Shown piece by piece: positions 1-64,000 of a stretch of DNA of 64,000 bases; the stretch's first letter is position 1, and every line of letters begins with the position of its first letter. The notes beneath the pieces are model-generated. The model worked only from the letters and a program-made list of their open reading frames with translations, searched no databases and had not been told where the DNA came from. The position numbers were made by a program, and so were the translations under genes. Source of the stretch: Rubrivirga marina (GTDB lineage Bacteria > Bacteroidota > Rhodothermia > Rhodothermales > Rubricoccaceae); assembly GCF_002283365.1 (NCBI RefSeq), contig NZ_MQWD01000001.1:4286992-4350991 (forward strand). Direction: 5' to 3'.

Positions 1-3000
1 AGTCCCATCCCCTGGTGGTGCGCCATGTACGACGTGACGAGCGAGAACGGCGTGTCGCCGTCGGCCGTCACGCGGCCCGGCGTGTAGTCGACGGCCTCGT
101 AGTAGCCCATCGGCCCGAAGGCGCCCGTGTCGTCGAGCTTCTCGAGGTTCGAGAGCGCCCGCTCGGGTCGGACCATCAGGGCGAGGAGCGTCGAGTACGG
201 CGAGACCACGTAGTCGTCGCCGAGGCCGCGCTTGAGGCCGAGGTACGGCACGCCGAAGGCGCGATACTGGTAGGTCAGGTGCAGGTCCAAGAGCGCGTAG
301 CCGCTCTCGGAGATCCCCCACGGGCGGTCCTTCGTGCGGCCGTAGAGCCGCTGGAGCGAGACGGCGTTGTAGCAGGCGTCGTAGAGGAGCGTCCGTTCGT
401 AGAGCCGGGTGTAGAGGACCGGCATGAGGTACTCGAACATGGTCCCGCTCCACGAGAGCAGCGCGCGCCGGGCCCGCGTCACGCGCGTCGGGCGCGAGAG
501 GTGGAACCAGTGCTCGGGTGGCGCCTCGCCCTTGGCGATGGCGAGGAGCGACGCGAGGCGGGCCTCGCTCGCCAGGAGGTCGTACGTGTACGGGTCCGGC
601 CGCGCCATCCCGGCGTCGTAGCCGATCCGGAAGAGGTTGCGCTCGGCGTCGTAGAGCGGCCGGAAGTCCATGTCGCGGACGAGCGCGTCGGCCCGGTCGG
701 CGAGGTCGTGGGCGGCGTCGACCCACGTCCGGATCGTCGCCCGGCCCGCCTCGATGGACCGGCGGGCGGGGCCGGCGTCGAGGTCGTCCAGCGCGGCGTC
801 GAGGCGGGTGGCGAGGCCACCGAGCGTCGTCGCGGCGTCGAGGTCGGCGGCGAGGCCGGCCGGGAGGCCCACGCCGTCGCGGAGCCACGGGGCCACGGCG
901 TCGACCTCCTCGACGTAGAGCCGCGCCTGCTCGGCGAGCGCGGCCGTCCAGTCGCGGGCGTCCGGGTGCTCGTGGGCCGAGGCCGAGGCGAGCCCGCGCG
1001 CGAGCCGGTCGACCGTCACGATCCGCTCGCGCCAAGCCGCGATCCCACGGGGGGCCCGCTCGTCGAGCACGCGCTGGACGGCCGCCCGCGCGTCGCGCGC
1101 CGGGCCGCCCGTCACGTCGACCTGGGCGAGCGTGTCGCGGAACCCGTACAGCACGCGCCGCCCGGGCCACGGCGTCTCCGTCACTTCGAGCACGCCCTGC
1201 TTCAGCACGAGGAGAGCCCCGGCGAGGTTGCCCGAGTCGACCGTCGAGACGTAGCGCGGGGCCATGACGGCGCCCGACTGCGTGTCGTACCAGTTGTAGA
1301 GGTGGCCCTGGTACCGCTCCAGCCCCTCGACCGAGTCCAGCATCTTCCCGAGGCGGGCGATCTCCTCGCCGCGCGGGAGGTAGCCGAGGTCGCGCGCCGC
1401 CTGGACGGCGTTGACCGCGAGGCCGATGTTCGTGGGCGAGGTCCGGCGCGCGAGGCCCTGGGACGGCTGAACCTGGAGGTTGTCGGGCGGGAGCCAGCGG
1501 TCGCGGTCGCTCAGGACCTCGTCGAAGAACCGCCACGTCCGCCGCGCGACGGACCGGAGGCGGAGGCGGTCGTCGCTCGTCAGCGTGTACTCGTCGAGGT
1601 CGATGGGCTGGCTGACGGACCGCGCGATCCAAGGGGCCGCGATCCAGGCCGCGGCGAACGGGAGGGCCGTGAACCACGCGATGGGCTCGGTGAGCGTGAC
1701 CGAGGCCAGCACCACGAGGCCCCAGCCCACCGAGGCCCACATCGACCCCGGAATCTCCTTCGCCGACTCCTCGGCCTGCTGCGCCGTCGTCCACTCCAGA
1801 AGGTTCGCCTTCGACACGAACAGCCGCCAGAGCGTCCGCCCGATGGCGTCGAGCATCACGACCGACTGGTGGGCCAGGAACGCGACCGACAGCCCGATCT
1901 GGCGGGCGTGCATCACGACGTCGGCCCAGACGACCCGGAGCCAGCTCGACGTGACGGTGTCGGGCGGCTGGAACAGGAAGCCGTGCGCGGCCGGCGCGTA
2001 GATCGGGAACGCGAGGACGAACAGGGCGATGAGCGTCCAGACGAACGGCGAGCCCGGAAGGACCGTCCATGCCAGCAGCAGGAAGACCAGGAGCGCCGGC
2101 GGCATGAGACTTCTTCGGAGGTTGTCGAACAGCTTCCACCGGCCGACGACCGACAGCGGGTTCTTGCGCCACTCGCCGAGGGCGTCCTTCACGCGCGGCA
2201 GGAGCCACGGGAGGAGTTGCCAGTCGCCTCGGACCCAGCGGTGCTGGCGGAGCGCGAACGAGGCGTAGCGCGACGGGAAGTCGTCGAACACCTCGACGCC
2301 GGTCGCGAGGGCCGCGCGGGCGTGGTTGCCCTCCAGGAGGTCGTGCGACAAGACCGAGTTCTCGCGGACGGCCCCGCCCAGCGTGTGCCGGAACGCGTCG
2401 ACGTCGTAGAGCCCCTTGCCCGTGTAGATCCCCTCGCCGAAGAGGTCCATGTAGGCGTCCGAGACCGCCGTCGTGTACGGGTCGACGCCCGGCCGGCCGG
2501 CGTAGATGCGCGCGAACATCGTGAGCCGACCGCTCTCGGGCGAGATCGAGACGCGCGGCTGGAGGACGCCGTAGCCGCGCGTCACGCGGCCGCGCTCGTC
2601 GGAGTACTGCGGCCGGTTGAGCGGGTGCGCGGCCGTCGCCACGAGCGCGCGCGCGCCGTCGGGCGTCGTCCGCGTGTCGGCGTCAAGCGTGAGCACGTAG
2701 CGGATGGCGTCGCCCTCCGTCGCCTCGCGAACGTCGCCCTCGACGACGACGTAGCTCGTCTCGGCGTCGGGGTCGCGGAGGAGGTCGTTGAACTCCTCGA
2801 GCTTGCCGCGCTTCCGCTCCCAGCCCATCCACACGCCCTGTGCTTCGTTCCACCTCCGTTCTCTGTGGAGCAGGAAAAAGCGGTCGCCGCCGGGCGCGCC
2901 GTCGCCCTGGGCGCGGGCCGCACGGGCGCGCTCGTTGAGCCGGCGGATCGCCAGCCGGGCCGCGTCGACCGTCTCCTCGTCCCCGGGCATCTCTTCCTCG

Positions 3001-4571
3001 GGAGCGTCGGCCCAGTCGGTGAGGAGCCCGTACCGGAGCGCGGCGTCGGGGTTGGCGAGCGCGTGGACCTCGAGGCGCTCGACCATCTCGCGCGCGTGCT
3101 CCGGCGACGTGATGAGCGTCGGGATGACGACGAACGTCCGGTCCTCGTCGGGAACCCCGTCTGCGAAGTCGAGCCGGGGCAGCTTCCGGGGCGGGAAGAA
3201 CCGGACGACGTTCCAGTTGACGAACGTGACGGCGAAGTCGAGAAGCGGGAGGAACGCCGCGGCGACCGTGAGCGCCAGCCACCCGAGGTCGGCGCCGCCC
3301 GCGTCGGCGACGAGGACGGCGGCGAGCAGGCCGATCGCCGTGACGAGCGCGATGCTGCCGAGGTAGACGACCGTCGGGTGCCGCTCGGCGAACCAGAGGA
3401 GCCGACGCCCGAGGCCGGCGTGGTAGCCGGCGGCCTTGCCGAGCGTCCGCGCGCCCGGCCCGATGAGCCAGTGGCCCACGTGATCCTCAGCGGGCGCCCA
3501 CGTGCCGACCTCCTTGCCGACGGGCGCGTCGCCCTCGGCGGCGAGGCGGGCCAGGGCGACCGCCCGCTCGGCCACGCCGAACTCGGTCTCCGGCGAACGC
3601 CGCGCGATCCGCTCGACGACGTGCCGGTACGAGTCCCGTGTCTTCACGTCCATCTTCGCGTAGACGCCGGCGGGGTCCTCGCGGAGCGTCCGCTCGACGG
3701 CCGAGAGGGCCTCCACGATCACCGTCCAGTCGGCCGCCGCGGCGGCACGGAGGGCGAGCACCGCGTTGGCGATCGAGCCCTGCCACTGCGTCTCGCGCTG
3801 CGTCTCGATCCGCTCGACGTCGTCGAGGGTGAGGCGGCGCGCGCGGAGCCGGTGCTCCAACCACTCGATGGCCGGCGCGCTGCCGCCCTGCGCTTGGAGC
3901 GCCGCGGCGAGCGCGAGGGCGAACGGGCCCGACAAAGGCGCCCGTTCGCGGGCCATCGCCGCGAGGTCGTGGACGACCTCCGACGGGTCCTCTCGCTCCG
4001 CGATGGTCGCGGCCCACACGGCGGCGGCCTCCCGGTCGGCGCGGGCCTCGCGTAGCGGCCGGGCGAGCGCGGCCACGCGCTGCGCCAGCACGACGCGGAG
4101 GAGGATCGGGAGCGCCCACAGCTCGGCCAGCGTCAGGAGCTCGACCTCCTGGTAGCCCTCCACGAACGTCCGGAGGTGCTGGGGGTCGACGGCGTTGTCG
4201 GTGTGCTCGGCCAGCGTCTCGAGGATCTCGTAGACGCGCGGCAGCCCCTGGTACGGCCCGGCGGTCAGCTTGGGGAGGAGCCGGTAGTAGGCCCGCGGGA
4301 GGGCGCTCTCGGCCTCGCGCGCCTGGTCGCGCACGATGTGGTAGTTGTCGAGGAGCCAGTCGGCCGCCGGCGTGAGCGTCTCTCCGGTCCGACCGGCCGC
4401 GGCGAGGGCACGGTACGCCGTGGTGAGGTCGCCGAGCGCGTCGCGGACGAGCGGCCGAAGCGAGCGCCCCCGCGACGGGTCCGTCTCGACGGCCTGCGTC
4501 CGGGCCAGCCGGCGGGCGTGCTCGGCGAGGTGGACCGGCTTGAACAGGCTCTCGACGGTCGGACCGGGCAC
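1..4571 (-). CDS. ndvB: NdvB-type cyclic beta-glucan synthase, N-terminal part (cut by window edge)
   Basis: Membrane glycosyltransferase of the cyclic beta-1,2-glucan synthase family, which polymerises UDP-glucose and cyclises the product for the periplasm. About 1520 codons are visible against roughly 2800 for full NdvB, so the C-terminal phosphorylase half lies outside. I read a helical N-terminal region (WLLDNYHIVRDQAREA), a first membrane pair near residues 385-440, a glycosyltransferase domain with LDADTRTTPDG near 628, two more membrane clusters near 820-870 and 940-980, then a glycoamylase-like domain ending in YMAHHQGMGL at the window edge. The GTG start at 4571 is preceded by a TAGCTTCA box. 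The gene follows the glucoamylase-family gene on the same strand after 142 bases. Family assignment is firm; product linkage is inferred. Confidence 0.88.
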   Translation of the reverse strand, partial: MPGPTVESLFKPVHLAEHARRLARTQAVETDPSRGRSLRPLVRDALGDLTTAYRALAAAGRTGETLTPAADWLLDNYHIVRDQAREAESALPRAYYRLLPKLTAGPYQGLPRVYEILETLAEHTDNAVDPQHLRTFVEGYQEVELLTLAELWALPILLRVVLAQRVAALARPLREARADREAAAVWAATIAEREDPSEVVHDLAAMARERAPLSGPFALALAAALQAQGGSAPAIEWLEHRLRARRLTLDDVERIETQRETQWQGSIANAVLALRAAAAADWTVIVEALSAVERTLREDPAGVYAKMDVKTRDSYRHVVERIARRSPETEFGVAERAVALARLAAEGDAPVGKEVGTWAPAEDHVGHWLIGPGARTLGKAAGYHAGLGRRLLWFAERHPTVVYLGSIALVTAIGLLAAVLVADAGGADLGWLALTVAAAFLPLLDFAVTFVNWNVVRFFPPRKLPRLDFADGVPDEDRTFVVIPTLITSPEHAREMVERLEVHALANPDAALRYGLLTDWADAPEEEMPGDEETVDAARLAIRRLNERARAARAQGDGAPGGDRFFLLHRERRWNEAQGVWMGWERKRGKLEEFNDLLRDPDAETSYVVVEGDVREATEGDAIRYVLTLDADTRTTPDGARALVATAAHPLNRPQYSDERGRVTRGYGVLQPRVSISPESGRLTMFARIYAGRPGVDPYTTAVSDAYMDLFGEGIYTGKGLYDVDAFRHTLGGAVRENSVLSHDLLEGNHARAALATGVEVFDDFPSRYASFALRQHRWVRGDWQLLPWLLPRVKDALGEWRKNPLSVVGRWKLFDNLRRSLMPPALLVFLLLAWTVLPGSPFVWTLIALFVLAFPIYAPAAHGFLFQPPDTVTSSWLRVVWADVVMHARQIGLSVAFLAHQSVVMLDAIGRTLWRLFVSKANLLEWTTAQQAEESAKEIPGSMWASVGWGLVVLASVTLTEPIAWFTALPFAAAWIAAPWIARSVSQPIDLDEYTLTSDDRLRLRSVARRTWRFFDEVLSDRDRWLPPDNLQVQPSQGLARRTSPTNIGLAVNAVQAARDLGYLPRGEEIARLGKMLDSVEGLERYQGHLYNWYDTQSGAVMAPRYVSTVDSGNLAGALLVLKQGVLEVTETPWPGRRVLYGFRDTLAQVDVTGGPARDARAAVQRVLDERAPRGIAAWRERIVTVDRLARGLASASAHEHPDARDWTAALAEQARLYVEEVDAVAPWLRDGVGLPAGLAADLDAATTLGGLATRLDAALDDLDAGPARRSIEAGRATIRTWVDAAHDLADRADALVRDMDFRPLYDAERNLFRIGYDAGMARPDPYTYDLLASEARLASLLAIAKGEAPPEHWFHLSRPTRVTRARRALLSWSGTMFEYLMPVLYTRLYERTLLYDACYNAVSLQRLYGRTKDRPWGISESGYALLDLHLTYQYRAFGVPYLGLKRGLGDDYVVSPYSTLLALMVRPERALSNLEKLDDTGAFGPMGYYEAVDYTPGRVTADGDTPFSLVTSYMAHHQGMG

Positions 4572-4603
4572 GGGCGGGTGGGTAGGGAGACGGGACTACG
4601 CCG

Positions 4604-4611
4604 TGAAGCTA
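4604..4611 (-). promoter_or_regulatory. putative -7/-10 box (TAGCTTCA) for the glucan synthase
   Basis: TAGCTTCA on the minus strand lies 32 bases upstream of the GTG start. It matches the TAnnTTYG-like box seen before several other genes in this window. Confidence 0.4.
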
Positions 4612-4713
4612 GTCGCGGTGCCCCCGGTCTCAAGGCCGGGATCGCTCTGCCCCGGCTCCGAGCCGCTCCGTTCCTGGTCCGCCCTCCCCGCCTGGGCGGT
4701 GGGGCGGACGGGC

Positions 4714-6036
4714 TCAGGCGGTGTCGAGCCAGCCCCCGCGGAAGCCACAGGCGCGGAGGCCGTCGGCGACCGGGCCACACCGCTTCATGAGGTCCCACAC
4801 GAGCTCAGTCTTGTGGTTCTCGACGGCGAGCACGATGGGCCCCTGGTCCAGCGCGAAGTAGTGTTCGCAGACCCACCCCAGCGTGGCGTCGCCGTTGGGG
4901 AACGTCGGGTTGTACGCGGCCTCGAAGCCGAACGTGTCGCCGGTGCCGCCGTGCGTAGCGGCCAGCTCGTCGAGGCACTCGAGCACGACGTCCGGGGCGA
5001 ACGGCAGGCTGGCGAGCGCGGCCCACGGCGCGAGTGTCCCGTCGTCCGGGCCGAACGGCACCCCCCGCGCACGGTAGCCCCAGAATCGCCGCTCTTCGCC
5101 GTCGATCGTCACGACGGCGTCGCCGGGCCCGTCGCTGGCGGTGATGCCCCAGGCCGTCGGGCCGTAGCCGACGAAGCCGCGCGGGTTGCGGATCGCGTAC
5201 TCGCGCTGCACGAGCGTCGCGCGGCGGCTGTTCTCGAAATAGTCCATCGGCTCGCCGAGGTCGGCCGACCTGCGCCGCATGGCCTCGTCCTGGACCCCGC
5301 GGAAGTCGATCCACAGGTGCGAGAACTGGTGGATGAAGAGCGGGCCGGCGTAGAGGAAGTCATGGCCGTAGATCCGTTTCCAGCGGTAGGGCCGCGTCGA
5401 GGCCTCAAAGGCGCGGCGCGGGACGGGGTGCGTCGGCGAGCCGGCCGCGAGCGCGTAGAGCAGGAGCGCCTCGGTGTAGCCTTCCCAGCGGTAGCGGAGG
5501 AACCCCGTCTCGGGCGTCCACCCCATCGTCACCGTCTCGCCGCCGTCGCGGGCCCAGTCCCAGTCCACGCGCTCGTAGATCCGGTGCGCGCCGTCGCGAA
5601 CCTCGGCCTCGGCGGGGTCGTCGGCGTCGAAGTAGGCCGCGGCGCAGAGGACGCCCGCCACGAGGAGCGCCGTGTCGATGGTCGACAGCTCGCATCCGCG
5701 GAACCGGCGGCCCTCCTCCATGTCGAGGAAGTGGTAGAAGAACCCGCGGTGGCCGACGCCGTCCGTGGCCCCATCCTGGGGCGCGTCGCGGAAGAACCGG
5801 ACGGTCGCGAGGGCCACGCCGCGGGCCGCGGCGCGCGGCACCCACCCCCGCTCGACGGCGACGGGCAGCGCCGCCAGCCCGAACCCGACCGCCGCGATCG
5901 ACGCCGGGCTCCCCGCCGACGTGTTGTCGACGACGAGGCCGTTGGCCCAGTTCGTCGTCCGCGCGAAGTAGTCGAACGCCGCGCGGTGGACGGCGTCGAG
6001 GAGGGCGTCGGTGGAGGGCGGAGTCGGATCGGCCAT
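4714..6036 (-). CDS. Glucoamylase-family protein (glycoamylase-like domain)
   Basis: A 440-residue protein of the glycoamylase-like family (PF10091 type), an alpha/alpha-barrel related to the central domain of NdvB. Family features are an N-terminal AFDYFARTTNWANGL, TIDTALLVAGVL near residue 120, GHDFLYAGPLFIHQFSHLW in the middle and GFEAAYNPTFPNGDATLGW towards the C-terminus. No signal peptide is visible, so it is probably cytoplasmic or released in a non-standard way. ATG 6036 was chosen because the family N-terminus begins there and longer forms run into the divergent promoter region. It lies upstream of the glucan synthase on the same strand, which suggests joint glucan metabolism. Substrate is unknown. 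Confidence 0.85.
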   Translation of the reverse strand: MADPTPPSTDALLDAVHRAAFDYFARTTNWANGLVVDNTSAGSPASIAAVGFGLAALPVAVERGWVPRAAARGVALATVRFFRDAPQDGATDGVGHRGFFYHFLDMEEGRRFRGCELSTIDTALLVAGVLCAAAYFDADDPAEAEVRDGAHRIYERVDWDWARDGGETVTMGWTPETGFLRYRWEGYTEALLLYALAAGSPTHPVPRRAFEASTRPYRWKRIYGHDFLYAGPLFIHQFSHLWIDFRGVQDEAMRRRSADLGEPMDYFENSRRATLVQREYAIRNPRGFVGYGPTAWGITASDGPGDAVVTIDGEERRFWGYRARGVPFGPDDGTLAPWAALASLPFAPDVVLECLDELAATHGGTGDTFGFEAAYNPTFPNGDATLGWVCEHYFALDQGPIVLAVENHKTELVWDLMKRCGPVADGLRACGFRGGWLDTA

Positions 6037-6099
6037 GGAGCGCCGGCGAACGGCCGATGGAGATGCGAGGGTCCGGGGAACGCGGACCCAATCGCATAG

Positions 6100-6111
6100 T
6101 TGTTGCAACAA
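6100..6111. promoter_or_regulatory. 12-bp perfect palindrome TTGTTGCAACAA, candidate operator
   Basis: The palindrome sits in the 91-base divergent gap, 17 bases before the ene-reductase start and 64 bases before the glucoamylase start. It is followed by AACAAC. A related palindrome, TGGTTGCAACCA, precedes hicA at 51751-51762. An operator role is inferred from position and symmetry only. Confidence 0.4.
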
Positions 6112-6127
6112 ACAACCACGCCCTCGC

Positions 6128-7252
6128 ATGACCTCCCCCCTCCTCACTCCGTTCGACCTCGGGCCCTTGGCGCTCCCCAACCGGGTCGTCCTCGCGCCGC
6201 TCACGAGGAGCCGGCACGAGCGTCAGATCCCGACCCCGCTCGCGCCTACGTACTACGCGCAGCGGGCCTCGGCCGGCCTCCTCATCGCCGAGGCCACGCA
6301 GGTCACGCCGCGCGGGCAGGGCTACCCCGACACGCCCGGCATCTACACCGACGAGCAGGCCGAGGCCTGGCAGGCCGTCACCGACCTCGTCCACGCCGTC
6401 GGCGGGCGGATCGTGCTCCAGCTGTGGCACGTCGGCCGGGTGTCGCACTCGGCGTACCACGGCGGCAGGCTGCCCGTGGCGCCGTCGGCGATCGCGGCGC
6501 CGGGGAAGGCCATGACGCCGGACTTCGAGATGATGCCGTTCGAGACGCCGCACGCGCTGTCGACCGAAGAGGTCGCCGAGACCGTCCGCCAGTACGCCCA
6601 CGGCGCGCGGCTGGCGCGGCAGGCTGGGTTCGACGGCGTCGAGATCCACGCGGCCAACGGGTACCTCATCGAGCAATTCCTGTCGTCGGGCACGAACGAG
6701 CGGACCGACGCCTACGGCGGCTCGCTCGAGAACCGGCTCCGGTTCCTCCGCGAGGTCACCGAGGCGGTCTTGGGAGAGTGGCCAGGCGAGCGCGTCGGCA
6801 CGCGGTTCTCGTTCGGGCTTGGGACGAGTGGGGTCCGCGACGCGAGGCCCGAGGAGACTTTCGCCGCCGCGGCCGAGCTGCTGAGCGAGGCCGGGCTCGT
6901 CTACCTCCACGGCGTCCGCCCCAACGCCCGATCCGGGACCGATGGCACCGGAGGCTTCGACGCCATCGGCCTGCTCCGCGACCACTTCGACGGCGCCGTG
7001 ATCGCGAGTGCCGAGTTCGACCGCGAGGAGGGCGAGGCGATCGTCGAGGCGGGAACGGCCGACCTCGTCGCCTACGGCCGCCCGTTCCTCGCCAACCCGG
7101 ACCTCCCGATCCGGTTCGCGGCCCAGGCCGCCGGCCTCGACGCGCCGCTCAACGAGCCCGACCGGGGGACGTTCTACGGCGGCGGCACCGAGGGCTACAC
7201 CGACTACCCCATCTGGGACGGCCAGCCGGTGGCCATCGAAGCCGACGTCTGA
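6128..7252 (+). CDS. Old Yellow Enzyme family ene-reductase (alkene reductase)
   Basis: FMN-dependent, NAD(P)H-using reductase of activated C=C bonds, of the N-ethylmaleimide/xenobiotic reductase subgroup; 374 residues is normal for the family. A TIM-barrel runs the full length, with LPNRVVLAPLTRSR at the start, LWHVGRVSH near residue 100, GVEIHAANGYLIEQFL near 180 carrying the substrate-binding His/Asn pair, and TDAYGGSLENR just after. AYGRPFLANPDL near 320 is the phosphate-binding end of the barrel. ATG 6128 follows the palindromic candidate operator, which would fit stress-inducible control. It is transcribed away from the glucoamylase-family gene. Physiological substrate cannot be read from sequence. 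Confidence 0.93.
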   Translation: MTSPLLTPFDLGPLALPNRVVLAPLTRSRHERQIPTPLAPTYYAQRASAGLLIAEATQVTPRGQGYPDTPGIYTDEQAEAWQAVTDLVHAVGGRIVLQLWHVGRVSHSAYHGGRLPVAPSAIAAPGKAMTPDFEMMPFETPHALSTEEVAETVRQYAHGARLARQAGFDGVEIHAANGYLIEQFLSSGTNERTDAYGGSLENRLRFLREVTEAVLGEWPGERVGTRFSFGLGTSGVRDARPEETFAAAAELLSEAGLVYLHGVRPNARSGTDGTGGFDAIGLLRDHFDGAVIASAEFDREEGEAIVEAGTADLVAYGRPFLANPDLPIRFAAQAAGLDAPLNEPDRGTFYGGGTEGYTDYPIWDGQPVAIEADV

Positions 7253-7265
7253 CGGATCGCCGGGA

Positions 7266-7307
7266 AGCCGGGAGCCGGCCGTGCGTAAGCGAGCCCGGCT
7301 CCCGGCT
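7266..7307 (+). terminator. strong hairpin after the ene-reductase gene
   Basis: AGCCGGGAGCCGG (7266-7278) pairs perfectly with CCGGCTCCCGGCT (7295-7307). Only a short T-rich run follows, at 7317-7320, so termination is likely but not of textbook form. Confidence 0.55.
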
Positions 7308-7338
7308 GTCCAGATCCTTTCTCCGTCACTCCCCGCCC

Positions 7339-8028
7339 ATGCGCCCCGCTCTCCCACTCGCCCTCGCGCTCTGCCTCGCCGCTTGCGCCGACCCGGCCGA
7401 GGCGCCGGCCGAGGCCGCCTCGACCGAGCGCCCGCCTCCCTCGGTCAGCGACCGCGACACGGTCACGGCCGAGATGGCCGAAGGTTCAGCCCTTCGGGTG
7501 GGCGACCGCGCGCCCGACTTCGAGTTGCCCGACGTGGGGGGCGGGACCGTCCGTCTGAGCGAGCGGCTGGCCGAGGGCCCCGTCGTGCTCACGTTCTACC
7601 GCGGGGCGTGGTGCCCGTACTGCAACACGCAGCTCCGCGACTACCAGGAGGCGCTCGACCGGATCCGCGCGGCCGGCGCCTCGCTCGTCGCCGTCTCGCC
7701 GCAAACGCCCGACGGGTCGATGTCGATGCAGGAGAAGAACGACCTCCGCTTCGCCGTCCTCTCCGACGTCGGCAACGAGGTCTCGCGCGACTACGGGCTC
7801 GTGTACCAGGTCGACCGCGAGACGCGCGAGCGGTACCAGGCAGTCGGGATCGAGCTCGACTCGATCAACGGGACGGCCACCTGGGAGCTCCCGGTCCCGG
7901 CGACCTACGTCATCCGGCCCGACGGGACGATCGCCTACGCCTTCGTCGAGGCCGACTACACGACGCGGGCGTCGGCGCGGCAGGTTCTCGATGCGCTGGC
8001 CGACCTCTCGGTCTCTCGGGCGAGCTGA
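7339..8028 (+). CDS. Peroxiredoxin-like (AhpC/TSA) lipoprotein
   Basis: A 229-residue exported thioredoxin-fold protein. A lipoprotein signal ends in LAAC with Cys16 as the lipidation site. After a Pro/Glu linker the AhpC/TSA domain starts near residue 53 (VGDRAPDFELPD) and carries RGAWCPYCNTQL with Cys92 and Cys95. This is the peroxiredoxin-like subfamily in which CxxC replaces the classic TxxC active site. It probably reduces peroxides or disulfides on the outer face of a membrane. The ATG is preceded by a C-rich leader and no Shine-Dalgarno. Length and motifs fit well; substrate is inferred. Confidence 0.85.
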   Translation: MRPALPLALALCLAACADPAEAPAEAASTERPPPSVSDRDTVTAEMAEGSALRVGDRAPDFELPDVGGGTVRLSERLAEGPVVLTFYRGAWCPYCNTQLRDYQEALDRIRAAGASLVAVSPQTPDGSMSMQEKNDLRFAVLSDVGNEVSRDYGLVYQVDRETRERYQAVGIELDSINGTATWELPVPATYVIRPDGTIAYAFVEADYTTRASARQVLDALADLSVSRAS

Positions 8029-8101
8029 GCCGCGGGACCGACTACCGTTACTCTGGGAGTCCGGCTGGCGGCTCGACTCCCATCATTCCCTCCCCTGTCC
8101 C

Positions 8102-8530
8102 ATGCGTCTCCTCGCCCTTGCCGCTCTCGTCGTTGCCACCGGATGCGCCAACTCGGCCCGCCTCGGGCCGAACGCCGACGAGGTCGTCGGCACCGAGTCG
8201 TTGGTCCGGTATCTGGAAGACGTCGGGTTCACGCTCGCGCCGGCCGGGCTCACGAGCTCGACCGTTCCGCTGGCCGTCTCTGCCACCTACCGTGTGACCG
8301 GCGTGGCGAATCCGTCCGTAATCGAGGTGTTCGAGTTCGAAACGGACGAGGCAGCGGAGGACGGACTGACACAACTTCGCGCGGAGATCCGGTCGCGCGT
8401 GCGACAAGAGGTCTACGCGAGGGGCCCGCTCGTGGTGTACTACCGGCCGGCGGAATACCGGCGCGGGGACAACCGGAGCCTCCGCCTCGCCCTCGCAGAC
8501 GCGTTGGGCGGACCGCGCGGCGGCGCCTAG
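8102..8530 (+). CDS. Small lipoprotein of unknown function
   Basis: 142 residues. The N-terminus MRLLALAALVVATGCAN is a lipoprotein signal with Cys15. The mature part reads as an alpha/beta domain (ESLVRYLEDVGFTLAP, VIEVFEFETDEAAEDGL, VYARGPLVVYYR), resembling small lipoproteins that sense or bind through a single domain. No known family was recognised. The start has a C-rich leader (CCCTCCCCTGTCCC before ATG). It follows the peroxiredoxin-like gene by 73 bases on the same strand, so co-transcription is possible. Confidence 0.75.
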   Translation: MRLLALAALVVATGCANSARLGPNADEVVGTESLVRYLEDVGFTLAPAGLTSSTVPLAVSATYRVTGVANPSVIEVFEFETDEAAEDGLTQLRAEIRSRVRQEVYARGPLVVYYRPAEYRRGDNRSLRLALADALGGPRGGA

Positions 8531-8644
8531 TTCTCCCCCTCGGACTTCGTGCCCTGATCGGTTCAGCCCGGCGCCGGCCGTGAAGAGCGGCGCCGAGGAC
8601 GAGCGAGTCCATGGTCCTCCCGAGGCGGGCACGGTCTCAGCGCG

Positions 8645-8670
8645 CCCGCCTCGGCGCCACGGAGGGCGGG
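8645..8670. repeat. degenerate copy of the CCGCCTCGG palindrome family
   Basis: CCCGCC and GGGCGGG arms flank TCGGCGCCACGGA in the gap between the convergent lipoprotein and DoxX genes. An extra half-site, CCCGAGGCGGG, lies just upstream near 8622-8632. The arms match the intergenic palindrome family but the core is mutated. Confidence 0.45.
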
Positions 8671-8675
8671 GCCTA

Positions 8676-9173
<498 letters not shown>

Positions 9174-9200
9174 GGCGGGGAACGGAGGGGTTGCTCTGAA

Positions 9201-9219
9201 GACGCACGACCAGTGCGTC
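9201..9219. promoter_or_regulatory. perfect 7-bp inverted repeat upstream of doxX-like gene
   Basis: GACGCAC (9201-9207) and GTGCGTC (9213-9219) flank a 5-base loop, 28 bases upstream of the DoxX-like start. It could be an operator or an RNA hairpin. Confidence 0.35.
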
Positions 9220-9260
9220 CGCCGCGAACGCACGGCGAAGAAGAGGCCGGCGTCCCCTCG

Positions 9261-9322
9261 CGTGCTCGCCGCCGACCTCGCGGAGCCGCCCGGCGGTGTC
9301 GCCGACCGTCGCCTCCGCCTCG
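9261..9322 (-). pseudogene. 62-bp remnant duplicating the 3' end of the acyl-CoA mutase gene
   Basis: On the minus strand this segment reads EAEATVGDTAGRLREVGGEHA, against [21 protein letters not shown] at the true mutase C-terminus encoded at 9870-9931. I count 56 of 62 identical bases. There is no start, no stop and no flanking mutase sequence, so it is a fragment. Together with the intact copy it brackets the small gene at 9364-9861, like an attachment-site duplication left by insertion at a gene 3' end. Confidence 0.75.
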
Positions 9323-9363
9323 CCGAAGACATGTGCGTATCGTGTCGGATCGCCTCCGGTTCG

Positions 9364-9861
9364 ATGCGCCCTGTCCTGCTCGCCCTCGTCGTACTCGTGC
9401 CCGTCGCCGCAGCGGCCCAGCCCCTCGCGCCGGCACCCGCGGAGGCGGGCGTCATCACGCCTGCCGTCGCCGTCGGGGTCTCCGTCGCCGCGACGGCCGG
9501 AGCCATCGGGGCCGGGCTCGCGGTCGACGTCGATGACGGCTCGCGGGCGGTCCTGATCGTGCTCGGCGCGGCGGTGGGCCCGTCGGCCGGCAACCTGATC
9601 CAGGGCGAGTGGGCCGACGCCGGGATCGGGCTGGGTCTCCGGGCGGGCGGCGCCGCGATCCTGCTGGGAGCCGCCGCCGGAGCGTTCTGGAACGACTCCG
9701 AGGCCCAGCGTCTGGCCCTCGGGGGCGTCGCCGTCGTGGGCGGGCTCGTGGGTCTCTCCGGCGTGGCCTACGACGTGGTCACGGCCGGGACGAACGCGAG
9801 CTCCCGTCGCGTCCGACTCACGCCGACGGGGACGGGCCTCGCGTTGCGCGTGGGCCTGTAG
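9364..9861 (+). CDS. Exported glycine/alanine-rich protein of unknown function
   Basis: 165 residues. A signal peptide (MRPVLLALVVLVPVAAAAQ) is followed by four weakly hydrophobic Gly/Ala-rich stretches, for example ITPAVAVGVSVAATAGAIGAGL and LGGVAVVGGLVGLSGVAYDVV, and a short polar C-terminus ending RVGL. It may be a small membrane or envelope protein. No family was recognised. Its stop codon abuts the stop of the convergent mutase gene with no spacer (9861/9862). It lies between the real mutase 3' end and the 62-base duplicate, so it may have arrived with that duplication. Confidence 0.65.
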   Translation: MRPVLLALVVLVPVAAAAQPLAPAPAEAGVITPAVAVGVSVAATAGAIGAGLAVDVDDGSRAVLIVLGAAVGPSAGNLIQGEWADAGIGLGLRAGGAAILLGAAAGAFWNDSEAQRLALGGVAVVGGLVGLSGVAYDVVTAGTNASSRRVRLTPTGTGLALRVGL

Positions 9862-11445
<1,584 letters not shown>

Positions 11446-11552
11446 GGCGGTCGGGGTTTCGGGCGGGTACGCCGGTCGGCGGCCGCGGTGCCGGGGACGG
11501 GCCCAGACACGATCGGGGCTTCTGCTCCCCCCACCCACGTGGCCCCGGCCCG

Positions 11553-11580
11553 CCCCGCCTCGGCGTCGAGGCGAGCGGGG
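11553..11580. repeat. CCGCCTCGG palindrome family, divergent gap copy
   Basis: CCCCGCCTCGGCGTCGAGGCG followed by an extra A and CGGGG. It lies between the divergent mutase and DinB-like genes, so this copy is at 5' ends rather than a gene end. Confidence 0.6.
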
Positions 11581-11585
11581 GCGCC

Positions 11586-11593
11586 TAGCTTCG
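11586..11593 (+). promoter_or_regulatory. putative -7/-10 box (TAGCTTCG) for the DinB-like gene
   Basis: TAGCTTCG ends 19 bases before the ATG at 11613. It is one of the clearest examples of the box shared by several genes in this window. Confidence 0.45.
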
Positions 11594-11612
11594 GGCGTCC
11601 CTCCATCGTGCC

Positions 11613-12122
11613 ATGCCCCCGCCCCGCGACCTCTCCCCCGACGCCCGCCTCCGCCACGAGCTCACGGCCCTTCTCCGGGGCGGCCAGGCCCACGCCGGGC
11701 TCCGCGCGCTCGACGGGGTGCCCGAGGCCCACGTGAACGACCGCGTCGACGGCCTCCCCTACTCGCTTTACGACCTCGTGTGGCACCTCCGCTACGCGCA
11801 GGCCGACCTCCTCGAGTACGCGACCTCCGACGACTACGCGTCGAAGGACTGGCCCGACGACTACTGGCCCGACGCCCCGGCCGATTCGGGCGACTGGGAC
11901 CGCGAGAGGGCCGCCTTCCTCCGCGACCTCGACACGCTCGTGACGCTCGCCGAGACGGCCGACCTCACGGCCGAGCTCGACCACGCGCCCGGCTACACGG
12001 TCCTCCGCCAGCTCCTCGTCGCGGCCGACCACAACAGTCACCACCTCGGGCAGATCGTCGCGCTCCGGCGCCAGCTCGGCCTCTGGCCGCCTCCAGGCGA
12101 AGGCCACCCGGACGGGGTGTAA
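11613..12122 (+). CDS. DinB/YfiT-like metal-binding four-helix protein
   Basis: 169 residues, a normal length for DinB-family proteins, which form a four-helix bundle holding a divalent metal with three histidines and mostly act in thiol transfer or damage-inducible stress responses. The ligands are visible as the His in [15 protein letters not shown] near residue 54 and the pair in [18 protein letters not shown] near 138-142. No signal peptide is present, so it is cytoplasmic. It is transcribed divergently from the mutase. The substrate thiol is unknown. Confidence 0.75.
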
Positions 12123-12195
12123 GAGGTCGCCGATTCTTTCGCCGAGCGGCCGTTCCGATGCGGCGCGACGGGTCCGGCGGAGGTAGCCTGCGCGC

Positions 12196-12582
12196 GTGTC
12201 CGCGCCGTCCCCCCTCGCCCGCCTCCGCGCCGCCGCCCGCCGCCTCGAGCGCGAGGTGGACGCGCTCGTCGTGGCGTACCGCGACCCCCGCGTTCCCCGC
12301 TCCGCCCGCGTCGTCATCGGGCTGACCGTGGCGTACGCCCTGAGTCCGGTCGACCTGATCCCGGACGTGGTCCCCGTGCTGGGGGTGCTCGACGACCTCC
12401 TCGTCGTCCCGTTCGGGCTGTGGCTCGCGCTCCGCCTCGTGCCGGACGGCGTGATCGAGGACGCGCGCCGGCGGGCGGCCGAGGCGCCCGGTGAGACGCT
12501 CGCGTTGCGCCAGACGGGCTTCCGCATCGTGCTCGGCCTGTGGGTCGGGCTCGTGGCGCTGGCCTGGTTCGCGTTCGCCTGA
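12196..12582 (+). CDS. DUF1232 (YkvA-like) membrane protein
   Basis: 128 residues with a GTG start. The DUF1232 signature [20 protein letters not shown] lies near residues 52-71 and is followed by [18 protein letters not shown] further hydrophobic helix ([17 protein letters not shown]) ends the protein. The family is widespread, of unknown function, and membrane-associated. It is 73 bases downstream of the DinB-like gene and ahead of the PPDK gene; the palindrome at 12611-12630 separates it from the latter. Confidence 0.8.
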
Positions 12583-12610
12583 CCGCGCGGCGACCGTACC
12601 GCAACCCCGC

Positions 12611-12630
12611 CCGCCTCGGCGCCGAGGCGG
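12611..12630. repeat. perfect 20-bp CCGCCTCGG palindrome
   Basis: CCGCCTCGG-CG-CCGAGGCGG, 29 bases after the DUF1232 stop. Perfect symmetry with no T-tract. Confidence 0.75.
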
Positions 12631-12703
12631 AGGAGGTCGACGGCCACGCTGCCGACGGCGCGGAGGGCGGGTAGAGGTCCGCCCCTCTCCCCCGCCCCCC
12701 TCC

Positions 12704-15394
12704 ATGCCGACCGTCGACACCGACCGCCGCTGGGTCTACGCCTTCGAAGACGCCCCCGCCGATGCTAGAGCCCTGCTCGGCGGCAAGGGCGCCGGGCTGG
12801 CTGCCATGACCGCGGCCGGCCTCCCGGTCCCGCCCGGGTTCACCATCACGACCGAGGCCTGCGTGGCCTACCAGGACGCTGGGCACCACGTCCCCGATGG
12901 CCTCTGGGACCAGACGGAAACCGCGCTGGCCGAGGTCGAGGCCGCCGCCGGCCGCCGCTTCGGCGACGCCGACGACCCGTTGCTCCTGTCCGTCCGCTCC
13001 GGTGCCGCCGTCTCGATGCCGGGCATGATGGACACCGTCCTCAACCTCGGGCTCAACGACGGGACGGCCGCCGCGCTGGCCCGCCAGACCGGCGACGAGC
13101 GCTTCGCCTACGACGCCTATCGGCGGTTCGTCGCGATGTTCGGCGAGATCGTGATGGGCGTCGAGGCCGACCGGTTCGAGCGGATCGTGCAGCGGGCGAA
13201 GGGCCAGACCGAGGGCGGCCAGGACACGGACCTCTCCGTCGACCAGCTCAAGGAGATCGTGGCCCAGTCGAAGCGCGTGATCGCCGGGCAGACCCGGCAG
13301 CACTTCCCCGACGACCCGCGCGAGCAGCTCCGCCAGGCCGTCGCGGCCGTGTTCGACAGCTGGGACAACGACCGCGCCGTCCACTACCGCCGCGTCCACA
13401 ACATCCCGGACGACATCGGGACGGGCGTGACGGTCCAGGCCATGGTGTTCGGCAACAAGGGCTGGGACTCGGGCACCGGCGTCGCCTTCACGCGCGACCC
13501 CTCGACCGGCGCGAAGGGGCTCTATGGCGAGTACCTCCTCAATGCCCAGGGCGAGGACGTCGTCGCCGGGATCCGCACGCCGAAGCCGATCGCCGAGATG
13601 GCCGGCGACCTGCCCGAGACGTTCGACCAGTTCCAAGCCCTGGCCGACCAGCTCGAGCAGACCTACGGGGACGTCCAGGACATCGAGTTCACGATCGAGC
13701 AGGGCACGCTGTGGCTCCTCCAGACGCGGACGGCCAAGCGCTCCGGCGCCGCCGCGGTCCGCATCGCGGTCGAGATGGTGGGCGAGGGCGTGATCGACGA
13801 GCGGACGGCCGTCGGGCGCGTCGACCCGGCCGCGCTGGAGGCCCTGCTCCACCCGGCCGTCAACGACGACGCCGAGGTCGAGCTCCTCGCCGAGGGCCTG
13901 CCGGCCAGCCCGGGCGCCGCGCAGGGCCGCGTGGCCTTCACCTCCGACGACGCCGAGGCCCGCGCCGCCGAGGGCGAGCCCGTCGTCCTCGTCCGCCAGC
14001 AGACCTCCCCGGAGGACTTCCACGGGATGGTCGCCGCCGTCGCTGTGGTGACGGCCGAGGGCGGGATGACGAGCCACGCCGCCGTCGTCGCCCGCGGGAT
14101 GGGCACGCCGTGCGTGGCCGGGGCCAGCTCCCTCCGCCTCGACGCCGCGCAGGGCCGCCTCGAGGCCGGCGGCCACACGGTCCTCGACGGCGACTGGGTC
14201 ACGGTCGACGGCGCCACGGGCCGCGTCCTCCTCGGGCGGGTCCCGACGAAGGACCCCGAGCTCGGCGACGACTTCCGCACGCTCATGTCCTGGGCCGACG
14301 ACGTCCGCCGCCTCGGCGTCCGCGCCAACGCCGACACGGGCGAGGACGCGGCCAAGGCCCGCGAGTTCGGGGCCGAGGGGATCGGGCTGTGCCGGACCGA
14401 GCACATGTTCTTCGGCGACGAGCGGCTCCAGCCGATGCGCGAGATGATCCTCGCCGAGGACGCCGGCGCCCGCGAGGCCGCCCTCCGGAAGCTCCTCCCC
14501 CTCCAGCGCCGGGACTTCGACGCGCTCCTCCGCGCCATGGACGGCCTGCCCGTGACGGTCCGCCTCCTCGACCCGCCGCTCCACGAGTTCCTCCCCGACC
14601 TCCTGGAGCTGACCGGGCGGATCGCCGAGACCAAGCTGGCGCTGAAGCAGGCGACGACGCTGGAGGAGATGGACCGCCTCCTCGACGAGTCGGCCGCGTC
14701 GCGCGCCCTGCTCCGGCAGGTCGAGAAGCTCCACGAGGAGAACCCCATGCTCGGGCTCCGCGGATGCCGGCTCGGGATGCTCTACCCCGAGATCACCCAG
14801 ATGCAGGTCCGCGCCCTGTTCGAGGCCGCGGCCGACTGCGTGGAGGACGGCATCGGGGTTCAGCCCGAGGTGATGATCCCACTCGTGTCGGCCGCCGCCG
14901 AGATCGAGACGCAGGCCGCGCTCGTCCGCGAGACCGCCGACGCGGTCCTCGCCGAGCGCGGCGTCGCGCTCGACTACCTCGTCGGGACGATGATCGAGCT
15001 GCCCCGCGCCGCGCTCCGGGCCGGCGACATCGCCCGGACCGCCGAGTTCTTCTCGTTCGGGACCAACGACCTCACGCAGACCACGTTCGGCCTGAGCCGC
15101 GACGACGCCGGCCGGTTCCTCTCGGCCTACGTCGAGCGCGGCGTCCTCCCCGCCGACCCGTTCCAGACGCTCGACGTCGAGGGCGTGGGCGAACTGGTCC
15201 GCCTCGGAACCGACCGAGGCCGGGCCGAGCGCCCGGATCTGAAAGTCGGCGTGTGCGGCGAGCACGGGGGCGACCCCGCGTCGGTCGCCTTCTTCCACGG
15301 CGTCGGGCTCGACTACGTGAGCTGCTCGCCGTTCCGGGTGCCCGTCGCCCGTCTGGCCGCCGCCCGCGCCACCCTCGGCGGCGACGCCTCGTGA
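12704..15394 (+). CDS. ppdK: Pyruvate, phosphate dikinase
   Basis: Interconverts pyruvate, ATP and Pi with PEP, AMP and PPi in the cytoplasm; 896 residues is normal. An N-terminal nucleotide-binding domain ([44 protein letters not shown]) spans about 1-380. The phosphohistidine domain has [15 protein letters not shown] with catalytic His458. The C-terminal PEP/pyruvate barrel includes [35 protein letters not shown] and the proton-donor Cys851 in GVCGEHGG. The ATG is preceded by a long C-rich leader. The stop overlaps the next gene in GTGA. It may serve gluconeogenesis or PEP supply. Long open frames on the opposite strand are codon-bias shadows. Confidence 0.97.
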
Positions 15395-15765
15395 GACGCG
15401 TCCGCCGCCGCTACGTCGCCCTCGGCGTGCTCTGGACCGTCGGGGCGGTCGCGACGCTGTTCCTGCCGGGATCAGCGGTCCCGCACCCGTCGCCCGAGTG
15501 GAACGCGCTCGCGCACATCACCTTTTTCGCCGTCGCGGTCGCGCTGTGGGCCGCCGCGTTTCCGGGTCGGCTCCGGCAGGTCGCGGCCGTCGCCGCCGTG
15601 GTGGCGGTGGCCACCGAGGTCGGCCAGGGCACGCTGATCCCGGGCCGCGGCGCGCAGTGGGTCGACCTCGTGGCCGACCTCTACGGCGTGCTCGGCGGGC
15701 TCGCCCTCGGCATCGTCCTGCCGTGGGTGCTCCCGGGCCGCGCCCGCCGCTCGCGCCGCCCCTGA
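15391..15765 (+). CDS. VanZ-like small membrane protein
   Basis: 124 residues. The GTG start overlaps the TGA stop of the PPDK gene (GTGA), so it is translationally coupled. Four hydrophobic helices can be read: YVALGVLWTVGAVATLFLPG, WNALAHITFFAVAVALWAAAF, VAAVAAVVAVATEVGQ and LYGVLGGLALGIVLPWVLPG. The pairing of an HxxxF helix with ATEVGQGTLIPGRGAQWVDL matches the VanZ/teicoplanin-resistance-like family, whose bacterial members mostly have no proven function. It is followed by a family palindrome at 15771-15792. Confidence 0.75.
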   Translation: MRRVRRRYVALGVLWTVGAVATLFLPGSAVPHPSPEWNALAHITFFAVAVALWAAAFPGRLRQVAAVAAVVAVATEVGQGTLIPGRGAQWVDLVADLYGVLGGLALGIVLPWVLPGRARRSRRP

Positions 15766-15770
15766 CTCCT

Positions 15771-15792
15771 CCCGCCTCGGCACCGAGGCGGG
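15771..15792. repeat. 22-bp palindrome CCCGCCTCGG-CA-CCGAGGCGGG
   Basis: It lies in the 31-base gap between the convergent VanZ-like and sbtB genes, where it can serve both 3' ends as a hairpin. Confidence 0.75.
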
Positions 15793-15796
15793 CCAC

Positions 15797-16117
15797 TCAG
15801 GCCTCGTCGTTGTGGGGGGCGTACTTGCTCCCCCGGAGGACCTCCACGTCCTGGAGGTAAACAATGACCGAGTGGTGCTCGAAGTATCGCTCGGCGACGT
15901 AGGACGCGATTCGGTCGGCCACTTCGGACGTGACGACCGTCTCGATCTTGACCGCCGAGACGCCTGGCATCCCGAGACCGTGTCGCCGGGACCCCTCGCC
16001 TTTTACGTCAGCGAGCGTGTGCCCCGTCGCGCCGAGCCGGTGGACGGCATCAATGAGCTTGTCGCGGAGGGTCCGCTCCGAAATGATCGTGACGAGACGG
16101 TACGAGACGGTCTGCAT
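15797..16117 (-). CDS. sbtB: SbtB-like PII-family regulator of the bicarbonate transporter
   Basis: 106 residues of the PII-like fold. The N-terminal strand YRLVTIISERTLRDKLIDAV, the AGT-like turn LGATGHTLADVKGEGSRR with the T-loop region, and the terminal IVYLQDVEVLRGSKY match SbtB, the trimeric adenine-nucleotide sensor that gates SbtA. The cyanobacterial C-terminal CGPxGC redox loop is absent; the protein ends in APHNDEA. ATG 16117 is 4 bases beyond the sbtA stop, a tight operon. Nucleotide specificity cannot be read from sequence. GlnB/GlnK is unlikely, because the uridylylation-site T-loop is not present and sbtA is the neighbour. Confidence 0.88.
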   Translation of the reverse strand: MQTVSYRLVTIISERTLRDKLIDAVHRLGATGHTLADVKGEGSRRHGLGMPGVSAVKIETVVTSEVADRIASYVAERYFEHHSVIVYLQDVEVLRGSKYAPHNDEA

Positions 16118-16121
16118 GAGA

Positions 16122-17081
16122 CTAGGCTCCCAGCCATTCCGCGAGGGCGAGGTAGATCGGGATGCCGACGGTGAGGTTGAACGGGAAGGTGATCCCGAGC
16201 GAGGCCGTGAGGTAGTACGCCGGATTCGCCTCGGGGAGCCCGACACGGATGGCCGCCGGGGCCGCGATGTACGACGCGCTGGAGACCATCGCCCCGAGCA
16301 CGGCCGCACCGCCGACCGACAGCCCCGCCAGCAACCCCACCCACACCCCGAGCGCCCCGTGCACGATGGGCATCCCGACGCCGAACGCGACAAGGAACGG
16401 ACCGACGGACCGGAGGTCCCGTAGGCGCCGGGCCGCCGTCATCCCCATGTCGAGGAGGAACAACATGAGCGCTCCCTGGAACCCGGCCACGAAGAATGGC
16501 GCGACGGCCGCCGTCCCCTCCTCCCCGGCCACCCACCCGATCGCCATCCCCCCGACCAACAGCACGATGCTCCGCCCCGTGACCACCTCGCGGAGCGCTT
16601 CTTGCCACGACCCCGCCCGCTCCCCGCGGGCGTACGCGATGAGGAGCCCGACAATGATGGCCGGCACCTCGAGCACCGCCACGAGCGCGGGCATGAACCC
16701 CTCCGATGGGCTCCCTGCATACGCCGCCACGGCCTGCGCCGCGATGAACGTGACGGCCGAGACGGACCCGTAGTGAGCCGCCAGCGCCGCCGCGTTCGTC
16801 CGGTCCATCCGCCCCAGCCGCCGGAGCACGGTGTACGCTGTGAGCGGGGTGAGCACGCCCAGCGCGAACGTGGCCCCGACCGGCCCGACGACCTCACCGA
16901 GCGGCGTCTTGCTTAGGGCGACGCCGCCCTTCAGCCCGATCGCGAGCAGGAGGTAGATCGAGAGCGCCTGATACAGCGGCTCCGGGATCTCGAGGTCGCT
17001 CTTGACCGCGACCGCCAACGCACCGAGCGCGAACGCCAGGACAACCGGCGACAGCAGGCTGGTGAGGAGGATGTCGAGCAC
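16122..17081 (-). CDS. sbtA: SbtA-type sodium-dependent bicarbonate permease
   Basis: 319-residue inner-membrane transporter with about ten helices in two inverted halves. Family landmarks are LLSPVVLAFALGALAVAVKSDLEIPE at the N-terminus, LLLAIGLKGGVALS near 45, AALAAHYGSVSAVTFIAA near 97, FLLDMGMTAARRL near 214 and GAMVSSASYIAAPAAIR near 265. SbtA imports HCO3- with Na+ in cyanobacteria and is also found in some heterotrophs. The start codon is GTG. A TAGCTTCG box lies 35 bases upstream, so it may have its own promoter within the carbon set. sbtB follows after 4 bases. Confidence 0.92.
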   Translation of the reverse strand: MLDILLTSLLSPVVLAFALGALAVAVKSDLEIPEPLYQALSIYLLLAIGLKGGVALSKTPLGEVVGPVGATFALGVLTPLTAYTVLRRLGRMDRTNAAALAAHYGSVSAVTFIAAQAVAAYAGSPSEGFMPALVAVLEVPAIIVGLLIAYARGERAGSWQEALREVVTGRSIVLLVGGMAIGWVAGEEGTAAVAPFFVAGFQGALMLFLLDMGMTAARRLRDLRSVGPFLVAFGVGMPIVHGALGVWVGLLAGLSVGGAAVLGAMVSSASYIAAPAAIRVGLPEANPAYYLTASLGITFPFNLTVGIPIYLALAEWLGA

Positions 17082-17116
17082 GGACGTCGGGTCGGGACGG
17101 GCGCTAGAAGGGCCCT

Positions 17117-17124
17117 CGAAGCTA
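17117..17124 (-). promoter_or_regulatory. putative -7/-10 box (TAGCTTCG) for sbtAB
   Basis: Minus-strand TAGCTTCG lies 35 bases upstream of the sbtA GTG, in the 82-base gap after the isocitrate dehydrogenase gene. It is identical to the box before the DinB-like gene. Confidence 0.45.
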
Positions 17125-17163
17125 GCACCGTCCCCCGGGCCTGCGGGCGGCCCACCCGCGCCC

Positions 17164-18645
17164 CTACTCCCCCTGCGCCAGCGAGTACGCCCGCTCGCCG
17201 TCGAACGTGTAGAGGTTCTCGGTCTTGATCACGTCGAACCCCGCCTCGGTCAGCCGGCCGAGGAGCGCGACGACCTGCCTCGGCGTCACGGACGCGCCGG
17301 TCGCGACGAACCGGCAGCGCCAGTGGTCGGTCCAGAACGTCTCCGGGAGGCCGTCGGGGAAGACCTTCACGCCGCGGTTCGTAATGAGCTTGAGGCGGAG
17401 GCCCTCGCCGTCCTGGGCCTGCAGGGCCGTCCCGATCCGGTCCGGGTGGCGGTCGCCCTCGGCCCAGTCGAGAAACACGTCAACGCCGACGAGCTGCTTC
17501 TCGACGCGCGGCGTCGGGTGGACGGCGACGGAGACCGAGGCGTCGGAGTAGTGGGCCGCCGGGAGCTCCGAGGGCGTCTCCCCGAGCCGCGCGATGACGG
17601 CGTCGGCGAACGCGGACGTGCCGACCTGCTTCGTCGTGTGCTCCCCGGCCACGTCGCCCGTGTGGACCCCGGCCTCGAGCGTCGCCAGCCACGCGTTCTC
17701 GACCGTCTCGGCGATCCGGTCGTGGTTGAGGTGGTCGAGCATCATGACGGCCCCGCGCAGGAGGCCCGACGGGTTGGCGACGCCCTGCCCCGCGATGTCG
17801 GGCGCGCTGCCGTGGACGGCCTCGAACATGGCCACCTCGGTCCCGACGTTGGCCGAGCCCGCGAGCCCGACCGAGCCCGACGCCTCGGCCGCGATGTCGG
17901 AGAGGATGTCGCCGTAGAGGTTCGGCGCCACGATAACGTCGAAGGCGTCCGGCCGGGCGCCGACGAGCGCCGCGCCGATGTCGATGATCCGGTGGTCCGC
18001 CTCGATCTCGGGGTACTCGGCCGCGATCTCGTCGAACACCTTGTGGAAGAGGCCGTCCGTCAGCTTCATGATGTTGTCCTTCGTCATGCACGTGACGCGC
18101 TGCCGGTCGTGGGCGCGGGCGTACTCGAAGGCGTAGCGGACGATGGCCTCGGAGCCCGGCCGCGTGATGAGCTTGAGCGTCTGGTAGACCTCGGTCGTCT
18201 GGCGGTGCTCGATGCCGGCGTACGTGTCCTCCTCGTTCTCGCGGACGATGACGAGGTCGATCCGGGGGTGCGGCGAGGCCACGTACGGCGCGAAGCTCTG
18301 GACCGGCCGGACATTCGCGAACATCCCCAGCGACTTGCGGAGCGTCACGTTGAGGCTCTTGTAGCCGCCGCCCTGGGGCGTCGTGATCGGCGCCTTCAGC
18401 AGCACCTTGTGCTTGCGGATCGTGTCCCACGACTCCGGCGCGATCCCGGACGTGTGGCCGCTTTTGTAGACGGCCTCGCCGACCTCGACGGTGTCGTAGC
18501 GAAGCGGGGCGCCGGCCGCCTCGAGGATCCGGAGGGTCGCCTCCATGATCTCGGGTCCGATCCCATCGCCGTGCGCGACGGCGATCGTCGTGGGCTCGGC
18601 CGAGGCGCTGGCGGGGGCGGCGGCGGTCTGGGGGGCGTCAGTCAC
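17164..18645 (-). CDS. icd: Isocitrate dehydrogenase, long Thermus-type
   Basis: Oxidatively decarboxylates isocitrate to 2-oxoglutarate and CO2 in the TCA cycle. 493 residues, matching the long form with an extra C-terminal domain of about 150 residues, as in Thermus. Motifs are VAHGDGIGPEIM near 23, KAPITTPQGGGYKSLNVTLRK with the isocitrate Ser/Asn/Arg set near 88-108, RENEEDTYAGIEHRQT near 138, PNLYGDILSDIAAEASGS with metal Asp residues near 245 and EAVHGSAPDIAGQ near 277. The C-terminal domain ends in TENLYTFDGERAYSLAQGE. The start is GTG. It lies between the porin and sbtA, all on one strand. The cofactor (NADP or NAD) is not certain. Confidence 0.93.
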   Translation of the reverse strand: MTDAPQTAAAPASASAEPTTIAVAHGDGIGPEIMEATLRILEAAGAPLRYDTVEVGEAVYKSGHTSGIAPESWDTIRKHKVLLKAPITTPQGGGYKSLNVTLRKSLGMFANVRPVQSFAPYVASPHPRIDLVIVRENEEDTYAGIEHRQTTEVYQTLKLITRPGSEAIVRYAFEYARAHDRQRVTCMTKDNIMKLTDGLFHKVFDEIAAEYPEIEADHRIIDIGAALVGARPDAFDVIVAPNLYGDILSDIAAEASGSVGLAGSANVGTEVAMFEAVHGSAPDIAGQGVANPSGLLRGAVMMLDHLNHDRIAETVENAWLATLEAGVHTGDVAGEHTTKQVGTSAFADAVIARLGETPSELPAAHYSDASVSVAVHPTPRVEKQLVGVDVFLDWAEGDRHPDRIGTALQAQDGEGLRLKLITNRGVKVFPDGLPETFWTDHWRCRFVATGASVTPRQVVALLGRLTEAGFDVIKTENLYTFDGERAYSLAQGE

Positions 18646-18752
18646 GGTGCGCGGGGGGGGAGGGTCCGCTCCATCCTACGCGCGTGGCGAGCGGTCGGTC
18701 GCGAACTCACTGCGGACATTCGGCGCGCGGTCGGGGGCGCCCACCGCGGCGC

Positions 18753-19808
18753 TCAGAACGCGAGTTGGCCCTGGAGAATGACGAGGTGGGCATCCCCGAG
18801 GGCACCGCCGCCGCGGTACTGGTAGGCCAGCGAAACCCGGGCCCGCTCGTACGGACCGCCCCGCGCGGCGCTCGGACTGTAGCTGAGCCCGGCCGTGAGG
18901 TAATCGTCCCCGTCGGCCTCGACATCGGCCCAGAACCGTTCGGCGCGGGCGAAGGCCTCGCCAGCCCCGAGCACGCGGACCGCGCCGAGCGCCGACACCC
19001 CGGCGGCCTCCTGCGCGCCGGTCCCGTCGTCGTCGTAGCGGATCGCGAGGGCGTCGAGCTTGAGCCGGACCGGCTGGCTGCCCGGCAGCGCGCCCCAGTA
19101 CAGGTGAGCCCCGCCAGTCACGTACGACCGGCCGCCGGTCCGGGCCGGCTCGGACCCGTTGACGCCTCCGAACGCGCCCACCTCAACGCTGGCGACCTCG
19201 ACGGAGCCCGCCGCAGCAAAGGCGACGCCTTCTGTCTCTGGCCCGTTGACGACGTCGGGCGAGGAGATCCCCTCGCGGTAGTTGCCGACGTCGCGGGCGA
19301 ACGTGCCGGCCCCATTGTGCAGGGCGGCCGTCAGCCGAGTCCCGTTCGCGGCGTACGTCACGTCGACCCCGAGGTCCCGGCCGTCGCCGCCGAGCGTCCC
19401 GCCCAGCCACCGCTCGGCGATGGCCGCCCGGTCGACGGCGTCGATCAGGAAGTACGGCGTCAGGATGGCCCCACGCGGCTGAGCCACGGGGAAGTACCCG
19501 ACCCGCGCCTGGACGCGGTCGGTGAGGTCGGCGAACGCGAACAGGTCGACGCTCTGAATCGTCCCGGAGCCGCCCTCCACGTCGTACTCGATGCCCCCGA
19601 GGCCGCGGTAGAGCACGCGGGCCTGGATCCGGGCGCGGCGAAGGCCGACCCCGTAGCGGGCCTCGTCGGTCGCGCCCTCCTCGACGCCGAGGCTCAGCCG
19701 GGGTTGGACGCCGCCGGCGACGTCGAGGCGGAGGTCGTCTGAGATCGTGAACTGGGCGATGGCGGGGGCCGCCAGCAGGAGGGAAAGGGCGAGGGGGAGC
19801 AGGCGCAT
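18753..19808 (-). CDS. OprO/OprP-type outer-membrane porin
   Basis: 351 residues with a signal peptide (MRLLPLALSLLLAAPAIA) and a barrel-like repeat of alternating polar and hydrophobic strands ending in an aromatic-terminated strand (LQGQLAF). RARIQARVLYRGLGGIEYDVE and ARVGYFPVAQPRGAIL match the start of phosphate-selective porin O/P-type proteins. Specificity is not predictable; the neighbours (exported carbonic anhydrase, SbtAB) suggest anion or bicarbonate entry. It lies 76 bases after the carbonic anhydrase gene on the same strand, with an inverted repeat in the gap. Confidence 0.75.
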   Translation of the reverse strand: MRLLPLALSLLLAAPAIAQFTISDDLRLDVAGGVQPRLSLGVEEGATDEARYGVGLRRARIQARVLYRGLGGIEYDVEGGSGTIQSVDLFAFADLTDRVQARVGYFPVAQPRGAILTPYFLIDAVDRAAIAERWLGGTLGGDGRDLGVDVTYAANGTRLTAALHNGAGTFARDVGNYREGISSPDVVNGPETEGVAFAAAGSVEVASVEVGAFGGVNGSEPARTGGRSYVTGGAHLYWGALPGSQPVRLKLDALAIRYDDDGTGAQEAAGVSALGAVRVLGAGEAFARAERFWADVEADGDDYLTAGLSYSPSAARGGPYERARVSLAYQYRGGGALGDAHLVILQGQLAF

Positions 19809-19824
19809 GAGAGCACGGAATACG

Positions 19825-19858
19825 ACGGCCCGAGGCGCGGGCGGGCGCCCCGGGCCGT
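19825..19858 (-). terminator. inverted repeat between carbonic anhydrase and porin genes
   Basis: ACGGCCCG (19825-19832) and CGGGCCGT (19851-19858) form an 8-bp stem around a GC-rich loop. It may be an attenuator or a partial terminator between the two genes; no T-tract follows. Confidence 0.4.
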
Positions 19859-19884
19859 CTGGGGAACGGAGGCGGGTCGAGGAC

Positions 19885-20637
19885 CTAGCTGTCGATCGTC
19901 TCAGCCGTGATCATGTCGTCCTCGAAGAACGTGACCTCGCCCGTCGCCACGTCGTGCATGGCCCCGATCACGATGAGGTCGCCGCTCTCCACGAGCCTCC
20001 GGATGACCGGGCTCCGATCGACCATGTTCTGGACCGTCAACTCGACGTTGGTGTGGGCCACCTCCTGCACGAAGTCGCTGTTCGAAGACGTGCGAGGGCC
20101 CGCGATGTCGTCGACGGCGTAGACGGCCGGGGCGATGTTGGCCAGCGTCGAAGTCAGGTTGCCGAGTTCGACGTTGTCACAGGCGCCCTTGACCGCGCCG
20201 CACTCGGTGTGGCCGAGGACGACGATCACCTTCGAGCCGGCCACGGCCGTCGCGAACTCGAGCGAACCGAGGATGTCGGTGTTGACGAAGTTGCCGGCCA
20301 CGCGGGCCGAGAACACGTCGCCGACGCCCTTGTCGAAGACGATCTCGTGGGGGACCCGGCTGTCGATGCACCCGAGGATGGCGGCCATCGGGTACTGCCC
20401 CCCGGCCGTCTGACGGACCTGGCTCAGGAAGTCTCGCTCCACGGCGGTCCCGTTGAGGAACCGCTGGTTGCCGTCCTTGAGCCGCAGGATCACCTGCTCT
20501 GGCGTCAGGGCGGCCTGCGTCTCGGCAGTCAGGGCGATGGTCGGGTCGTACTCGTACGACGTCTGGATCTGAGCCTGCGTCGTCGAGCAGGCCGTGAGCG
20601 TGAGGGCGAGGAGGGGAAGGAGTAGGAAGCGGTTCAT
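19885..20637 (-). CDS. Exported beta-class carbonic anhydrase lipoprotein
   Basis: Interconverts CO2 and HCO3-. 250 residues. A lipoprotein signal ends in LTAC with Cys17, so the enzyme is outside the cytoplasm, unusual for a beta-class enzyme. Zinc ligands and the catalytic dyad are complete: ILGCIDSRVPHEIVF gives Cys90, Asp92 and Arg94, and VLGHTECGAVKGAC gives His143 and Cys146. The N-terminal helix LTPEQVILRLKDGNQRFLNG is typical of the class. ATG 20637 was chosen because it starts the signal peptide. It is first of the leftward set porin - isocitrate dehydrogenase - sbtA - sbtB. Confidence 0.93.
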   Translation of the reverse strand: MNRFLLLPLLALTLTACSTTQAQIQTSYEYDPTIALTAETQAALTPEQVILRLKDGNQRFLNGTAVERDFLSQVRQTAGGQYPMAAILGCIDSRVPHEIVFDKGVGDVFSARVAGNFVNTDILGSLEFATAVAGSKVIVVLGHTECGAVKGACDNVELGNLTSTLANIAPAVYAVDDIAGPRTSSNSDFVQEVAHTNVELTVQNMVDRSPVIRRLVESGDLIVIGAMHDVATGEVTFFEDDMITAETIDS

Positions 20638-20753
20638 TGGAGGGTGAGTGAGGAGCGCGGACGGCGTCCAGTGGGGTGGGATGGCCTCCCGCGCGCGACC
20701 CGCGCAGGACGGCATGAACGAAACGGCAGACGGACCCAGGGGGCCCCGGCTCG

Positions 20754-21023
20754 CTATCGCGGCGGAGGTTCCGGGGGGCCGCCGTCTGGCGACAGGCCCA
20801 TTTCAGACGCGGGACGCGGACCGCGCGCCGCCGGCAGCACAGCGGCGAGGCCGCCGAGGCGGGCGGCCTCGTTCTCCTCCTCGGCCTCCTCAGACGCGGG
20901 CGGCGGCTCCACAGGGAGCGTCGACTCGTGCGTCTCCGTCGGCGCCGGGACCGCCCACGCCGCCTCTACACCGCCCACAACGGCGACGGCAATCAGGGAA
21001 AGGAGGAAGATCCAGCGCGGCAT
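20754..21023 (-). CDS. Small exported proline/glutamate-rich protein
   Basis: 89 residues. MPRWIFLLSLIAVAVVGGVEAAWA is a convincing signal peptide or N-terminal anchor, followed by a low-complexity tail rich in Pro, Glu and Ala with no fold visible. No family was recognised. It is divergent from the M14 peptidase and 116 bases upstream of the carbonic anhydrase gene on the same strand. Moderate doubt remains because the tail has no conserved feature. Confidence 0.5.
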   Translation of the reverse strand: MPRWIFLLSLIAVAVVGGVEAAWAVPAPTETHESTLPVEPPPASEEAEEENEAARLGGLAAVLPAARGPRPASEMGLSPDGGPPEPPPR

Positions 21024-21124
21024 GCGGCCTGGTAGTCGTTCCGACGACTATCGTTCCCCCCGCCGCCCCATTCCCCGTTCCTTAACGAATAGCGGGACGG
21101 CCGCCGGCCGCTCCCAACCGGCGA

Positions 21125-21132
21125 TAGGTTCC
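21125..21132 (+). promoter_or_regulatory. putative -7/-10 box (TAGGTTCC) for the M14 peptidase
   Basis: TAGGTTCC ends 19 bases before the ATG at 21152, followed by a C-rich leader. Confidence 0.4.
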
Positions 21133-21151
21133 GTCTGATTCCCCCCGACCG

Positions 21152-23683
21152 ATGCGCCGACTCCGTCCCGCCCTCCTCGCCCTCCTCGCCTCGGCCGCCG
21201 CGTGGGCGCAGCCCCAGGTCCCGCTCGCCATCGACTACGCCATCGACGGCACCGCATCCTACGACCCGGCCGTGCCGACACCGCGGGACGTGCTCGGCTA
21301 CACCATCGGCGAGCGACACACGCGGCCCGAGGAGGTCGTCCGCTACGTCGAGGCCGTGGCCGCCGCCTCGCCGCGGGTGACCGCCGGCTTCCACGGCACG
21401 ACGTACGAAGGGCGGCGGCTCGTCCACGCCGTCGTCACGAGCCCGGCGAACCACGGACGGCTCGAACAGATCCGCGTGCAGAACGTGGCCCTCAGCGAGG
21501 AGCCCGACACCATAAGTGACGCCCAACTCGCCGAGATGCCCGTCGTCGTGTTCCAGGGCTACTCGGTCCACGGCAACGAGGCGTCGGGGACCGAGGCCGC
21601 GCTCGTGTGGCTCTACCACCTCGCCGCCGCGCAGGGTGACGAGATCGACCGCCAGTTGGAGGAGGCCGTCGTCCTCCTCGTCCCGATGCTCAACCCCGAC
21701 GGGCGCGACCGGTTCGTCGACTGGGTCAACGGCTACCGCGGCGCGACGCCCGTGGCCGACGCGCGCGACCGCGAGCACCGCGAGGCCTGGCCCTACGGCC
21801 GGACGAACCACTACCTCTTCGACGTCAACCGGGACTGGCTCCCGACGGAGCTCAAGGAGAGCCGGGGGCGGATGGCGTGGTGGCACGCGTGGCGCCCGCA
21901 GGTCACGACCGACCACCACGAGATGGGCCCCGAGGCCACCTTCTTCTTCCAGCCGGGCATCCCCTCCCGGAACAACCCGAACACGCCCGAGGCCACGTTC
22001 GAGCTCACGGGCGACATCGCGGCCTACCACGCGGCCGAGCTCGACCGGATCGGGAGCCTCTACTACTCGGAGGAAAGCTTCGACGACTTCTACTACGGCA
22101 AGGGCTCGACGTACCCCGACATCAACGGCGGCGTGGGGATCCTCTTCGAGCAGGCGTCGAGCCGCGCGCTCCTCCGCGACACCGACGAGAACGGACGGCT
22201 CGACTACGCCTTCACCGTCCGCAACCAGGTCGCGACATCGGTCTCGACGCTCCGAGCGGCCGTGGCCCTCCGCGAGCGGCTCCTCCGCCACATGCGCGAC
22301 TTCTACGCCGCGTCGCGCGACGGCGCCTACGTCATCGACCTCAGCACGCGGCGGACGCGCGGGCAGGCGCTCGCCCAGACGCTGGCCCGGAGCCGCGTCC
22401 GCCTCTACGAGTTGGCGGAGGACGTGCGGGCGGGGAGGCGGACCTTCCGGGCCGGCGAGGCGCTCGTGGTCCCGCTCGCCCAGCCGCAGGGCCGGCTCGT
22501 GCAGGCCTCGATGGAGCGCGTGCGGACGTTCACCGACAGCCTCTTCTACGACGTCTCGGCCTGGACCTTCCCCCTCGCCTACGGCGCCGAGGCGGCCCGC
22601 CTCGATCGGGCTCCGGGCATGGGGGCGCAGGTCGACCCCGCCTTCGACGGCGGCCGGCTCGTCGGCGGCCGGGCTGACGTGGCGTACGCCATCCGGTGGG
22701 ACCGGTACTTCGCGCCGCGCGCGCTCCGGCGGCTCCAGGCGGCCGGCGCGCGCGTCCGCCTCGCCCAGTCGCCCTTCGAGGCGCAGGCCGGCGGCGCCCG
22801 CCAGTCGTTCGACCGCGGGACGCTCGTCGTGCCCGTCCGCCAGGGCGGCGTCGACGCCGAGGCGGTCCACGCGGCCGTCGAGGTGGCGGTGGCGGAGGAC
22901 CACGTCGAGGCGTTCGCGCTCGACTCGGGCCTCACGCCGTCGGGCGCCGACCTCGGCAGCCGCGGGTGGCCGGTGCTCCAGGCGCCCCGCGTCGCGCTCC
23001 TGGCCGGCGACGGCGCGAGCCCCTACGGCGTCGGCGAGGTGTGGCACCTCCTGAGCGAGCGGTTCGGCGAGGGCGTCTCGCTCCTCGACCCCGCCTCGCT
23101 CCCGGCCCTCGACGGCTACACCACGCTCGTCGTGGCCGACGGCGGGTACGGCTCGCTCGACTCCCTCGCGGTCGCGCGCGTTCGTGAGTGGGTGCGCGGG
23201 GGCGGCGTGCTCGTCGGGATCGAGGGCGGCGCGCGGTGGGCGGCCCGCGCGGGCCTCCTCGACGCCCCGCTCCGCGAGACGGCAACCGACTCGACCGCCT
23301 ACGCCTACGCCGACCGCGACGCGGCGCGCGGGGCGCAGGCCCTCGGCGGGAGCATCCTCGACCTCCGGCTCGACCCGACGCACCCGCTGGCGTACGGCTA
23401 CGGCGATCAGGTCGCCGTCTTCAAGTCCGGCACCGCCCTCTTCGAGCCGGCCGCGCCGGGCTCGGGCACCGACGTGGGCCGCTACGCCGACGCCGAGCCG
23501 GTCCTCAGCGGGTACGCCTCCGAAGAGACCGAGGCGCGCCTGGCCGGCGCGTCGGCGCTCAAGGCCGGCCGCCTCGGCGCGGGCCGCGTGGTCCTCATGG
23601 ACTTCGACCCGGCGTTCCGCGCGTTCTGGTGGGGCACCGACGGGCTCCTCCTCAACGCGGTCTACCTCGGCGCGACGTTCTAG
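21152..23683 (+). CDS. M14-family zinc carboxypeptidase, secreted
   Basis: 843 residues with a signal peptide (MRRLRPALLALLASAAAWA). The M14 domain spans about 45-380: GYSVHGNEASGTEAALVWLYH carries the zinc-binding HxxE (HGNE), VLLVPMLNPDGRDRFVDW follows, and NRDWLPTELKESR and TTDHHEMGPEATFFFQP are typical of the large bacterial M14 subgroup. The C-terminal half has a class-I-amidotransferase-like region (VALLAGDGASPYGVGEVWHLL; REWVRGGGVLVGIEGGARW) that usually accompanies it. It probably degrades peptides outside the cytoplasm for nutrition. The stop codon overlaps the convergent gene in CTAG. Confidence 0.9.
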   Translation: MRRLRPALLALLASAAAWAQPQVPLAIDYAIDGTASYDPAVPTPRDVLGYTIGERHTRPEEVVRYVEAVAAASPRVTAGFHGTTYEGRRLVHAVVTSPANHGRLEQIRVQNVALSEEPDTISDAQLAEMPVVVFQGYSVHGNEASGTEAALVWLYHLAAAQGDEIDRQLEEAVVLLVPMLNPDGRDRFVDWVNGYRGATPVADARDREHREAWPYGRTNHYLFDVNRDWLPTELKESRGRMAWWHAWRPQVTTDHHEMGPEATFFFQPGIPSRNNPNTPEATFELTGDIAAYHAAELDRIGSLYYSEESFDDFYYGKGSTYPDINGGVGILFEQASSRALLRDTDENGRLDYAFTVRNQVATSVSTLRAAVALRERLLRHMRDFYAASRDGAYVIDLSTRRTRGQALAQTLARSRVRLYELAEDVRAGRRTFRAGEALVVPLAQPQGRLVQASMERVRTFTDSLFYDVSAWTFPLAYGAEAARLDRAPGMGAQVDPAFDGGRLVGGRADVAYAIRWDRYFAPRALRRLQAAGARVRLAQSPFEAQAGGARQSFDRGTLVVPVRQGGVDAEAVHAAVEVAVAEDHVEAFALDSGLTPSGADLGSRGWPVLQAPRVALLAGDGASPYGVGEVWHLLSERFGEGVSLLDPASLPALDGYTTLVVADGGYGSLDSLAVARVREWVRGGGVLVGIEGGARWAARAGLLDAPLRETATDSTAYAYADRDAARGAQALGGSILDLRLDPTHPLAYGYGDQVAVFKSGTALFEPAAPGSGTDVGRYADAEPVLSGYASEETEARLAGASALKAGRLGAGRVVLMDFDPAFRAFWWGTDGLLLNAVYLGATF

Positions 23684-24183
23684 GCTGCGCCGATGAACAC
23701 GGCCAGCGCGACGCCGAGGACGGCCAGGAACGCCGCGACGAGGAGGACCACGAGCCGCGCCGCGCGCGGAGCCTCCGTCCCAGACAGGGCGGTCGGCGCC
23801 TCCGGTCCGCCCGACAATTCGACCTCGTCGACGGTCACAGCGCCGGTCGTGCGGTAGACCTCGCCGAGCGTCCGGAGCGTCTCGTAGGCCACGCGCTGCC
23901 GGTCCGCCCGCGTGGGCGTGTCGGGCCAGGACCTCCCCCAGAGGGCGTTGCCGTAGCGCTCCCACCCCCGCTCTCGGAGGGCGGCCTGCTGGGCGAACGA
24001 GAGCTGACTCGACGGCTCCGGCCCGGCCGTCCCGACGATCTCCGCCTCAAGCCCCGCCTCGCCGCTCGCCCCGATCTCAACGTGGAGGTCCTCCTCCCCC
24101 TCGACCTTGACGACGACGAAGCTGTCGCCGCGGTGGGCGGAGATCGCGTCGAGCGCGTCCAGGAGTTCGTCGAGCTCGGACAT
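23680..24183 (-). CDS. TY-Chap-like N-terminal domain protein with C-terminal membrane anchor
   Basis: 167 residues. The N-terminal half (SFVVVKVEGEEDLHVEIG, then LSFAQQAALRERGWERYG) resembles the small domain called TY-Chap N-terminal or YbjN-like in other bacteria, and a single C-terminal helix (LVVLLVAAFLAVLGVALAVFIG) would leave it tail-anchored. Function unknown. The stop overlaps the stop of the convergent peptidase. It lies 12 bases after the 115-residue gene, so these two form a pair downstream of the SbcC-like gene. The domain match is by eye only. Confidence 0.6.
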   Translation of the reverse strand: MSELDELLDALDAISAHRGDSFVVVKVEGEEDLHVEIGASGEAGLEAEIVGTAGPEPSSQLSFAQQAALRERGWERYGNALWGRSWPDTPTRADRQRVAYETLRTLGEVYRTTGAVTVDEVELSGGPEAPTALSGTEAPRAARLVVLLVAAFLAVLGVALAVFIGAA

Positions 24184-24195
24184 GGGCGGGTGGAG

Positions 24196-24543
24196 CTAGT
24201 CGCCGATGGGCGGGAGTCCTCCGGCCCCATCCCCGCCGCCGACCGGCGCCTCGTCGACGTAGTCGAGGAGGCGGAGCGGCGGCTCGCGGAGGCCCTCCTC
24301 CATCCGCTGGAGCTCGTCGAGCACGTCGGCGGCGTCGTCGCCGCAGGGACGCGCGGCGGCCTGGGCGATGCCGAGGATGCCCTCCCGCTTGTCGTAGTAC
24401 GTCTCGTGGACGAAGCACGACCCGTCGGGGTGGACGACGAGGCGGTACCCCCAGAACGCGATGGCCGCGAGCCCCTCGGAGGAGGCGACGGTCGTCGTGG
24501 TGAGGTCAAACCCGCAGGGCGGGGTAAAAACGTTGCGGAGCAT
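24196..24543 (-). CDS. Hypothetical protein, 115 residues
   Basis: Reads MLRNVFTPPCGFDLTTTTVA, then AFWGYRLVVHPDGSCFVHETY, which looks like a beta-rich segment, and an acidic helical C-terminus (DAADVLDELQRMEEGLREPP). No family was recognised. ATG 24543 was preferred to an upstream ATG because the extension is only Pro-rich. It lies 56 bases after the SbcC-like gene and 12 bases before the TY-Chap-like gene on the same strand, so all three may be one transcript. Confidence 0.6.
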   Translation of the reverse strand: MLRNVFTPPCGFDLTTTTVASSEGLAAIAFWGYRLVVHPDGSCFVHETYYDKREGILGIAQAAARPCGDDAADVLDELQRMEEGLREPPLRLLDYVDEAPVGGGDGAGGLPPIGD

Positions 24544-24599
24544 CAGAGGGGGAGCCGGGGCCCACAAGGTCGGTCATCCGAGCCCTCCGCGCTCGCGGG

Positions 24600-27500
24600 C
24601 TACGCCGCGACGGCCTCGGCCCGCTGGCGGACGCGTGCGAGGACGCCCAGCGCGTCGTCGAGCGCCCCGGGTGGGCCCGCCTCGGCGACGCGGCGGCGGA
24701 CCTCGTCGTCGGAGAGCCGGTCGTCGGGCGAGAGGTAGCCCTCGTCGAGGAGGTACGCTTCGAGGCGCTCGGCCTGGCGGCTCTGGAAGCGCGCGAGGTC
24801 GCCGCGGTGGAGGCAGTCGACGAGTCGCTCGGCGTCGCCCTCGAGGTCGCCACAGAGGGACCAGACCTCGTCGATGAACGCCTCGGTGACGGCCCCCGAC
24901 GCCTCCAGCACGTCGCGGTCAACGCGCCGGCCGCGACCCTGGCGCCACGCCCGCTGCCACGCCGCGACGGCCTCGGCCCGGCGCTCGGCCCGATCGAACG
25001 CGACGGGGATCGGCTTGCCTCGTTCGGCGGCGGCGCGGAGCTGGCCCCACGTCGCGTAGCCGCGGCGGAGGAGGGCCTCGACGTCGTCGGGGTCGTCGAG
25101 GAGGTACCACACGTGGAGCGCGTCGGGGGCGTCCCAGCCGCTCCAGGGCGGGACGCCGGCCGCGTCGGCGTAGGCGTCCATCGTGAGTCCGCCGGCCTCG
25201 GGGACCCGGCGCGTGGTCTCGGCCGTCGGCGTCGCCTCTAGGTCGATGGCGACGAGGGCCGACGCGTCGGGGAGGCCGATGAATCGGCAGTCGACATCGG
25301 GGTGCTCGTCCGACAGCCGGCGCCACTTGGCGACCTCCTCGGCCTGCGCCGTGAAGTAGAACACCTGGCGCCCCTGTCGGCACAGCCGGAGGACGGCCGC
25401 GACGATGGCCCCGGCCCGCTCGTCGTCGGAGTTGGCGAGCGCCTCGTCCAACAGAAGCGGGAGCCGGACGCCGACCTCCTGCTGCTCGGCGAAGGCGAGG
25501 CGGACGGCCAGCAGGAGCTGGAGCCGCGTGCCCGATGAGAGCTCGTCGAGCCCGTAGGCCCGGCCCCGCGTCGCGTCGAAGGCGCGGAACGTGCCCTCCT
25601 CGAACTCGAGGCGGAACCGGTCGTCGGTGATGTCGGCCAGGACCTCGCGAGCGCGCTTGAACACCTGCGGGAGGTGCTGGTCGCGCGTCTCCTCGGCCAC
25701 GAACTCAGCGAGCGCGTGGCCCACGAGCGCGTCGGCCTGCTCGTCGTAGACGGCTTCGAGGGTGTCGAGGGCGCGGGCGTGCTCGGCCTGCGCCGAGGCG
25801 AGCTGGTTGCCCCGGCGGGCCTCGCCCACGAGCGTCTGGATGGCCGCCTTCTCTTCAAGCCACTCGTCTCGGCGGGCGGCGCGCGACTCGGCGGCGCTGC
25901 GGGCCTCGGCGAGCGCCGCGCGGTCGAGCCCGGCGGCCTCGTCGTCGTACCGGCCGTGGGCCCGGGCCCGGGCCGACGCCTCCTCGGCGAGCGCGTGGGC
26001 GCGCGACGCCTCCTCGACGGCGGCGGTGTAGGCGGGCAGGTCGGCGCAGAGCGCGGTGACCTCGACGGCCGCGGGCTCCTCCAGCCCGAGCCGGGCCAAG
26101 TGCGCGTCGCGGGCGGCCGTGGCCTCTTCCAGCGCCTCCGTCGCCACGCCGACCGCGTCGTCGAGGCGGGCGACCTCGGCGCGGAGCCGGTCCCGCTCGT
26201 CGGCCTCCCGCGTCACGCGGGCGACGTTGCCGGCCGCGGTCGCGGCGTCCGTCGCGGGCTCCACCGGGACGCCGTCGAGCACGTGGTTGAACAGGTCGAG
26301 CGCGGTCAGGAGCGCGCCGTGCGCCCGGTCGCGGAGGGCGTCGGCGACGCCGAGGTCGCGGGCGGCCTCCTGCCACGCGAGGACGTTCCGGGCGAGGAGG
26401 TGGAGCCCCTCGGGCGTCTCCGGCACGTCGCACCCGAGCCGGTCGCTGAGGTCGGCCGCCTCGGCGTCGAGCTCGGCGCGGGCGGCCTCGGTGGCCACGA
26501 GCGTCCGCTCGATCTCGTCGACGGCGTCTTTCCAGAGCAGGCGCTCCTTCTGATCGAGGAGCTGGCGCTCGATCTCGTCGAGGCGCTTCTGGACCGTCGG
26601 GATCGACCACGAGGTCGGGCCGGGAACGGGCAGGGCCTCGAACGCCTGCCGGGCCTGGGCCGCCGGGTGCTCCGTCGCCTCGGCCGTCCGCCCCAGCAGG
26701 ACCGCGACGACGGCGAGGGCGGCGGCGCCGAGGAGCAGCCAGAACGCGCCGGGGGAGAGCAGAACGCCAAGCGCGACGGCGACGACGGCGAGCACGGCCG
26801 CGGCGATCCACACGGGCAGCGCGGGGAGGCCCGTCGGCTGGGCCTCGACATCGGACGTCCGCGCGAGCCAGCGGCGGAGGAGGTCGGCGGCGCGCGCGAG
26901 GTCGTCGCCCTCGTGGAAGCGGACGGCGTTGAGGCGGCCCTTCGCGGCGAGCCGCTTGCCCTCGAGCTCCTCGACGCGCCCGCGGAGGCGGCCGGCGCGC
27001 TGGGCGAACGCGGCGACGTCGCCGAGGGCGGAGATGTCGACGTGGGGGGCGGCGTCGATGTGGCCGCCGAGGGCCTCGCGGGCGCGGCGCTCGCGCTCCG
27101 CGGCGGCGGCCCGGCTCGCCTCGGCGTTCTCGAGGGCCCGCGTCGCCACCTCGACCTCCGTCGCGCGCGACCGGAGCTCGGCCTCCTCGGGGAGCGCGAC
27201 GGCGTCCCAGCCGTGGTCGGCGAGGGCCGCGCGGGCGTTGGCGCGGCGGTCCTCGACGTCGGCCCGGCGGCTCTCAGCCTTGCGGACGGCGAGGCCGAGG
27301 TCGTCGTAGCGCTCCTGCGTGTCGGGCGCGACGTGCGCCATCGCCGCGTCGAACTCAGCGACGACGCGGTCGGCGGCCTTGGCGGCCTCGGCGCGGTCGG
27401 CGGCTTCCTCGAGGAGCCGGTAGAGCTCGGCCCGTTCGGCGGCCTCGGTGGCCTCGGCGGCGCGCGTCGCGATCTCGTCGAGGTCGTGCTCGCGGGCGCG

Positions 27501-28031
27501 GAGCGCGTCGAGCTGGTGCTGGCGGGCCTGGACGGCGCGGGCGGCGTCCTCCGCCTCGGCCGTCGCCTTGAGCCGCTGCGTCGGGGCGGATTTGAACCCG
27601 AGCCGGTCGCGGGCCGCGTCGAGGTCGACGCCCCCGGCCGCGTCGCGGCGGACGACGTCGGCGAAGGCGTCGCCGTCGGCCTGCAGGAGGTCGGCGAGCG
27701 AGAACTCGTAGCGGTCGCGGTACGACTTGTCGGGGAGCGGGAGCCGGTCGGCGGGCTGAGCGCCGCGCTGGTAGCGCGCCTCGCCCGCGTCGAAGTCGAC
27801 CCGCCAGTCGTCGCCGCCGAAGTGGAACCGGGCCGAGTACGTCGGCCGCGCGCCGGCGACGGTCTCGGGCCAGAGGACGCCGTGGATGGCGCGCGCCATC
27901 GTCGTCTTGCCCTGCCCGTTCGGCCCGTACACGACGTTGACGCCGGGGCCGAGCTCGGTCGCCGCGAGCCCCGGCTGCGGGTGCCCGTAGAACGTGCGGA
28001 CGGTGAGGGCGGTCAGGTCGAGGCGGTCCAT
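24600..28031 (-). CDS. SbcC/YhaN-like SMC-type ATPase with C-terminal extension
   Basis: 1143-residue AAA ATPase of the SbcC/Rad50/YhaN type, normally partner of an SbcD-like nuclease. Walker A is VVYGPNGQGKTTMARAI near 32-48. Coiled coils fill about 150-370 and 480-800. Two membrane helices (LPVWIAAAVLAVVAVALGV and FWLLLGAAALAVVAVLLG) sit near 405-445, a YhaN hallmark. The ABC signature LSSGTRLQLLLAVRLAF lies near 825, with the Walker B LPLLLDEALANSD after it. The last 240 residues or so (from about DAYADAAGVPPWSGW) go beyond usual YhaN and look like helical repeats. It follows the phosphoesterase gene after a 174-base gap holding a mobile-type inverted repeat. Confidence 0.85.
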   Translation of the reverse strand: MDRLDLTALTVRTFYGHPQPGLAATELGPGVNVVYGPNGQGKTTMARAIHGVLWPETVAGARPTYSARFHFGGDDWRVDFDAGEARYQRGAQPADRLPLPDKSYRDRYEFSLADLLQADGDAFADVVRRDAAGGVDLDAARDRLGFKSAPTQRLKATAEAEDAARAVQARQHQLDALRAREHDLDEIATRAAEATEAAERAELYRLLEEAADRAEAAKAADRVVAEFDAAMAHVAPDTQERYDDLGLAVRKAESRRADVEDRRANARAALADHGWDAVALPEEAELRSRATEVEVATRALENAEASRAAAAERERRAREALGGHIDAAPHVDISALGDVAAFAQRAGRLRGRVEELEGKRLAAKGRLNAVRFHEGDDLARAADLLRRWLARTSDVEAQPTGLPALPVWIAAAVLAVVAVALGVLLSPGAFWLLLGAAALAVVAVLLGRTAEATEHPAAQARQAFEALPVPGPTSWSIPTVQKRLDEIERQLLDQKERLLWKDAVDEIERTLVATEAARAELDAEAADLSDRLGCDVPETPEGLHLLARNVLAWQEAARDLGVADALRDRAHGALLTALDLFNHVLDGVPVEPATDAATAAGNVARVTREADERDRLRAEVARLDDAVGVATEALEEATAARDAHLARLGLEEPAAVEVTALCADLPAYTAAVEEASRAHALAEEASARARAHGRYDDEAAGLDRAALAEARSAAESRAARRDEWLEEKAAIQTLVGEARRGNQLASAQAEHARALDTLEAVYDEQADALVGHALAEFVAEETRDQHLPQVFKRAREVLADITDDRFRLEFEEGTFRAFDATRGRAYGLDELSSGTRLQLLLAVRLAFAEQQEVGVRLPLLLDEALANSDDERAGAIVAAVLRLCRQGRQVFYFTAQAEEVAKWRRLSDEHPDVDCRFIGLPDASALVAIDLEATPTAETTRRVPEAGGLTMDAYADAAGVPPWSGWDAPDALHVWYLLDDPDDVEALLRRGYATWGQLRAAAERGKPIPVAFDRAERRAEAVAAWQRAWRQGRGRRVDRDVLEASGAVTEAFIDEVWSLCGDLEGDAERLVDCLHRGDLARFQSRQAERLEAYLLDEGYLSPDDRLSDDEVRRRVAEAGPPGALDDALGVLARVRQRAEAVAA

Positions 28032-28103
28032 GGGAATGGGGGACGATGGACGGCGAAACGGCTCGGCAGATGGGCCGCGAGAGCGAGCGCAGCGCTCACG
28101 CCC

Positions 28104-28189
28104 GTGTCATCCTGAGCGGAAGTCGCCCGAGCGCGGTGCGCGACGGAGACCCGTCGGCTCCGGGCTGCGCCCTCCGCTCGGGACGACAC
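28104..28189. repeat. mobile-type inverted repeat (GTGTCATCCTGAGC family), copy 1
   Basis: The 86-base element begins GTGTCATCCTGAGCGG and ends CCGCTCGGGACGACAC, so its ends are inverted with a few mismatches. A longer relative lies at 51030-51170. It is non-coding and lies between the phosphoesterase and SbcC-like genes. This end sequence is widespread in intergenic DNA of Bacteroidota and neighbouring phyla (established knowledge, from memory). Confidence 0.7.
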
Positions 28190-28205
28190 GGTAGGTGCGG
28201 GGGGC

Positions 28206-29657
28206 TCATCCCGACGCGTCGGCGACGTCGGTCGGCACGACCTCCTCCGCCTCGGGCAAGGCGCCGGGGCCCTCGGATGCGGCGGGAGGTTCGGGGGCGG
28301 CGGACGGAGGCGCGGCGACAGCGGGCACCGACTCGGCCGGCAGCTCCGCCGAGGCGGGGGCGCTCGCCTCGGACGGGCGCTGCGAGAGGACCTCGTCCAG
28401 CATCCGGTAGGTCTGGCGGCGAAGGCGAAGGGCGGCCTCGGCGGCGAGGTCGGCGTCGAGACGGTCGGAGCGGCCGAGCGGCTCGAAGACGCGCGCCCGG
28501 CGGGCCTGCTGAAGCGCCTCCACGCCGCGGCGAATCAGGGCGAGGTCGCCCTCCGACGGCTCGCCCCGCTCGAGCCGGCCGGCGAGCGCCGCCAGCGTGG
28601 CGACCGGGCCGCTGCCCTCGGCCAGGCCGGCGAGGTCGAGCGCCGGCCGCGCGAGGTCCTCCACGCGGTCGACCACGACGGCCAGCCCGCCGGTCGCCGT
28701 CTCGCCGTCCTCGACCAACTCGGACGCGACCCGCTCGACGGCGCGGTAGGCCGGCGTCCTCCCTTTCAGCGTCAGGCGCACGACCGCACGGCGGACGGCG
28801 GGCGACGCCTCCCGGACCGTCTCGGCGAAGTCGCGGAGGACGCGGGCCGCGCGCTGCCGGATCTCGGTCGCGTCGGCAGCCCCGTCGAGGTCGACCGCGA
28901 GGGCCTCGTAGCGGACCGTCGCGATCGGGATCAGTTCGGCGGAGGCGCGGCCGTCCTCGGTGATCTCGACGAGCCACGCGCCGTGCTCGCCCGGCTCGCC
29001 CGGGTCGAGCGGCTGCGGCGAGCCGGGGTACAGCACGAGGTGGCCGTCGCGCTGCTCCGTCCGCGGCGCGTGGATGTGGCCGAGGAGCCACGCGCTGGCG
29101 CCCGTCGCCCACAGGTCGGCGAGGGCGACCGGAGCGTAGCGGCTGGCCGGCACGTCGAGGTCCCCGTGGAGGACCCCCACGGCCGGCACGTCGCCGAGGT
29201 CCGCCGGCAGCGACTCGAGCGGCGACGTGTGGACGTAGGGGCCGGCGAACGACCAGCCCCACAGCCGGACGACCTCGCGCCCGCCCTTCTCGATCGACGC
29301 CGACTCCCACGTCTCGCCCCGCCCCAGCACGCGGACGCCCTCCCCCACCGCCTCGGCGACCGACCCGAGCACGTCGTGGTCGTGGTTGCCGGCCACCGCC
29401 ACGACCGGCACGCCGGCGTCGACGAGCCGGTGGAGCGCGCGCTCGAGCACGCCGAACGCCTCGAAGTACTTGTTGCTCTGGTCGGCCACGTCGCCCGTCA
29501 GCACGACGGCGTCGACGCGGCGCTCCACCGCCTGGTCGACGAGCGACCGGACGACGGCGTCGAGGGTCAGGGCCGGGTCGCCGGGCGGGACGCGGCTCGG
29601 GTACCGACCGAGGTGGAGGTCGCCGCTGACGAGGAGGCGGGCGCGCGGACCAGGCAT
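28206..29657 (-). CDS. SbcD-like metallophosphoesterase (DNA repair exonuclease family)
   Basis: 483 residues. Calcineurin-like motifs are in order: VSGDLHLGR near 10, VLTGDVADQSN near 50, VAGNHDHDVLG near 90, VLHGDLDVP near 163 and LLGHIHAPRTEQRDG near 192, giving the metal-binding D/H/N/H set of SbcD/YhaO nucleases. The C-terminal 200 residues are helical and end in a low-complexity Ala/Pro/Glu tail. With the SbcC-like ATPase downstream it should form an SbcCD/YhaO-YhaN-like complex that processes DNA ends or hairpins. ATG 29657 follows a C-rich leader. No nuclease capping domain could be confirmed by eye. Confidence 0.85.
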   Translation of the reverse strand: MPGPRARLLVSGDLHLGRYPSRVPPGDPALTLDAVVRSLVDQAVERRVDAVVLTGDVADQSNKYFEAFGVLERALHRLVDAGVPVVAVAGNHDHDVLGSVAEAVGEGVRVLGRGETWESASIEKGGREVVRLWGWSFAGPYVHTSPLESLPADLGDVPAVGVLHGDLDVPASRYAPVALADLWATGASAWLLGHIHAPRTEQRDGHLVLYPGSPQPLDPGEPGEHGAWLVEITEDGRASAELIPIATVRYEALAVDLDGAADATEIRQRAARVLRDFAETVREASPAVRRAVVRLTLKGRTPAYRAVERVASELVEDGETATGGLAVVVDRVEDLARPALDLAGLAEGSGPVATLAALAGRLERGEPSEGDLALIRRGVEALQQARRARVFEPLGRSDRLDADLAAEAALRLRRQTYRMLDEVLSQRPSEASAPASAELPAESVPAVAAPPSAAPEPPAASEGPGALPEAEEVVPTDVADASG

Positions 29658-29803
29658 GGCGTCGGGGGGGACGCCGGAATGTAGGGACCGGCAGGGGTTC
29701 AATGACGAACGAGACCGCGTTTTCCTCTCGCACCGGCTCGGCGCCCGGCGTGGACTCTCCGCGAGACCTCGGCCTCGCCGGATCGCCGTGCGACATCGGG
29801 GGT

Positions 29804-29811
29804 TAGGTTGC
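29804..29811 (+). promoter_or_regulatory. putative -7/-10 box (TAGGTTGC) for the PIG-L gene
   Basis: TAGGTTGC lies 23 bases before the ATG at 29835, in the divergent gap with the SbcD-like gene. Confidence 0.4.
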
Positions 29812-29834
29812 GGAAACGACGCTCCGAACGCCCG

Positions 29835-32129
29835 ATGTCTCGTCTCGTCCCGGCCCTCCTCCTCGCCCTGCTGGCGACCGCCGCGCACGCCCAGAGCGCC
29901 CCGCCGGCCCGGCTCGGCGCCGACCTCCCCGACCGGCCGCTCGTGGTAATGAACCTCGCGGCCCACCCGGACGACGAGGACGGCCTCACGATGGCCTACT
30001 ACCGCGGCAACCAAGACGCCGCCGTCTACTCCGTCGTGTTCACGCGCGGCGAGGGCGGGCAGAACGAGGCCGGCCCCGACCTCTACGAGCGGCTCGGCGC
30101 CATCCGTACGGCCGAGACCGAGGCCGCCGCTCGGATCCTCGGCACCCGCGTGGTCTACCTCGACCGGTTCGACTTCGGGTTCTCGAAGCACGCGACCGAG
30201 GCGTTCGACGAGTGGAGCCGCCCGCGCGCCGGCTTCTGGGACACCGACGCCCCCCGCGAGGGCGCCGAGGCGGGCCGGGACGAGCTGGTCGCGGACGTCG
30301 TCCGCCTCGTCCGCCGCCTCAAGCCGGACGTGATGTTCACCAACCACGATACGACGACGGCCTGGCCCGACGCCCAGCACGGCCACCACCAGGCCGTCGG
30401 GATCTCGGCCTACAAGGCGTTCGGTCTCGCTGCCGATCCGACGTACCGCCCCGAACAGCTCGAGGAAGAGGGCGTCGACCTGTGGCAGCCGAAGCGGCTG
30501 TTTCTCCGGACCGGCGGTTGGTCGGGCGAGGCGAGCGACGCCGACGTCACGGTCCCCGTCGGCGACGCGTGTGCCGCGACGGCCACGCGCTCGGCCGAGT
30601 CGTGCGCCGACCGCGCCGTAGCCGCCGCCGCCCAGCACGTGAGCCAGGGGTTCGACACGTTCGCGCCCCGCTTCCGCCGCGAGACGAACACCTTCACGCT
30701 CCTCGCCTCCGCCGACGACGCGCCGCCGCTCCCGGCCGGCGCCACGGATCTCGCCGCCGGCCTCGCCCCGAACCCCGCTGCCGCCGACCTCTCGCTCGCG
30801 GCCCTCGTCGACTCCGGCCGGCTCCCGGGTCTCGACCTCCCGGTCAACTCGCCGACGGTCGTTCCGAGCGGGGCCGTCTACGCCGACCTCGGGGCGCTGC
30901 CGGACGGGCACACGGTCACGGTCTTCCCGCCGCCGGGTGCCCCGACGCGCGGCCTGTTCGCGGGCGCGCCCGTGACGGCGAGCGCCAACGACACCCGCCT
31001 CCGCGTGCCGATCCCGACGGGCACGCCGCCGACGGCGCCGGCCTACCGCCAGCAGTACGGGAGCGGGACGGGCGGCGCGCCGCTCCTCTACGAGGTCCGG
31101 GACGCCAAGGGCACGCGCGTGGCCGGCGGCCGGCTCCCCGTCGAGATCGTCCCCCCCGCGACCGTCGACCTCTCGGCCGACCCGATCCGCCTCGTGCCGG
31201 GCGTCAACGAGATCCCGGTCGCGGTCACGATCTACGAGGTCGCCCGCGACACCGTCGACGTCGGCGTCACGATCTACCAGGGCGACCGGGCCGTGGGCTA
31301 CGAGATCGTCCCGGTCGCCGCGACGGACCGCGGCGCGACCGTGTCGATCGACCTCGGCGACGCCGAGCCGGGCGCCTACCGCGTCCAGGCCGCCGCGCGG
31401 ACGACGAGTTGCGGGCTCCCGTGGTTCATCGTCGAGCGGCCCGCGGCCGTGCTCCCCGACGTGGCCGTCGCGCCCGGCCTCCGCGTCGGGTTCGTGCGGA
31501 GCTACGACGGGACGATGGCCGACGCCCTCGAGGTCATGGGCGCCGACGTGGTCGACCTCGACAGCACGGCCCTCGCCACCGGCCAGTTCGACGGGCTCCA
31601 CACGGTGGTCGTCGACATCCGGGCGCTCCTCGACCGGCCCGACCTCGTGGCCCACAAGGGCCACCTCCTCGACTGGGTCGAGCGCGGTGGGCACCTCGTC
31701 GTCGGGTACCATAAGTCGTTCGAGTGGAACGCCGAGGGCGGCGTCGCGCCGTTCCCGATCACGCTCGGCCGCGACCGCGTGACCGACGAGACGGCCGCGA
31801 TCACGCTCACGGAGCCCGATCACCCGCTCTTCCAGTCGCCCCACACGCTCACCGAGGCGGACTGGGACGGCTGGGTCCAAGAGCGCGGCCTCTACTTCCC
31901 GTCCGAGGCCGACGACCGCTTCGAGCGGCTCGTCACCGTCGGCGACCCGGGCGAGGACCCGCTGACGACGGGCCTGCTGTTCGCCGAGGTCGGGCAGGGC
32001 ACGTACGTCTACTCGCCGCTCGTGTGGTACCGCCAGCTCGCGGCGCTGAACCCGGGCGCGTGGCGAGCCTTCAGCAACTTGGTGTCGCTCCCGCTTGTCG
32101 ACGGGCGTGGGGCCGTGGGGATGCGATAG
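29835..32129 (+). CDS. PIG-L (LmbE-like) deacetylase, large exported form
   Basis: 764 residues with a signal peptide (MSRLVPALLLALLATAAHA). The zinc deacetylase domain spans about 35-260: NLAAHPDDEDGLTMAYYR carries the AHPDD motif, FTRGEGGQNEAGPDLYERLG follows, and NHDTTTAWPDAQHGHHQAVG near 170 supplies the distal His. The middle looks beta-sandwich-like (residues about 450-540), and a C-terminal amidotransferase-like domain follows (GLRVGFVRSYDGTMADALEVMG; LDWVERGGHLVVGYHKSFEW). Such long forms are common in Bacteroidota and probably act on N-acetylated glycans. Substrate is unknown. ATG 29835 starts the signal peptide. Confidence 0.85.
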   Translation: MSRLVPALLLALLATAAHAQSAPPARLGADLPDRPLVVMNLAAHPDDEDGLTMAYYRGNQDAAVYSVVFTRGEGGQNEAGPDLYERLGAIRTAETEAAARILGTRVVYLDRFDFGFSKHATEAFDEWSRPRAGFWDTDAPREGAEAGRDELVADVVRLVRRLKPDVMFTNHDTTTAWPDAQHGHHQAVGISAYKAFGLAADPTYRPEQLEEEGVDLWQPKRLFLRTGGWSGEASDADVTVPVGDACAATATRSAESCADRAVAAAAQHVSQGFDTFAPRFRRETNTFTLLASADDAPPLPAGATDLAAGLAPNPAAADLSLAALVDSGRLPGLDLPVNSPTVVPSGAVYADLGALPDGHTVTVFPPPGAPTRGLFAGAPVTASANDTRLRVPIPTGTPPTAPAYRQQYGSGTGGAPLLYEVRDAKGTRVAGGRLPVEIVPPATVDLSADPIRLVPGVNEIPVAVTIYEVARDTVDVGVTIYQGDRAVGYEIVPVAATDRGATVSIDLGDAEPGAYRVQAAARTTSCGLPWFIVERPAAVLPDVAVAPGLRVGFVRSYDGTMADALEVMGADVVDLDSTALATGQFDGLHTVVVDIRALLDRPDLVAHKGHLLDWVERGGHLVVGYHKSFEWNAEGGVAPFPITLGRDRVTDETAAITLTEPDHPLFQSPHTLTEADWDGWVQERGLYFPSEADDRFERLVTVGDPGEDPLTTGLLFAEVGQGTYVYSPLVWYRQLAALNPGAWRAFSNLVSLPLVDGRGAVGMR

Positions 32130-32645
32130 CGGGGCCGAGTCCGGCACCTGCTAAAAAAATAGCAACCCCCTGTAACCTTCGGGCGGGTCCATCCGTGGAG
32201 GGGGCACATCAAGGCCGCCCGCCTCGCCTCCCTCCGCCTCGACGCGGACCATCCAATCGGAGGCTCCGGCGGGCTCCCGCTCCCCGGTGGCCGTGCCGCC
32301 GCACCGGTGGAGTGCGCCCTCTCGGCACGCCCCTCTCCCCCCGATCATGTTCCGCACCCCCGTCCCCCGCTCGTCCTTTCTCGACTCGCCGCTGCGCGTC
32401 AGCAGCCACGAGAACCGCCGCCTCGCCCACGGGTCGCCCACGGGCCTGTCCCACCTCGGACGGGCGCCGCGGTCGACCCGGAGCCGGCACGGCGCCTCGC
32501 CCCGCCTCCGCGGGCGCGTCCCTCACGTCGGCGGCCCGCTCGCCTAGCCCGGTGGCGTAGCCCGCGTATCCGACGCGTCTCCACGCGTCGGGGCGGCGGG
32601 ACGGGCCGGGAGGCTGCGTAGTCTCCGGGGCCCGTCCCCCCGCCC
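32130..32645. other. 516-base gap without a firmly supported gene
   Basis: It holds a weak hairpin TGCTA-AAAAAA-TAGCA (32149-32164), a promoter-like TAACCTTC at 32173-32180, GC-rich potential hairpins near 32280-32310, and a short Arg/Pro-rich frame at 32347-32547 listed separately. Confidence 0.5.
32347..32547 (+). CDS. Possible 66-residue Arg/Pro/Ser-rich peptide
   Basis: The frame starts MFRTPVPRSSFLDSPLRV and ends RVPHVGGPLA. It has no family match and no signal peptide. In favour: the ATG follows a C-rich leader (CCCCTCTCCCCCCGATC) like proven genes here, and a TAACCTTC box lies about 170 bases upstream. Against: basic, low-complexity frames arise by chance at this G+C. The unusually long leader could also be an RNA element. 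Confidence 0.3.
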   Translation: MFRTPVPRSSFLDSPLRVSSHENRRLAHGSPTGLSHLGRAPRSTRSRHGASPRLRGRVPHVGGPLA

Positions 32646-33656
32646 GTGACCCGCCTCCGCCCGCCCGCCCGCTACGACGACGCCCGCCTCGGGAGCTACG
32701 TCCCCCAGACGGAGAGCCAGGCCGAGGCCCGCGACAAAGCGACACGATTCGTCCGGCTGGCGCGGGTCCGCTACGGCCGGCCGTCGTGGATGCGCCTCTT
32801 CCAGCGCGACGACGGGCTCCGCGGCGGCCTCTACCTCGTCGGCCCGGTGGGGACCGGCAAGACGCACTTGCTGGCGTCGATCTATCACGCGCTCCAGTCG
32901 CCCGAGGGCGGATCGAAGCCCGTCGCCTGCGCCTACACGCACTCGTCGGCGCTGCTGCGGGCCGTCGAGCCGCCGGACGTCTACGCCCAGCGCGTCGCCG
33001 AGGCGGCCCGGGTGCTGTGTTTGGATGAGGTCGAGTTGGACGACCCCGCCGGCGAGGTCCGCCTGATCGCCGTGCTCCGGGCTCTCCGCGAGCGCGGCGT
33101 GACGCTCGCAGCGACGTCGAACGCCGAGCCCGAGAAGTTCGTCTCGGCGAACCTGGGACGGGACCGGCTGGAGCGGTTCATCTCGGAGGAGTTCGAGAAG
33201 GAGTACCACGTCGTGTTCGTCGGCGGTGACGATTTCCGCCAGCGACTCTCGAAGGAGGGCCGCGCGTGGGTCGGCGAGCCGGAGGTGGCGCGGGCCGCGA
33301 TGCGGCGGGCGTTCGAGGCCGCGCCCGACCCGAAGCGCTGGCTCGCGTTCGACGACCTGATCCGCCTGACGACCGAGGTCGAGCGGACGCGCCTGACCGA
33401 CGACCTCGCCCGGAGCCGCGCGCTCTTCCTCGACGGCATCGACGTCTCGGACACCGACGACGCCCTCCGCCTCCTCCGCGTCGCCGACGACCTCTACGGC
33501 CTGCCCTCGCCGCCCACGCTCTACTTCACCTCGGCCACGCCGCCGGCGGACTGGTTCGACGCCGAAGGCCGCCGCGGCGTCGAAGCCGCCATCGCCGAGA
33601 AGTTCACCCGGACGACGAGCCGCCTCACGGCCCTGGCGGAGGTGGAGCACGTCTGA
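32646..33656 (+). CDS. zapE: ZapE/AFG1-like cell-division ATPase
   Basis: 336 residues of the AFG1/ZapE AAA+ family. In enterobacteria ZapE acts at the Z-ring during late constriction. Walker A is LVGPVGTGKTHLLASIYHAL near 73; Walker B is the variant VLCLDEVELDDPAGEVRL near 122; the sensor region LAATSNAEPEKFVSANLGRDR near 158 matches the family TSN motif. YFTSATPPADWFD near 295 resembles the C-terminal conserved block. The GTG start is preceded by TAGTCTCC and a C-rich leader. Slightly divergent from proteobacterial ZapE, so the cell-division role is inferred. Confidence 0.8.
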   Translation: MTRLRPPARYDDARLGSYVPQTESQAEARDKATRFVRLARVRYGRPSWMRLFQRDDGLRGGLYLVGPVGTGKTHLLASIYHALQSPEGGSKPVACAYTHSSALLRAVEPPDVYAQRVAEAARVLCLDEVELDDPAGEVRLIAVLRALRERGVTLAATSNAEPEKFVSANLGRDRLERFISEEFEKEYHVVFVGGDDFRQRLSKEGRAWVGEPEVARAAMRRAFEAAPDPKRWLAFDDLIRLTTEVERTRLTDDLARSRALFLDGIDVSDTDDALRLLRVADDLYGLPSPPTLYFTSATPPADWFDAEGRRGVEAAIAEKFTRTTSRLTALAEVEHV

Positions 33657-33698
33657 GTCGGTGCGCCGGTGCGCATCCGCCAGCCGAACCGGGTCCAC

Positions 33699-33718
33699 CC
33701 GCCTCGGCGTCGAGGCGG
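33699..33718. repeat. CCGCCTCGG-CG-TCGAGGCGG palindrome
   Basis: Near-perfect copy (one mismatch) 42 bases after the zapE stop, upstream of the hydrolase gene. Confidence 0.7.
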
Positions 33719-33779
33719 AGGGCCGACTGGCGGATCGGCCAGGGGACGAACCGGGCGCGCGGGGCGGCGTAGGGCCGGT

Positions 33780-34700
33780 ATGCCCCTCCGCCTCCCGCTC
33801 CTGGCCGTCGCCCTCGTCTTCCTCGGCGGGTGCGGCGGGCTCAAAGAGTCGCTCGTCGAGCGTGGGATCGCCGACCGCCGTGCCGAGGCGGGCCTGGAGA
33901 CCCGCGAGGTCGTGGTCTCCGAACGGCCGGTGGCCTATCTCGAGCGGCCGGGGGCCGAGCCGGCGCTCGTGCTCGTCCACGGGTTCGGCGCCTCGAAGGA
34001 CGCGTGGCTCGCGTTCGCGCGGGCCTACCCCGAGGGCCGACGGCTGCTGGCGCCCGACCTCGCCGGGCATGGCGGCTCGGTCCGCGATTCGTCCGTCGCC
34101 TACGACGCCGATCGGCTGGCGGACGAGGTCGGCGCGTGGCTCGACGCGGTGGCGCCCGGCGACGTTCATGTGGCCGGCAACTCGCTGGGCGGGGCCGTCG
34201 CCGCGCGGCTCGCCCTCGCGGGGCCCGACCGGGTCCGGCGGCTCGTGCTGATCGACGCGGCTGGCGTGCGCGGGCCGGAGCCGACGGCGCTCGACTCGGC
34301 GCTCGCGCGCGGCGAGGTGCCGCTCATCCCCACGACGCGGGCCGAGTACGACCGCTTCCTCGCCCTCGCCTTCGAAGGCGACCCCGGCATCCCCGGCCCC
34401 GCCCGCGACGTGCTCGCCGCCGACGTGGCCCGGCGCGCGCCGTTCCTCCGCGACCTGTTCCGGCAGATCGCCACCGAGTCCGACGCCATCCGCCCCCGCC
34501 TCGGCGAGATCGAGCAGCCGACGCTGGTGATATGGGGCGCCGAGGACCGCATCTTGAGCCCGTCGGCCGTCCCGCTCTGGGAGGACGGCCTCCCCGACGC
34601 CACGACTGCCGTGCTTCCCGGCGTCGGCCACGCGCCGATGCAGGAGCGGCCCGCCGAGACGGCCCGCCTCGTCACCGACTTCCTCCCCGCCGATGGCTGA
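33780..34700 (+). CDS. Alpha/beta-hydrolase lipoprotein
   Basis: 306 residues. A lipoprotein signal (LVFLGGC, Cys18) anchors an alpha/beta-hydrolase: LVLVHGFGASKDAWLAFA carries the oxyanion HG motif near 63, APDLAGHGGS follows, AGNSLGGAVAARLAL near 136 holds the nucleophile Ser, WGAEDRILSPSAVPLW gives the acid and VLPGVGHAPMQERP the catalytic His. It may be an esterase or lipase acting in the periplasm. Its 3' end overlaps the start of the response-regulator fusion by 8 bases, so the two are co-translated. Substrate unknown. Confidence 0.85.
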   Translation: MPLRLPLLAVALVFLGGCGGLKESLVERGIADRRAEAGLETREVVVSERPVAYLERPGAEPALVLVHGFGASKDAWLAFARAYPEGRRLLAPDLAGHGGSVRDSSVAYDADRLADEVGAWLDAVAPGDVHVAGNSLGGAVAARLALAGPDRVRRLVLIDAAGVRGPEPTALDSALARGEVPLIPTTRAEYDRFLALAFEGDPGIPGPARDVLAADVARRAPFLRDLFRQIATESDAIRPRLGEIEQPTLVIWGAEDRILSPSAVPLWEDGLPDATTAVLPGVGHAPMQERPAETARLVTDFLPADG

Positions 34701-36342
34701 CGCCAAAAACCCCGTGATCGTCTGCGTCGACGACGACCCCGACGTCCTCCGCGCGATCGCCCGCGACCTCCGCCGCCGCTACGGCGACGCCTACCGCGTC
34801 CTCCGAGCCGACTCGGGCGCCGAGGCGCTCGACGCCGTCCGCGAGCTGGCCGGGAAGAACGAGCCCGTCGCCCTCGTCCTCTCCGACCAGCGGATGCCGG
34901 GGATGGACGGTGTCGGGCTCCTGAGCGAGGTGGCCAACCTCACGCCCAAGACGAAGCGCGTCCTCCTCACGGCCTACGCCGACACCGACGCGGCGATCTC
35001 GGCCATCAACGACAGCCGCGTCGACTACTACCTCCTCAAGCCCTGGGACCCGCCCGAGGCCAAGCTCTACCCGACGCTCGACGACCTCCTCGCCGACTGG
35101 AAGGCGAACCACCGGCCCGGCTACGGCGGCCTCCGCCTCCTCGCCGACCGCTGGAACGCCGACGCCCACCGGCTCCGCGACTTCCTCTCGCGCAACAACG
35201 TGCCGTACCGGTTCGAGGACGTCGAGCGCGACGCCGAGGCGGGCGCGCTCGCCGAGGGCGCCGGCCTCCCGCTCGTGATCCTGGAGGACGGCGACCGGCT
35301 GGAGGCCCCGTCGGCGCGCGACCTCGCAGCGCGGATCGGGCTCCGGCAGGAGGCCGAGCGGGCGTTCTACGACCTCGCCATCGTCGGCGGCGGGCCGGCC
35401 GGGCTGGCGTCGGCGGTCTACGGGGCGAGCGAGGGGCTCAAGACGGTGCTCCTCGAACGCGAGGCGCCGGGCGGGCAGGCGGGCACGTCGAGCCGGATCG
35501 AGAACTACCTCGGCTTCCCCGCCGGCCTCTCCGGGGCCGACCTCGCGCGGCGCGGCGTGGCCCAGGCCGAGCGGTTCGGCGTCGAGATCCTGGCGCCGGT
35601 CGAGGTCTCGGGCCTCCGGACCGACGGGCCGTACAAGATCCTCCAGATGAGCGACGGCCGCGAGATCTCGTGCGCCGCGCTCATGCTGGCGACCGGCGTC
35701 GACTGGCGGAAGCTGCCCGCCAGCGGGGCGCCCGAGTTCGAGGGCCGCGGCGTCTACTACGGGGCGGCCATGACGGAGGCGATGGGCTGCAAGGACCAGC
35801 ACGTCGTCGTCGTCGGCGCCGGCAACTCGGCCGGCCAGGGCGCCCTCCACTTCGCCGACTACGCCGACCGGGTGACCGTGCTCGTCCGCGGCGACGACCT
35901 CGCCAAGAGCATGAGCCAGTACCTCGTCGACCGGATCGAGGCCCACGAGCGGATCGACGTCCGGCTCAACACGGAGGTCCAGTCGTGCGACGGCGACGGG
36001 CACCTCCAGCGCGTGTGCCTCGCCGACTGCAGGACGGGCGCGACGGAGACGTTCGACTGCAGCTACCTCTTCGTGTTCATCGGCGCGGCGCCGCACACCG
36101 ACTGGCTCCCGCCGGAGATCGTGCGCGACGAGCGGGGGTTCGTCCGCACTGGGCCGGACCTGCGCGACGGCGACCTCGACGGGTGGCCGCTCGAACGGGA
36201 CCCGTTCCTCCTCGAGTCGAGCGTGCCCGGCGTGTTCGTAGCCGGCGACGTCCGGCACGAGTCGGTCAAGCGGGTCGCGAGCGCCGTCGGCGAGGGCTCA
36301 GTCGCCGTCGCGTTCGTCCACCAGCACCTCGCGGCGCTGTAG
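34693..36342 (+). CDS. Fused response-regulator receiver / thioredoxin-reductase-like flavoprotein
   Basis: 549 residues, three parts. Receiver domain 1-130 is complete: acidic Asp13/14, phospho-acceptor Asp65 (LVLSDQRMPGMDG), Thr93 and Lys116 (YLLKPWDP). Residues about 140-225 look like a glutaredoxin/thioredoxin-like domain without CxxC (FLSRNNVPYRFEDVERDAE). Residues about 228-549 are a thioredoxin-reductase-type FAD/NAD(P) enzyme (LAIVGGGPAGLASAVYG; VVVVGAGNSAGQGAL; GVFVAGDV). The redox CATC of thioredoxin reductase is replaced by YYGAAMTEAMG, so it cannot reduce thioredoxin the usual way. The architecture is known in databases as a fused regulator/reductase, but its signal and partner are not. 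It overlaps the esterase on the opposite strand by 45 bases. Confidence 0.88.
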   Translation: MADAKNPVIVCVDDDPDVLRAIARDLRRRYGDAYRVLRADSGAEALDAVRELAGKNEPVALVLSDQRMPGMDGVGLLSEVANLTPKTKRVLLTAYADTDAAISAINDSRVDYYLLKPWDPPEAKLYPTLDDLLADWKANHRPGYGGLRLLADRWNADAHRLRDFLSRNNVPYRFEDVERDAEAGALAEGAGLPLVILEDGDRLEAPSARDLAARIGLRQEAERAFYDLAIVGGGPAGLASAVYGASEGLKTVLLEREAPGGQAGTSSRIENYLGFPAGLSGADLARRGVAQAERFGVEILAPVEVSGLRTDGPYKILQMSDGREISCAALMLATGVDWRKLPASGAPEFEGRGVYYGAAMTEAMGCKDQHVVVVGAGNSAGQGALHFADYADRVTVLVRGDDLAKSMSQYLVDRIEAHERIDVRLNTEVQSCDGDGHLQRVCLADCRTGATETFDCSYLFVFIGAAPHTDWLPPEIVRDERGFVRTGPDLRDGDLDGWPLERDPFLLESSVPGVFVAGDVRHESVKRVASAVGEGSVAVAFVHQHLAAL

Positions 36343-37062
36343 CGACCACACCTCGTCGGCCAGCCAGCGCGCGGCGTCCTGGAGCGCGGGGACGTAGGCG
36401 GCCGGCTCGGTGTGCGTCAGCCCCTCGGCCGGGGCGTACACGACCGGCTTTCCCTCCGCCGCGAGCCGCGCGACGGCCCGCTCGGTGTCGAAGGCCGCGT
36501 AGAGCTCGTCCCGCGTCCCGTGGATCACGTAGACCGGGCGCCCGCCGCCGTCGGTGATGGGGTAGGCGGCCATCGCGATGCCGGCCGAGAACAGGTCGGG
36601 CGCCGCGGCCAGCGCGCTCCACGTGCCGAACCCGCCCTGGCTGTACCCGGTCACCGCCACGCGCCGGCGGTCGACGGGCCACGCGGCCACGGCCGCCTCG
36701 GTGAGCGCGCGGACGACCGCCACGGACTCGGGCGAGTCCCACTCGCGCCCCGGCCGGTCGGGGGCCACGACGATCGCGCCGAGGCCCGCGAGGCCGGGCG
36801 CGGCGAGGGCGCGGAGGTAGGTCTCGCCGTAGTACGGCGTGACGTCGCCCGACCAGTGGAGCGCGACGACGAGCGGGACGCGGGCGCCCGCCGTCAGCCC
36901 GTCGGGCACCGACAGCGTGAAGCGGACCGGGCCGTCATCGCCCTCGACCTCGACGCGCGAGACCCCCGGCGTGAGCGGGACGTCAGCGAGCGCGGCGGGG
37001 CCGAGGGGGCCGGCGTCGCAGGCGGCGAGGAGCAGCGCGAGGAGGACGAGGACGCGGGGCAC
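36298..37062 (-). CDS. Alpha/beta-hydrolase (esterase, polyhydroxybutyrate depolymerase-like) lipoprotein
   Basis: 254 residues. GTG 37062 gives a lipoprotein signal MPRVLVLLALLLAACDAG with Cys15; longer forms upstream have no conserved sequence. The fold is visible as VPLVVALHWSGDV near 63, IVVAPDRPGREW near 95, VAVTGYSQGGFGTW with nucleophile Ser near 141, YVIHGTRDELYAAF near 178 with the acid, and GLTHTEPAAYVPAL with the His near 214. It resembles secreted carboxylesterases of the LpqC/PHB-depolymerase group. Its 3' end overlaps the convergent fusion gene by 45 bases. Confidence 0.8.
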   Translation of the reverse strand: MPRVLVLLALLLAACDAGPLGPAALADVPLTPGVSRVEVEGDDGPVRFTLSVPDGLTAGARVPLVVALHWSGDVTPYYGETYLRALAAPGLAGLGAIVVAPDRPGREWDSPESVAVVRALTEAAVAAWPVDRRRVAVTGYSQGGFGTWSALAAAPDLFSAGIAMAAYPITDGGGRPVYVIHGTRDELYAAFDTERAVARLAAEGKPVVYAPAEGLTHTEPAAYVPALQDAARWLADEVWSLQRREVLVDERDGD

Positions 37063-37170
37063 GGGAGAGCGCGCGGGGCCGGCGAACGTACACGCCCCGC
37101 GCGCCGTCCGCGAGGCCAACCGGGGAACCCGAGATCGTTCCCTCCTCACGACTCTCCCCCCACGCGGCCC

Positions 37171-38118
37171 ATGCCCTCCCCCGTCACCGGCCTCCACCAC
37201 GTCTCGGCCATCACCGGCCCGGCCCAGCAGAACGTCGACTTCTACGCCGATACGCTCGGGTTCCGGCTCGTCAAGCAGACCGTCAACTTCGACGACCCGG
37301 GCACCTACCACCTCTACTACGCCGACGCGGAGGCCCGCCCGGGCTCCGTCCTGACGTTCTTCCCGTGGCCGGCGGGCCGGACCGAACGGGTCGGCGCGGG
37401 GCAGCCGACGGCGACGGCGTACGCGGTCCCCGTCGGCGCCGTCGACGCCTGGATGGACGCGCTCGCGGCGATCGGGCACGACGGATTCGACGCGCCGGCC
37501 GAGCGGTTCGGCGACCGGGTCCTCACCGTCCGTGACCCCAGCGGGATCGTCGTCGAGTTCGTTGAGGCCGGCGACGTCGACGGCCAGTGGACGACCGGGG
37601 GCGTCGGCGCCGACCGGCCGCCGGGCGCGTTCCACAGCGCGACGCTCCTCTCGGGAGACCCCGACGCGACGGCCCGCGTCCTCGCCGACGCGTTCGGCTA
37701 CGAGGAGCACCGCCAGGAGGGCGACCGGCTCCGCCTCGTGAACCCGGCTGCCGACCGCGCCCGGTTCGTCGACCTCGACCTCGGCGACGCCGAGGCGGGC
37801 CGGATGGGCATCGGGACAGTCCACCACGTCGCCTTCCGCGTGCCCACCGACGAGGCCCAGGCCGAGGTCTCCAAGCGGCTCCGCGCGCTCGGGCTGGCAC
37901 CGACCGAGGTCCGCGACCGCCAGTACTTCCGGTCGGTCTACGTCCGCGAGCCCGGCGGCGTCCTGTTCGAGGTGGCGACCGACCCGCCCGGCTTCGCCGT
38001 CGACGAGCCGGCCGACGCGCTCGGCCAGTCGCTCCAGCTGCCGCCCCAGTATGAGCCGCGGCGTGAGCGGATCGAGGCCGCGCTCGGCCCGCTCCGACTG
38101 CCGCCGGCAGGCCGGTGA
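37171..38118 (+). CDS. VOC-family ring-cleaving dioxygenase
   Basis: 315 residues made of two glyoxalase/bleomycin-resistance (VOC) modules. Metal ligands expected for Fe(II) or Mn(II) extradiol-type enzymes are seen: His in LHHVSAITG near residue 10, His in TVHHVAFRVP near 215 and Glu in GGVLFEVATDPPGF near 262. The pattern FYADTLGFRLVKQTVNFDDP, followed by YHLYYAD, is typical of the ring-cleaving dioxygenase group that includes MhqO/LinE relatives. ATG 37171 is the first Met in a divergent gap and follows a C-rich leader. Substrate (probably a hydroquinone-like aromatic) is inferred from family only. Confidence 0.85.
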   Translation: MPSPVTGLHHVSAITGPAQQNVDFYADTLGFRLVKQTVNFDDPGTYHLYYADAEARPGSVLTFFPWPAGRTERVGAGQPTATAYAVPVGAVDAWMDALAAIGHDGFDAPAERFGDRVLTVRDPSGIVVEFVEAGDVDGQWTTGGVGADRPPGAFHSATLLSGDPDATARVLADAFGYEEHRQEGDRLRLVNPAADRARFVDLDLGDAEAGRMGIGTVHHVAFRVPTDEAQAEVSKRLRALGLAPTEVRDRQYFRSVYVREPGGVLFEVATDPPGFAVDEPADALGQSLQLPPQYEPRRERIEAALGPLRLPPAGR

Positions 38119-38172
38119 CTGAGGTTCGGGCCGGATCGCGTACCCTGGAGGGCCGCGCCCGCCCGAACCGCC

Positions 38173-39474
38173 ATGGACCGTCGCTCCTTCGTCGCCCGCT
38201 CCGGCCTCGCCCTCGGGGCGCTCCCGCTCGCCGCTGCCCCGGCGCTGGCGTCCCGGCCCGCCCCGCCTCGGGCGTTCGACCCGACCGACTGGGAGAGCGT
38301 CCGCGACCAGTTCCCGCTCACGCGCGACCGGGTCCACATGGCGACGTTCCTACTCGCCAGCCACCCCCGGCCCGTCGCCGAGGCGATCGCCCGGCACCGC
38401 GACGCGTTCGACCGCGACCCCGCACACTACTGGGAAGAGCACTTCATGACGGCCGAGTGGGAACAGCGCGAGGCCGTCGCCGACTACCTCGACTCGGACC
38501 CGGCGCTCATCGCCCTCACCGACAGCACGACGATGGGGCTGGGCCTCGTCTACGGCACGCTCCGCCTCGGCGAAGGCGACGAGGTCCTCACGACGCCGCA
38601 CGACCACTACTCGACGATCTACGCGCTGAAGCACCGCCAGGCGCGCGACGGCATCACGGTCCGGCGCGTGGCTCTCTACGACGACCCGGCCGCGACGGAC
38701 CCCGACGAGGTCGTCGGGCGGATGCTCGCCGGCGTCACCGACCGGACGCGCGTCGTGGGCGTCACGTGGGCCCACTCCTCGACCGGCGTCAAGCTCCCCA
38801 TCGCGCGGATGGCCGCCGCGCTCGGCGACGTCAACGTGGGCCGCGACGAGGCCGACCGCGTCCTCCTCGTGGTCGACGGCGTCCACGCGTTCGGGATCGA
38901 GGACGAGACGGCGCCCTCGCTCGGCGCCGACGTGCTCATCGCCGGCACGCACAAGTGGATGTTCGGCCCGCGCGGGACGGGCATCGTCCACGCGACGCGC
39001 GAGGCGTGGCGTCGGATGACGCCCGTGATCCCGAGCTTCGGCCCGGACGTCGGCGTGTGGCTGGGGGTCGTGCCCCCGGACGTGGTGACGCCGGGCGACA
39101 CCTTCACGCCAGGCGGGTTCCACTCGTTCGAGCACCGGTGGGCGCTCGGCGAGGCGTTCCGGTTCCATCAGCGGATCGGGAAGGACCGGATCGAGGCGCG
39201 GATCCACGGGCTCAACACCCAGGCCAAGGACGCGCTGGCCGGGATGCGCCACGTCCGCCTCCTCACGCCGCGGTCGCCGGAGCTCTCGGCCGGCATCATC
39301 ACGTTCGAGGTGAAGGGGCATGGGGCAGAGGCGGTCGTCGCGCACCTCCACGAGCGCGGCATCACGGGGAGTTCGAGCCCGTACCCCGTCTCCTATCCCC
39401 GGATCGCACCGGGCGCGCTCAACTCTCCGGCCGAGGTTGAGCGGACGGTCGCCGCGATCGCGGAGTTGGGGTAG
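38173..39474 (+). CDS. PLP-dependent aminotransferase class V-fold enzyme, Tat-exported
   Basis: 433 residues. MDRRSFVARSGLALGAL is a Tat-type signal with the RR motif. The fold-type I PLP domain includes ALTDSTTMGLGLVYGTL near 117, LLVVDGVHAFGIED near 235 with the PLP Asp, and IAGTHKWMFGPRGTG near 257 with the Schiff-base Lys. The C-terminal SSSPYPVSYPRIAPG is typical of class V enzymes such as isopenicillin-N-epimerase-like and cysteine-desulfurase-like proteins. An exported PLP enzyme is unusual but seen in this family. The reaction is unknown. ATG 38173 starts the Tat signal. Confidence 0.8.
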   Translation: MDRRSFVARSGLALGALPLAAAPALASRPAPPRAFDPTDWESVRDQFPLTRDRVHMATFLLASHPRPVAEAIARHRDAFDRDPAHYWEEHFMTAEWEQREAVADYLDSDPALIALTDSTTMGLGLVYGTLRLGEGDEVLTTPHDHYSTIYALKHRQARDGITVRRVALYDDPAATDPDEVVGRMLAGVTDRTRVVGVTWAHSSTGVKLPIARMAAALGDVNVGRDEADRVLLVVDGVHAFGIEDETAPSLGADVLIAGTHKWMFGPRGTGIVHATREAWRRMTPVIPSFGPDVGVWLGVVPPDVVTPGDTFTPGGFHSFEHRWALGEAFRFHQRIGKDRIEARIHGLNTQAKDALAGMRHVRLLTPRSPELSAGIITFEVKGHGAEAVVAHLHERGITGSSSPYPVSYPRIAPGALNSPAEVERTVAAIAELG

Positions 39475-39507
39475 CTCGCGGGTCTCGACCGCCACGCGCA
39501 GCGTCGC

Positions 39508-39515
39508 TACGTTCG
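39508..39515 (+). promoter_or_regulatory. putative -7/-10 box (TACGTTCG) close to a start codon
   Basis: TACGTTCG ends only 4 bases before the ATG at 39520. If it is a true -7 box, transcription would begin at or near the ATG and the mRNA would be nearly leaderless. The same octamer lies upstream of the kinase at 43940-43947. Confidence 0.35.
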
Positions 39516-39519
39516 CCCC

Positions 39520-40128
39520 ATGCGCACGCTCCTCCTCGCCGCGCTGGCCGCGCTCTCTGCCAGCCCCGCCCTCGCCCAGCACGACCACGCCCAGCACGCC
39601 CCCGAGGTGGGCGATCCGCACGCCGTCGCCGAGGCGTTCGTCGTCACCGGCCTCCGCGTCGACGAAGCCGATCCCCCGGCGGGCAGCGGTGTCGGCCGTG
39701 CCGGGCTCCGATACGAGGACGGCGGCTACGTGTCGGTCGTCCACGGGAAGCCGTATGCGCGGGGGCGCCAGGTCTGGGGCGGCCTCGTCGGCTACGATAC
39801 CGTCTGGGCGGCTGGCGCTCACCGCGCGACGGAGCTCGCGACGACGGTCCCGCTCCTCGTCGGCGGCACGCGCGTCGAGCCCGGCGTCTACGCCCTCTTC
39901 GTCACGCCCCGCGCCGACCGGTGGACGCTCCACGTCAACCGCGTCGCGGGCCAGCACCTCGCCGACGAATACGACGCAGCCGCCGACCTCGCCACCGTCG
40001 ACGCTGCACCGTCGACGCCCGGAACGCCGGCCGAGGGTCTGACGTGGAGTTTTTCCGGCGACGGCCAGTCCCTCACGCTCGCCTGGGCCGACCGCGCCGC
40101 CGCGTTCCCGATCTCCCGCGCCCCTTGA
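39520..40128 (+). CDS. DUF2911 secreted protein
   Basis: 202 residues with a signal peptide (MRTLLLAALAALSASPALA). After a His-rich patch (QHDHAQHAPEVGDPHAVAE), the DUF2911 signature follows: VVHGKPYARGRQVWGGLVGY near 72, DTVWAAGAHRATELATTVPL near 92 and GGTRVEPGVYALFVTPRAD near 114, then HVNRVAGQHLADEYD. The family is common in Bacteroidota and of unknown function. The His-rich mature N-terminus might bind a metal; that is a guess. It is followed by a 22-base palindrome at 40134-40155. Confidence 0.85.
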   Translation: MRTLLLAALAALSASPALAQHDHAQHAPEVGDPHAVAEAFVVTGLRVDEADPPAGSGVGRAGLRYEDGGYVSVVHGKPYARGRQVWGGLVGYDTVWAAGAHRATELATTVPLLVGGTRVEPGVYALFVTPRADRWTLHVNRVAGQHLADEYDAAADLATVDAAPSTPGTPAEGLTWSFSGDGQSLTLAWADRAAAFPISRAP

Positions 40129-40133
40129 CCCCG

Positions 40134-40155
40134 CCCGCCTCGGTACCGAGGCGGG
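40134..40155. repeat. 22-bp palindrome CCCGCCTCGG-TA-CCGAGGCGGG
   Basis: A perfect copy 6 bases after the DUF2911 stop and 15 bases before the esterase start. The central TA, against CG or CA elsewhere, shows the core varies while the arms are kept. Confidence 0.75.
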
Positions 40156-40169
40156 CCGCCTCGCCCCCC

Positions 40170-40853
40170 ATGCCCGGCCCCCACGACGACCAGCCCCTCC
40201 TCCACGCCGGCGCCTCTCTCGCGGACGCCTCCGCCGCCGTCGTCCTCGTCCACGGCCGCGGCGACAGCGCGCAGGGCATCCTGGGCCTCGCGCGCGAGTT
40301 CGACCGGCCCGACGTCGCGTATCTCGCGCCGCAGGCGGCGGGCGGCGCGTGGTACCCGAACAGCTTCCTCGCCCCGCTCGAAGCCAACGAGCCCGGCCTC
40401 TCGTCCGGCATCGCCGCGGTCCTCCGGGCGGTCGCCGAGGCGGAGGCGGCCGGGATCCCACGCGAGCGGGTCGTGCTCGGCGGGTTCAGCCAGGGCGCAT
40501 GTCTCGCGGCGGAGACGGCGGCGCGAAATGCCGGCCGCTGGGGCGGCGTGTTCGCACTCAGCGGCGGCCTCCTCGGCACCGGCCCGGGGCCGGCCGACGT
40601 GCCCCGCCTGCGGGGCATGGGCGGCTCCTACGCCGAAAAGGCGTTCGACTACAGCGGCGACTTCGAGGGCACGCCCGTCTTCCTCGGCTGCTCCGACGTC
40701 GACCCGCACATTCCCCTTGTCCGCGTCGAGACGACCGCCGCCGTCTATGCCCGCCTCGGCGCCGAGGTGGACGCCCGCGTGTACCCAGGCATCGGGCACA
40801 CGATCGTCCATGATGAGATTTTGGCCATCAATAATATTACTGAATACTTGTAA
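40170..40853 (+). CDS. Phospholipase/carboxylesterase-family hydrolase, C-terminus at an AT-rich junction
   Basis: 227 residues of the carboxylesterase 2/lysophospholipase-like group. VVLVHGRGDSAQGIL near 23, VLGGFSQGACLAAETA with the nucleophile Ser near 110, FLGCSDVDPHIP with the acid near 172 and GIGHTIVHDEI with the His near 212 form a complete triad. No signal peptide is seen. The last residues (ILAINNITEYL) are encoded by AT-rich DNA that begins near 40815, so the natural C-terminus was probably replaced when the islet arrived. The catalytic part remains intact. Confidence 0.85.
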   Translation: MPGPHDDQPLLHAGASLADASAAVVLVHGRGDSAQGILGLAREFDRPDVAYLAPQAAGGAWYPNSFLAPLEANEPGLSSGIAAVLRAVAEAEAAGIPRERVVLGGFSQGACLAAETAARNAGRWGGVFALSGGLLGTGPGPADVPRLRGMGGSYAEKAFDYSGDFEGTPVFLGCSDVDPHIPLVRVETTAAVYARLGAEVDARVYPGIGHTIVHDEILAINNITEYL

Positions 40854-40855
40854 TA
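40835..40855 (+). terminator. weak AT-rich hairpin at the esterase stop
   Basis: TATTAC (40835-40840) and GTAATA (40850-40855) flank a 9-base loop and include the stop codon. The stem is only 6 bp and AT-rich; a terminator role is uncertain. Confidence 0.3.
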
Positions 40856-40879
40856 ATATCTTGGAGCAAGTTTATGATA

Positions 40880-41332
40880 TCATGGGAATCTGATTATTGG
40901 AGGTGGATTACGGCTCAAAATATCGATTGATATTCTTGTATCACCCTCTCTGCATCTGACTACTTCTTTAGGATGGCCCCCGTAAGCCTCGCAATCAATT
41001 CCGTCCATTCTGTACCTTAATCTATAGCTACATATAGTTTTACCTTCAAAATTGTTTGGTCTATCATATCTTACATCTGCATATATTGTGTTGTTCCTGA
41101 TCTCCTGATCTGATATTTCACAGTTATCTCCAGCCATAACTTCCAGCAGAGTAATGTCGTTTCTTTCGTAAACTTCCCATTTTAATTTTTGTTTTTTGTT
41201 CATGTGACCCGTCTTTACGAATCTACATATGCAATAGTCTACAGTTTCATAATAGTCCACATAAATCAACTTGTGGGACAGACTGTATTCCTCTAGATCA
41301 TAAAATGACTCCAGGTCAAACATGTCGTTCAT
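40880..41332 (-). CDS. AT-rich orphan protein, 150 residues (foreign islet)
   Basis: Starts MNDMFDLESFYDLEEYSLS and ends RNPPPIIRFP. It is rich in Asp, Glu, Tyr, Asn and Lys, has several cysteines (YCICRF, CEIS, ICSY, CEAY, RCRE), and no signal peptide or membrane helix. The base composition (about 32-43% G+C in rows I counted, against about 70% around it) and the codon use differ sharply from neighbours, which is a sign of transfer. No family was recognised. It sits alone between the esterase and kinase genes with no mobility gene beside it. Confidence 0.65.
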   Translation of the reverse strand: MNDMFDLESFYDLEEYSLSHKLIYVDYYETVDYCICRFVKTGHMNKKQKLKWEVYERNDITLLEVMAGDNCEISDQEIRNNTIYADVRYDRPNNFEGKTICSYRLRYRMDGIDCEAYGGHPKEVVRCREGDTRISIDILSRNPPPIIRFP

Positions 41333-41344
41333 ATTTTCGAGTAT

Positions 41345-43918
41345 CTAATGGATGGCTCGAACGACCTCTCGCATCCCATCGAATGCAGGATCGCCCCGAA
41401 TCCCGGTGAAGGTGTGTCCTGCTTCTTTCGCGGCTCTCAGAGCAGTAGCTACGCTTTTTCGGTCCCCTAGGAAACCGAACACGCGCGCGGACTCAAACTG
41501 AACTTCCGGATCTGAGGGCGCAAGTCGAACCGCCGATAGAGCGTCCTGTCGAGCGCCTTCCGAGTTTCCTAGGCTGTGGCGGTACACGGCGCGCGCGACA
41601 AGCAGTGTAGGGTCGTTGGGGTTCACGGCGAGGCCCCGCTCGACTTGGCGGAGCGCACCCCGCATAGCCCGAGTCCACTGAGCGCGCTCTCCAGTCTCCC
41701 AGTACGCCGAAGCAAGGTTGCGCCACGTCTCATGGTCTAAGCTGTCGCTCGCCAGAATCTCGCTGTAGCGGCGAACTGCTTCTTTGTGGTCCCCCTGGTA
41801 GAGCAAGATGGTTGTCAGATTCTCCAGAGCCGACGGGTGGCTGGGCCGCAGTTCGAGAACTCGCTCGAAAGCTACCCGCGCGCCGTCGTAGTCGCCCGTC
41901 GATAATTGAACGGCGCCCAACCCCGAGTACCCCTGGTAGTTGGCACGCGCCAAGTCGATGACACGCTCGAACTGGACACGGGCATCGTCGAGCCGGAGTT
42001 GGCCGTAGTAGAACGAACCGAGATGAAAGAAACCCGACCATGACACCGGGTCCCGCCGGACTAGAGCTTGAAGTGTAGCCTCGGCCTGCTCATAGTCTGA
42101 GGCGGAGACTTGTGCATCTGCGAGCGCTCGCAGGGCCTCCGCCGTCGAGTCGAGGGCAAGCGCGTCACGGGCACGACGTATGGCGAGGCGATCCTGCCCC
42201 GTCGCGAGCGCCAACTGGGACAGTGTGACGAGAACCTCGCCGTTGTCCCCATCTAGGACTCGAGCGCGCTCGGCAGCCCGGCTCGCCAACCCGACTAGTG
42301 CCGTGTCGCGCGAGGCGACGTACTTGGCGAGGTACGCCTCACCCAACCGGGCGTAAGCTTCTGCAAACGCCGTATCCGACACGACGGCCTGTTGGAACAG
42401 GACGATGGCTCGGTCGACGTCCTCGACCTCGCGGTCACGCTGCAGAAAGCTCAGGCCTTGGAAATAGAAGTTCTGTGCCTCGGGGTCATCGGTGCCGATC
42501 GTGAGACGCGCGGCAGTGGCGTCCGAGATCTCGAACTCCAGCATCTCGGCGATCGCCAGGAGCGCGCGGCCCCGGATGCTGCTCTCCTCCGCACGGCCTA
42601 TCTCGACGGTCTCCGTGTCCAAAATTCGGGACCGCCGGTCCGTCGACACGAGGGCCAGCGTGAGAGAGAGCCGGTCCTCGTCGCGCCAGAGGGTACCGGT
42701 GAGCACGAGGTTGACGCCGAGCACCGTCCCGGCCTGCTGGGGCGTGGTCACACGGTGCTCGCGCACGTCGGCGACCGACTCCACAGACATCTCCCGGTCG
42801 GGCTGTGCCATCTTCCGGACGCCGTTTGCCAGTTCCTCCGCGAGTCCCTCGGCGAACGCCCGCGCGTCCGGCCCATCGGGCTGGGGCGTCGGAGGGAGCA
42901 CGGCGAGATGGATCGACGCCGGCAGCGTTGGGCGCGCCGACGCGCGCGACGTCCACAGCCCCAGGCCGAGCAGTCCCACGAGCGCCAGCGCCGCGACCGC
43001 CACCGCGCGCCGCGACTGGCGGAGCCAGCCGACCCACGCGGCCATGCCGACCACCTCGGCGGCTGGGGAGACCGGCGCGTCCGAACGAGAAACGCCGACG
43101 AGCGCGTCGCCCAGCGCCGCGGCGTCGGCGTACCGGCGGTCGGGGTCTTTCGCGAGGCACCGCATCACGACCGCGTCCACCTCGGGTGGCACGTCGGCGT
43201 GGGCGCTTGGGGGCGCGGGCTCCTCGTGGAGGACGGCGTAGAGGACGGCCGCTCCGTAGGGCGCTACGAAGGGGGTCCGGCCGGTTAGCATCTCGTAGAG
43301 GACCACGCCGAGGGACCACACGTCGGAGCGTGCGTCCACGCGGCCCCGGGCCTGCTCGGGGGCGGCGTACTCCAGCGTCCCGGCCGTCTCGCCGGTCCGC
43401 GTCAGGGACACGTCGGGCACCTTGGCGATCCCGAAGTCGAGCACCTTCGGCGTGCCGTCCTCACACAGGAACACGTTCGACGGCTTGAGGTCGCGGTGGA
43501 CGATGCCGCGGGCGTGGGCAGCGGCGACGCCGGCCGCGACGCCGCGCGCGATGCGGACGGCCTCCTCGGCGACCACCGGGCCGCGCGCCAGCCGCTCGGC
43601 GAGCGTCTCGCCCTCGTAGCACGCCAGCGCGATGTACGGCCGCCCGGCGTCCGTCTCGGCCACCTCGTAGACGGTGCACACGTTGGGGTGGTCGAGCGTC
43701 GCGGCGGCCCGGGCCTCGACGAGCAGCCGGGCCGTCGCGGTCTCGTCCCGGCGGCCCGCCGGGAGGAACTTGAGCGCGACCTGACGGCCCAGGCGCGTGT
43801 CCTCCGCCCGGTAGACAACGCCCATCCCGCCGCGCCCCAACTCCCCGAGAACCCGATACGGTCCCACCCGCTCGCCGAGCAGGGTCGCCGCGCCGAAAGT
43901 GTGAGCCGGTGCGTCCAC
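41345..43918 (-). CDS. Serine/threonine protein kinase with FlgO-like and TPR domains
   Basis: 857 residues. The N-terminal Hanks kinase is complete: GELGRGGMG near 25, VALKF near 51, HRDLKPSNV near 143, DFGIAKV near 165 and APEQ near 187. One membrane helix (AVAVAALALVGLLGLGLW) lies near 300. A FlgO/TolB-N-like domain follows (IHLAVLPPTPQ; FAEGLAEELANGVRKM; VLGVNLVLTGTLW), then about ten TPR-like repeats to the C-terminus. GTG 43918 was chosen because TACGTTCG at 43940-43947 looks like its promoter and would be coding with ATG 43993. The 3' half is visibly less GC-rich than the kinase half. Targets are unknown; it is divergent from the antiporter. Confidence 0.88.
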   Translation of the reverse strand: MDAPAHTFGAATLLGERVGPYRVLGELGRGGMGVVYRAEDTRLGRQVALKFLPAGRRDETATARLLVEARAAATLDHPNVCTVYEVAETDAGRPYIALACYEGETLAERLARGPVVAEEAVRIARGVAAGVAAAHARGIVHRDLKPSNVFLCEDGTPKVLDFGIAKVPDVSLTRTGETAGTLEYAAPEQARGRVDARSDVWSLGVVLYEMLTGRTPFVAPYGAAVLYAVLHEEPAPPSAHADVPPEVDAVVMRCLAKDPDRRYADAAALGDALVGVSRSDAPVSPAAEVVGMAAWVGWLRQSRRAVAVAALALVGLLGLGLWTSRASARPTLPASIHLAVLPPTPQPDGPDARAFAEGLAEELANGVRKMAQPDREMSVESVADVREHRVTTPQQAGTVLGVNLVLTGTLWRDEDRLSLTLALVSTDRRSRILDTETVEIGRAEESSIRGRALLAIAEMLEFEISDATAARLTIGTDDPEAQNFYFQGLSFLQRDREVEDVDRAIVLFQQAVVSDTAFAEAYARLGEAYLAKYVASRDTALVGLASRAAERARVLDGDNGEVLVTLSQLALATGQDRLAIRRARDALALDSTAEALRALADAQVSASDYEQAEATLQALVRRDPVSWSGFFHLGSFYYGQLRLDDARVQFERVIDLARANYQGYSGLGAVQLSTGDYDGARVAFERVLELRPSHPSALENLTTILLYQGDHKEAVRRYSEILASDSLDHETWRNLASAYWETGERAQWTRAMRGALRQVERGLAVNPNDPTLLVARAVYRHSLGNSEGARQDALSAVRLAPSDPEVQFESARVFGFLGDRKSVATALRAAKEAGHTFTGIRGDPAFDGMREVVRAIH

Positions 43919-43939
43919 GACGGGGGACGAATATCTGAC

Positions 43940-43947
43940 CGAACGTA
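43940..43947 (-). promoter_or_regulatory. putative -7/-10 box (TACGTTCG) for the kinase gene
   Basis: TACGTTCG on the minus strand lies 21 bases upstream of GTG 43918. It is the same octamer as at 39508-39515, and it decides the kinase start. Confidence 0.45.
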
Positions 43948-44070
43948 CGACGTCAAGCGTCCCCGACCATAGGCCGAGGCCCGCTTTTGTCATCGCCGCA
44001 GGCGATTCCTCCTGTGGGCGTAAGCTCTCCCGTCGAAATGACTTCTCCGGTAGGCCCCTCTCCCCTGCCC

Positions 44071-46437
44071 ATGCCGTTCGTCCTCGCCGCCGGCGCCGTC
44101 CCCCCGTTCCTCGTCGAGGTCGTGGCCATCGTGGCCGCGGCGGCGCTCGTGGCCTACGTCAGCCAGCGGGTCGGCCTTGTGCCCATCGTGGGCTTCCTGC
44201 TGGCGGGCGTGCTGATCGGGCCGAGCGGGCTGGGCGTCGTGACCGACCCGGAGCTGATCGATGCGGCGGCCGAGGTCGGCGTCTTGCTCCTCCTGTTCAC
44301 GATCGGGATCGAGTTCTCGCTCGACAAGCTCCAGAAGATCCAGCGGCTCATCTTCGTCGGCGGCGGGCTCCAGGTCGGGCTGACGACCCTGCTCGTGGCC
44401 GGGCTGTGCCTCGCGTTCGGCGTCGGCTGGCGACCGGCGATCTTCACGGGCTTCCTCGTCGCCCTGAGTTCGACGGCCATCGTGACGAAGCTGCTCGGCG
44501 ACCGGGGCGAGACGAACACCGAGGTGGGCCAGGGCGCGGTCGGGCTGCTGATCTTCCAGGACCTCGCCGTGATCCTGATGGTCCTCCTCGTGCCCGCGCT
44601 CGGCGGCGAGGGCGTGACGGGCCTCGACCTCGGGATCGCGCTGGGCACGGCCGCGGCGATCATCGTGTTCGTCCTCGTCGTCGCCCGGCGGATCCTGCCG
44701 CCGCTGTTGGAGCACGTCGCGCGGAGGTGCTCGCCGGAGCTCTTCCTGCTGACCGTCATCGCGATCTGCTTCGGGACGGCCTACGCGGTCGGGCTGGCGG
44801 GCGTGTCGATCTCGCTGGGCGCGTTCCTGGCGGGCCTCGTCGTGAGCCAGAGCCGGTTCTCGGAGCACGCGCTGTCGGAGATCCTCCCGCTCCAGATCCT
44901 GTTCTCGGCGACGTTCTTCGTGTCGGTCGGCCTCCTCCTCGACCTCGGCTTCCTGGTGAACAACCTCGGCCTCGTGCTCGGCGCGCTCGCGGTCGTCGCG
45001 CTCGTGAAGCTGGCGACGACGTTCGTGGCGGTCCGCGCGGTCGGAAGGGCGGCGCCAGCGGCGGCGGCGACGGCGCTGTGGCTGGCGCAGGTCGGCGAGT
45101 TCTCGTTCGTGTTGGAGCGGTCGGGCCGCGAGGTTGGCCTCGCGCCGCTCGGGTCGGACGCCATCGGCGGCCCGCTCTTCATCGCGGCGACCGTCATCTC
45201 GATGGCGCTCACGCCGGTCGCCGCGCCCTACGCCGGGCGGATGGCGGCCGGGCTCCGGCGGATGACCTCCGACGCCACGCCCGAGCCGACCGAGGCGGAG
45301 GCGGTCGAGGCGGCCGGCCATTTTTCGGACCTCGAGAACCACACGATCGTGGCCGGCTACGGCGACGCCGCGCGGAAGCTGGTCCACGTCCTCGAGGGCT
45401 CGGGCGTCCCGTTCGCCGTCGTCACGCTTTCGCCGGAGGGCGCTCGGGAGGCGGAGGAATCGGGGCTCCGCGTCCTCCGCGGCGACTACGCCAAGCGCCA
45501 CATCCTCGAGGCCGTCGGGCTCCAGCGCGCGAAGATGCTCGTCGTCCCGGACGACAACCCGGCCATGACGCACCGCGTGGTGTCCGTCGCCCGGGCCCTC
45601 AGCCCGACGACCCGGATCGTCGCATCGGTCCCGTCGCTGCACGACGCCGAGGAGTTGGTCGAAGCCGGCGCAGATCGGGCCATCGCGACCGAGTTCGAGG
45701 CCGTCGTCGGCCTGTTCGACGACGTCCTCCGGCGCTACCAGGTGGCGCCGGCCGAGATCCTCCGCCACGAGGAGACGCTCCGCCGGGGGAGCTACGAGGC
45801 GTTCGACGCCGACGTCATGGACACGCCGGCCGTCCGCTGCGAGCTCGCCGCCGACTGTTTCTCCACGCGCACCGTCACGATCCGCACCGGCGCCCGCGCC
45901 GCCGGTCAGTCCCTCGCCGCCCTCCAGCTCGACGAGCGGCTCCTCCACGTCACCCAGGTCTCGCGCGACGGCGACGTGACGCGCGAGCCGGGCGGCGGCT
46001 TCGTCCTCCGGGCCGGCGACGAGGTCCTCTTCGGCGGCACGCCGCAGGCGCTCATCGACGCCGGGGACCTCTTCCGCGTCACCGACGGTCGGACGCCCGC
46101 CCTCCCCGCCCCGCCGCCCATGCCCACGCAGCGCGCCGACTGGATCGACACCTCGGCCCCGGTCCACCTCGACCCCGACCCCGACGCCGGGTGCACCCAC
46201 CTCGACCACGTCCACGACGTGACGCCCGGGACCCAGGGGTGCGAGGAGTGCCTGGAGCGCGGCGACCGGTGGGTCCACCTCCGCGTGTGCCTCGAATGCG
46301 GCCACGTCGGCTGCTGCGACTCATCGCCCAACAAGCACGCGACGAAGCACTACCACCGGACGGGCCACCCCGTCGTGCGGAGCATCGAGCCGGGCGAGAC
46401 GTGGGGCTGGTGCTACGAAGACGAGGTGATGCTGTAG
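44071..46437 (+). CDS. KefB-type cation/proton antiporter with RCK domains and a C-terminal UBP-type zinc finger
   Basis: 788 residues. A CPA2 transporter domain of about 12 helices spans 1-390 (GLVPIVGFLLAGVLIGPSG; LALSSTAIVTKLL-like segment at 125-140; IEFSLDKLQKI). A TrkA/RCK N-terminal domain follows near 425 (NHTIVAGYGDAARKLVHVL), then a TrkA-C domain near 600-680. The last 80 residues form a UBP-type zinc finger: CTHLDHV, GCEECLERGDRWVHLRVC, LECGHVGCCDSSPNKHATKH and YHRTGHPVVRS. This finger binds ubiquitin C-termini in eukaryotes and has no settled role in bacteria. ATG 44071 was chosen for its C-rich leader and membrane start; ATG 44038 is an alternative. Confidence 0.88.
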   Translation: MPFVLAAGAVPPFLVEVVAIVAAAALVAYVSQRVGLVPIVGFLLAGVLIGPSGLGVVTDPELIDAAAEVGVLLLLFTIGIEFSLDKLQKIQRLIFVGGGLQVGLTTLLVAGLCLAFGVGWRPAIFTGFLVALSSTAIVTKLLGDRGETNTEVGQGAVGLLIFQDLAVILMVLLVPALGGEGVTGLDLGIALGTAAAIIVFVLVVARRILPPLLEHVARRCSPELFLLTVIAICFGTAYAVGLAGVSISLGAFLAGLVVSQSRFSEHALSEILPLQILFSATFFVSVGLLLDLGFLVNNLGLVLGALAVVALVKLATTFVAVRAVGRAAPAAAATALWLAQVGEFSFVLERSGREVGLAPLGSDAIGGPLFIAATVISMALTPVAAPYAGRMAAGLRRMTSDATPEPTEAEAVEAAGHFSDLENHTIVAGYGDAARKLVHVLEGSGVPFAVVTLSPEGAREAEESGLRVLRGDYAKRHILEAVGLQRAKMLVVPDDNPAMTHRVVSVARALSPTTRIVASVPSLHDAEELVEAGADRAIATEFEAVVGLFDDVLRRYQVAPAEILRHEETLRRGSYEAFDADVMDTPAVRCELAADCFSTRTVTIRTGARAAGQSLAALQLDERLLHVTQVSRDGDVTREPGGGFVLRAGDEVLFGGTPQALIDAGDLFRVTDGRTPALPAPPPMPTQRADWIDTSAPVHLDPDPDAGCTHLDHVHDVTPGTQGCEECLERGDRWVHLRVCLECGHVGCCDSSPNKHATKHYHRTGHPVVRSIEPGETWGWCYEDEVML

Positions 46438-46468
46438 GGCGCGCTCCTCTCGTGGGGACCCGCTCCCT

Positions 46469-46488
46469 CCGCCTCGGCGCCGAGGCGG
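46469..46488. repeat. perfect 20-bp CCGCCTCGG palindrome
   Basis: It lies in the 68-base gap between the convergent antiporter and histidine kinase genes. Confidence 0.75.
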
Positions 46489-46505
46489 ACGGCCTCCCGC
46501 CCTCT

Positions 46506-47681
46506 CTACGCGTCGGCCAGCGGGAGCACGGCGGTCACGGTCGTCCCTTGGTGGGGCACCGAGTCGACCTCGAGTTGGCCGCCGGCCAGGCCGAGGCGGT
46601 GGCGGAGCTCGCTCAGGCCCAGGCCGGTCGCGTCCGCGGAGTCGTGGTCGTCGAACCCCTCGCCCTCGTCGCGGACCGAGAGGTGGCAGCCCTCCGCGTC
46701 GCACCACGCCCGGACCCACGCCTCCCCGGTCCCGGCGTGCTTGACGACGTTGAACAGGAGCTCGCGGGCGACGCGCGTAAGCAGCGACCGGACTCCGTGC
46801 GACGGCATCGTCCCGGCCGACGTCACGTCGAGGTGGACGGTCAGGCCGTAGCGCTGGCGGGCGTAGTCCGCGACCCAGCCGAGCGCGGCGCCGACGCCGT
46901 CGTCGAAGAGCGACGGCGGGTGGAGCTCGGTGGCGAGCAGGCGCGTCTGGTTGATGGCCTCGTCGACGTAGCCCTCGACGCGGTCGCCGAGGCCGTCGGC
47001 CCCGCCGGCCGCCCGCGACAGGAGGTCGACGTGGATCTTGAGGCCGTAGAGCGTCTGCTGGACGTCGTCGTGGAGCAGCTGGGCGACCCGCTCGCGCTCT
47101 CGGAGCTCGGCCTCGGAGAGCGACCGGGCGAGAGACTCGACCTGATGGGCGCGGTCCCGGAGCGCGGCCGTCTGCTCGTCCACGCGGTCTTGGAGCTCGG
47201 CGTTGAACCGCTGGACGCGGTCGAGGAGGTCGCGCACGCGGAGCTGCTGGCGGCGGGCCTCGACGGCGAGCCGGACGACCGACCGGAACGCGACCGGCTG
47301 GATCGGCCGCTCGAGCACGGTCACATGCCGGCGCCCGCCCAGCAGGCCGGTCAGCCCGAGGTAGTCGCCGGCGCTCCACCCCGCGTCGACGAACAGGACG
47401 AACGGGAGCTCGGACCAGTCGGGCTCGCCGGCCAGGGCCTCGGCGAGCACCTCGATGCCGGGCAGCGAGAGCGCCTCGCCCGTCAGCACGACGGCGCCCG
47501 CGTCGGGCCGGCCGACGGACGTGCAGAGGCCGGGCGCGTCGGGCAGCGACACGACCTCGAGGTCGTCGTCGGTCAGCACGCGCCCCACGAGCTCCGCGTC
47601 GCGGCCGACCGGGGTAAGGACGAGGGCCGCCAGCCGCTGGGCCGGCGTCGTGCCGTTGCTAAGTGATGCGAGGGGCCCCAT
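46506..47681 (-). CDS. Sensor histidine kinase with pseudo-receiver input
   Basis: 391 residues, cytoplasmic. Residues 15-145 form a receiver-like domain without the phospho-acceptor Asp set (RPDAGAVVLTGEALSLPG; RRHVTVLERPIQPVAF), a common input module. A coiled coil (about 150-200) leads to a HisKA_3-type site, REREVAQ-like RERERVAQLLHDDVQQTL with His near 203. The ATPase domain has RELLFNVVKHA near 293, VRDEGEGFDDHDS near 332 and GLGLSELRHRLGLAGG near 350. No response regulator is adjacent. It follows the KaiC-like gene by 74 bases on the same strand, so they are likely co-transcribed. Confidence 0.87.
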   Translation of the reverse strand: MGPLASLSNGTTPAQRLAALVLTPVGRDAELVGRVLTDDDLEVVSLPDAPGLCTSVGRPDAGAVVLTGEALSLPGIEVLAEALAGEPDWSELPFVLFVDAGWSAGDYLGLTGLLGGRRHVTVLERPIQPVAFRSVVRLAVEARRQQLRVRDLLDRVQRFNAELQDRVDEQTAALRDRAHQVESLARSLSEAELRERERVAQLLHDDVQQTLYGLKIHVDLLSRAAGGADGLGDRVEGYVDEAINQTRLLATELHPPSLFDDGVGAALGWVADYARQRYGLTVHLDVTSAGTMPSHGVRSLLTRVARELLFNVVKHAGTGEAWVRAWCDAEGCHLSVRDEGEGFDDHDSADATGLGLSELRHRLGLAGGQLEVDSVPHQGTTVTAVLPLADA

Positions 47682-47755
47682 TAACCGTCAAGAACGCCGG
47701 GCCCAAGTGGGAGATGCGCTCGGGCACCCTGAACCCCGAGTGAGGGAATCCCCCG

Positions 47756-49240
47756 CTAGAGAGACGTCCCGTCCACGAAGGCCGCGAGGCCGGTCAGGAC
47801 GCCCTGGTAGTCGGTGATCGCGTCGCCGACGGCCATCCCGTCGTCGCTCATCACGAACTGGCGGACGCGCCGGTCGTGCCCGCCGCGCCGCCGCTTGACC
47901 ACGGCGATGGCCTTGCGGATCTCGCCGCGAGCCTCGTAGTGCTGGAGCAGGAGGACCGTGTCGGCGACGTAGCTGATGTCGATCTGGGGCGCCGTCGCGT
48001 CACCGAGAAGCCCGTGCTCGGGGACCGTCAGGAGCGTGACGACGCCTCGCCCGCCGAGGTAGGCCAGGAGGTCGTGGAGCTGGCTCGCTGCGCGGTCGGC
48101 GCCGGGGCAGGCGTGCGTGAAGCCCGTCAGGCTGTCGATGACGACGAGCCGGACGCCCGCCTCGACGTCACGGTGGACGCGGTCGATGAACCGGCCGGTG
48201 GTCATGATCGAGGCGCTGAGCTCCTGGACCTGGAGCACGTCCCCCATCGACCGGAGGTCGTACCCCAGGCCCTCCATCCGGTCGAGGAGCGTCCGCTTCC
48301 GCTCGTCGAAGGTGTAGATCGCCGCCGGCGCCCCGCCCTCGGCGGCGGCCACGGCGTAGGAGGCCGCCAGCGACGACTTGCCGGTCCCCGAGACGCCGAC
48401 GACGACGCACGACGCGCCGGGGTCGAGCCCCCCGTCCAGCATCGCGTCGAGGCCGTCGATCCGGCTCGACCGCGAGGCCCCCACCTCGCCCGCCTCGGCC
48501 CGTTCGTCGGCGCCCTCGTCCTTCAGCCGCATCGTGAGGCTCGGGTACACCTCGAGCCCGCCGTGCAGGATCCGGAAGTCGTGGTACCCCGTCGGGTGGT
48601 CGACGCCGCGGATCTTGGGGATCTGGAGCCGGCGGTAGACCTGCCCGTACTGGGGCGCGTCGCGCTCGAGCCGGACGACGCCGTGCATGATCGAGTACAC
48701 CGCGCTGTCGCCGTCGCTGGCGCTGTAGTCGTCGAGGAGGAGCGTGGTCACGTCACGCTGGCCGAGCGCGTGCTTGAGCGCGAGGAACCGGCGGCGGCTC
48801 CGGAGCCCGTCGCCCGACAGCAGGCGGAGCTCGGCGGCCGAGTCGAGGACGAGCCGGGCCGGCCGGACCGACCCGACGGCGCCCAGGACGGTGTCCATCA
48901 GGTCCACGAGGTCGACGTCGCCGGCGGGGAAGAGCGTGTGGTCGGAGGCGTGGAGGTCGAGCCCGCCGGACTCCACGTCGAGCACGTCGACGCCCTCGAG
49001 GTCCCACCCGTGCGAGTCGGCGATGGCGAGGAGCTCGTCGCGACGCTGCGACAGCGTGACGTACAGGACGCGCTCGCCCGCCTCGACGGCGGCGCGGCAG
49101 AAGTGGAGCGCGAACGTGGTCTTGCCGGTCCCGGGTCGACCTTCGAGGAGGTACATCCGCCCGGCAGGAAAGCCACCGCCGAGCAGCACGTCGAACCCCG
49201 GAACGCCGGACGAAACACGAGAGGACACGGTCGGGGTCAC
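47756..49240 (-). CDS. KaiC-like double-domain RecA-type ATPase
   Basis: 494 residues, two KaiC domains. The first has Walker A LEGRPGTGKTT near 32, but its catalytic glutamates are replaced (VTLSQRRDE near 61). The second has VVGVSGTGKSS near 280 and TFDERKR near 310 with the acidic pair as Asp-Glu. At the autophosphorylation site the protein reads DISYVADT, so the Ser431 equivalent is kept (Ser423) and Thr432 is Tyr. No kaiA or kaiB is present. GTG 49240 was chosen: a TATACTCC box lies just upstream at 49267-49274. Probably a signalling ATPase working with the kinase downstream rather than a full clock. Confidence 0.87.
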   Translation of the reverse strand: MTPTVSSRVSSGVPGFDVLLGGGFPAGRMYLLEGRPGTGKTTFALHFCRAAVEAGERVLYVTLSQRRDELLAIADSHGWDLEGVDVLDVESGGLDLHASDHTLFPAGDVDLVDLMDTVLGAVGSVRPARLVLDSAAELRLLSGDGLRSRRRFLALKHALGQRDVTTLLLDDYSASDGDSAVYSIMHGVVRLERDAPQYGQVYRRLQIPKIRGVDHPTGYHDFRILHGGLEVYPSLTMRLKDEGADERAEAGEVGASRSSRIDGLDAMLDGGLDPGASCVVVGVSGTGKSSLAASYAVAAAEGGAPAAIYTFDERKRTLLDRMEGLGYDLRSMGDVLQVQELSASIMTTGRFIDRVHRDVEAGVRLVVIDSLTGFTHACPGADRAASQLHDLLAYLGGRGVVTLLTVPEHGLLGDATAPQIDISYVADTVLLLQHYEARGEIRKAIAVVKRRRGGHDRRVRQFVMSDDGMAVGDAITDYQGVLTGLAAFVDGTSL

Positions 49241-49266
49241 GGGCCAGGGTGAACGGGATCGGCCCG

Positions 49267-49274
49267 GGAGTATA
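49267..49274 (-). promoter_or_regulatory. putative -10 box (TATACTCC) for the KaiC-like gene
   Basis: TATACTCC on the minus strand lies 26 bases upstream of GTG 49240 in the 97-base gap after the serine hydrolase gene. Confidence 0.4.
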
Positions 49275-49337
49275 CCAGGCGCACACATATCGGCGCACGC
49301 CCGGTTCCCTTTCCGTCTCGCCGTTAGCCTTCGCGCA

Positions 49338-50606
49338 TCAGCTTCCACGCGCACGGAACGCCCCGTACACGGCCTCGCGGACCCCGTGGTGGAGCCCGAC
49401 GCCGTCGAACGGCATGAGCTGGACGAAGAGGACCGCCGTGAGCTCGTTCACCGGGTCCACCCAGAACAGCGTGCTCGCCGCGCCGTCCCAGAAGAACTCG
49501 CCGACCGTCCCCGGATTCTCGTCGGCGGAGGCCGGGGGCCGGACACGAACCGCAAAATCGATCCCGAACCCGACCTGTCCCTTGCTGGGCAGCCACATGC
49601 GCTGGGTCACGGCGTCGTCCAGGTGGCTCGTCGCCATAAGACGGACGGTCTCGGGCTGGAGGATCCGGACGCCGTCGAGCACGCCGCCGTTCAGCAGCAT
49701 CTGCGCGAAGCGCGAGTAGTCGTCGAGGGTCGACGTGAGCCCCCAGCCGCCGGGCGTCAACGGCCACGCCTGTGTGTTGAACACGTCGATGCCGTCGATG
49801 GGCGAGAGCGCGCCGTCGTCGCCGCGGCGATAGACGGCGGCCATCCGGTCCCGGTCGGCCTCGGGGACGACGTAGCGGGTCTCGCTCATCCCGAGCGGGG
49901 CCAGCACGTGCTCGCGGACGTACTCGGCGTACGGCTGCCCGGAGATCCGCTCGACCAGAAACGCCTGGAGGTCGACCGACGGCCCGTAAGCCCACTGCTC
50001 GCCGGGGTGGAACCCGAGCGGGACGCTCGCGAACTGGCGGGCCATGGTCTCGAGCGTGTTCTCGCGGTTCATCGGGTCGGCCTCGCGGAGCATCGCCGCC
50101 AGGGCCTCGTGCCCGCCGTCGGCGCCGATGCCAGCCGTGTGCCGCGTGAGGTCGCGGATGGTGACCGGCCGGCGCGGCGCCTCGAGGATCGGCTGGCCGT
50201 CGGCGTCCACGCCCGCGTAGACCACGACGTCGGCGAACTCCGGGGCGTAGTCGGCGAGCGGGTCGTCGAGGTCGAAGGCGCCGGCCTCCCACAGCGTCAT
50301 CAGCGCGACGCCGGTGACGGGCTTCGTCATCGAGTAGACCTGGACGATGGCGTTGCGGGTCATCGGCACGTCCGCCTCGCGGTCGGCGTGGCCGTAGGCG
50401 CCGACATAGGCCTCCTCTCCCCGCTCTAGGACGAGGGCCGAGACGCCCACCACGTCGCCCCGCTCGACGAACCCGGCCAGCGTGGCGTCGAGGCGGGCCA
50501 CCGCGGCCTCGTCGACCACGCGCGGGAGGTCGGGCGCCCTGGGTTGCGCGCGGGCGGAGGCGACGAGGAGGAGCGCAGCGACGATCGCCGACGGGATGCG
50601 GAGCAT
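49338..50606 (-). CDS. Class C beta-lactamase-like serine hydrolase, secreted
   Basis: 422 residues with a signal peptide (MLRIPSAIVAALLLVASARA). The SxxK motif is VYSMTKPVTGV with Ser92 and Lys95. The second motif is WAYGPSVDLQAFLVERISG near 208 with its Tyr. GEFFWDGAASTLFWVDP near 375 stands where the KTG-like box lies. This is the widespread esterase/D-aminopeptidase-type branch rather than a proven antibiotic-resistance enzyme. A TATTCTGG-like box lies upstream. It is followed on the same strand by the KaiC-like gene, with no functional link evident. Confidence 0.85.
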   Translation of the reverse strand: MLRIPSAIVAALLLVASARAQPRAPDLPRVVDEAAVARLDATLAGFVERGDVVGVSALVLERGEEAYVGAYGHADREADVPMTRNAIVQVYSMTKPVTGVALMTLWEAGAFDLDDPLADYAPEFADVVVYAGVDADGQPILEAPRRPVTIRDLTRHTAGIGADGGHEALAAMLREADPMNRENTLETMARQFASVPLGFHPGEQWAYGPSVDLQAFLVERISGQPYAEYVREHVLAPLGMSETRYVVPEADRDRMAAVYRRGDDGALSPIDGIDVFNTQAWPLTPGGWGLTSTLDDYSRFAQMLLNGGVLDGVRILQPETVRLMATSHLDDAVTQRMWLPSKGQVGFGIDFAVRVRPPASADENPGTVGEFFWDGAASTLFWVDPVNELTAVLFVQLMPFDGVGLHHGVREAVYGAFRARGS

Positions 50607-50684
50607 GGGTGGTGGGGCTGTACCGTCCAGAATAGCGCCTCCAACCCGCTCCGCCGTGGCACCCGTGTGCACGTCGCTCGCGAC

Positions 50685-50984
50685 TCAGGGCAGCTCCGCT
50701 CTCCCCCGCAGGTCCCGCCACGACGGGTTCGCGGCGTTGACGAGCGCCACCTTCTTGCTCCGCCGCCAGCCCTTCAGCTGCTTCTCCCGCGCGATGCCAT
50801 CGCGCGCCTCCGGGTACGACTCGACGTAGATGAGCCGGTCGAGCGCATAGCGCCCCGTGAACCGCTCGTCCCCGCTGGCCACGTGCTCCGCCAGCCGCCG
50901 CTCCAGATTGTTCGTCACTCCAACGTACAGCGTCCCCGAGCGGTTGGTGAGCATGTAGACCCAGTACGTGCGCGCCGCTCCCAT
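50685..50984 (-). CDS. GIY-YIG nuclease-superfamily protein
   Basis: 99 residues, the length of stand-alone GIY-YIG proteins of the UPF0213 type. TYWVYMLTNRSGTLYVGVTN carries the VYM and YVG halves of the GIY-YIG motif. Downstream are RRLAEH, YVESYPEARDGIAREKQLKGW with the conserved Glu, and a final NPSWRDL. Members occur widely beside intergenic repeats and mobile elements. Nuclease activity is likely but unproven. ATG 50984 was preferred to an in-frame upstream ATG because the family begins here. Confidence 0.85.
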   Translation of the reverse strand: MGAARTYWVYMLTNRSGTLYVGVTNNLERRLAEHVASGDERFTGRYALDRLIYVESYPEARDGIAREKQLKGWRRSKKVALVNAANPSWRDLRGRAELP

Positions 50985-51029
50985 ACCGCACGATAGCGTG
51001 CCGCCATCATCCAGCACCCTCCCCTCCCC

Positions 51030-51170
51030 GTGTCATCCTGAGCGAGCGGAGCGAGTCGAAGGATCTTTTGGTGCGATGAGGTCTCTCGCTGACACAGAGA
51101 GGGCGGTCCGTGCGTGGTGCTCGCCAGAGATCCTTCGACTCCGGGCTGCGTCCTCCGCTCAGGATGACAC
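51030..51170. repeat. mobile-type inverted repeat (GTGTCATCCTGAGC family), copy 2
   Basis: A 141-base imperfect palindrome. It starts GTGTCATCCTGAGCG with AGTCGAAGGATCT inside, and ends AGATCCTTCGACT with CGCTCAGGATGACAC. It can fold as one long hairpin and has no gene. A shorter relative lies at 28104-28189. It sits just upstream of the GIY-YIG gene. Confidence 0.8.
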
Positions 51171-51215
51171 GTCTGAAGCGCCGCGCGGGCGGACGTGGCG
51201 ACGCCCCGGGTCCCT

Positions 51216-51235
51216 CCGCCTCGACGCCGAGGCGG
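51216..51235. repeat. CCGCCTCGA-CG-CCGAGGCGG palindrome
   Basis: One-mismatch copy 7 bases beyond the hicB stop, between hicB and the mobile-type repeat. Confidence 0.7.
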
Positions 51236-51241
51236 ACGGGG

Positions 51242-51466
51242 TCAGGCGAACTGGAGCCGGCGGCCCTTCGGCGTTGGGATCTCGCGGCCCAGTTCCCGCG
51301 CCGTCTCGATCCACTCTCGCATGATGACCTGCACGGTCTCCATTACCTCCGTGTACGTCTCCCCATCGGCCATGCACCCGGGTAGTTCCGGGACCTCGGC
51401 AAGATATGCCTCGTCCTCGTCGCTCCAGTAGACGATGACTTCGTAGCGGAGGTCAGGGGTTTCCAT
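51242..51466 (-). CDS. hicB: HicB-type antitoxin
   Basis: 74 residues forming the partial RNase-H-like domain of HicB antitoxins: YEVIVYWSDEDEAYLAEVPE followed by LPGCMADGETYTEVMETVQV is the family signature. No separate DNA-binding domain is present, so it is the short form. ATG 51466 overlaps the end of hicA by 14 bases, the usual toxin-first arrangement of hicAB. It neutralises HicA. A longer start at 51490 is possible but would lengthen the overlap. Confidence 0.88.
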   Translation of the reverse strand: METPDLRYEVIVYWSDEDEAYLAEVPELPGCMADGETYTEVMETVQVIMREWIETARELGREIPTPKGRRLQFA

Positions 51467-51713
51467 CGGGAACGAGGCGATAGGCGACAAGCAGAGTCCG
51501 GACCTGCTTCACTTGGTACGACTTGGCAGCAGTGCCCTTCGGCTGGAGATTCAAGATCTCTGGAACACCAGGGTAGCTGAATATATGATGGCTCCCCTTG
51601 ACCCTCTCCTCGAACCCGAGCCGGAGGAGGATGCGGCGCACCTCCTCGAACGAGAAGCTAGCGTCTGATGTACCACGGAGGAGGCGTTCGAGAGCTTTTG
51701 CTGCCTTGGACAT
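51453..51713 (-). CDS. hicA: HicA-type mRNA interferase toxin
   Basis: 86 residues with the dsRBD-like HicA fold. FEEVRRILLRLGFEERVKG precedes the catalytic His in GSHHIFSYPG (His42/43), followed by NLQPKGTAAKSYQVKQVRTLL. Length is typical. It cleaves mRNA when freed from HicB. The palindrome TGGTTGCAACCA at 51751-51762 lies 38 bases upstream and could be the autoregulatory operator. The pair sits next to mobile-type repeats and an IS, as toxin-antitoxin systems often do. Confidence 0.88.
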   Translation of the reverse strand: MSKAAKALERLLRGTSDASFSFEEVRRILLRLGFEERVKGSHHIFSYPGVPEILNLQPKGTAAKSYQVKQVRTLLVAYRLVPDGNP

Positions 51714-51750
51714 GGCACGAGCCGGAGTGTGGGTAAAGGTGGAAAACGAT

Positions 51751-51762
51751 TGGTTGCAACCA
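51751..51762. promoter_or_regulatory. 12-bp perfect palindrome TGGTTGCAACCA, candidate hicAB operator
   Basis: It is 38 bases upstream of hicA. It shares the core GTTGCAAC with TTGTTGCAACAA at 6100-6111. HicB-like regulators often bind palindromes in their own promoters; here that is inferred. Confidence 0.4.
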
Positions 51763-51837
51763 CCGCCCCGGCATCCCTACCATGAGGTCCCCACCTCGGT
51801 AGCGATCGGTCCGGAAGCGGACGGTCGCGTCGAACTT

Positions 51838-51875
51838 CCACCCCGTTGCGACTCATCGCGGCGGGGTGGTTTTTA
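51838..51875 (+). terminator. orphan rho-independent terminator
   Basis: CCACCCCG (51838-51845) pairs with CGGGGTGG (51862-51869), followed by TTTTT. No plus-strand gene precedes it within about 800 bases, so a small RNA or a lost gene is possible. Confidence 0.55.
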
Positions 51876-51899
51876 GGTTCGCGCTTCACGGCGACGGTA

Positions 51900-51967
51900 G
51901 CAACCGTCATCCGTCCACGGCTTATCCACAGCGTGGGTGAATCGGCCTCTCCCGCCTCGGTCGCCCC
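51900..51967. repeat. 68-bp direct repeat with DnaA box, copy 1
   Basis: It matches 56316-56383 at 65 of 68 bases. It contains the perfect DnaA box TTATCCACA at 51922-51930, inside a CCACGG...CGTGG near-palindrome, and ends in the half-palindrome CCCGCCTCGG. It lies beyond the 3' end of nrdJ, on the far side of the IS. Confidence 0.8.
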
Positions 51968-52073
51968 CTCAGCGCGCCCGGGCGGCCCGAGTCGCTCCGT
52001 CCTCTATCTCCAGAGGCACTCGGATAATGGTTCCTCCTCTTTGTGCTCTCCCAGCGCTCGCAGGAGCCACTTA

Positions 52074-53007
52074 GGACCTATCCGAAAAGGTAGTCGTCGG
52101 CTGAGATCGGGCATCGGCGCCAGACGATCACGGCACACGCCAGGTGGAGCAAGGCCGCGAAGTTCTCGGCCTTCTTCTCCCACCGGATTAGCAGCCGCCG
52201 GAACCGGTTGAGCCACGAGTGCGCCGCCTCGACGACCCATCGTCGTGCCCGGTACCCCGGCATCTTCAGCGCCAGCTTCTCGTCGCCTCGGCTCAGGATG
52301 TGGGTGACGTACCCCGATGCGCTCAGCGCCGAGCGGACCGAATCGAAGTCGTACCCCTTGTCGGCGCACAGGTGCTGCTCGGCCTCGAACGACACGACGG
52401 CCATCGAGTCGAGCACGGGCTCGACCTGCGTCATGTCGTTGCGGTTGGCGCCGGTCACGACGAGCCCGACCGGGAGCCCGTGGCCTTCGGTGAGCAGGTG
52501 GCGCTTGGTGCCCGACTTGCCGCGATCCGTCGGGTTGGGGCCGGTCGCCGCGCCCCCGAGCGGCGCCTTCGTCGTCGCCCCGTCGATCGCTTGCCACGTC
52601 CAGTCGAGCCCGACGGAGGCGTCGAACTCGACGAGTCCCGTCGCCCAGAGGTGAGCGAAGACGTCGGCCTCGGCCCACTCCTGGAACCGGTCGTGGACGG
52701 TCGAGGCCGCCCCGAGACACCGTGGCAGCGCCTTCCACTGGATGCCGGTGGTGAGCACGTAGAAGATCGCGGCGAAGACCTCGCGGTCGGGCTTCCGGGG
52801 TCGGCCTCCACCGGGTGGCTCGGGGAGCAGCGGCTCGACGGCGGCCCAGAGTTCGGGGGGCGGCAGGAAGCGGGCGTCGATCTCAGACTCGAAGTCGGGC
52901 GCGCTAGCTTGAGCGCGTGCGGGCGTCGCGGGCACGTCGGGCGTGAGGAGAGGTAAGAGTCCCTCAAGCTAGACGGCCGGGCGCCCGCACCCTTTTCGGA
53001 TAGGTCC
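52074..53007 (-). mobile_element. IS5-family insertion sequence (IS427-like), intact
   Basis: A 934-base element. Its terminal inverted repeats GGACCTATCCGAAAAGG (52074-52090 and inverted at 52991-53007) are perfect over 17 bp. TTA is duplicated on both sides (52071-52073 and 53008-53010), consistent with the TNA target of this group. One complete transposase gene (52078-52935) fills it. The perfect ends, clean target duplication and unbroken gene suggest a recent insertion. It sits between the nrdJ 3' end and the first DnaA-box module. Confidence 0.92.
52078..52935 (-). CDS. IS5-family DDE transposase
   Basis: 285 residues in one frame, with an N-terminal DUF4096-like helical domain (FLPPPELWAAVEPLLPEP; REVFAAIFYVLTTGIQWKAL) and a DDE domain. 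The catalytic acids are the Asp in QAIDGATTKAPLGG near 117, the Asp in HLCADKGYDFDSVR near 192 and the Glu in RRWVVEAAHSWLNRFRRLL near 235. In the related IS427 group the gene is often split by a frameshift; here it is continuous. The start is GTG 52935 and a TAGCTTGA box lies upstream at the right end of the IS. Confidence 0.92.
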   Translation of the reverse strand: MPATPARAQASAPDFESEIDARFLPPPELWAAVEPLLPEPPGGGRPRKPDREVFAAIFYVLTTGIQWKALPRCLGAASTVHDRFQEWAEADVFAHLWATGLVEFDASVGLDWTWQAIDGATTKAPLGGAATGPNPTDRGKSGTKRHLLTEGHGLPVGLVVTGANRNDMTQVEPVLDSMAVVSFEAEQHLCADKGYDFDSVRSALSASGYVTHILSRGDEKLALKMPGYRARRWVVEAAHSWLNRFRRLLIRWEKKAENFAALLHLACAVIVWRRCPISADDYLFG

Positions 53008-53026
53008 TTAGGCTACATCGCAGCGC

Positions 53027-53063
53027 AAGAAGAAACGCCCCCGGCTCCAAAGAACCGGGGGCG
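53027..53063 (-). terminator. rho-independent terminator of nrdJ
   Basis: On the minus strand CGCCCCCGG and CCGGGGGCG form a 9-bp stem (53036-53044 / 53055-53063) followed by TTTCTTCTT. It lies 42 bases past the nrdJ stop. Confidence 0.8.
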
Positions 53064-53089
53064 CCCGCCTCGGCACAGTCACCGAGGCA
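53063..53089. repeat. palindrome-family copy with longer loop (GCCTCGG...CCGAGGC)
   Basis: Arms GCCTCGG and CCGAGGC flank a widened loop (CACAGTCA). It overlaps the end of the nrdJ terminator and lies just past the nrdJ stop. Confidence 0.6.
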
Positions 53090-53105
53090 GCCAAAGCCGG
53101 AGGGA

Positions 53106-56100
53106 TCAGCCGCAGCCCGTGGACGAGCCGCAGTTCGGGCAGGAGTAGCAGCTCCCCGCCCGCACCGTGATCCCGCCGCAGTTGGGGCAGGCCGGCGCGT
53201 CGTCCTGGTTGTCGAAGGCGCCGAGCTGGCCCTTCGCGTCGGCCGCGAGGGCGGCCTCGACGGAGCCGCCGACGTGCGTCGGCTGGCCGGCGTCCACGAC
53301 GGCCTGGGCCGTCGCGAACAGGTCGGCCTGCGTCTGGTCCTCGGCGGGGCCGTGGGCCTTGGACTCGTTCGCCACCGCGACGACCGGGTCGGCCTCGGGC
53401 TCGTCGTCGGCCAGGTCCTTGGGCGCGCCGTCGCCGCCCGAGAGGAACTTGATCGAGAGGTAGCGGAAGATGTAGTCCGTGATCGACTTGGCGATCGGGA
53501 TCTGGGGGTTGTTCGTGAACCCGGCCGGCTCGAACCGGACGTGGCCGAACTTGCTCACGAGGTCCTCCAGCGGCACGCCGTACTGGAACGCCAGCGAGAT
53601 CGCCGTCGCGAAGCTGTCCATCAGCCCGGCGATCGTCGAGCCCTGCTTGGCCATCGTGATAAAGATCTCCCCGGGCCGGCCGGCGTTGCGGTGGCCCTCC
53701 GGGTAGAGGCCCACGTGGAGGTACCCCTCGTGGCCCGCGACCGAGAACTTGTGCGTCACGCTCGGCCGCTCGTCCGGCAGCCGCTCGCGGTGCGGGCGGT
53801 AGACCACCTTCTCGACGACCTTCTCCACCTCGCGGATCTCCGGCTCTGGCGTCGACGCGCCGTCGCCCGAGTAGGCGGCCTCGGCGGCCGTCGTCTTGCC
53901 CTTCGTGTTGCCGCCGGACGTCGTCGAGAGCGGCTGGCTCCGCTTCGAGTTCTCGCGGTAGATCGCGACCGCCTTCAGCCCGAGCTCCCAGCTCTTCATG
54001 TAGGCGTCGGCGATGTCCTCGACCGTCGCGTGCTCCGGGAGGTTGACCGTCTTCGAGATGGCGCCCGAGATGAACGGCTGGCACGCGGCCATCATCCGGA
54101 TGTGGCCCATGTGCGAGATCGAGCGCTCGCCGTTGTGCGGTTTGAACGCGCAGTCGAACACCGGGAGGTGCTCGTCGCGGAGGCCCGGGGCGCCCTCGAT
54201 CGTGTCGTGCTCGTCGATGTACTCGCGGATGACCTGGGACTCAGCCTCCGTGTAGCCGAGCCGAGCCAGCGCCTCCGGCACCGTCTGGTTGACGATCTTC
54301 ATGAGCCCGTCGCCCTTGCCCGCGAGGAGCTTGTACTTGACGAGCGCGAGGTCGGGCTCGATGCCCGTCGTGTCGCAGTCCATCATGAAGCCGATGGTCC
54401 CCGTCGGAGCGAGGACCGTGGCCTGCGCGTTCCGGTAGCCGTACGTCTCGCCGAGGGCGACCATCCGGTCGGCGCTCTCCTGGGCGGCGTCGCGGAGGTA
54501 GGCCGGGCAGCTGGCGTCGATCTCCTTCACGGCGTCGCGGTGCATCCGCATCACGTCGAGGAAGGGCTCCGCGTTCTCGGCGTAGCCGGCGAACGGGCCG
54601 ATCTTTTCGTTCGCGGCGATCTCGGCGGAGCGGGCGTAGGCCTCGCAGTGCTCGATCGCCATGAGCGCGCCGGCGACCGCGCGGCCCTCGTCGGAGTCGT
54701 AGGGGAGGCCCATCGACATGAGGAGCGCGCCGAGGTTGGCGAACCCGAGGCCGAGCGGCCGGAACGCGTGGCTGTTGGCCGCAATCGAGGCCGACGGGTA
54801 GCCGGCGTTGTCGACGAGGATCTCCTGGGCCGTGATGAACAGGCGGGCCGCCGCGCGGTAGCGCTCGACGTCGAAGCCACCGTCAGCCGTCTTGAACTTG
54901 CGGAGGTTGAGCGAGGCGAGGTTGCACGCGCTGTCGTCCAAGAACATGTACTCCGAGCACGGGTTGCTGGAGTTGATCGGGCCGGTGTTCTTGCAGGTGT
55001 GCCAGCGCTGGATCGTGTCCTCGTACTGCGCGCCCGGGTCGCCGCAGACGTGGGTCCCCTCGGCGATCTGGAGGAGGAGGTCCTCGGCGTCGACCTCGTC
55101 GACAGCCTCGCCGGACGTCACAGCGGTGAGTTTGTACTTCTGGCCCTTGTTGGCGGCCTCCATGAACGCGTCGTCGAGGCGGACCGACTGGTTCACGTTC
55201 TGGAAGGCGACCGAGCCGTAGGCGTCGCCGTTGAACGAGCCGTCGTAGCCCTCCTCGATGAGCGCCCACGCCTTCCGCTCCTCGGTCTGCTTGGCGCGGA
55301 CGAACTCGAGGATGTCCGGGTGCCAGACCTTCAGCGTCTGCATGATGGCCGCGCGGCGCGTCTTCCCGCCCGACTTGATGGTGCCGCCCGTCGCGTCCTG
55401 GACCTTCATGAAGGACACGGGGCCCGACGGGATCCCGCCGCCAGACAGCTTCTCGTGGCTGCTCCGGAGCTTCGACCAGTCGGCCCCGACGCCGGAGCCG
55501 AACTTGAACAGCCGGGCGCTCTCGCCCATGAGCTGCCAGATGTCGTCGACCGAGTCGTCGACGGAGATGATGAAGCAGGCCGACGCCTGCGGCCGCTCGT
55601 ACGGGTCGACGTCGACGACCTCGCCCTTCTCGAAGTCCCACCCGGAGATCGTCTTCCCACCCGAGTCGCGGACGCCGTACTGGGCGTGGAGCCCGACGTT
55701 GAACCAGACGGGGCTGTTGAACGCGCCGTACTGGTTGGTGCAGAGCCACGTCAGCTCGTCGTAGAACGTCTCGGCGTCGGCGTCGGTGGCGAAGTAGTTC
55801 TGGTCGCGCCCCCAGTCCGTGATCGTCCGCGTCACGCGGTGGACGAGCTGCTTGAGGCTGTACTCGCGCTGGCCCTCGGCCGGCGAGCCGTTGCCCTTGG
55901 CGAGGTCCCCATAGAAGTACTTCGACGCGACGACGTTGACCGCCAGCGGCGTGAACGCCTCCGGGAACTCGACGCCGAGCTGCTCGAAGATGGCCTCGCC
56001 CGTGTGGTTCTTGATGGCGGCGTCGCGCGACTCCCAGGCGACGCTGTCGAACGGGTGCTGGCCCTCGGTGGAGAAGACACGGTCGATCGTCAACCCGCCG

Positions 56101-56129
56101 GACACGGCGGGGGCCTTTTGCTTGGCCAT
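53106..56129 (-). CDS. nrdJ: Vitamin B12-dependent (class II) ribonucleotide reductase
   Basis: Makes deoxyribonucleotides with adenosylcobalamin; oxygen-tolerant. 1007 residues, full length for the large NrdJ. Landmarks are FNSPVWFNVG near 137, QASACFIISVDDSVDDIW near 180, FKFGSGVGADWSKLRS near 208, NPCSEYMFLDDSACNLASLN near 390 with the radical-site Cys, and LAPTGTIGFMMDCDTTGIEP near 570. The C-terminus has a zinc-finger-like set ACPNCGGITV and CYSCPNCGSSTGCG used in reductase regeneration. It ends at a strong terminator. Upstream (56130-56613) lies the DnaA-box module, suggesting link to replication; no cobalamin riboswitch was recognised. Confidence 0.96.
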   Translation of the reverse strand: MAKQKAPAVSGGLTIDRVFSTEGQHPFDSVAWESRDAAIKNHTGEAIFEQLGVEFPEAFTPLAVNVVASKYFYGDLAKGNGSPAEGQREYSLKQLVHRVTRTITDWGRDQNYFATDADAETFYDELTWLCTNQYGAFNSPVWFNVGLHAQYGVRDSGGKTISGWDFEKGEVVDVDPYERPQASACFIISVDDSVDDIWQLMGESARLFKFGSGVGADWSKLRSSHEKLSGGGIPSGPVSFMKVQDATGGTIKSGGKTRRAAIMQTLKVWHPDILEFVRAKQTEERKAWALIEEGYDGSFNGDAYGSVAFQNVNQSVRLDDAFMEAANKGQKYKLTAVTSGEAVDEVDAEDLLLQIAEGTHVCGDPGAQYEDTIQRWHTCKNTGPINSSNPCSEYMFLDDSACNLASLNLRKFKTADGGFDVERYRAAARLFITAQEILVDNAGYPSASIAANSHAFRPLGLGFANLGALLMSMGLPYDSDEGRAVAGALMAIEHCEAYARSAEIAANEKIGPFAGYAENAEPFLDVMRMHRDAVKEIDASCPAYLRDAAQESADRMVALGETYGYRNAQATVLAPTGTIGFMMDCDTTGIEPDLALVKYKLLAGKGDGLMKIVNQTVPEALARLGYTEAESQVIREYIDEHDTIEGAPGLRDEHLPVFDCAFKPHNGERSISHMGHIRMMAACQPFISGAISKTVNLPEHATVEDIADAYMKSWELGLKAVAIYRENSKRSQPLSTTSGGNTKGKTTAAEAAYSGDGASTPEPEIREVEKVVEKVVYRPHRERLPDERPSVTHKFSVAGHEGYLHVGLYPEGHRNAGRPGEIFITMAKQGSTIAGLMDSFATAISLAFQYGVPLEDLVSKFGHVRFEPAGFTNNPQIPIAKSITDYIFRYLSIKFLSGGDGAPKDLADDEPEADPVVAVANESKAHGPAEDQTQADLFATAQAVVDAGQPTHVGGSVEAALAADAKGQLGAFDNQDDAPACPNCGGITVRAGSCYSCPNCGSSTGCG

Positions 56130-56315
56130 AGGTGTGTGGGTTGGGGGGACAAAAACGGCGTCCCAGGGCCTCGCCTCCGCGCTGCGCAGGGACGGCTGGT
56201 GACGCCGGAGCCTTCGTCCGGGCGGGGGCCTGCGTCGCGCTGGTGCGGCGGCTCAGCCCGCGTGCGTGAAGGCACATCGAAGCGGACTTCAAGTAACCGG
56301 CGAGCGCGCCCGGTC

Positions 56316-56383
56316 GCAACCGTCATCCGTCCACGGGTTATCCACAGCGTGGACGAATCGGCCTCTCCCGCCTCGGTCGCCCC
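56316..56383. repeat. 68-bp direct repeat with DnaA box, copy 2
   Basis: 65 of 68 bases equal copy 1. The DnaA box TTATCCACA is at 56338-56346, 209 bases upstream of the nrdJ start. Confidence 0.8.
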
Positions 56384-56403
56384 ATCACCCTCACCGAGGC
56401 GGG
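56367..56403. repeat. palindrome-family copy with 17-base loop
   Basis: CCCGCCTCGG (56367-56376) and CCGAGGCGGG (56394-56403) flank a 17-base spacer. It overlaps the end of the DnaA-box module, upstream of nrdJ. Confidence 0.65.
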
Positions 56404-56434
56404 CCGACCCACGCGTCTTCTTCTCCAAGCGCGT

Positions 56435-56464
56435 CCGTTATCTCCGAGGCCTCCTGAATAACGG
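56435..56464. promoter_or_regulatory. inverted repeat CCGTTAT...ATAACGG
   Basis: 7-bp perfect arms flank CTCC-GAGGCCTC-CTGA, itself holding an 8-bp palindrome. A degenerate relative follows the first DnaA-box module near 52000-52030, so the module extends beyond 68 bases. Confidence 0.4.
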
Positions 56465-56613
56465 ACTCTCGCGGCTCCTGCCTGCCTGCCGTCAACGGGG
56501 CCGCGGGCGAGCCCGCAGGGCGCATAACGGTCCTTCGTCGTGAGCCCGCATTCCAGGCCCACCCGCCTCCCCACGGCGGCGCCGCGGGGCCGGTTCATCG
56601 CCCGTCGGTCCGA

Positions 56614-56802
56614 CTAGAAGTCGTCGTCGTCGTCGGGGTCATAGTCGATGTCCTCGTCGAGTTCGAGGTCGTCGTCGTCGAGCTCGAGGTCGTCGAGGTC
56701 GAGGTCGTCGTCGTCGTCGAGGTCGTCGTCCTCTTCGAGGTCGTCGTCGTCGATCGCGAGGTCGTCGTCGTCGAGTTCGAAGTCGTCGTTGAAGTCGTCC
56801 AT
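56614..56802 (-). CDS. Hyperacidic 62-residue protein
   Basis: 42 of 62 residues are Asp or Glu (36 Asp, 6 Glu), with no Lys or Arg, arranged as D/E blocks separated by single Leu, Ile or Phe, for example DDDDLAIDDDDLEEDDDL. Likely disordered; possible roles are a nucleic-acid mimic, a cation buffer or a chaperone-like tail. No family was recognised. The ATG follows a C-rich leader (CCCCCATCTCCCTCCCGGC), as true starts here do. The serine-rich open frame on the other strand is its shadow. Divergent from the 136-residue gene. Confidence 0.6.
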   Translation of the reverse strand: MDDFNDDFELDDDDLAIDDDDLEEDDDLDDDDDLDLDDLELDDDDLELDEDIDYDPDDDDDF

Positions 56803-56970
56803 GCCGGGAGGGAGATGGGGGGGACGGGCGAGTCTACAGCGTCAGTCGGGATGGGGGCAAGCGGAACCGTCCGGAGTGAATCGGGAGGGAAAGCCGCCGT
56901 GACGCGCCGTCCGGGCGGAGCCCACGACCGACGCCCGCGTACCTTCTCCCGTTCCGACATCCGCACCCCC

Positions 56971-57381
56971 ATGTTCGACGACCGCAGCGCGTACCCGCAC
57001 CCCGACGAGTTCAAGGTGGTCCGCCCCGAGTACTCCGACCCCGAGGAGGACGGCGACGACGTCATCGCGACGATCCAGATCGAGGCGTTCCGCGTCCACG
57101 GCTACAGCGCCACGCGGCCGGGCGCCCGGCGGGCCGCGCTCTACGAGGCCGCCAAGACGTACCGGAGCTACCACCCCGGCTACCGCGTCGAGAGCCCGTT
57201 CCCGGACGAGTTCGAGGACGGCGAGGGCAAGCAGTGGACGCGCGTCCCGTCGGGCAAGCGCGACACGCTCGGCGACTACACATTCGAGGACGAGGACGGC
57301 GAGGACTCGGCAGACATCGAGCAGATGCTGCTCTGGGACATCCGCCCCGAGCCCGTTTTCGAGGACGAGGACGACGAGTAG
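56971..57381 (+). CDS. Acidic hypothetical protein, 136 residues
   Basis: Starts MFDDRSAYPHPDEFKVVRPEY and ends FEDEDDE. A central segment reads AFRVHGYSATRPGARRAALY, then YEAAKTYRSYHPGYRVESPF, with an aromatic-rich pattern that looks folded, flanked by acidic stretches. No family was recognised. It is cytoplasmic, with no signal. ATG 56971 follows a C-rich leader. A textbook terminator follows 25 bases after the stop. The neighbouring acidic gene is divergent, 168 bases away. Confidence 0.7.
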   Translation: MFDDRSAYPHPDEFKVVRPEYSDPEEDGDDVIATIQIEAFRVHGYSATRPGARRAALYEAAKTYRSYHPGYRVESPFPDEFEDGEGKQWTRVPSGKRDTLGDYTFEDEDGEDSADIEQMLLWDIRPEPVFEDEDDE

Positions 57382-57406
57382 CCCCCGCCTCGATTCGTCA
57401 CACCGA

Positions 57407-57440
57407 CGCCGCGCCCCGCTGTGGGCGCGGCGTTTTCTTT
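57407..57440 (+). terminator. rho-independent terminator
   Basis: CGCCGCGCCC (57407-57416) and GGGCGCGGCG (57423-57432) form a 10-bp perfect stem with a 6-base loop, followed by TTTTCTTT. It ends the 136-residue gene. Confidence 0.9.
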
Positions 57441-57463
57441 GGGTCGCCTCTCCCCCACCACCG

Positions 57464-58960
57464 ATGCCCCTCCGCTCGCTCCTCCTCGTCGCCGCCGCGC
57501 TCGTCGCCGGCGGCTGCGCCCCGGCCCTCACGGCCGCGTCCTCCACACCCGCCGGGCAGGCCGCCATTGAGCGCGCCGTCCAGTCGGCCCTCGTCCGGGC
57601 CGGGCTCGCCAGCCCGACGGCCTCCCCCCTCCCCACTGCCGAGGCGGAGGCCCCCGCTCTGCACGCCGGCCCCATGCTGGCCGACGTGACGCACCGTGGG
57701 GCCGCCGTCTGGGTCCTCACCTCGCCCGGCTCCGAGGTCGTCGTCGACGCGTTCGGGCCCGACTCGCTCGAGGCCGGCGGGACGATGCTGGCCGCCTCGG
57801 GGCGCACGACGAGCGGGCCGGACGGGACCGCGACCGTCCGCCTCTTCGGCCTCGAGCCGGGCACGACGTACGACGTCACCGTCACCGTCGACGGCGTCGA
57901 CGTCACGCCGACCTCCTACGCCACGCGCGTCGAGACGCAGCCGTTGTGGCAGTGGCGGACCGACCCGCCCGCGTTCACGGCCGCGATCGGCTCGTGCTAC
58001 TACGACAACGACCCGGCCTACGACCGGCCCGGCGACGCCTACGGCGGCTCGCCGTCCATCTTCGGCGAGATCGCGGCCCTCGACCCCGACCTCATGCTGT
58101 GGCTCGGCGACAACGTCTACCTCCGCGAGGTCGACTGGTGGGACGCCGCCGGCATCGACTACCGATACCGCCACAGCCGCTCCGAGCCGGCGCTCCAGCC
58201 GCTCCTCGCGCGCGCCGCCCACTACGCCATCTGGGACGACCACGACTACGGTCCCAACGACTCCGACCGCTCGTACGTCCTCAAGGACGAGGCCCTCGAG
58301 ACGTTCTCCGACTACTGGCCCGCCGCGGCGCGCGGCCTCCCGGGCGTGCCCGGCGTGTTCACCCACTTCCAGTGGGCCGACGTCGAGTTCTTCATGCTCG
58401 ACGACCGCTACCACCGCGCGCCGAACGACGCGCCCGACGCCGAGCGCCAGATCCTCGGGCCGGAGCAGGCGCAGTGGCTCCTCGACGCGCTCACCACGAG
58501 TCAAGCCCCGTTCAAGATCGTCGCCGTCGGGGGCCAGTTTTTGAACCCGCTCCCCGTCTTCGAGACGTTCGCCGCCATCGCACCGCGCGAGCGGCGGACG
58601 CTCCTCGACCAGATCGCGGCGCGCCGGATCGAGGGCGTCGTGTTCCTCTCCGGCGACCGCCACCACACGGAGCTCCTCAAGATGGACCGCCCCGGCGCAT
58701 ACCCGCTCTACGAGTTCACGTCGAGCCCGCTCACGGCCGGTGCCTCGACGTACCCACTCCGCGGGGACTCGCCCGAGTACACGAACCCGCTCCGCGTCGA
58801 CGGAACGCTCGTGGCCGGCGAACACAACTTCGGGACGCTCACGGTGACGGGCCCCCGCACCGACCGCGTCCTCACGATGCGGACCTACAAGGCCGACGGG
58901 GCGCTTCTCTGGGAGCACGCCGTCCGCGCCCGCAACCTCACGGTGCCGGGCGGCGAGTAG
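57464..58960 (+). CDS. phoD: PhoD-type alkaline phosphatase/phosphodiesterase lipoprotein
   Basis: 498 residues. A lipoprotein signal ends in VAGGC (Cys18). A fibronectin-like N-terminal domain (ADVTHRGAAVWVLTSPGSEV; LEPGTTYDVTVTVDG) leads to the PhoD metallophosphatase core: AAIGSCYYDNDPAYDRP near 175, LMLWLGDNVYLREVDWW near 210, AIWDDHDYGPNDSDR near 260, FFMLDDRY near 308 and LSGDRHHTELLKM near 393. These carry the metal-binding Asp/Asn/His set of the family. It hydrolyses phosphomonoesters or diesters outside the cytoplasm. The start has a C-rich leader. It is convergent with der. Confidence 0.9.
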   Translation: MPLRSLLLVAAALVAGGCAPALTAASSTPAGQAAIERAVQSALVRAGLASPTASPLPTAEAEAPALHAGPMLADVTHRGAAVWVLTSPGSEVVVDAFGPDSLEAGGTMLAASGRTTSGPDGTATVRLFGLEPGTTYDVTVTVDGVDVTPTSYATRVETQPLWQWRTDPPAFTAAIGSCYYDNDPAYDRPGDAYGGSPSIFGEIAALDPDLMLWLGDNVYLREVDWWDAAGIDYRYRHSRSEPALQPLLARAAHYAIWDDHDYGPNDSDRSYVLKDEALETFSDYWPAAARGLPGVPGVFTHFQWADVEFFMLDDRYHRAPNDAPDAERQILGPEQAQWLLDALTTSQAPFKIVAVGGQFLNPLPVFETFAAIAPRERRTLLDQIAARRIEGVVFLSGDRHHTELLKMDRPGAYPLYEFTSSPLTAGASTYPLRGDSPEYTNPLRVDGTLVAGEHNFGTLTVTGPRTDRVLTMRTYKADGALLWEHAVRARNLTVPGGE

Positions 58961-58978
58961 CGCCGATGTCCGAGTCCT

Positions 58979-59000
58979 CCCGCCTCGGCGCCGAGGCGGG
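58979..59000. repeat. 22-bp perfect palindrome CCCGCCTCGG-CG-CCGAGGCGGG
   Basis: It lies in the 45-base gap between the convergent phoD and der genes, serving both 3' ends. Confidence 0.8.
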
Positions 59001-59005
59001 CGGGG

Positions 59006-60322
59006 CTACTTCCGCTTGAAGCTCAGCGTGAGCGGGACGCCCTCGAACCCGAACGCCTCGCGGAGCCGGTTCTCGAGGTACCGCCGGTAGCTCTCCTTCA
59101 CGCCCTGCGGCTGGTTGCAGAAGAACGCGAACACTGGCGGCTCGTCGCGGACCTGGCTCGCGTACTTGATCTTGATGTACTGCCCGTTGAGGCTCGGCGG
59201 CGGCTGGCGGCGGACGGCGGCCTCGACGACCTCGTTGAGCTTCGCCGTCTGGACCCGCTTCCGGCGCTCGTCGAACACCTTCAGCGCGACCTCCAGCACC
59301 TTCTCGGCCCGCTGGCCCGTCAGCGCCGAGGCGAACACGATGGGGACGAAGTCGATGAGCCCCATCTTCTCGCGGATCATCCGGTCGACGTCGCGGGCCG
59401 TGTTCGTCTCCTTCTCGACGAGGTCCCACTTGTTGACGACGATGACCATCCCCTTCTTCATGGCCTCCGCCTCGCGGAGCACGCGGGCGTCCTGCGACTC
59501 GAGCCCGCGCTCGCCGTCGATGAGGACCACGGCCACGTCGCACGACTGGAGCGCGCGCTCGGTCCGGAGCGTCGAGTAGAACTCGACGTTCTCGCGCACG
59601 CGGGCCTTCTTGCGGAGCCCGGCCGTGTCGACGAGGACGACCTCGCGGGCGTCTTCGCCCTCGCCGATGCGGAGGCGGGCGTCGACGGCGTCGCGCGTGG
59701 TGCCGGCCACCTCGGTCACGATGGAGCGCGTCCGCCCGAGGAGCTTGTTGGCCAACGACGACTTGCCCACGTTGGGCCGGCCGAGGAACGCGATCCGCGG
59801 GACGTCCGGCTCCTCCTCCCGCTCGGGCTCCTCCGGCAGCGCCGCGACGACGGCGTCGAGGAAGTCGCCCGTCCCGGTCCCGTTGACGGCGCTGAGGGGG
59901 AACATCTGCTCGAACCCGAGGCCCCAGAACTCGCTCGCGTCGAGCGCCCGCGCCGTGTTGTCGGCCTTGTTGGCGACGACGATCACGGGCTGCTTGGCGC
60001 GGCGGAGGAGCCCGGCGACCTCGGCGTCGAGGTCGGAGATGCCCGTGAGCGTGTCGACGACGAACAGGATGACGTCGGCCTCCTCGAGCGTGAGCATGAC
60101 CTGCTCGCGGATGGCCGCGTCGAACCGCTCGGCGGAGCGAGGGACGAGCCCGCCGGTGTCGACGAGGTCGAACGTCCGGCCGGTCCACTCGACGGTCCCG
60201 AACAGGCGGTCGCGCGTGACGCCGGGCTGGTCGTCGACGATGGCGCGGCGCTCTTCGGTGAGCCGGTTGAACAGGGTCGACTTGCCCACGTTGGGGCGGC
60301 CGACGATCGCGACGAGGGCCAT
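59006..60322 (-). CDS. der: Ribosome-assembly GTPase Der (EngA)
   Basis: 438 residues with two tandem GTPase domains, essential for 50S ribosome maturation. The first has GRPNVGKSTLFNRL near 8, DTGG near 56 and NKAD near 117. The second has GRPNVGKSSLANKLLG near 183, VDTAGLRKK near 235 and NKWDL near 303. The C-terminal KH-like domain holds GQYIKIKYASQVRDEPPVFA near 380 and ends VPLTLSFKRK. ATG 60322 is preceded by a TAGCTTGG box 23 bases upstream. Confidence 0.97.
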   Translation of the reverse strand: MALVAIVGRPNVGKSTLFNRLTEERRAIVDDQPGVTRDRLFGTVEWTGRTFDLVDTGGLVPRSAERFDAAIREQVMLTLEEADVILFVVDTLTGISDLDAEVAGLLRRAKQPVIVVANKADNTARALDASEFWGLGFEQMFPLSAVNGTGTGDFLDAVVAALPEEPEREEEPDVPRIAFLGRPNVGKSSLANKLLGRTRSIVTEVAGTTRDAVDARLRIGEGEDAREVVLVDTAGLRKKARVRENVEFYSTLRTERALQSCDVAVVLIDGERGLESQDARVLREAEAMKKGMVIVVNKWDLVEKETNTARDVDRMIREKMGLIDFVPIVFASALTGQRAEKVLEVALKVFDERRKRVQTAKLNEVVEAAVRRQPPPSLNGQYIKIKYASQVRDEPPVFAFFCNQPQGVKESYRRYLENRLREAFGFEGVPLTLSFKRK

Positions 60323-60345
60323 CGGGGGTGGGGGTTCGAGAGCCC

Positions 60346-60353
60346 CCAAGCTA
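60346..60353 (-). promoter_or_regulatory. putative -7/-10 box (TAGCTTGG) for der
   Basis: TAGCTTGG on the minus strand lies 23 bases upstream of the der ATG. Confidence 0.4.
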
Positions 60354-60399
60354 GGGAGACCGCCCGTGGAAGACCTCCGCGAGCCCTTCGCGCCGAGTC

Positions 60400-60425
60400 C
60401 CCCCGCCTCGGCGCCGAGGTGGGGG
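60400..60425. repeat. palindrome CCCCCGCCTCGG-CG-CCGAGGTGGGGG
   Basis: A 12-bp-arm copy with one mismatch, in the divergent gap between der and the first plug-only gene, so again at 5' ends. Confidence 0.7.
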
Positions 60426-60490
60426 CAGGCGTTACCCCCTGGACGCGGGCCGCGACCTCTATTTACCCTCTCATTCCATCGCACGTCGCC

Positions 60491-61255
60491 ATGCGCCGTT
60501 CGCTTCTCGCCCTTCTTGCCTGTCTCGCTGCCGTCGGAGGGTCGGCCCAGTCCACTGATCGTGCTCCGTTTACGGTCGAGGTCCAGTCCCCCGACGGCGA
60601 GCCGCTCCCGGGCGCGTCCGTGATGCTCGGCGACCGCGGCGGCGCGGCCGACGCCGACGGGCGGGTCACGTTCGAGAACGTCCGGCCCGGCCGCTACCCC
60701 CTCCGCGTGTCGTTCATCGGCCGGCCGACGCGTGAGCTCGCCGCCGTCCTCAACGCCCCCGGCCCGTGGGGCCTCATCGTCGAGATGGTCGACACGACGA
60801 CGCTGCTCTATGACGTGGTGGTGGAGGGCCGGGACCTCAGCCGCTCGCGCCTCGTGGCCGACGGGTTCTTCGAGCGCCAGGCGCTCGGCGGCGGCACGAT
60901 CCTCGACGCCGAGGACATCGCCTACCGGAGCCCGCTCCACCTCGCCGACCTCCTCCGCGGTGGGGTCCTCGGCGTCCGCGTCCGCGACGGCCGCTTCGGC
61001 CCGGTCGCCACGTCGTGGCGGACGGGCTGCACGATGGACGTCTACCTCGACGGCGTCTACTCGTCGATCTTGACGGAGAGCCTCGACGCGTTCCCGGCCC
61101 AGGGCCTCGTCGCCGTCGAGGTGTACCGCGGCGCCACGCAGATCCCGCTCCGCTACCGACGCCTCGCCGGGACGCCCGGCGGTGGGCGGCGCAGCGGCTG
61201 CGGCGTCGTCCTGGCGTGGACCGAACTCAGCATCGCCCCCGACTCCGACACGTGA
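60491..61255 (+). CDS. TonB-receptor-like protein with carboxypeptidase-regulatory and plug domains only (copy A)
   Basis: 254 residues with a signal peptide (MRRSLLALLACLAAVGGSAQ). Residues about 27-100 are a CarboxypepD_reg-like beta-sandwich (VEVQSPDGEPLPGASVML; RPGRYPLRVSFIG). The rest resembles a TonB-dependent receptor plug (DVVVEGRDLSRSRLVADGFF; AFPAQGLVAVEVYRGATQIP) and stops at CGVVLAWTELS, without the beta-barrel. So it cannot be a transport channel alone; it may bind ligand or be an evolving remnant with conserved features. Its TGA overlaps the GTG start of copy B. Confidence 0.8.
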   Translation: MRRSLLALLACLAAVGGSAQSTDRAPFTVEVQSPDGEPLPGASVMLGDRGGAADADGRVTFENVRPGRYPLRVSFIGRPTRELAAVLNAPGPWGLIVEMVDTTTLLYDVVVEGRDLSRSRLVADGFFERQALGGGTILDAEDIAYRSPLHLADLLRGGVLGVRVRDGRFGPVATSWRTGCTMDVYLDGVYSSILTESLDAFPAQGLVAVEVYRGATQIPLRYRRLAGTPGGGRRSGCGVVLAWTELSIAPDSDT

Positions 61256-62019
61256 TCCGCTCCCGCCTGCTCCCTCTCCTCCTCCTCGGCCTCGCCGTCG
61301 GCGCATCGGCCCAGGAGGACTACCGCTCGGACTTCATCGTCGGTGTCCAGACGCCCGAGGGCGAGCCGATCGCGGGCGCGACCGTCCTCGTCGGCGGCCG
61401 GGGCGCCTCGACCAACGCCGAGGGCGAGGCGACCCTCCGCGACCTCGCGCCGGGCCGCCACCGGGTCCAGGTCTCGTTCCTCGGCTACGAGACGCGGACG
61501 CTGGTGGCGCGCCTCGACGCGCCGGGCCCGTGGGGGCTGATCGTCGAGCTCGACGAGGGCGCCGTCGGGCTCGACGAGGTCGTGGTCGAGGCCCGCGACC
61601 TCAGCCGGTCGCGCCTCGCCGCCGACGGGTTCTTCGACCGGCTCGACCTGGGGCTCGGGCGGGTCCTCACGCGCGAGGAGATCGAGCGGAAGGCGCCGAT
61701 CCGCCTCGGCGACGCGCTGACGGGCCTCCTCGGCGTCCGGATCGTGACGAACCGCGTGAGCGCGCCCGGCGACGTGCCCGGCCGGTCGGCCGTCGCCACG
61801 CGCCGCGGCGCCGAGTGCCAGATGGCGATCTACCTCGACGGCGTGTACTCGCCGTTCCTGACCGACGACGTCGACGCGATCACGGCGCAGGACGTCGTGG
61901 CCATCGAGGTCTACCGCGGGCCGACGCAGATCCCGACGTTCTACAACCAGCTCGGCCGGGGCGAGGGCTGCGGCGTGATCCTCGTGTGGACGTCGAACAG
62001 CCTCTCGGACGCCCAGTAG
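61252..62019 (+). CDS. TonB-receptor-like protein with carboxypeptidase-regulatory and plug domains only (copy B)
   Basis: 255 residues, a tandem paralogue of the previous gene, translationally coupled through GTGA. It has a signal peptide (MIRSRLLPLLLLGLAVGASA), VQTPEGEPIAGATVLVGGRG near 31, LDEVVVEARDLSRSRLAADG near 106 and DVVAIEVYRGPTQIPTFYNQ near 215, ending GCGVILVWTSNSLSDAQ. Copies share LSRSRL.ADGFF and the EVYRG.TQIP motif. The conserved Cys pair (AECQMAIY; EGCGVIL) may form a disulfide. The barrel is again missing. Function unknown. Confidence 0.8.
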   Translation: MIRSRLLPLLLLGLAVGASAQEDYRSDFIVGVQTPEGEPIAGATVLVGGRGASTNAEGEATLRDLAPGRHRVQVSFLGYETRTLVARLDAPGPWGLIVELDEGAVGLDEVVVEARDLSRSRLAADGFFDRLDLGLGRVLTREEIERKAPIRLGDALTGLLGVRIVTNRVSAPGDVPGRSAVATRRGAECQMAIYLDGVYSPFLTDDVDAITAQDVVAIEVYRGPTQIPTFYNQLGRGEGCGVILVWTSNSLSDAQ

Positions 62020-62025
62020 CCCCGC

Positions 62026-62045
62026 CCGCCTCGGCGCCGAGGCGG
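62026..62045. repeat. perfect 20-bp CCGCCTCGG palindrome
   Basis: It lies 7 bases after the stop of copy B and 115 bases before msrA. Confidence 0.75.
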
Positions 62046-62159
62046 AGACACCCCGGCGTAGGACGGACCCGGACCGACCGGTCACAGACCGGTAACATTC
62101 TGTAGAGGAGGGAATACGGAGCGCTCTCGGCACGTCATAGGGGCCCACGCCGCCCCGCC

Positions 62160-62825
62160 ATGCGCCGCCTCCTCTTCGCCCTCGCCCTCCCCGCCGTCGT
62201 CCTCGTGACGCTCGCCGCCGGGTGCGGCACGTCCGAGCCCCTCCCCCCCGCCGGCCCCACCGTCGGCACCGCGGCGCCGTCCGCGGCCGACACGGTCGTC
62301 TTCGCGGGCGGGTGCTTCTGGTGCATGGAGAAGCCGTTCGAGGAACTCGACGGCGTCTACGCCGTGACCTCGGGCTTCGCCGGCGGAACCGTCCCCAACC
62401 CGACCTACGACCAGGTCACGACCAAGACGACGGGCCACTACGAGTCGGTCGAGGTCGTCTTCGACCCGAGCGTCGTCCCGTACGACACGCTCCTCCAGGT
62501 CTACTGGCACAACGTCGATCCGCTCGACGACGGCGGCCAGTTCTGCGACCGTGGCAGCCCGTACCGCCCGGCCATCTTCGCGGGCACGCCCGAGGAACGC
62601 GCCGCGGCCGAGACGACGAAGGCCGCGCTGGCGGAGCGGTTCGGCGAGACAATCCGGGTCCCCGTCCTCGACGACGCGCCGTTCTACGCGGCCGAGGACT
62701 ACCACCAGGACTTCTACCGGACGAACGCCGCCCACTACCAGCGCTACCGCATGGGGTGCCGGCGCGACGCCCGCCTGGAGCAGCTCTGGGGCGACGCCGC
62801 CGGCCACCTCGGCCCCGCCCTCTAG
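62160..62825 (+). CDS. msrA: Peptide methionine sulfoxide reductase A, lipoprotein
   Basis: Reduces S-methionine sulfoxide in proteins. 221 residues. The lipoprotein signal [22 protein letters not shown] puts it outside the cytoplasm (Cys22). [20 protein letters not shown] carries catalytic Cys52; [21 protein letters not shown] and [11 protein letters not shown] follow, then YHQDFY near 180. It starts a same-strand run msrA-msrB-msrB with short gaps, probably an operon for repair of oxidised envelope proteins. Confidence 0.95.
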
Positions 62826-62829
62826 GCCC

Positions 62830-63378
62830 ATGAAGACGCTCACGCTCTCCCTCCTCGCCGTCGCCGGCCTCGTCCTGGTCGGCGCCGTGTTCCTCCGCCC
62901 CGCCGCGGCCCCCGAGGCCGCCCCCGTCGACATGTCCGACGCCGCCCTCAAGGAGCGCCTCACGCGCATGCAGTACTACGTCACGCAGAAGGACGGCACC
63001 GAGCCGCCCTACACGAACGCGTACTGGAACAACACCGAGTCCGGCCTCTACGTCGACGTCGTCGACGGGACGCCGCTCTTCGCCTCGACCACGAAGTACA
63101 AGTCGGGCACGGGCTGGCCCAGCTTCTGGCAGCCGCTCGACGGGGCCCCCATCGAGACGCGGGAGGACAAGTCGCTGTTCATGACGCGGACGGAGGTCCG
63201 CTCGGCGTCCAGCGACTCCCACCTCGGCCACGTGTTCGAGGACGGCCCCGAGCCGACCGGCCTCCGGTACTGCCTCAACTCGGCCGCCCTCCGGTTCGTC
63301 CCGGTCGCGGACCTCGAGGCCGAGGGCTACGGCGAGTACGCCTCGCTGTTCGAGAACGCCAGCGACGAGAACGCCTAG
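62830..63378 (+). CDS. msrB: Peptide methionine sulfoxide reductase B, membrane-anchored
   Basis: Reduces R-methionine sulfoxide. 182 residues. [22 protein letters not shown] is a signal or anchor. The SelR domain includes [11 protein letters not shown] near 92, [20 protein letters not shown] with the catalytic Cys148, and [11 protein letters not shown]. The CxxC zinc pairs of many MsrB proteins are absent ([11 protein letters not shown] in their place), the non-zinc subtype. It starts 4 bases after msrA stops. Confidence 0.95.
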
Positions 63379-63452
63379 CCCGCCCCCGCCCGCCTCGGCG
63401 GCTCCCCGAGCGGAGTCGAAAGGCCGAGGCCGGCCCACCCGATCCAGTGCCC

Positions 63453-63965
63453 ATGATCCGCCGCCTCCCGATCCTCGCCCTCCTGCTCGCCGCGCTCGGC
63501 GCCGCCGCCCAGCCGCCGCCCGCCGACTGGCGGAAGCCGTCGGACGCCGAGCTCCGCCGTCAGCTGACCGACCTCCAGTACCGCGTCACGCAACAGGACG
63601 CGACGGAGCGCGCGGGCACGAGCCCGCTCGACGACGAGCACCGCGACGGGATCTACGTCGACGTCGTCTCCGGCGAGGCGCTGTTCTCGTCGAAGGACAA
63701 GTTCGACTCGGGGACGGGTTGGCCAAGCTTCGTCCGCCCAATCTCGCCGCGCGCCGTGACCGAGCACGTCGACCGGTCGCTGGGCGTCGCCCGGACCGAG
63801 GTCCGCTCGGCCGTGGCCGACTCGCACCTCGGCCACGTCTTCCGCGACGGGCCCCAGCCGACGGGCCTCCGGTACTGCATGAACGGGGCGGCCCTCCGGT
63901 TCGTCCCGGCCGGCCGACTCCGCGCCGAGGGCTACGGCCGCTACGCCGGCATCTTCGGCCGGTAG
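63453..63965 (+). CDS. msrB: Peptide methionine sulfoxide reductase B, second copy
   Basis: 170 residues with a signal peptide ([20 protein letters not shown]). The domain matches the preceding Msr[14 protein letters not shown] near 86, [20 protein letters not shown] with catalytic Cys142, [18 protein letters not shown] at the end. CxxC zinc pairs are absent. The copies differ mainly in the region before the catalytic block, so they are diverged duplicates. ATG 63453 was preferred to the GTG at 63447. It ends just before the window edge. Confidence 0.93.
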
Positions 63966-64000
63966 GCCGCGTCGCCGTCAGGGCGGGCCGGAGAGGGTCC

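Follow-up and report, generated by a model that had tools for sequence, protein, structure and literature searches.

The window analysed here, a 64,000-nucleotide stretch of the Rubrivirga marina genome, contains a plus-strand open reading frame (43987-46437) in which Pfam places a CPA2 exchanger, followed by TrkA_N and TrkA_C and, at the C-terminus, by a zf-UBP finger (Table 1). The frame is open from a TTG at 43987, and relatives favour initiation at the ATG of position 44071; residue numbers (D778, C777, W808, and so on) refer throughout to the 816-residue form counted from the TTG. In this form, the Pfam spans are Na_H_Exchanger at 51-410 (E 4e-48), TrkA_N at 454-566 (E 1e-16), TrkA_C at 630-696 (E 2e-7), and zf-UBP (PF02148) at 752-813, the last scoring 49.6 bits in the whole protein and 55 as an isolated domain, over a gathering score of 22.7. 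The finger itself runs from the CxH pair C736/H738 (46183 lies just 5' of the pair) to the stop. This domain order within one frame bears out the finger-antiporter fusion described in an earlier sequence-only reading, which had also put two RCK domains ahead of the finger: an RCK is indeed present, but it is a single one, built of TrkA_N and TrkA_C. The nearest named relative, a Rubrivirga MAG, shows 93% identity, and the R. marina genome holds one zf-UBP copy.

The antiporter is part of a module that also comprises a receiver-flavoprotein, a glyoxalase/dioxygenase, a carboxylesterase, and a cNMP-domain histidine kinase. The module genes in the window all lie on the antiporter's strand, with unrelated genes between them, and the orthologue of the kinase (72%) lies outside the window, elsewhere in the R. 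marina genome. A HisKA_3-type kinase gene adjoining a two-domain KaiC-like ATPase gene (46506-49354, minus strand) is convergent with the antiporter gene; this kinase differs from the cNMP kinase of the module.

Table 1. Features of the antiporter and of the linked module genes in the window
Feature	Position	Strand	Basis
Receiver domain, glutaredoxin-like stretch, TrxR-like flavoprotein without CxxC	34693..36342	+	72% identity to the G425 module protein; Pfam; motifs
Glyoxalase/ring-cleaving dioxygenase-type protein	37171..38118	+	PF00903, E 3e-19; counterparts adjoin the antiporter in L155 and L156
Carboxylesterase (Abhydrolase_2)	40170..40853	+	PF02230, E 1e-20; counterpart adjoins the antiporter in L155
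KefC-like CPA2 K+/H+ antiporter ending in a UBP finger	44071..46437	+	788 aa from ATG; Pfam, NCBIfam, KefC 8bxg E 2e-59
Na_H_Exchanger membrane domain with KefC-type QD site	44137..45216	+	Pfam; K+-site residues kept in 18/18 fusions
TrkA_N (RCK N-terminal) without the KefC glutathione-site residues	45346..45684	+	Pfam; site comparison with KefC
TrkA_C (RCK C-terminal)	45874..46074	+	Pfam; missing from most other Rhodothermales fusions
Bacterial-type zf-UBP finger, CCD where ubiquitin-binding fingers have CGR	46183..46437	+	Pfam, alignments, AlphaFold2, Foldseek

The antiporter has in common with Escherichia coli KefC and KefB (PDB 8bxg, 8by2) the CPA2 membrane domain, the QD K+ site, the RCK N-domain, and an association with a flavoprotein. 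Among the functional residues of KefC, taken from PMC11150392 and PMC10224563, those of the K+ site (S125, T127, Q155, D156, and K307) are kept in all 18 fusions, and the S336 position is Gly in every one of them. The R. marina protein departs from the E. coli proteins in that (i) all seven glutathione-site residues differ, R409, Q412, R416, R498, D499, R516, and N551 of KefC being replaced by D, R, H, P, S, A, and S, respectively (some other fusions retain Arg at position 416 or 498); (ii) its scores lie below the NCBIfam equivalog cut-offs (273.8 versus 752 for the KefC model and 240.2 versus 804 for KefB); (iii) TrkA_C and the UBP finger are additional; and (iv) no KefF- or KefG-like ancillary gene was seen among the neighbouring genes examined, whereas full activation of Kef in E. 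coli requires KefF, a flavin quinone oxidoreductase (PMC10224563). Since the K+ site is kept and the glutathione site is lost, we would expect a K+/H+ exchanger that works without glutathione gating of the E. coli kind.

Fingers of the zf-UBP family are familiar mainly from ubiquitin biology. The assignment of the R. marina finger to this family, proposed in the sequence-only reading, is upheld by its profile score, by comparison with the bacterial NMR structure 2ida, and by its predicted fold. The AlphaFold2 model of the isolated finger (mean pLDDT 92) has 2ida as its top Foldseek match (1.2 A, TM 0.79), followed by the HDAC6 ZnF-UBP (TM 0.66), and the finger is thus predicted to adopt the UBP treble-clef fold. 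The 2ida protein, RPA1320 of Rhodopseudomonas palustris, deposited as a hypothetical protein, shares family, fold, and the CCD motif with the R. marina finger (E 1.5e-35), but it stands alone, whereas the R. marina finger is fused to an antiporter. The AlphaFold2 model of the full-length antiporter (pLDDT 72.7, pTM 0.50) is too weak for positioning the finger on the RCK.

In an alignment of 122 bacterial sequences (the window protein and 121 bacterial loci, 2ida included), the putative zinc-ligand positions are invariant or near-invariant, which contradicts the suspicion that the ligands might not be conserved in relatives; from these conserved positions, the finger is predicted to bind zinc. 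The same conservation, together with the zinc ions found at the KefC-KefF interface of E. coli (PMC10224563), would suit a finger that senses zinc, or that is a structural zinc module adjusting or stabilising the antiporter. However, a ligand set as complete as this one suggests zinc that is structural and tightly held, neither a transporter nor a regulator of zinc was noticed in the module, and surface residues beyond the ligands are likewise near-invariant in the bacterial fingers, all of which makes such a role distinctly unlikely. Zinc and a metabolite were both named as candidate signals in the sequence-only reading, and the finger may yet respond to either.

We turn next to the ubiquitin pocket, in which R1155 and Y1184 of HDAC6, equivalent to R84 and Y117 of USP16, contact the terminal glycine of ubiquitin (PMC10424181). 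A HMMER alignment of the finger with USP16, gapless at the pocket, sets C776-C777-D778 on C-G-R. Position 778, equivalent to HDAC6 R1155 and USP16 R84, is Asp in 114, Glu in 4, Asn in 3, and Gly in 1 of the 122 sequences, and Arg in none. The pocket Trp, W808, and the pocket Tyr, Y810 (HDAC6 Y1184), are largely retained, the latter position being Tyr or Phe in 120 of 122; a putative W-to-R change at R766 hinges on the placement of a short insertion in the alignment and was set aside. The R. marina finger resembles the ZnF-UBP domains of HDAC6, USP5, and USP16 in fold (TM about 0.6-0.67), zinc ligands, and pocket Trp and Tyr, but differs from them in the Arg-to-Asp change in the pocket, an additional Cys, a Cys-to-Asp change at the last-ligand position, and the lack of an obvious ubiquitin partner.

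With Asp in place of the pocket Arg, the expected ligand would be something other than the free carboxylate of a C-terminus. A precedent is provided by the ZnF-UBP domains of USP20 and USP33, which likewise combine the UBP fold with acidic pocket residues, show no measurable binding to the ubiquitin tail, and use that very pocket, through its acidic residues, to hold internal [KR]xxL[NED] peptides (PMC13376213). USP20 and USP33 are eukaryotic deubiquitinases, and a basic motif is at most a candidate ligand of the bacterial pocket. Profile searches of the genome for ubiquitin-system genes returned one ThiF (E1-like) gene and no Pup ligase, in line with the earlier statement that the bacterium has no obvious ubiquitin system; the PF00240 profile matched nothing anywhere, and is hence uninformative on ubiquitin-like proteins here. 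The shared fold, the retained W808 and Y810, and the ThiF gene could be taken to mean that the target of the finger is a C-terminus, either of a ThiS/MoaD-type bacterial ubiquitin-like protein or of a degraded protein, in the manner of HDAC6 and USP5 with ubiquitin. We judge this very improbable, as the carboxylate-binding Arg has given way to Asp, the searches found a single ThiF and no Pup ligase, and the module showed no gene for a Ubl, an E1, or an E2; the sensing of a free Gly-Gly-like C-terminus, put forward in the sequence-only reading, is disfavoured by the loss of the pocket Arg.

Position 777, beside the ligand C776, is Cys in 121 of the 122 sequences and has no counterpart in ubiquitin-binding fingers. 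This residue, as well as the flavoprotein and the glyoxalase-type enzyme in the module, speaks for direct cysteine sensing, the main rival to the docking and gating role favoured below: the finger itself would be the sensor, its cysteines, C777 included, reacting with oxidants or electrophiles and losing zinc or forming a disulfide, and so gating the antiporter. Zinc binding, however, accounts for every cysteine except C777, the flavoprotein is without the CxxC needed for reducing the finger cysteines, and the conservation of Asp, Trp, and Tyr in the pocket finds no explanation in this view. On balance, we consider direct cysteine sensing unlikely.

The receiver part of the flavoprotein retains its acidic residues, the phospho-acceptor Asp, and the Lys. 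In its TrxR-like part, the CxxC is replaced by YGAA, the motif being absent from the window protein and from each of the 45 aligned homologues; the part of the glutaredoxin-like stretch covered by the alignment shows no pair of cysteines either. A dithiol reductase role for the receiver-flavoprotein is therefore unlikely. A disulfide relay from thioredoxin reductase to the finger, which we favoured at first because the neighbour scores as TrxR, was weakened by the absence of CxxC. As the redox output of a two-component system, the fusion of an intact-acceptor receiver to a TrxR-like flavoprotein is out of the ordinary.

Of 114 genomes from the order, 19 contain PF02148, 18 of them with a score above the cut-off; the domain also occurs in 38 of 396 genomes of a phylum sample, 61 of 146 Myxococcota genomes, and 56 of 247 Actinomycetota genomes. 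When fused and stand-alone copies were told apart at the order level, 14 of the 18 finger-positive genomes carried the antiporter fusion; of the other four, two have the antiporter and the finger in adjacent overlapping frames (L130/L154 and L131), and in the remaining two the finger either stands alone (L128) or is decayed (L129). This recurrence among relatives, which extends to Myxococcota, rules out a single-strain artefact. In the split loci, which belong to one genus of family f13, the separate finger has retained the IDTEATIHF motif of the linker, a hint of gene fission or, alternatively, of a frameshift. The finger of L129 (G231, a relative of the same family) is truncated, stands alone, and is apparently decaying; the receiver-flavoprotein is retained elsewhere in that genome.

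In Myxococcota, the fusions at L133, L135, L137, and L140 are ∼54% identical to the window protein, with TrkA_C confirmed in L137 and L140, and remoter CPA2 fusions (∼40% identity) occur at L136, which is without TrkA_C, and L139. In Actinomycetota, the finger ends exchangers whose CPA1 (rather than CPA2) label is our own judgement from sequence and not a tool call (L144, L148, and L149 by Pfam; L152 by similarity); no RCK was found in these fusions. Further, the finger forms the end of a protein combining a cNMP domain with a histidine-kinase ATPase (L150) and that of a cNMP-domain TrxR-like flavoprotein (L138). The antiporter tree for counting fusion events has long branches, and the Archangium-type fusions take no firm position in it. 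The patchy spread of the domain is what one would expect of a passive passenger that moves by transfer and becomes fused at random. That account is hardly credible, however, in view of the recurrent fusions with antiporters from more than one family and of the strong linkage with one gene set.

This linkage is seen in several groups. Across the order and the class, genes for a cNMP-domain histidine kinase and for a receiver-TrxR-like flavoprotein are frequent neighbours of the finger or of the fused antiporter; the glyoxalase/dioxygenase and the carboxylesterase are also alongside in L155, L156, and, by gene order, L164, and both L156 and L165 have a gene similar to the carboxylesterase with its start at the corresponding point. 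Across the 396 phylum genomes, the receiver-flavoprotein is present in 33 of the 36 with a finger match over the Pfam cut-off, compared with 20 of the 360 others (Fisher 8e-31, uncorrected for shared ancestry), and in 23 phylum genomes the two lie at most 10 kb apart on the same strand. In Actinomycetota, an antiporter, kinase, or flavoprotein gene lies within 7 kb of 12 of 23 finger loci, a tally that takes in two fusions, versus 0 of 19 control stretches from the same genomes (Fisher 1e-4). At one actinomycete locus (L161), a lone finger and an antiporter are separated by a quinone-oxidoreductase/alcohol-dehydrogenase-like gene (6218-7186, minus strand) that scores below family cut-offs. Stand-alone fingers of Myxococcota are mostly outside the module, 2 of 21 having the flavoprotein. 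Twelve of these 21 adjoin a DHA2 (EmrB-type) MFS drug exporter, another H+-coupled exchanger (L251-L256, L259, L261, L263, L264, L266, and L267), and one myxobacterial finger has a DnaK/HscA-like ATPase gene on either side (L250, 3973-9332), the second of these being an assignment by eye only.

Given the loss of the tail-binding Arg and the company of stress-response genes, the finger more likely serves in local control or docking than as a ubiquitin receptor. Our preferred reading, which we hold tentatively as a serious possibility somewhat short of probable, is that the finger is an RPA1320-like UBP docking and gating module of a KefC-like antiporter, acting in a glutathione-independent, Kef-like stress response, with its ligand and mechanism conjectural. 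This reading is favoured by (i) the module linkage in the phylum and in Actinomycetota; (ii) the fusions to CPA2, CPA1, cNMP-kinase, and cNMP-flavoprotein partners; and (iii) the kept K+ site and lost glutathione site, considered together with the need of E. coli Kef for KefF and with the USP20/33 peptide precedent. Weighing against it are the mostly off-module stand-alone fingers of Myxococcota, the location of the kinase outside the window, and the interruption of the module genes.

Under the docking and gating reading, stress would switch on the kinase/flavoprotein pair; judging from the glyoxalase-type enzyme, the esterase, and the flavoprotein that accompany the Kef-like exchanger, its most likely form would be electrophiles, quinones, or redox imbalance. 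The finger would then recognise the kinase or the flavoprotein, probably via a peptide motif in the former ubiquitin pocket, and docking would alter the contact between RCK and membrane domain, opening K+ efflux and H+ influx, so that the resulting acidification would protect the cell. Finger and partner would thereby stand in for the glutathione adducts and KefF of E. coli Kef. The stress signal, the peptide docking, and the direction of gating are the parts of this scheme that we infer.

A bacterial UBP finger structure has been available since 2006 (2ida), and no reported function for such fingers was found in the literature searched. Our search returned no paper joining zf-UBP with antiporters or with the module; it did not reach Burroughs et al. 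2011, which may cover prokaryotic zf-UBP domains and their gene contexts. Bacterial UBP fingers are common, and their repeated fusions and tight linkage to the receiver-flavoprotein, the kinase, and the antiporter provide concrete partner candidates. More speculatively, and with appreciable doubt, docking and gating may be what bacterial UBP fingers have in common, as parts of an undescribed stress system that operates independently of glutathione: a histidine kinase and a receiver-flavoprotein would control H+-coupled exchangers (CPA2, CPA1, and perhaps DHA2) through the finger, and its re-cut ubiquitin pocket would take another ligand. Our findings suggest possible roles of the UBP fold without ubiquitin, as well as a route for glutathione-free control of a Kef-like exchanger.
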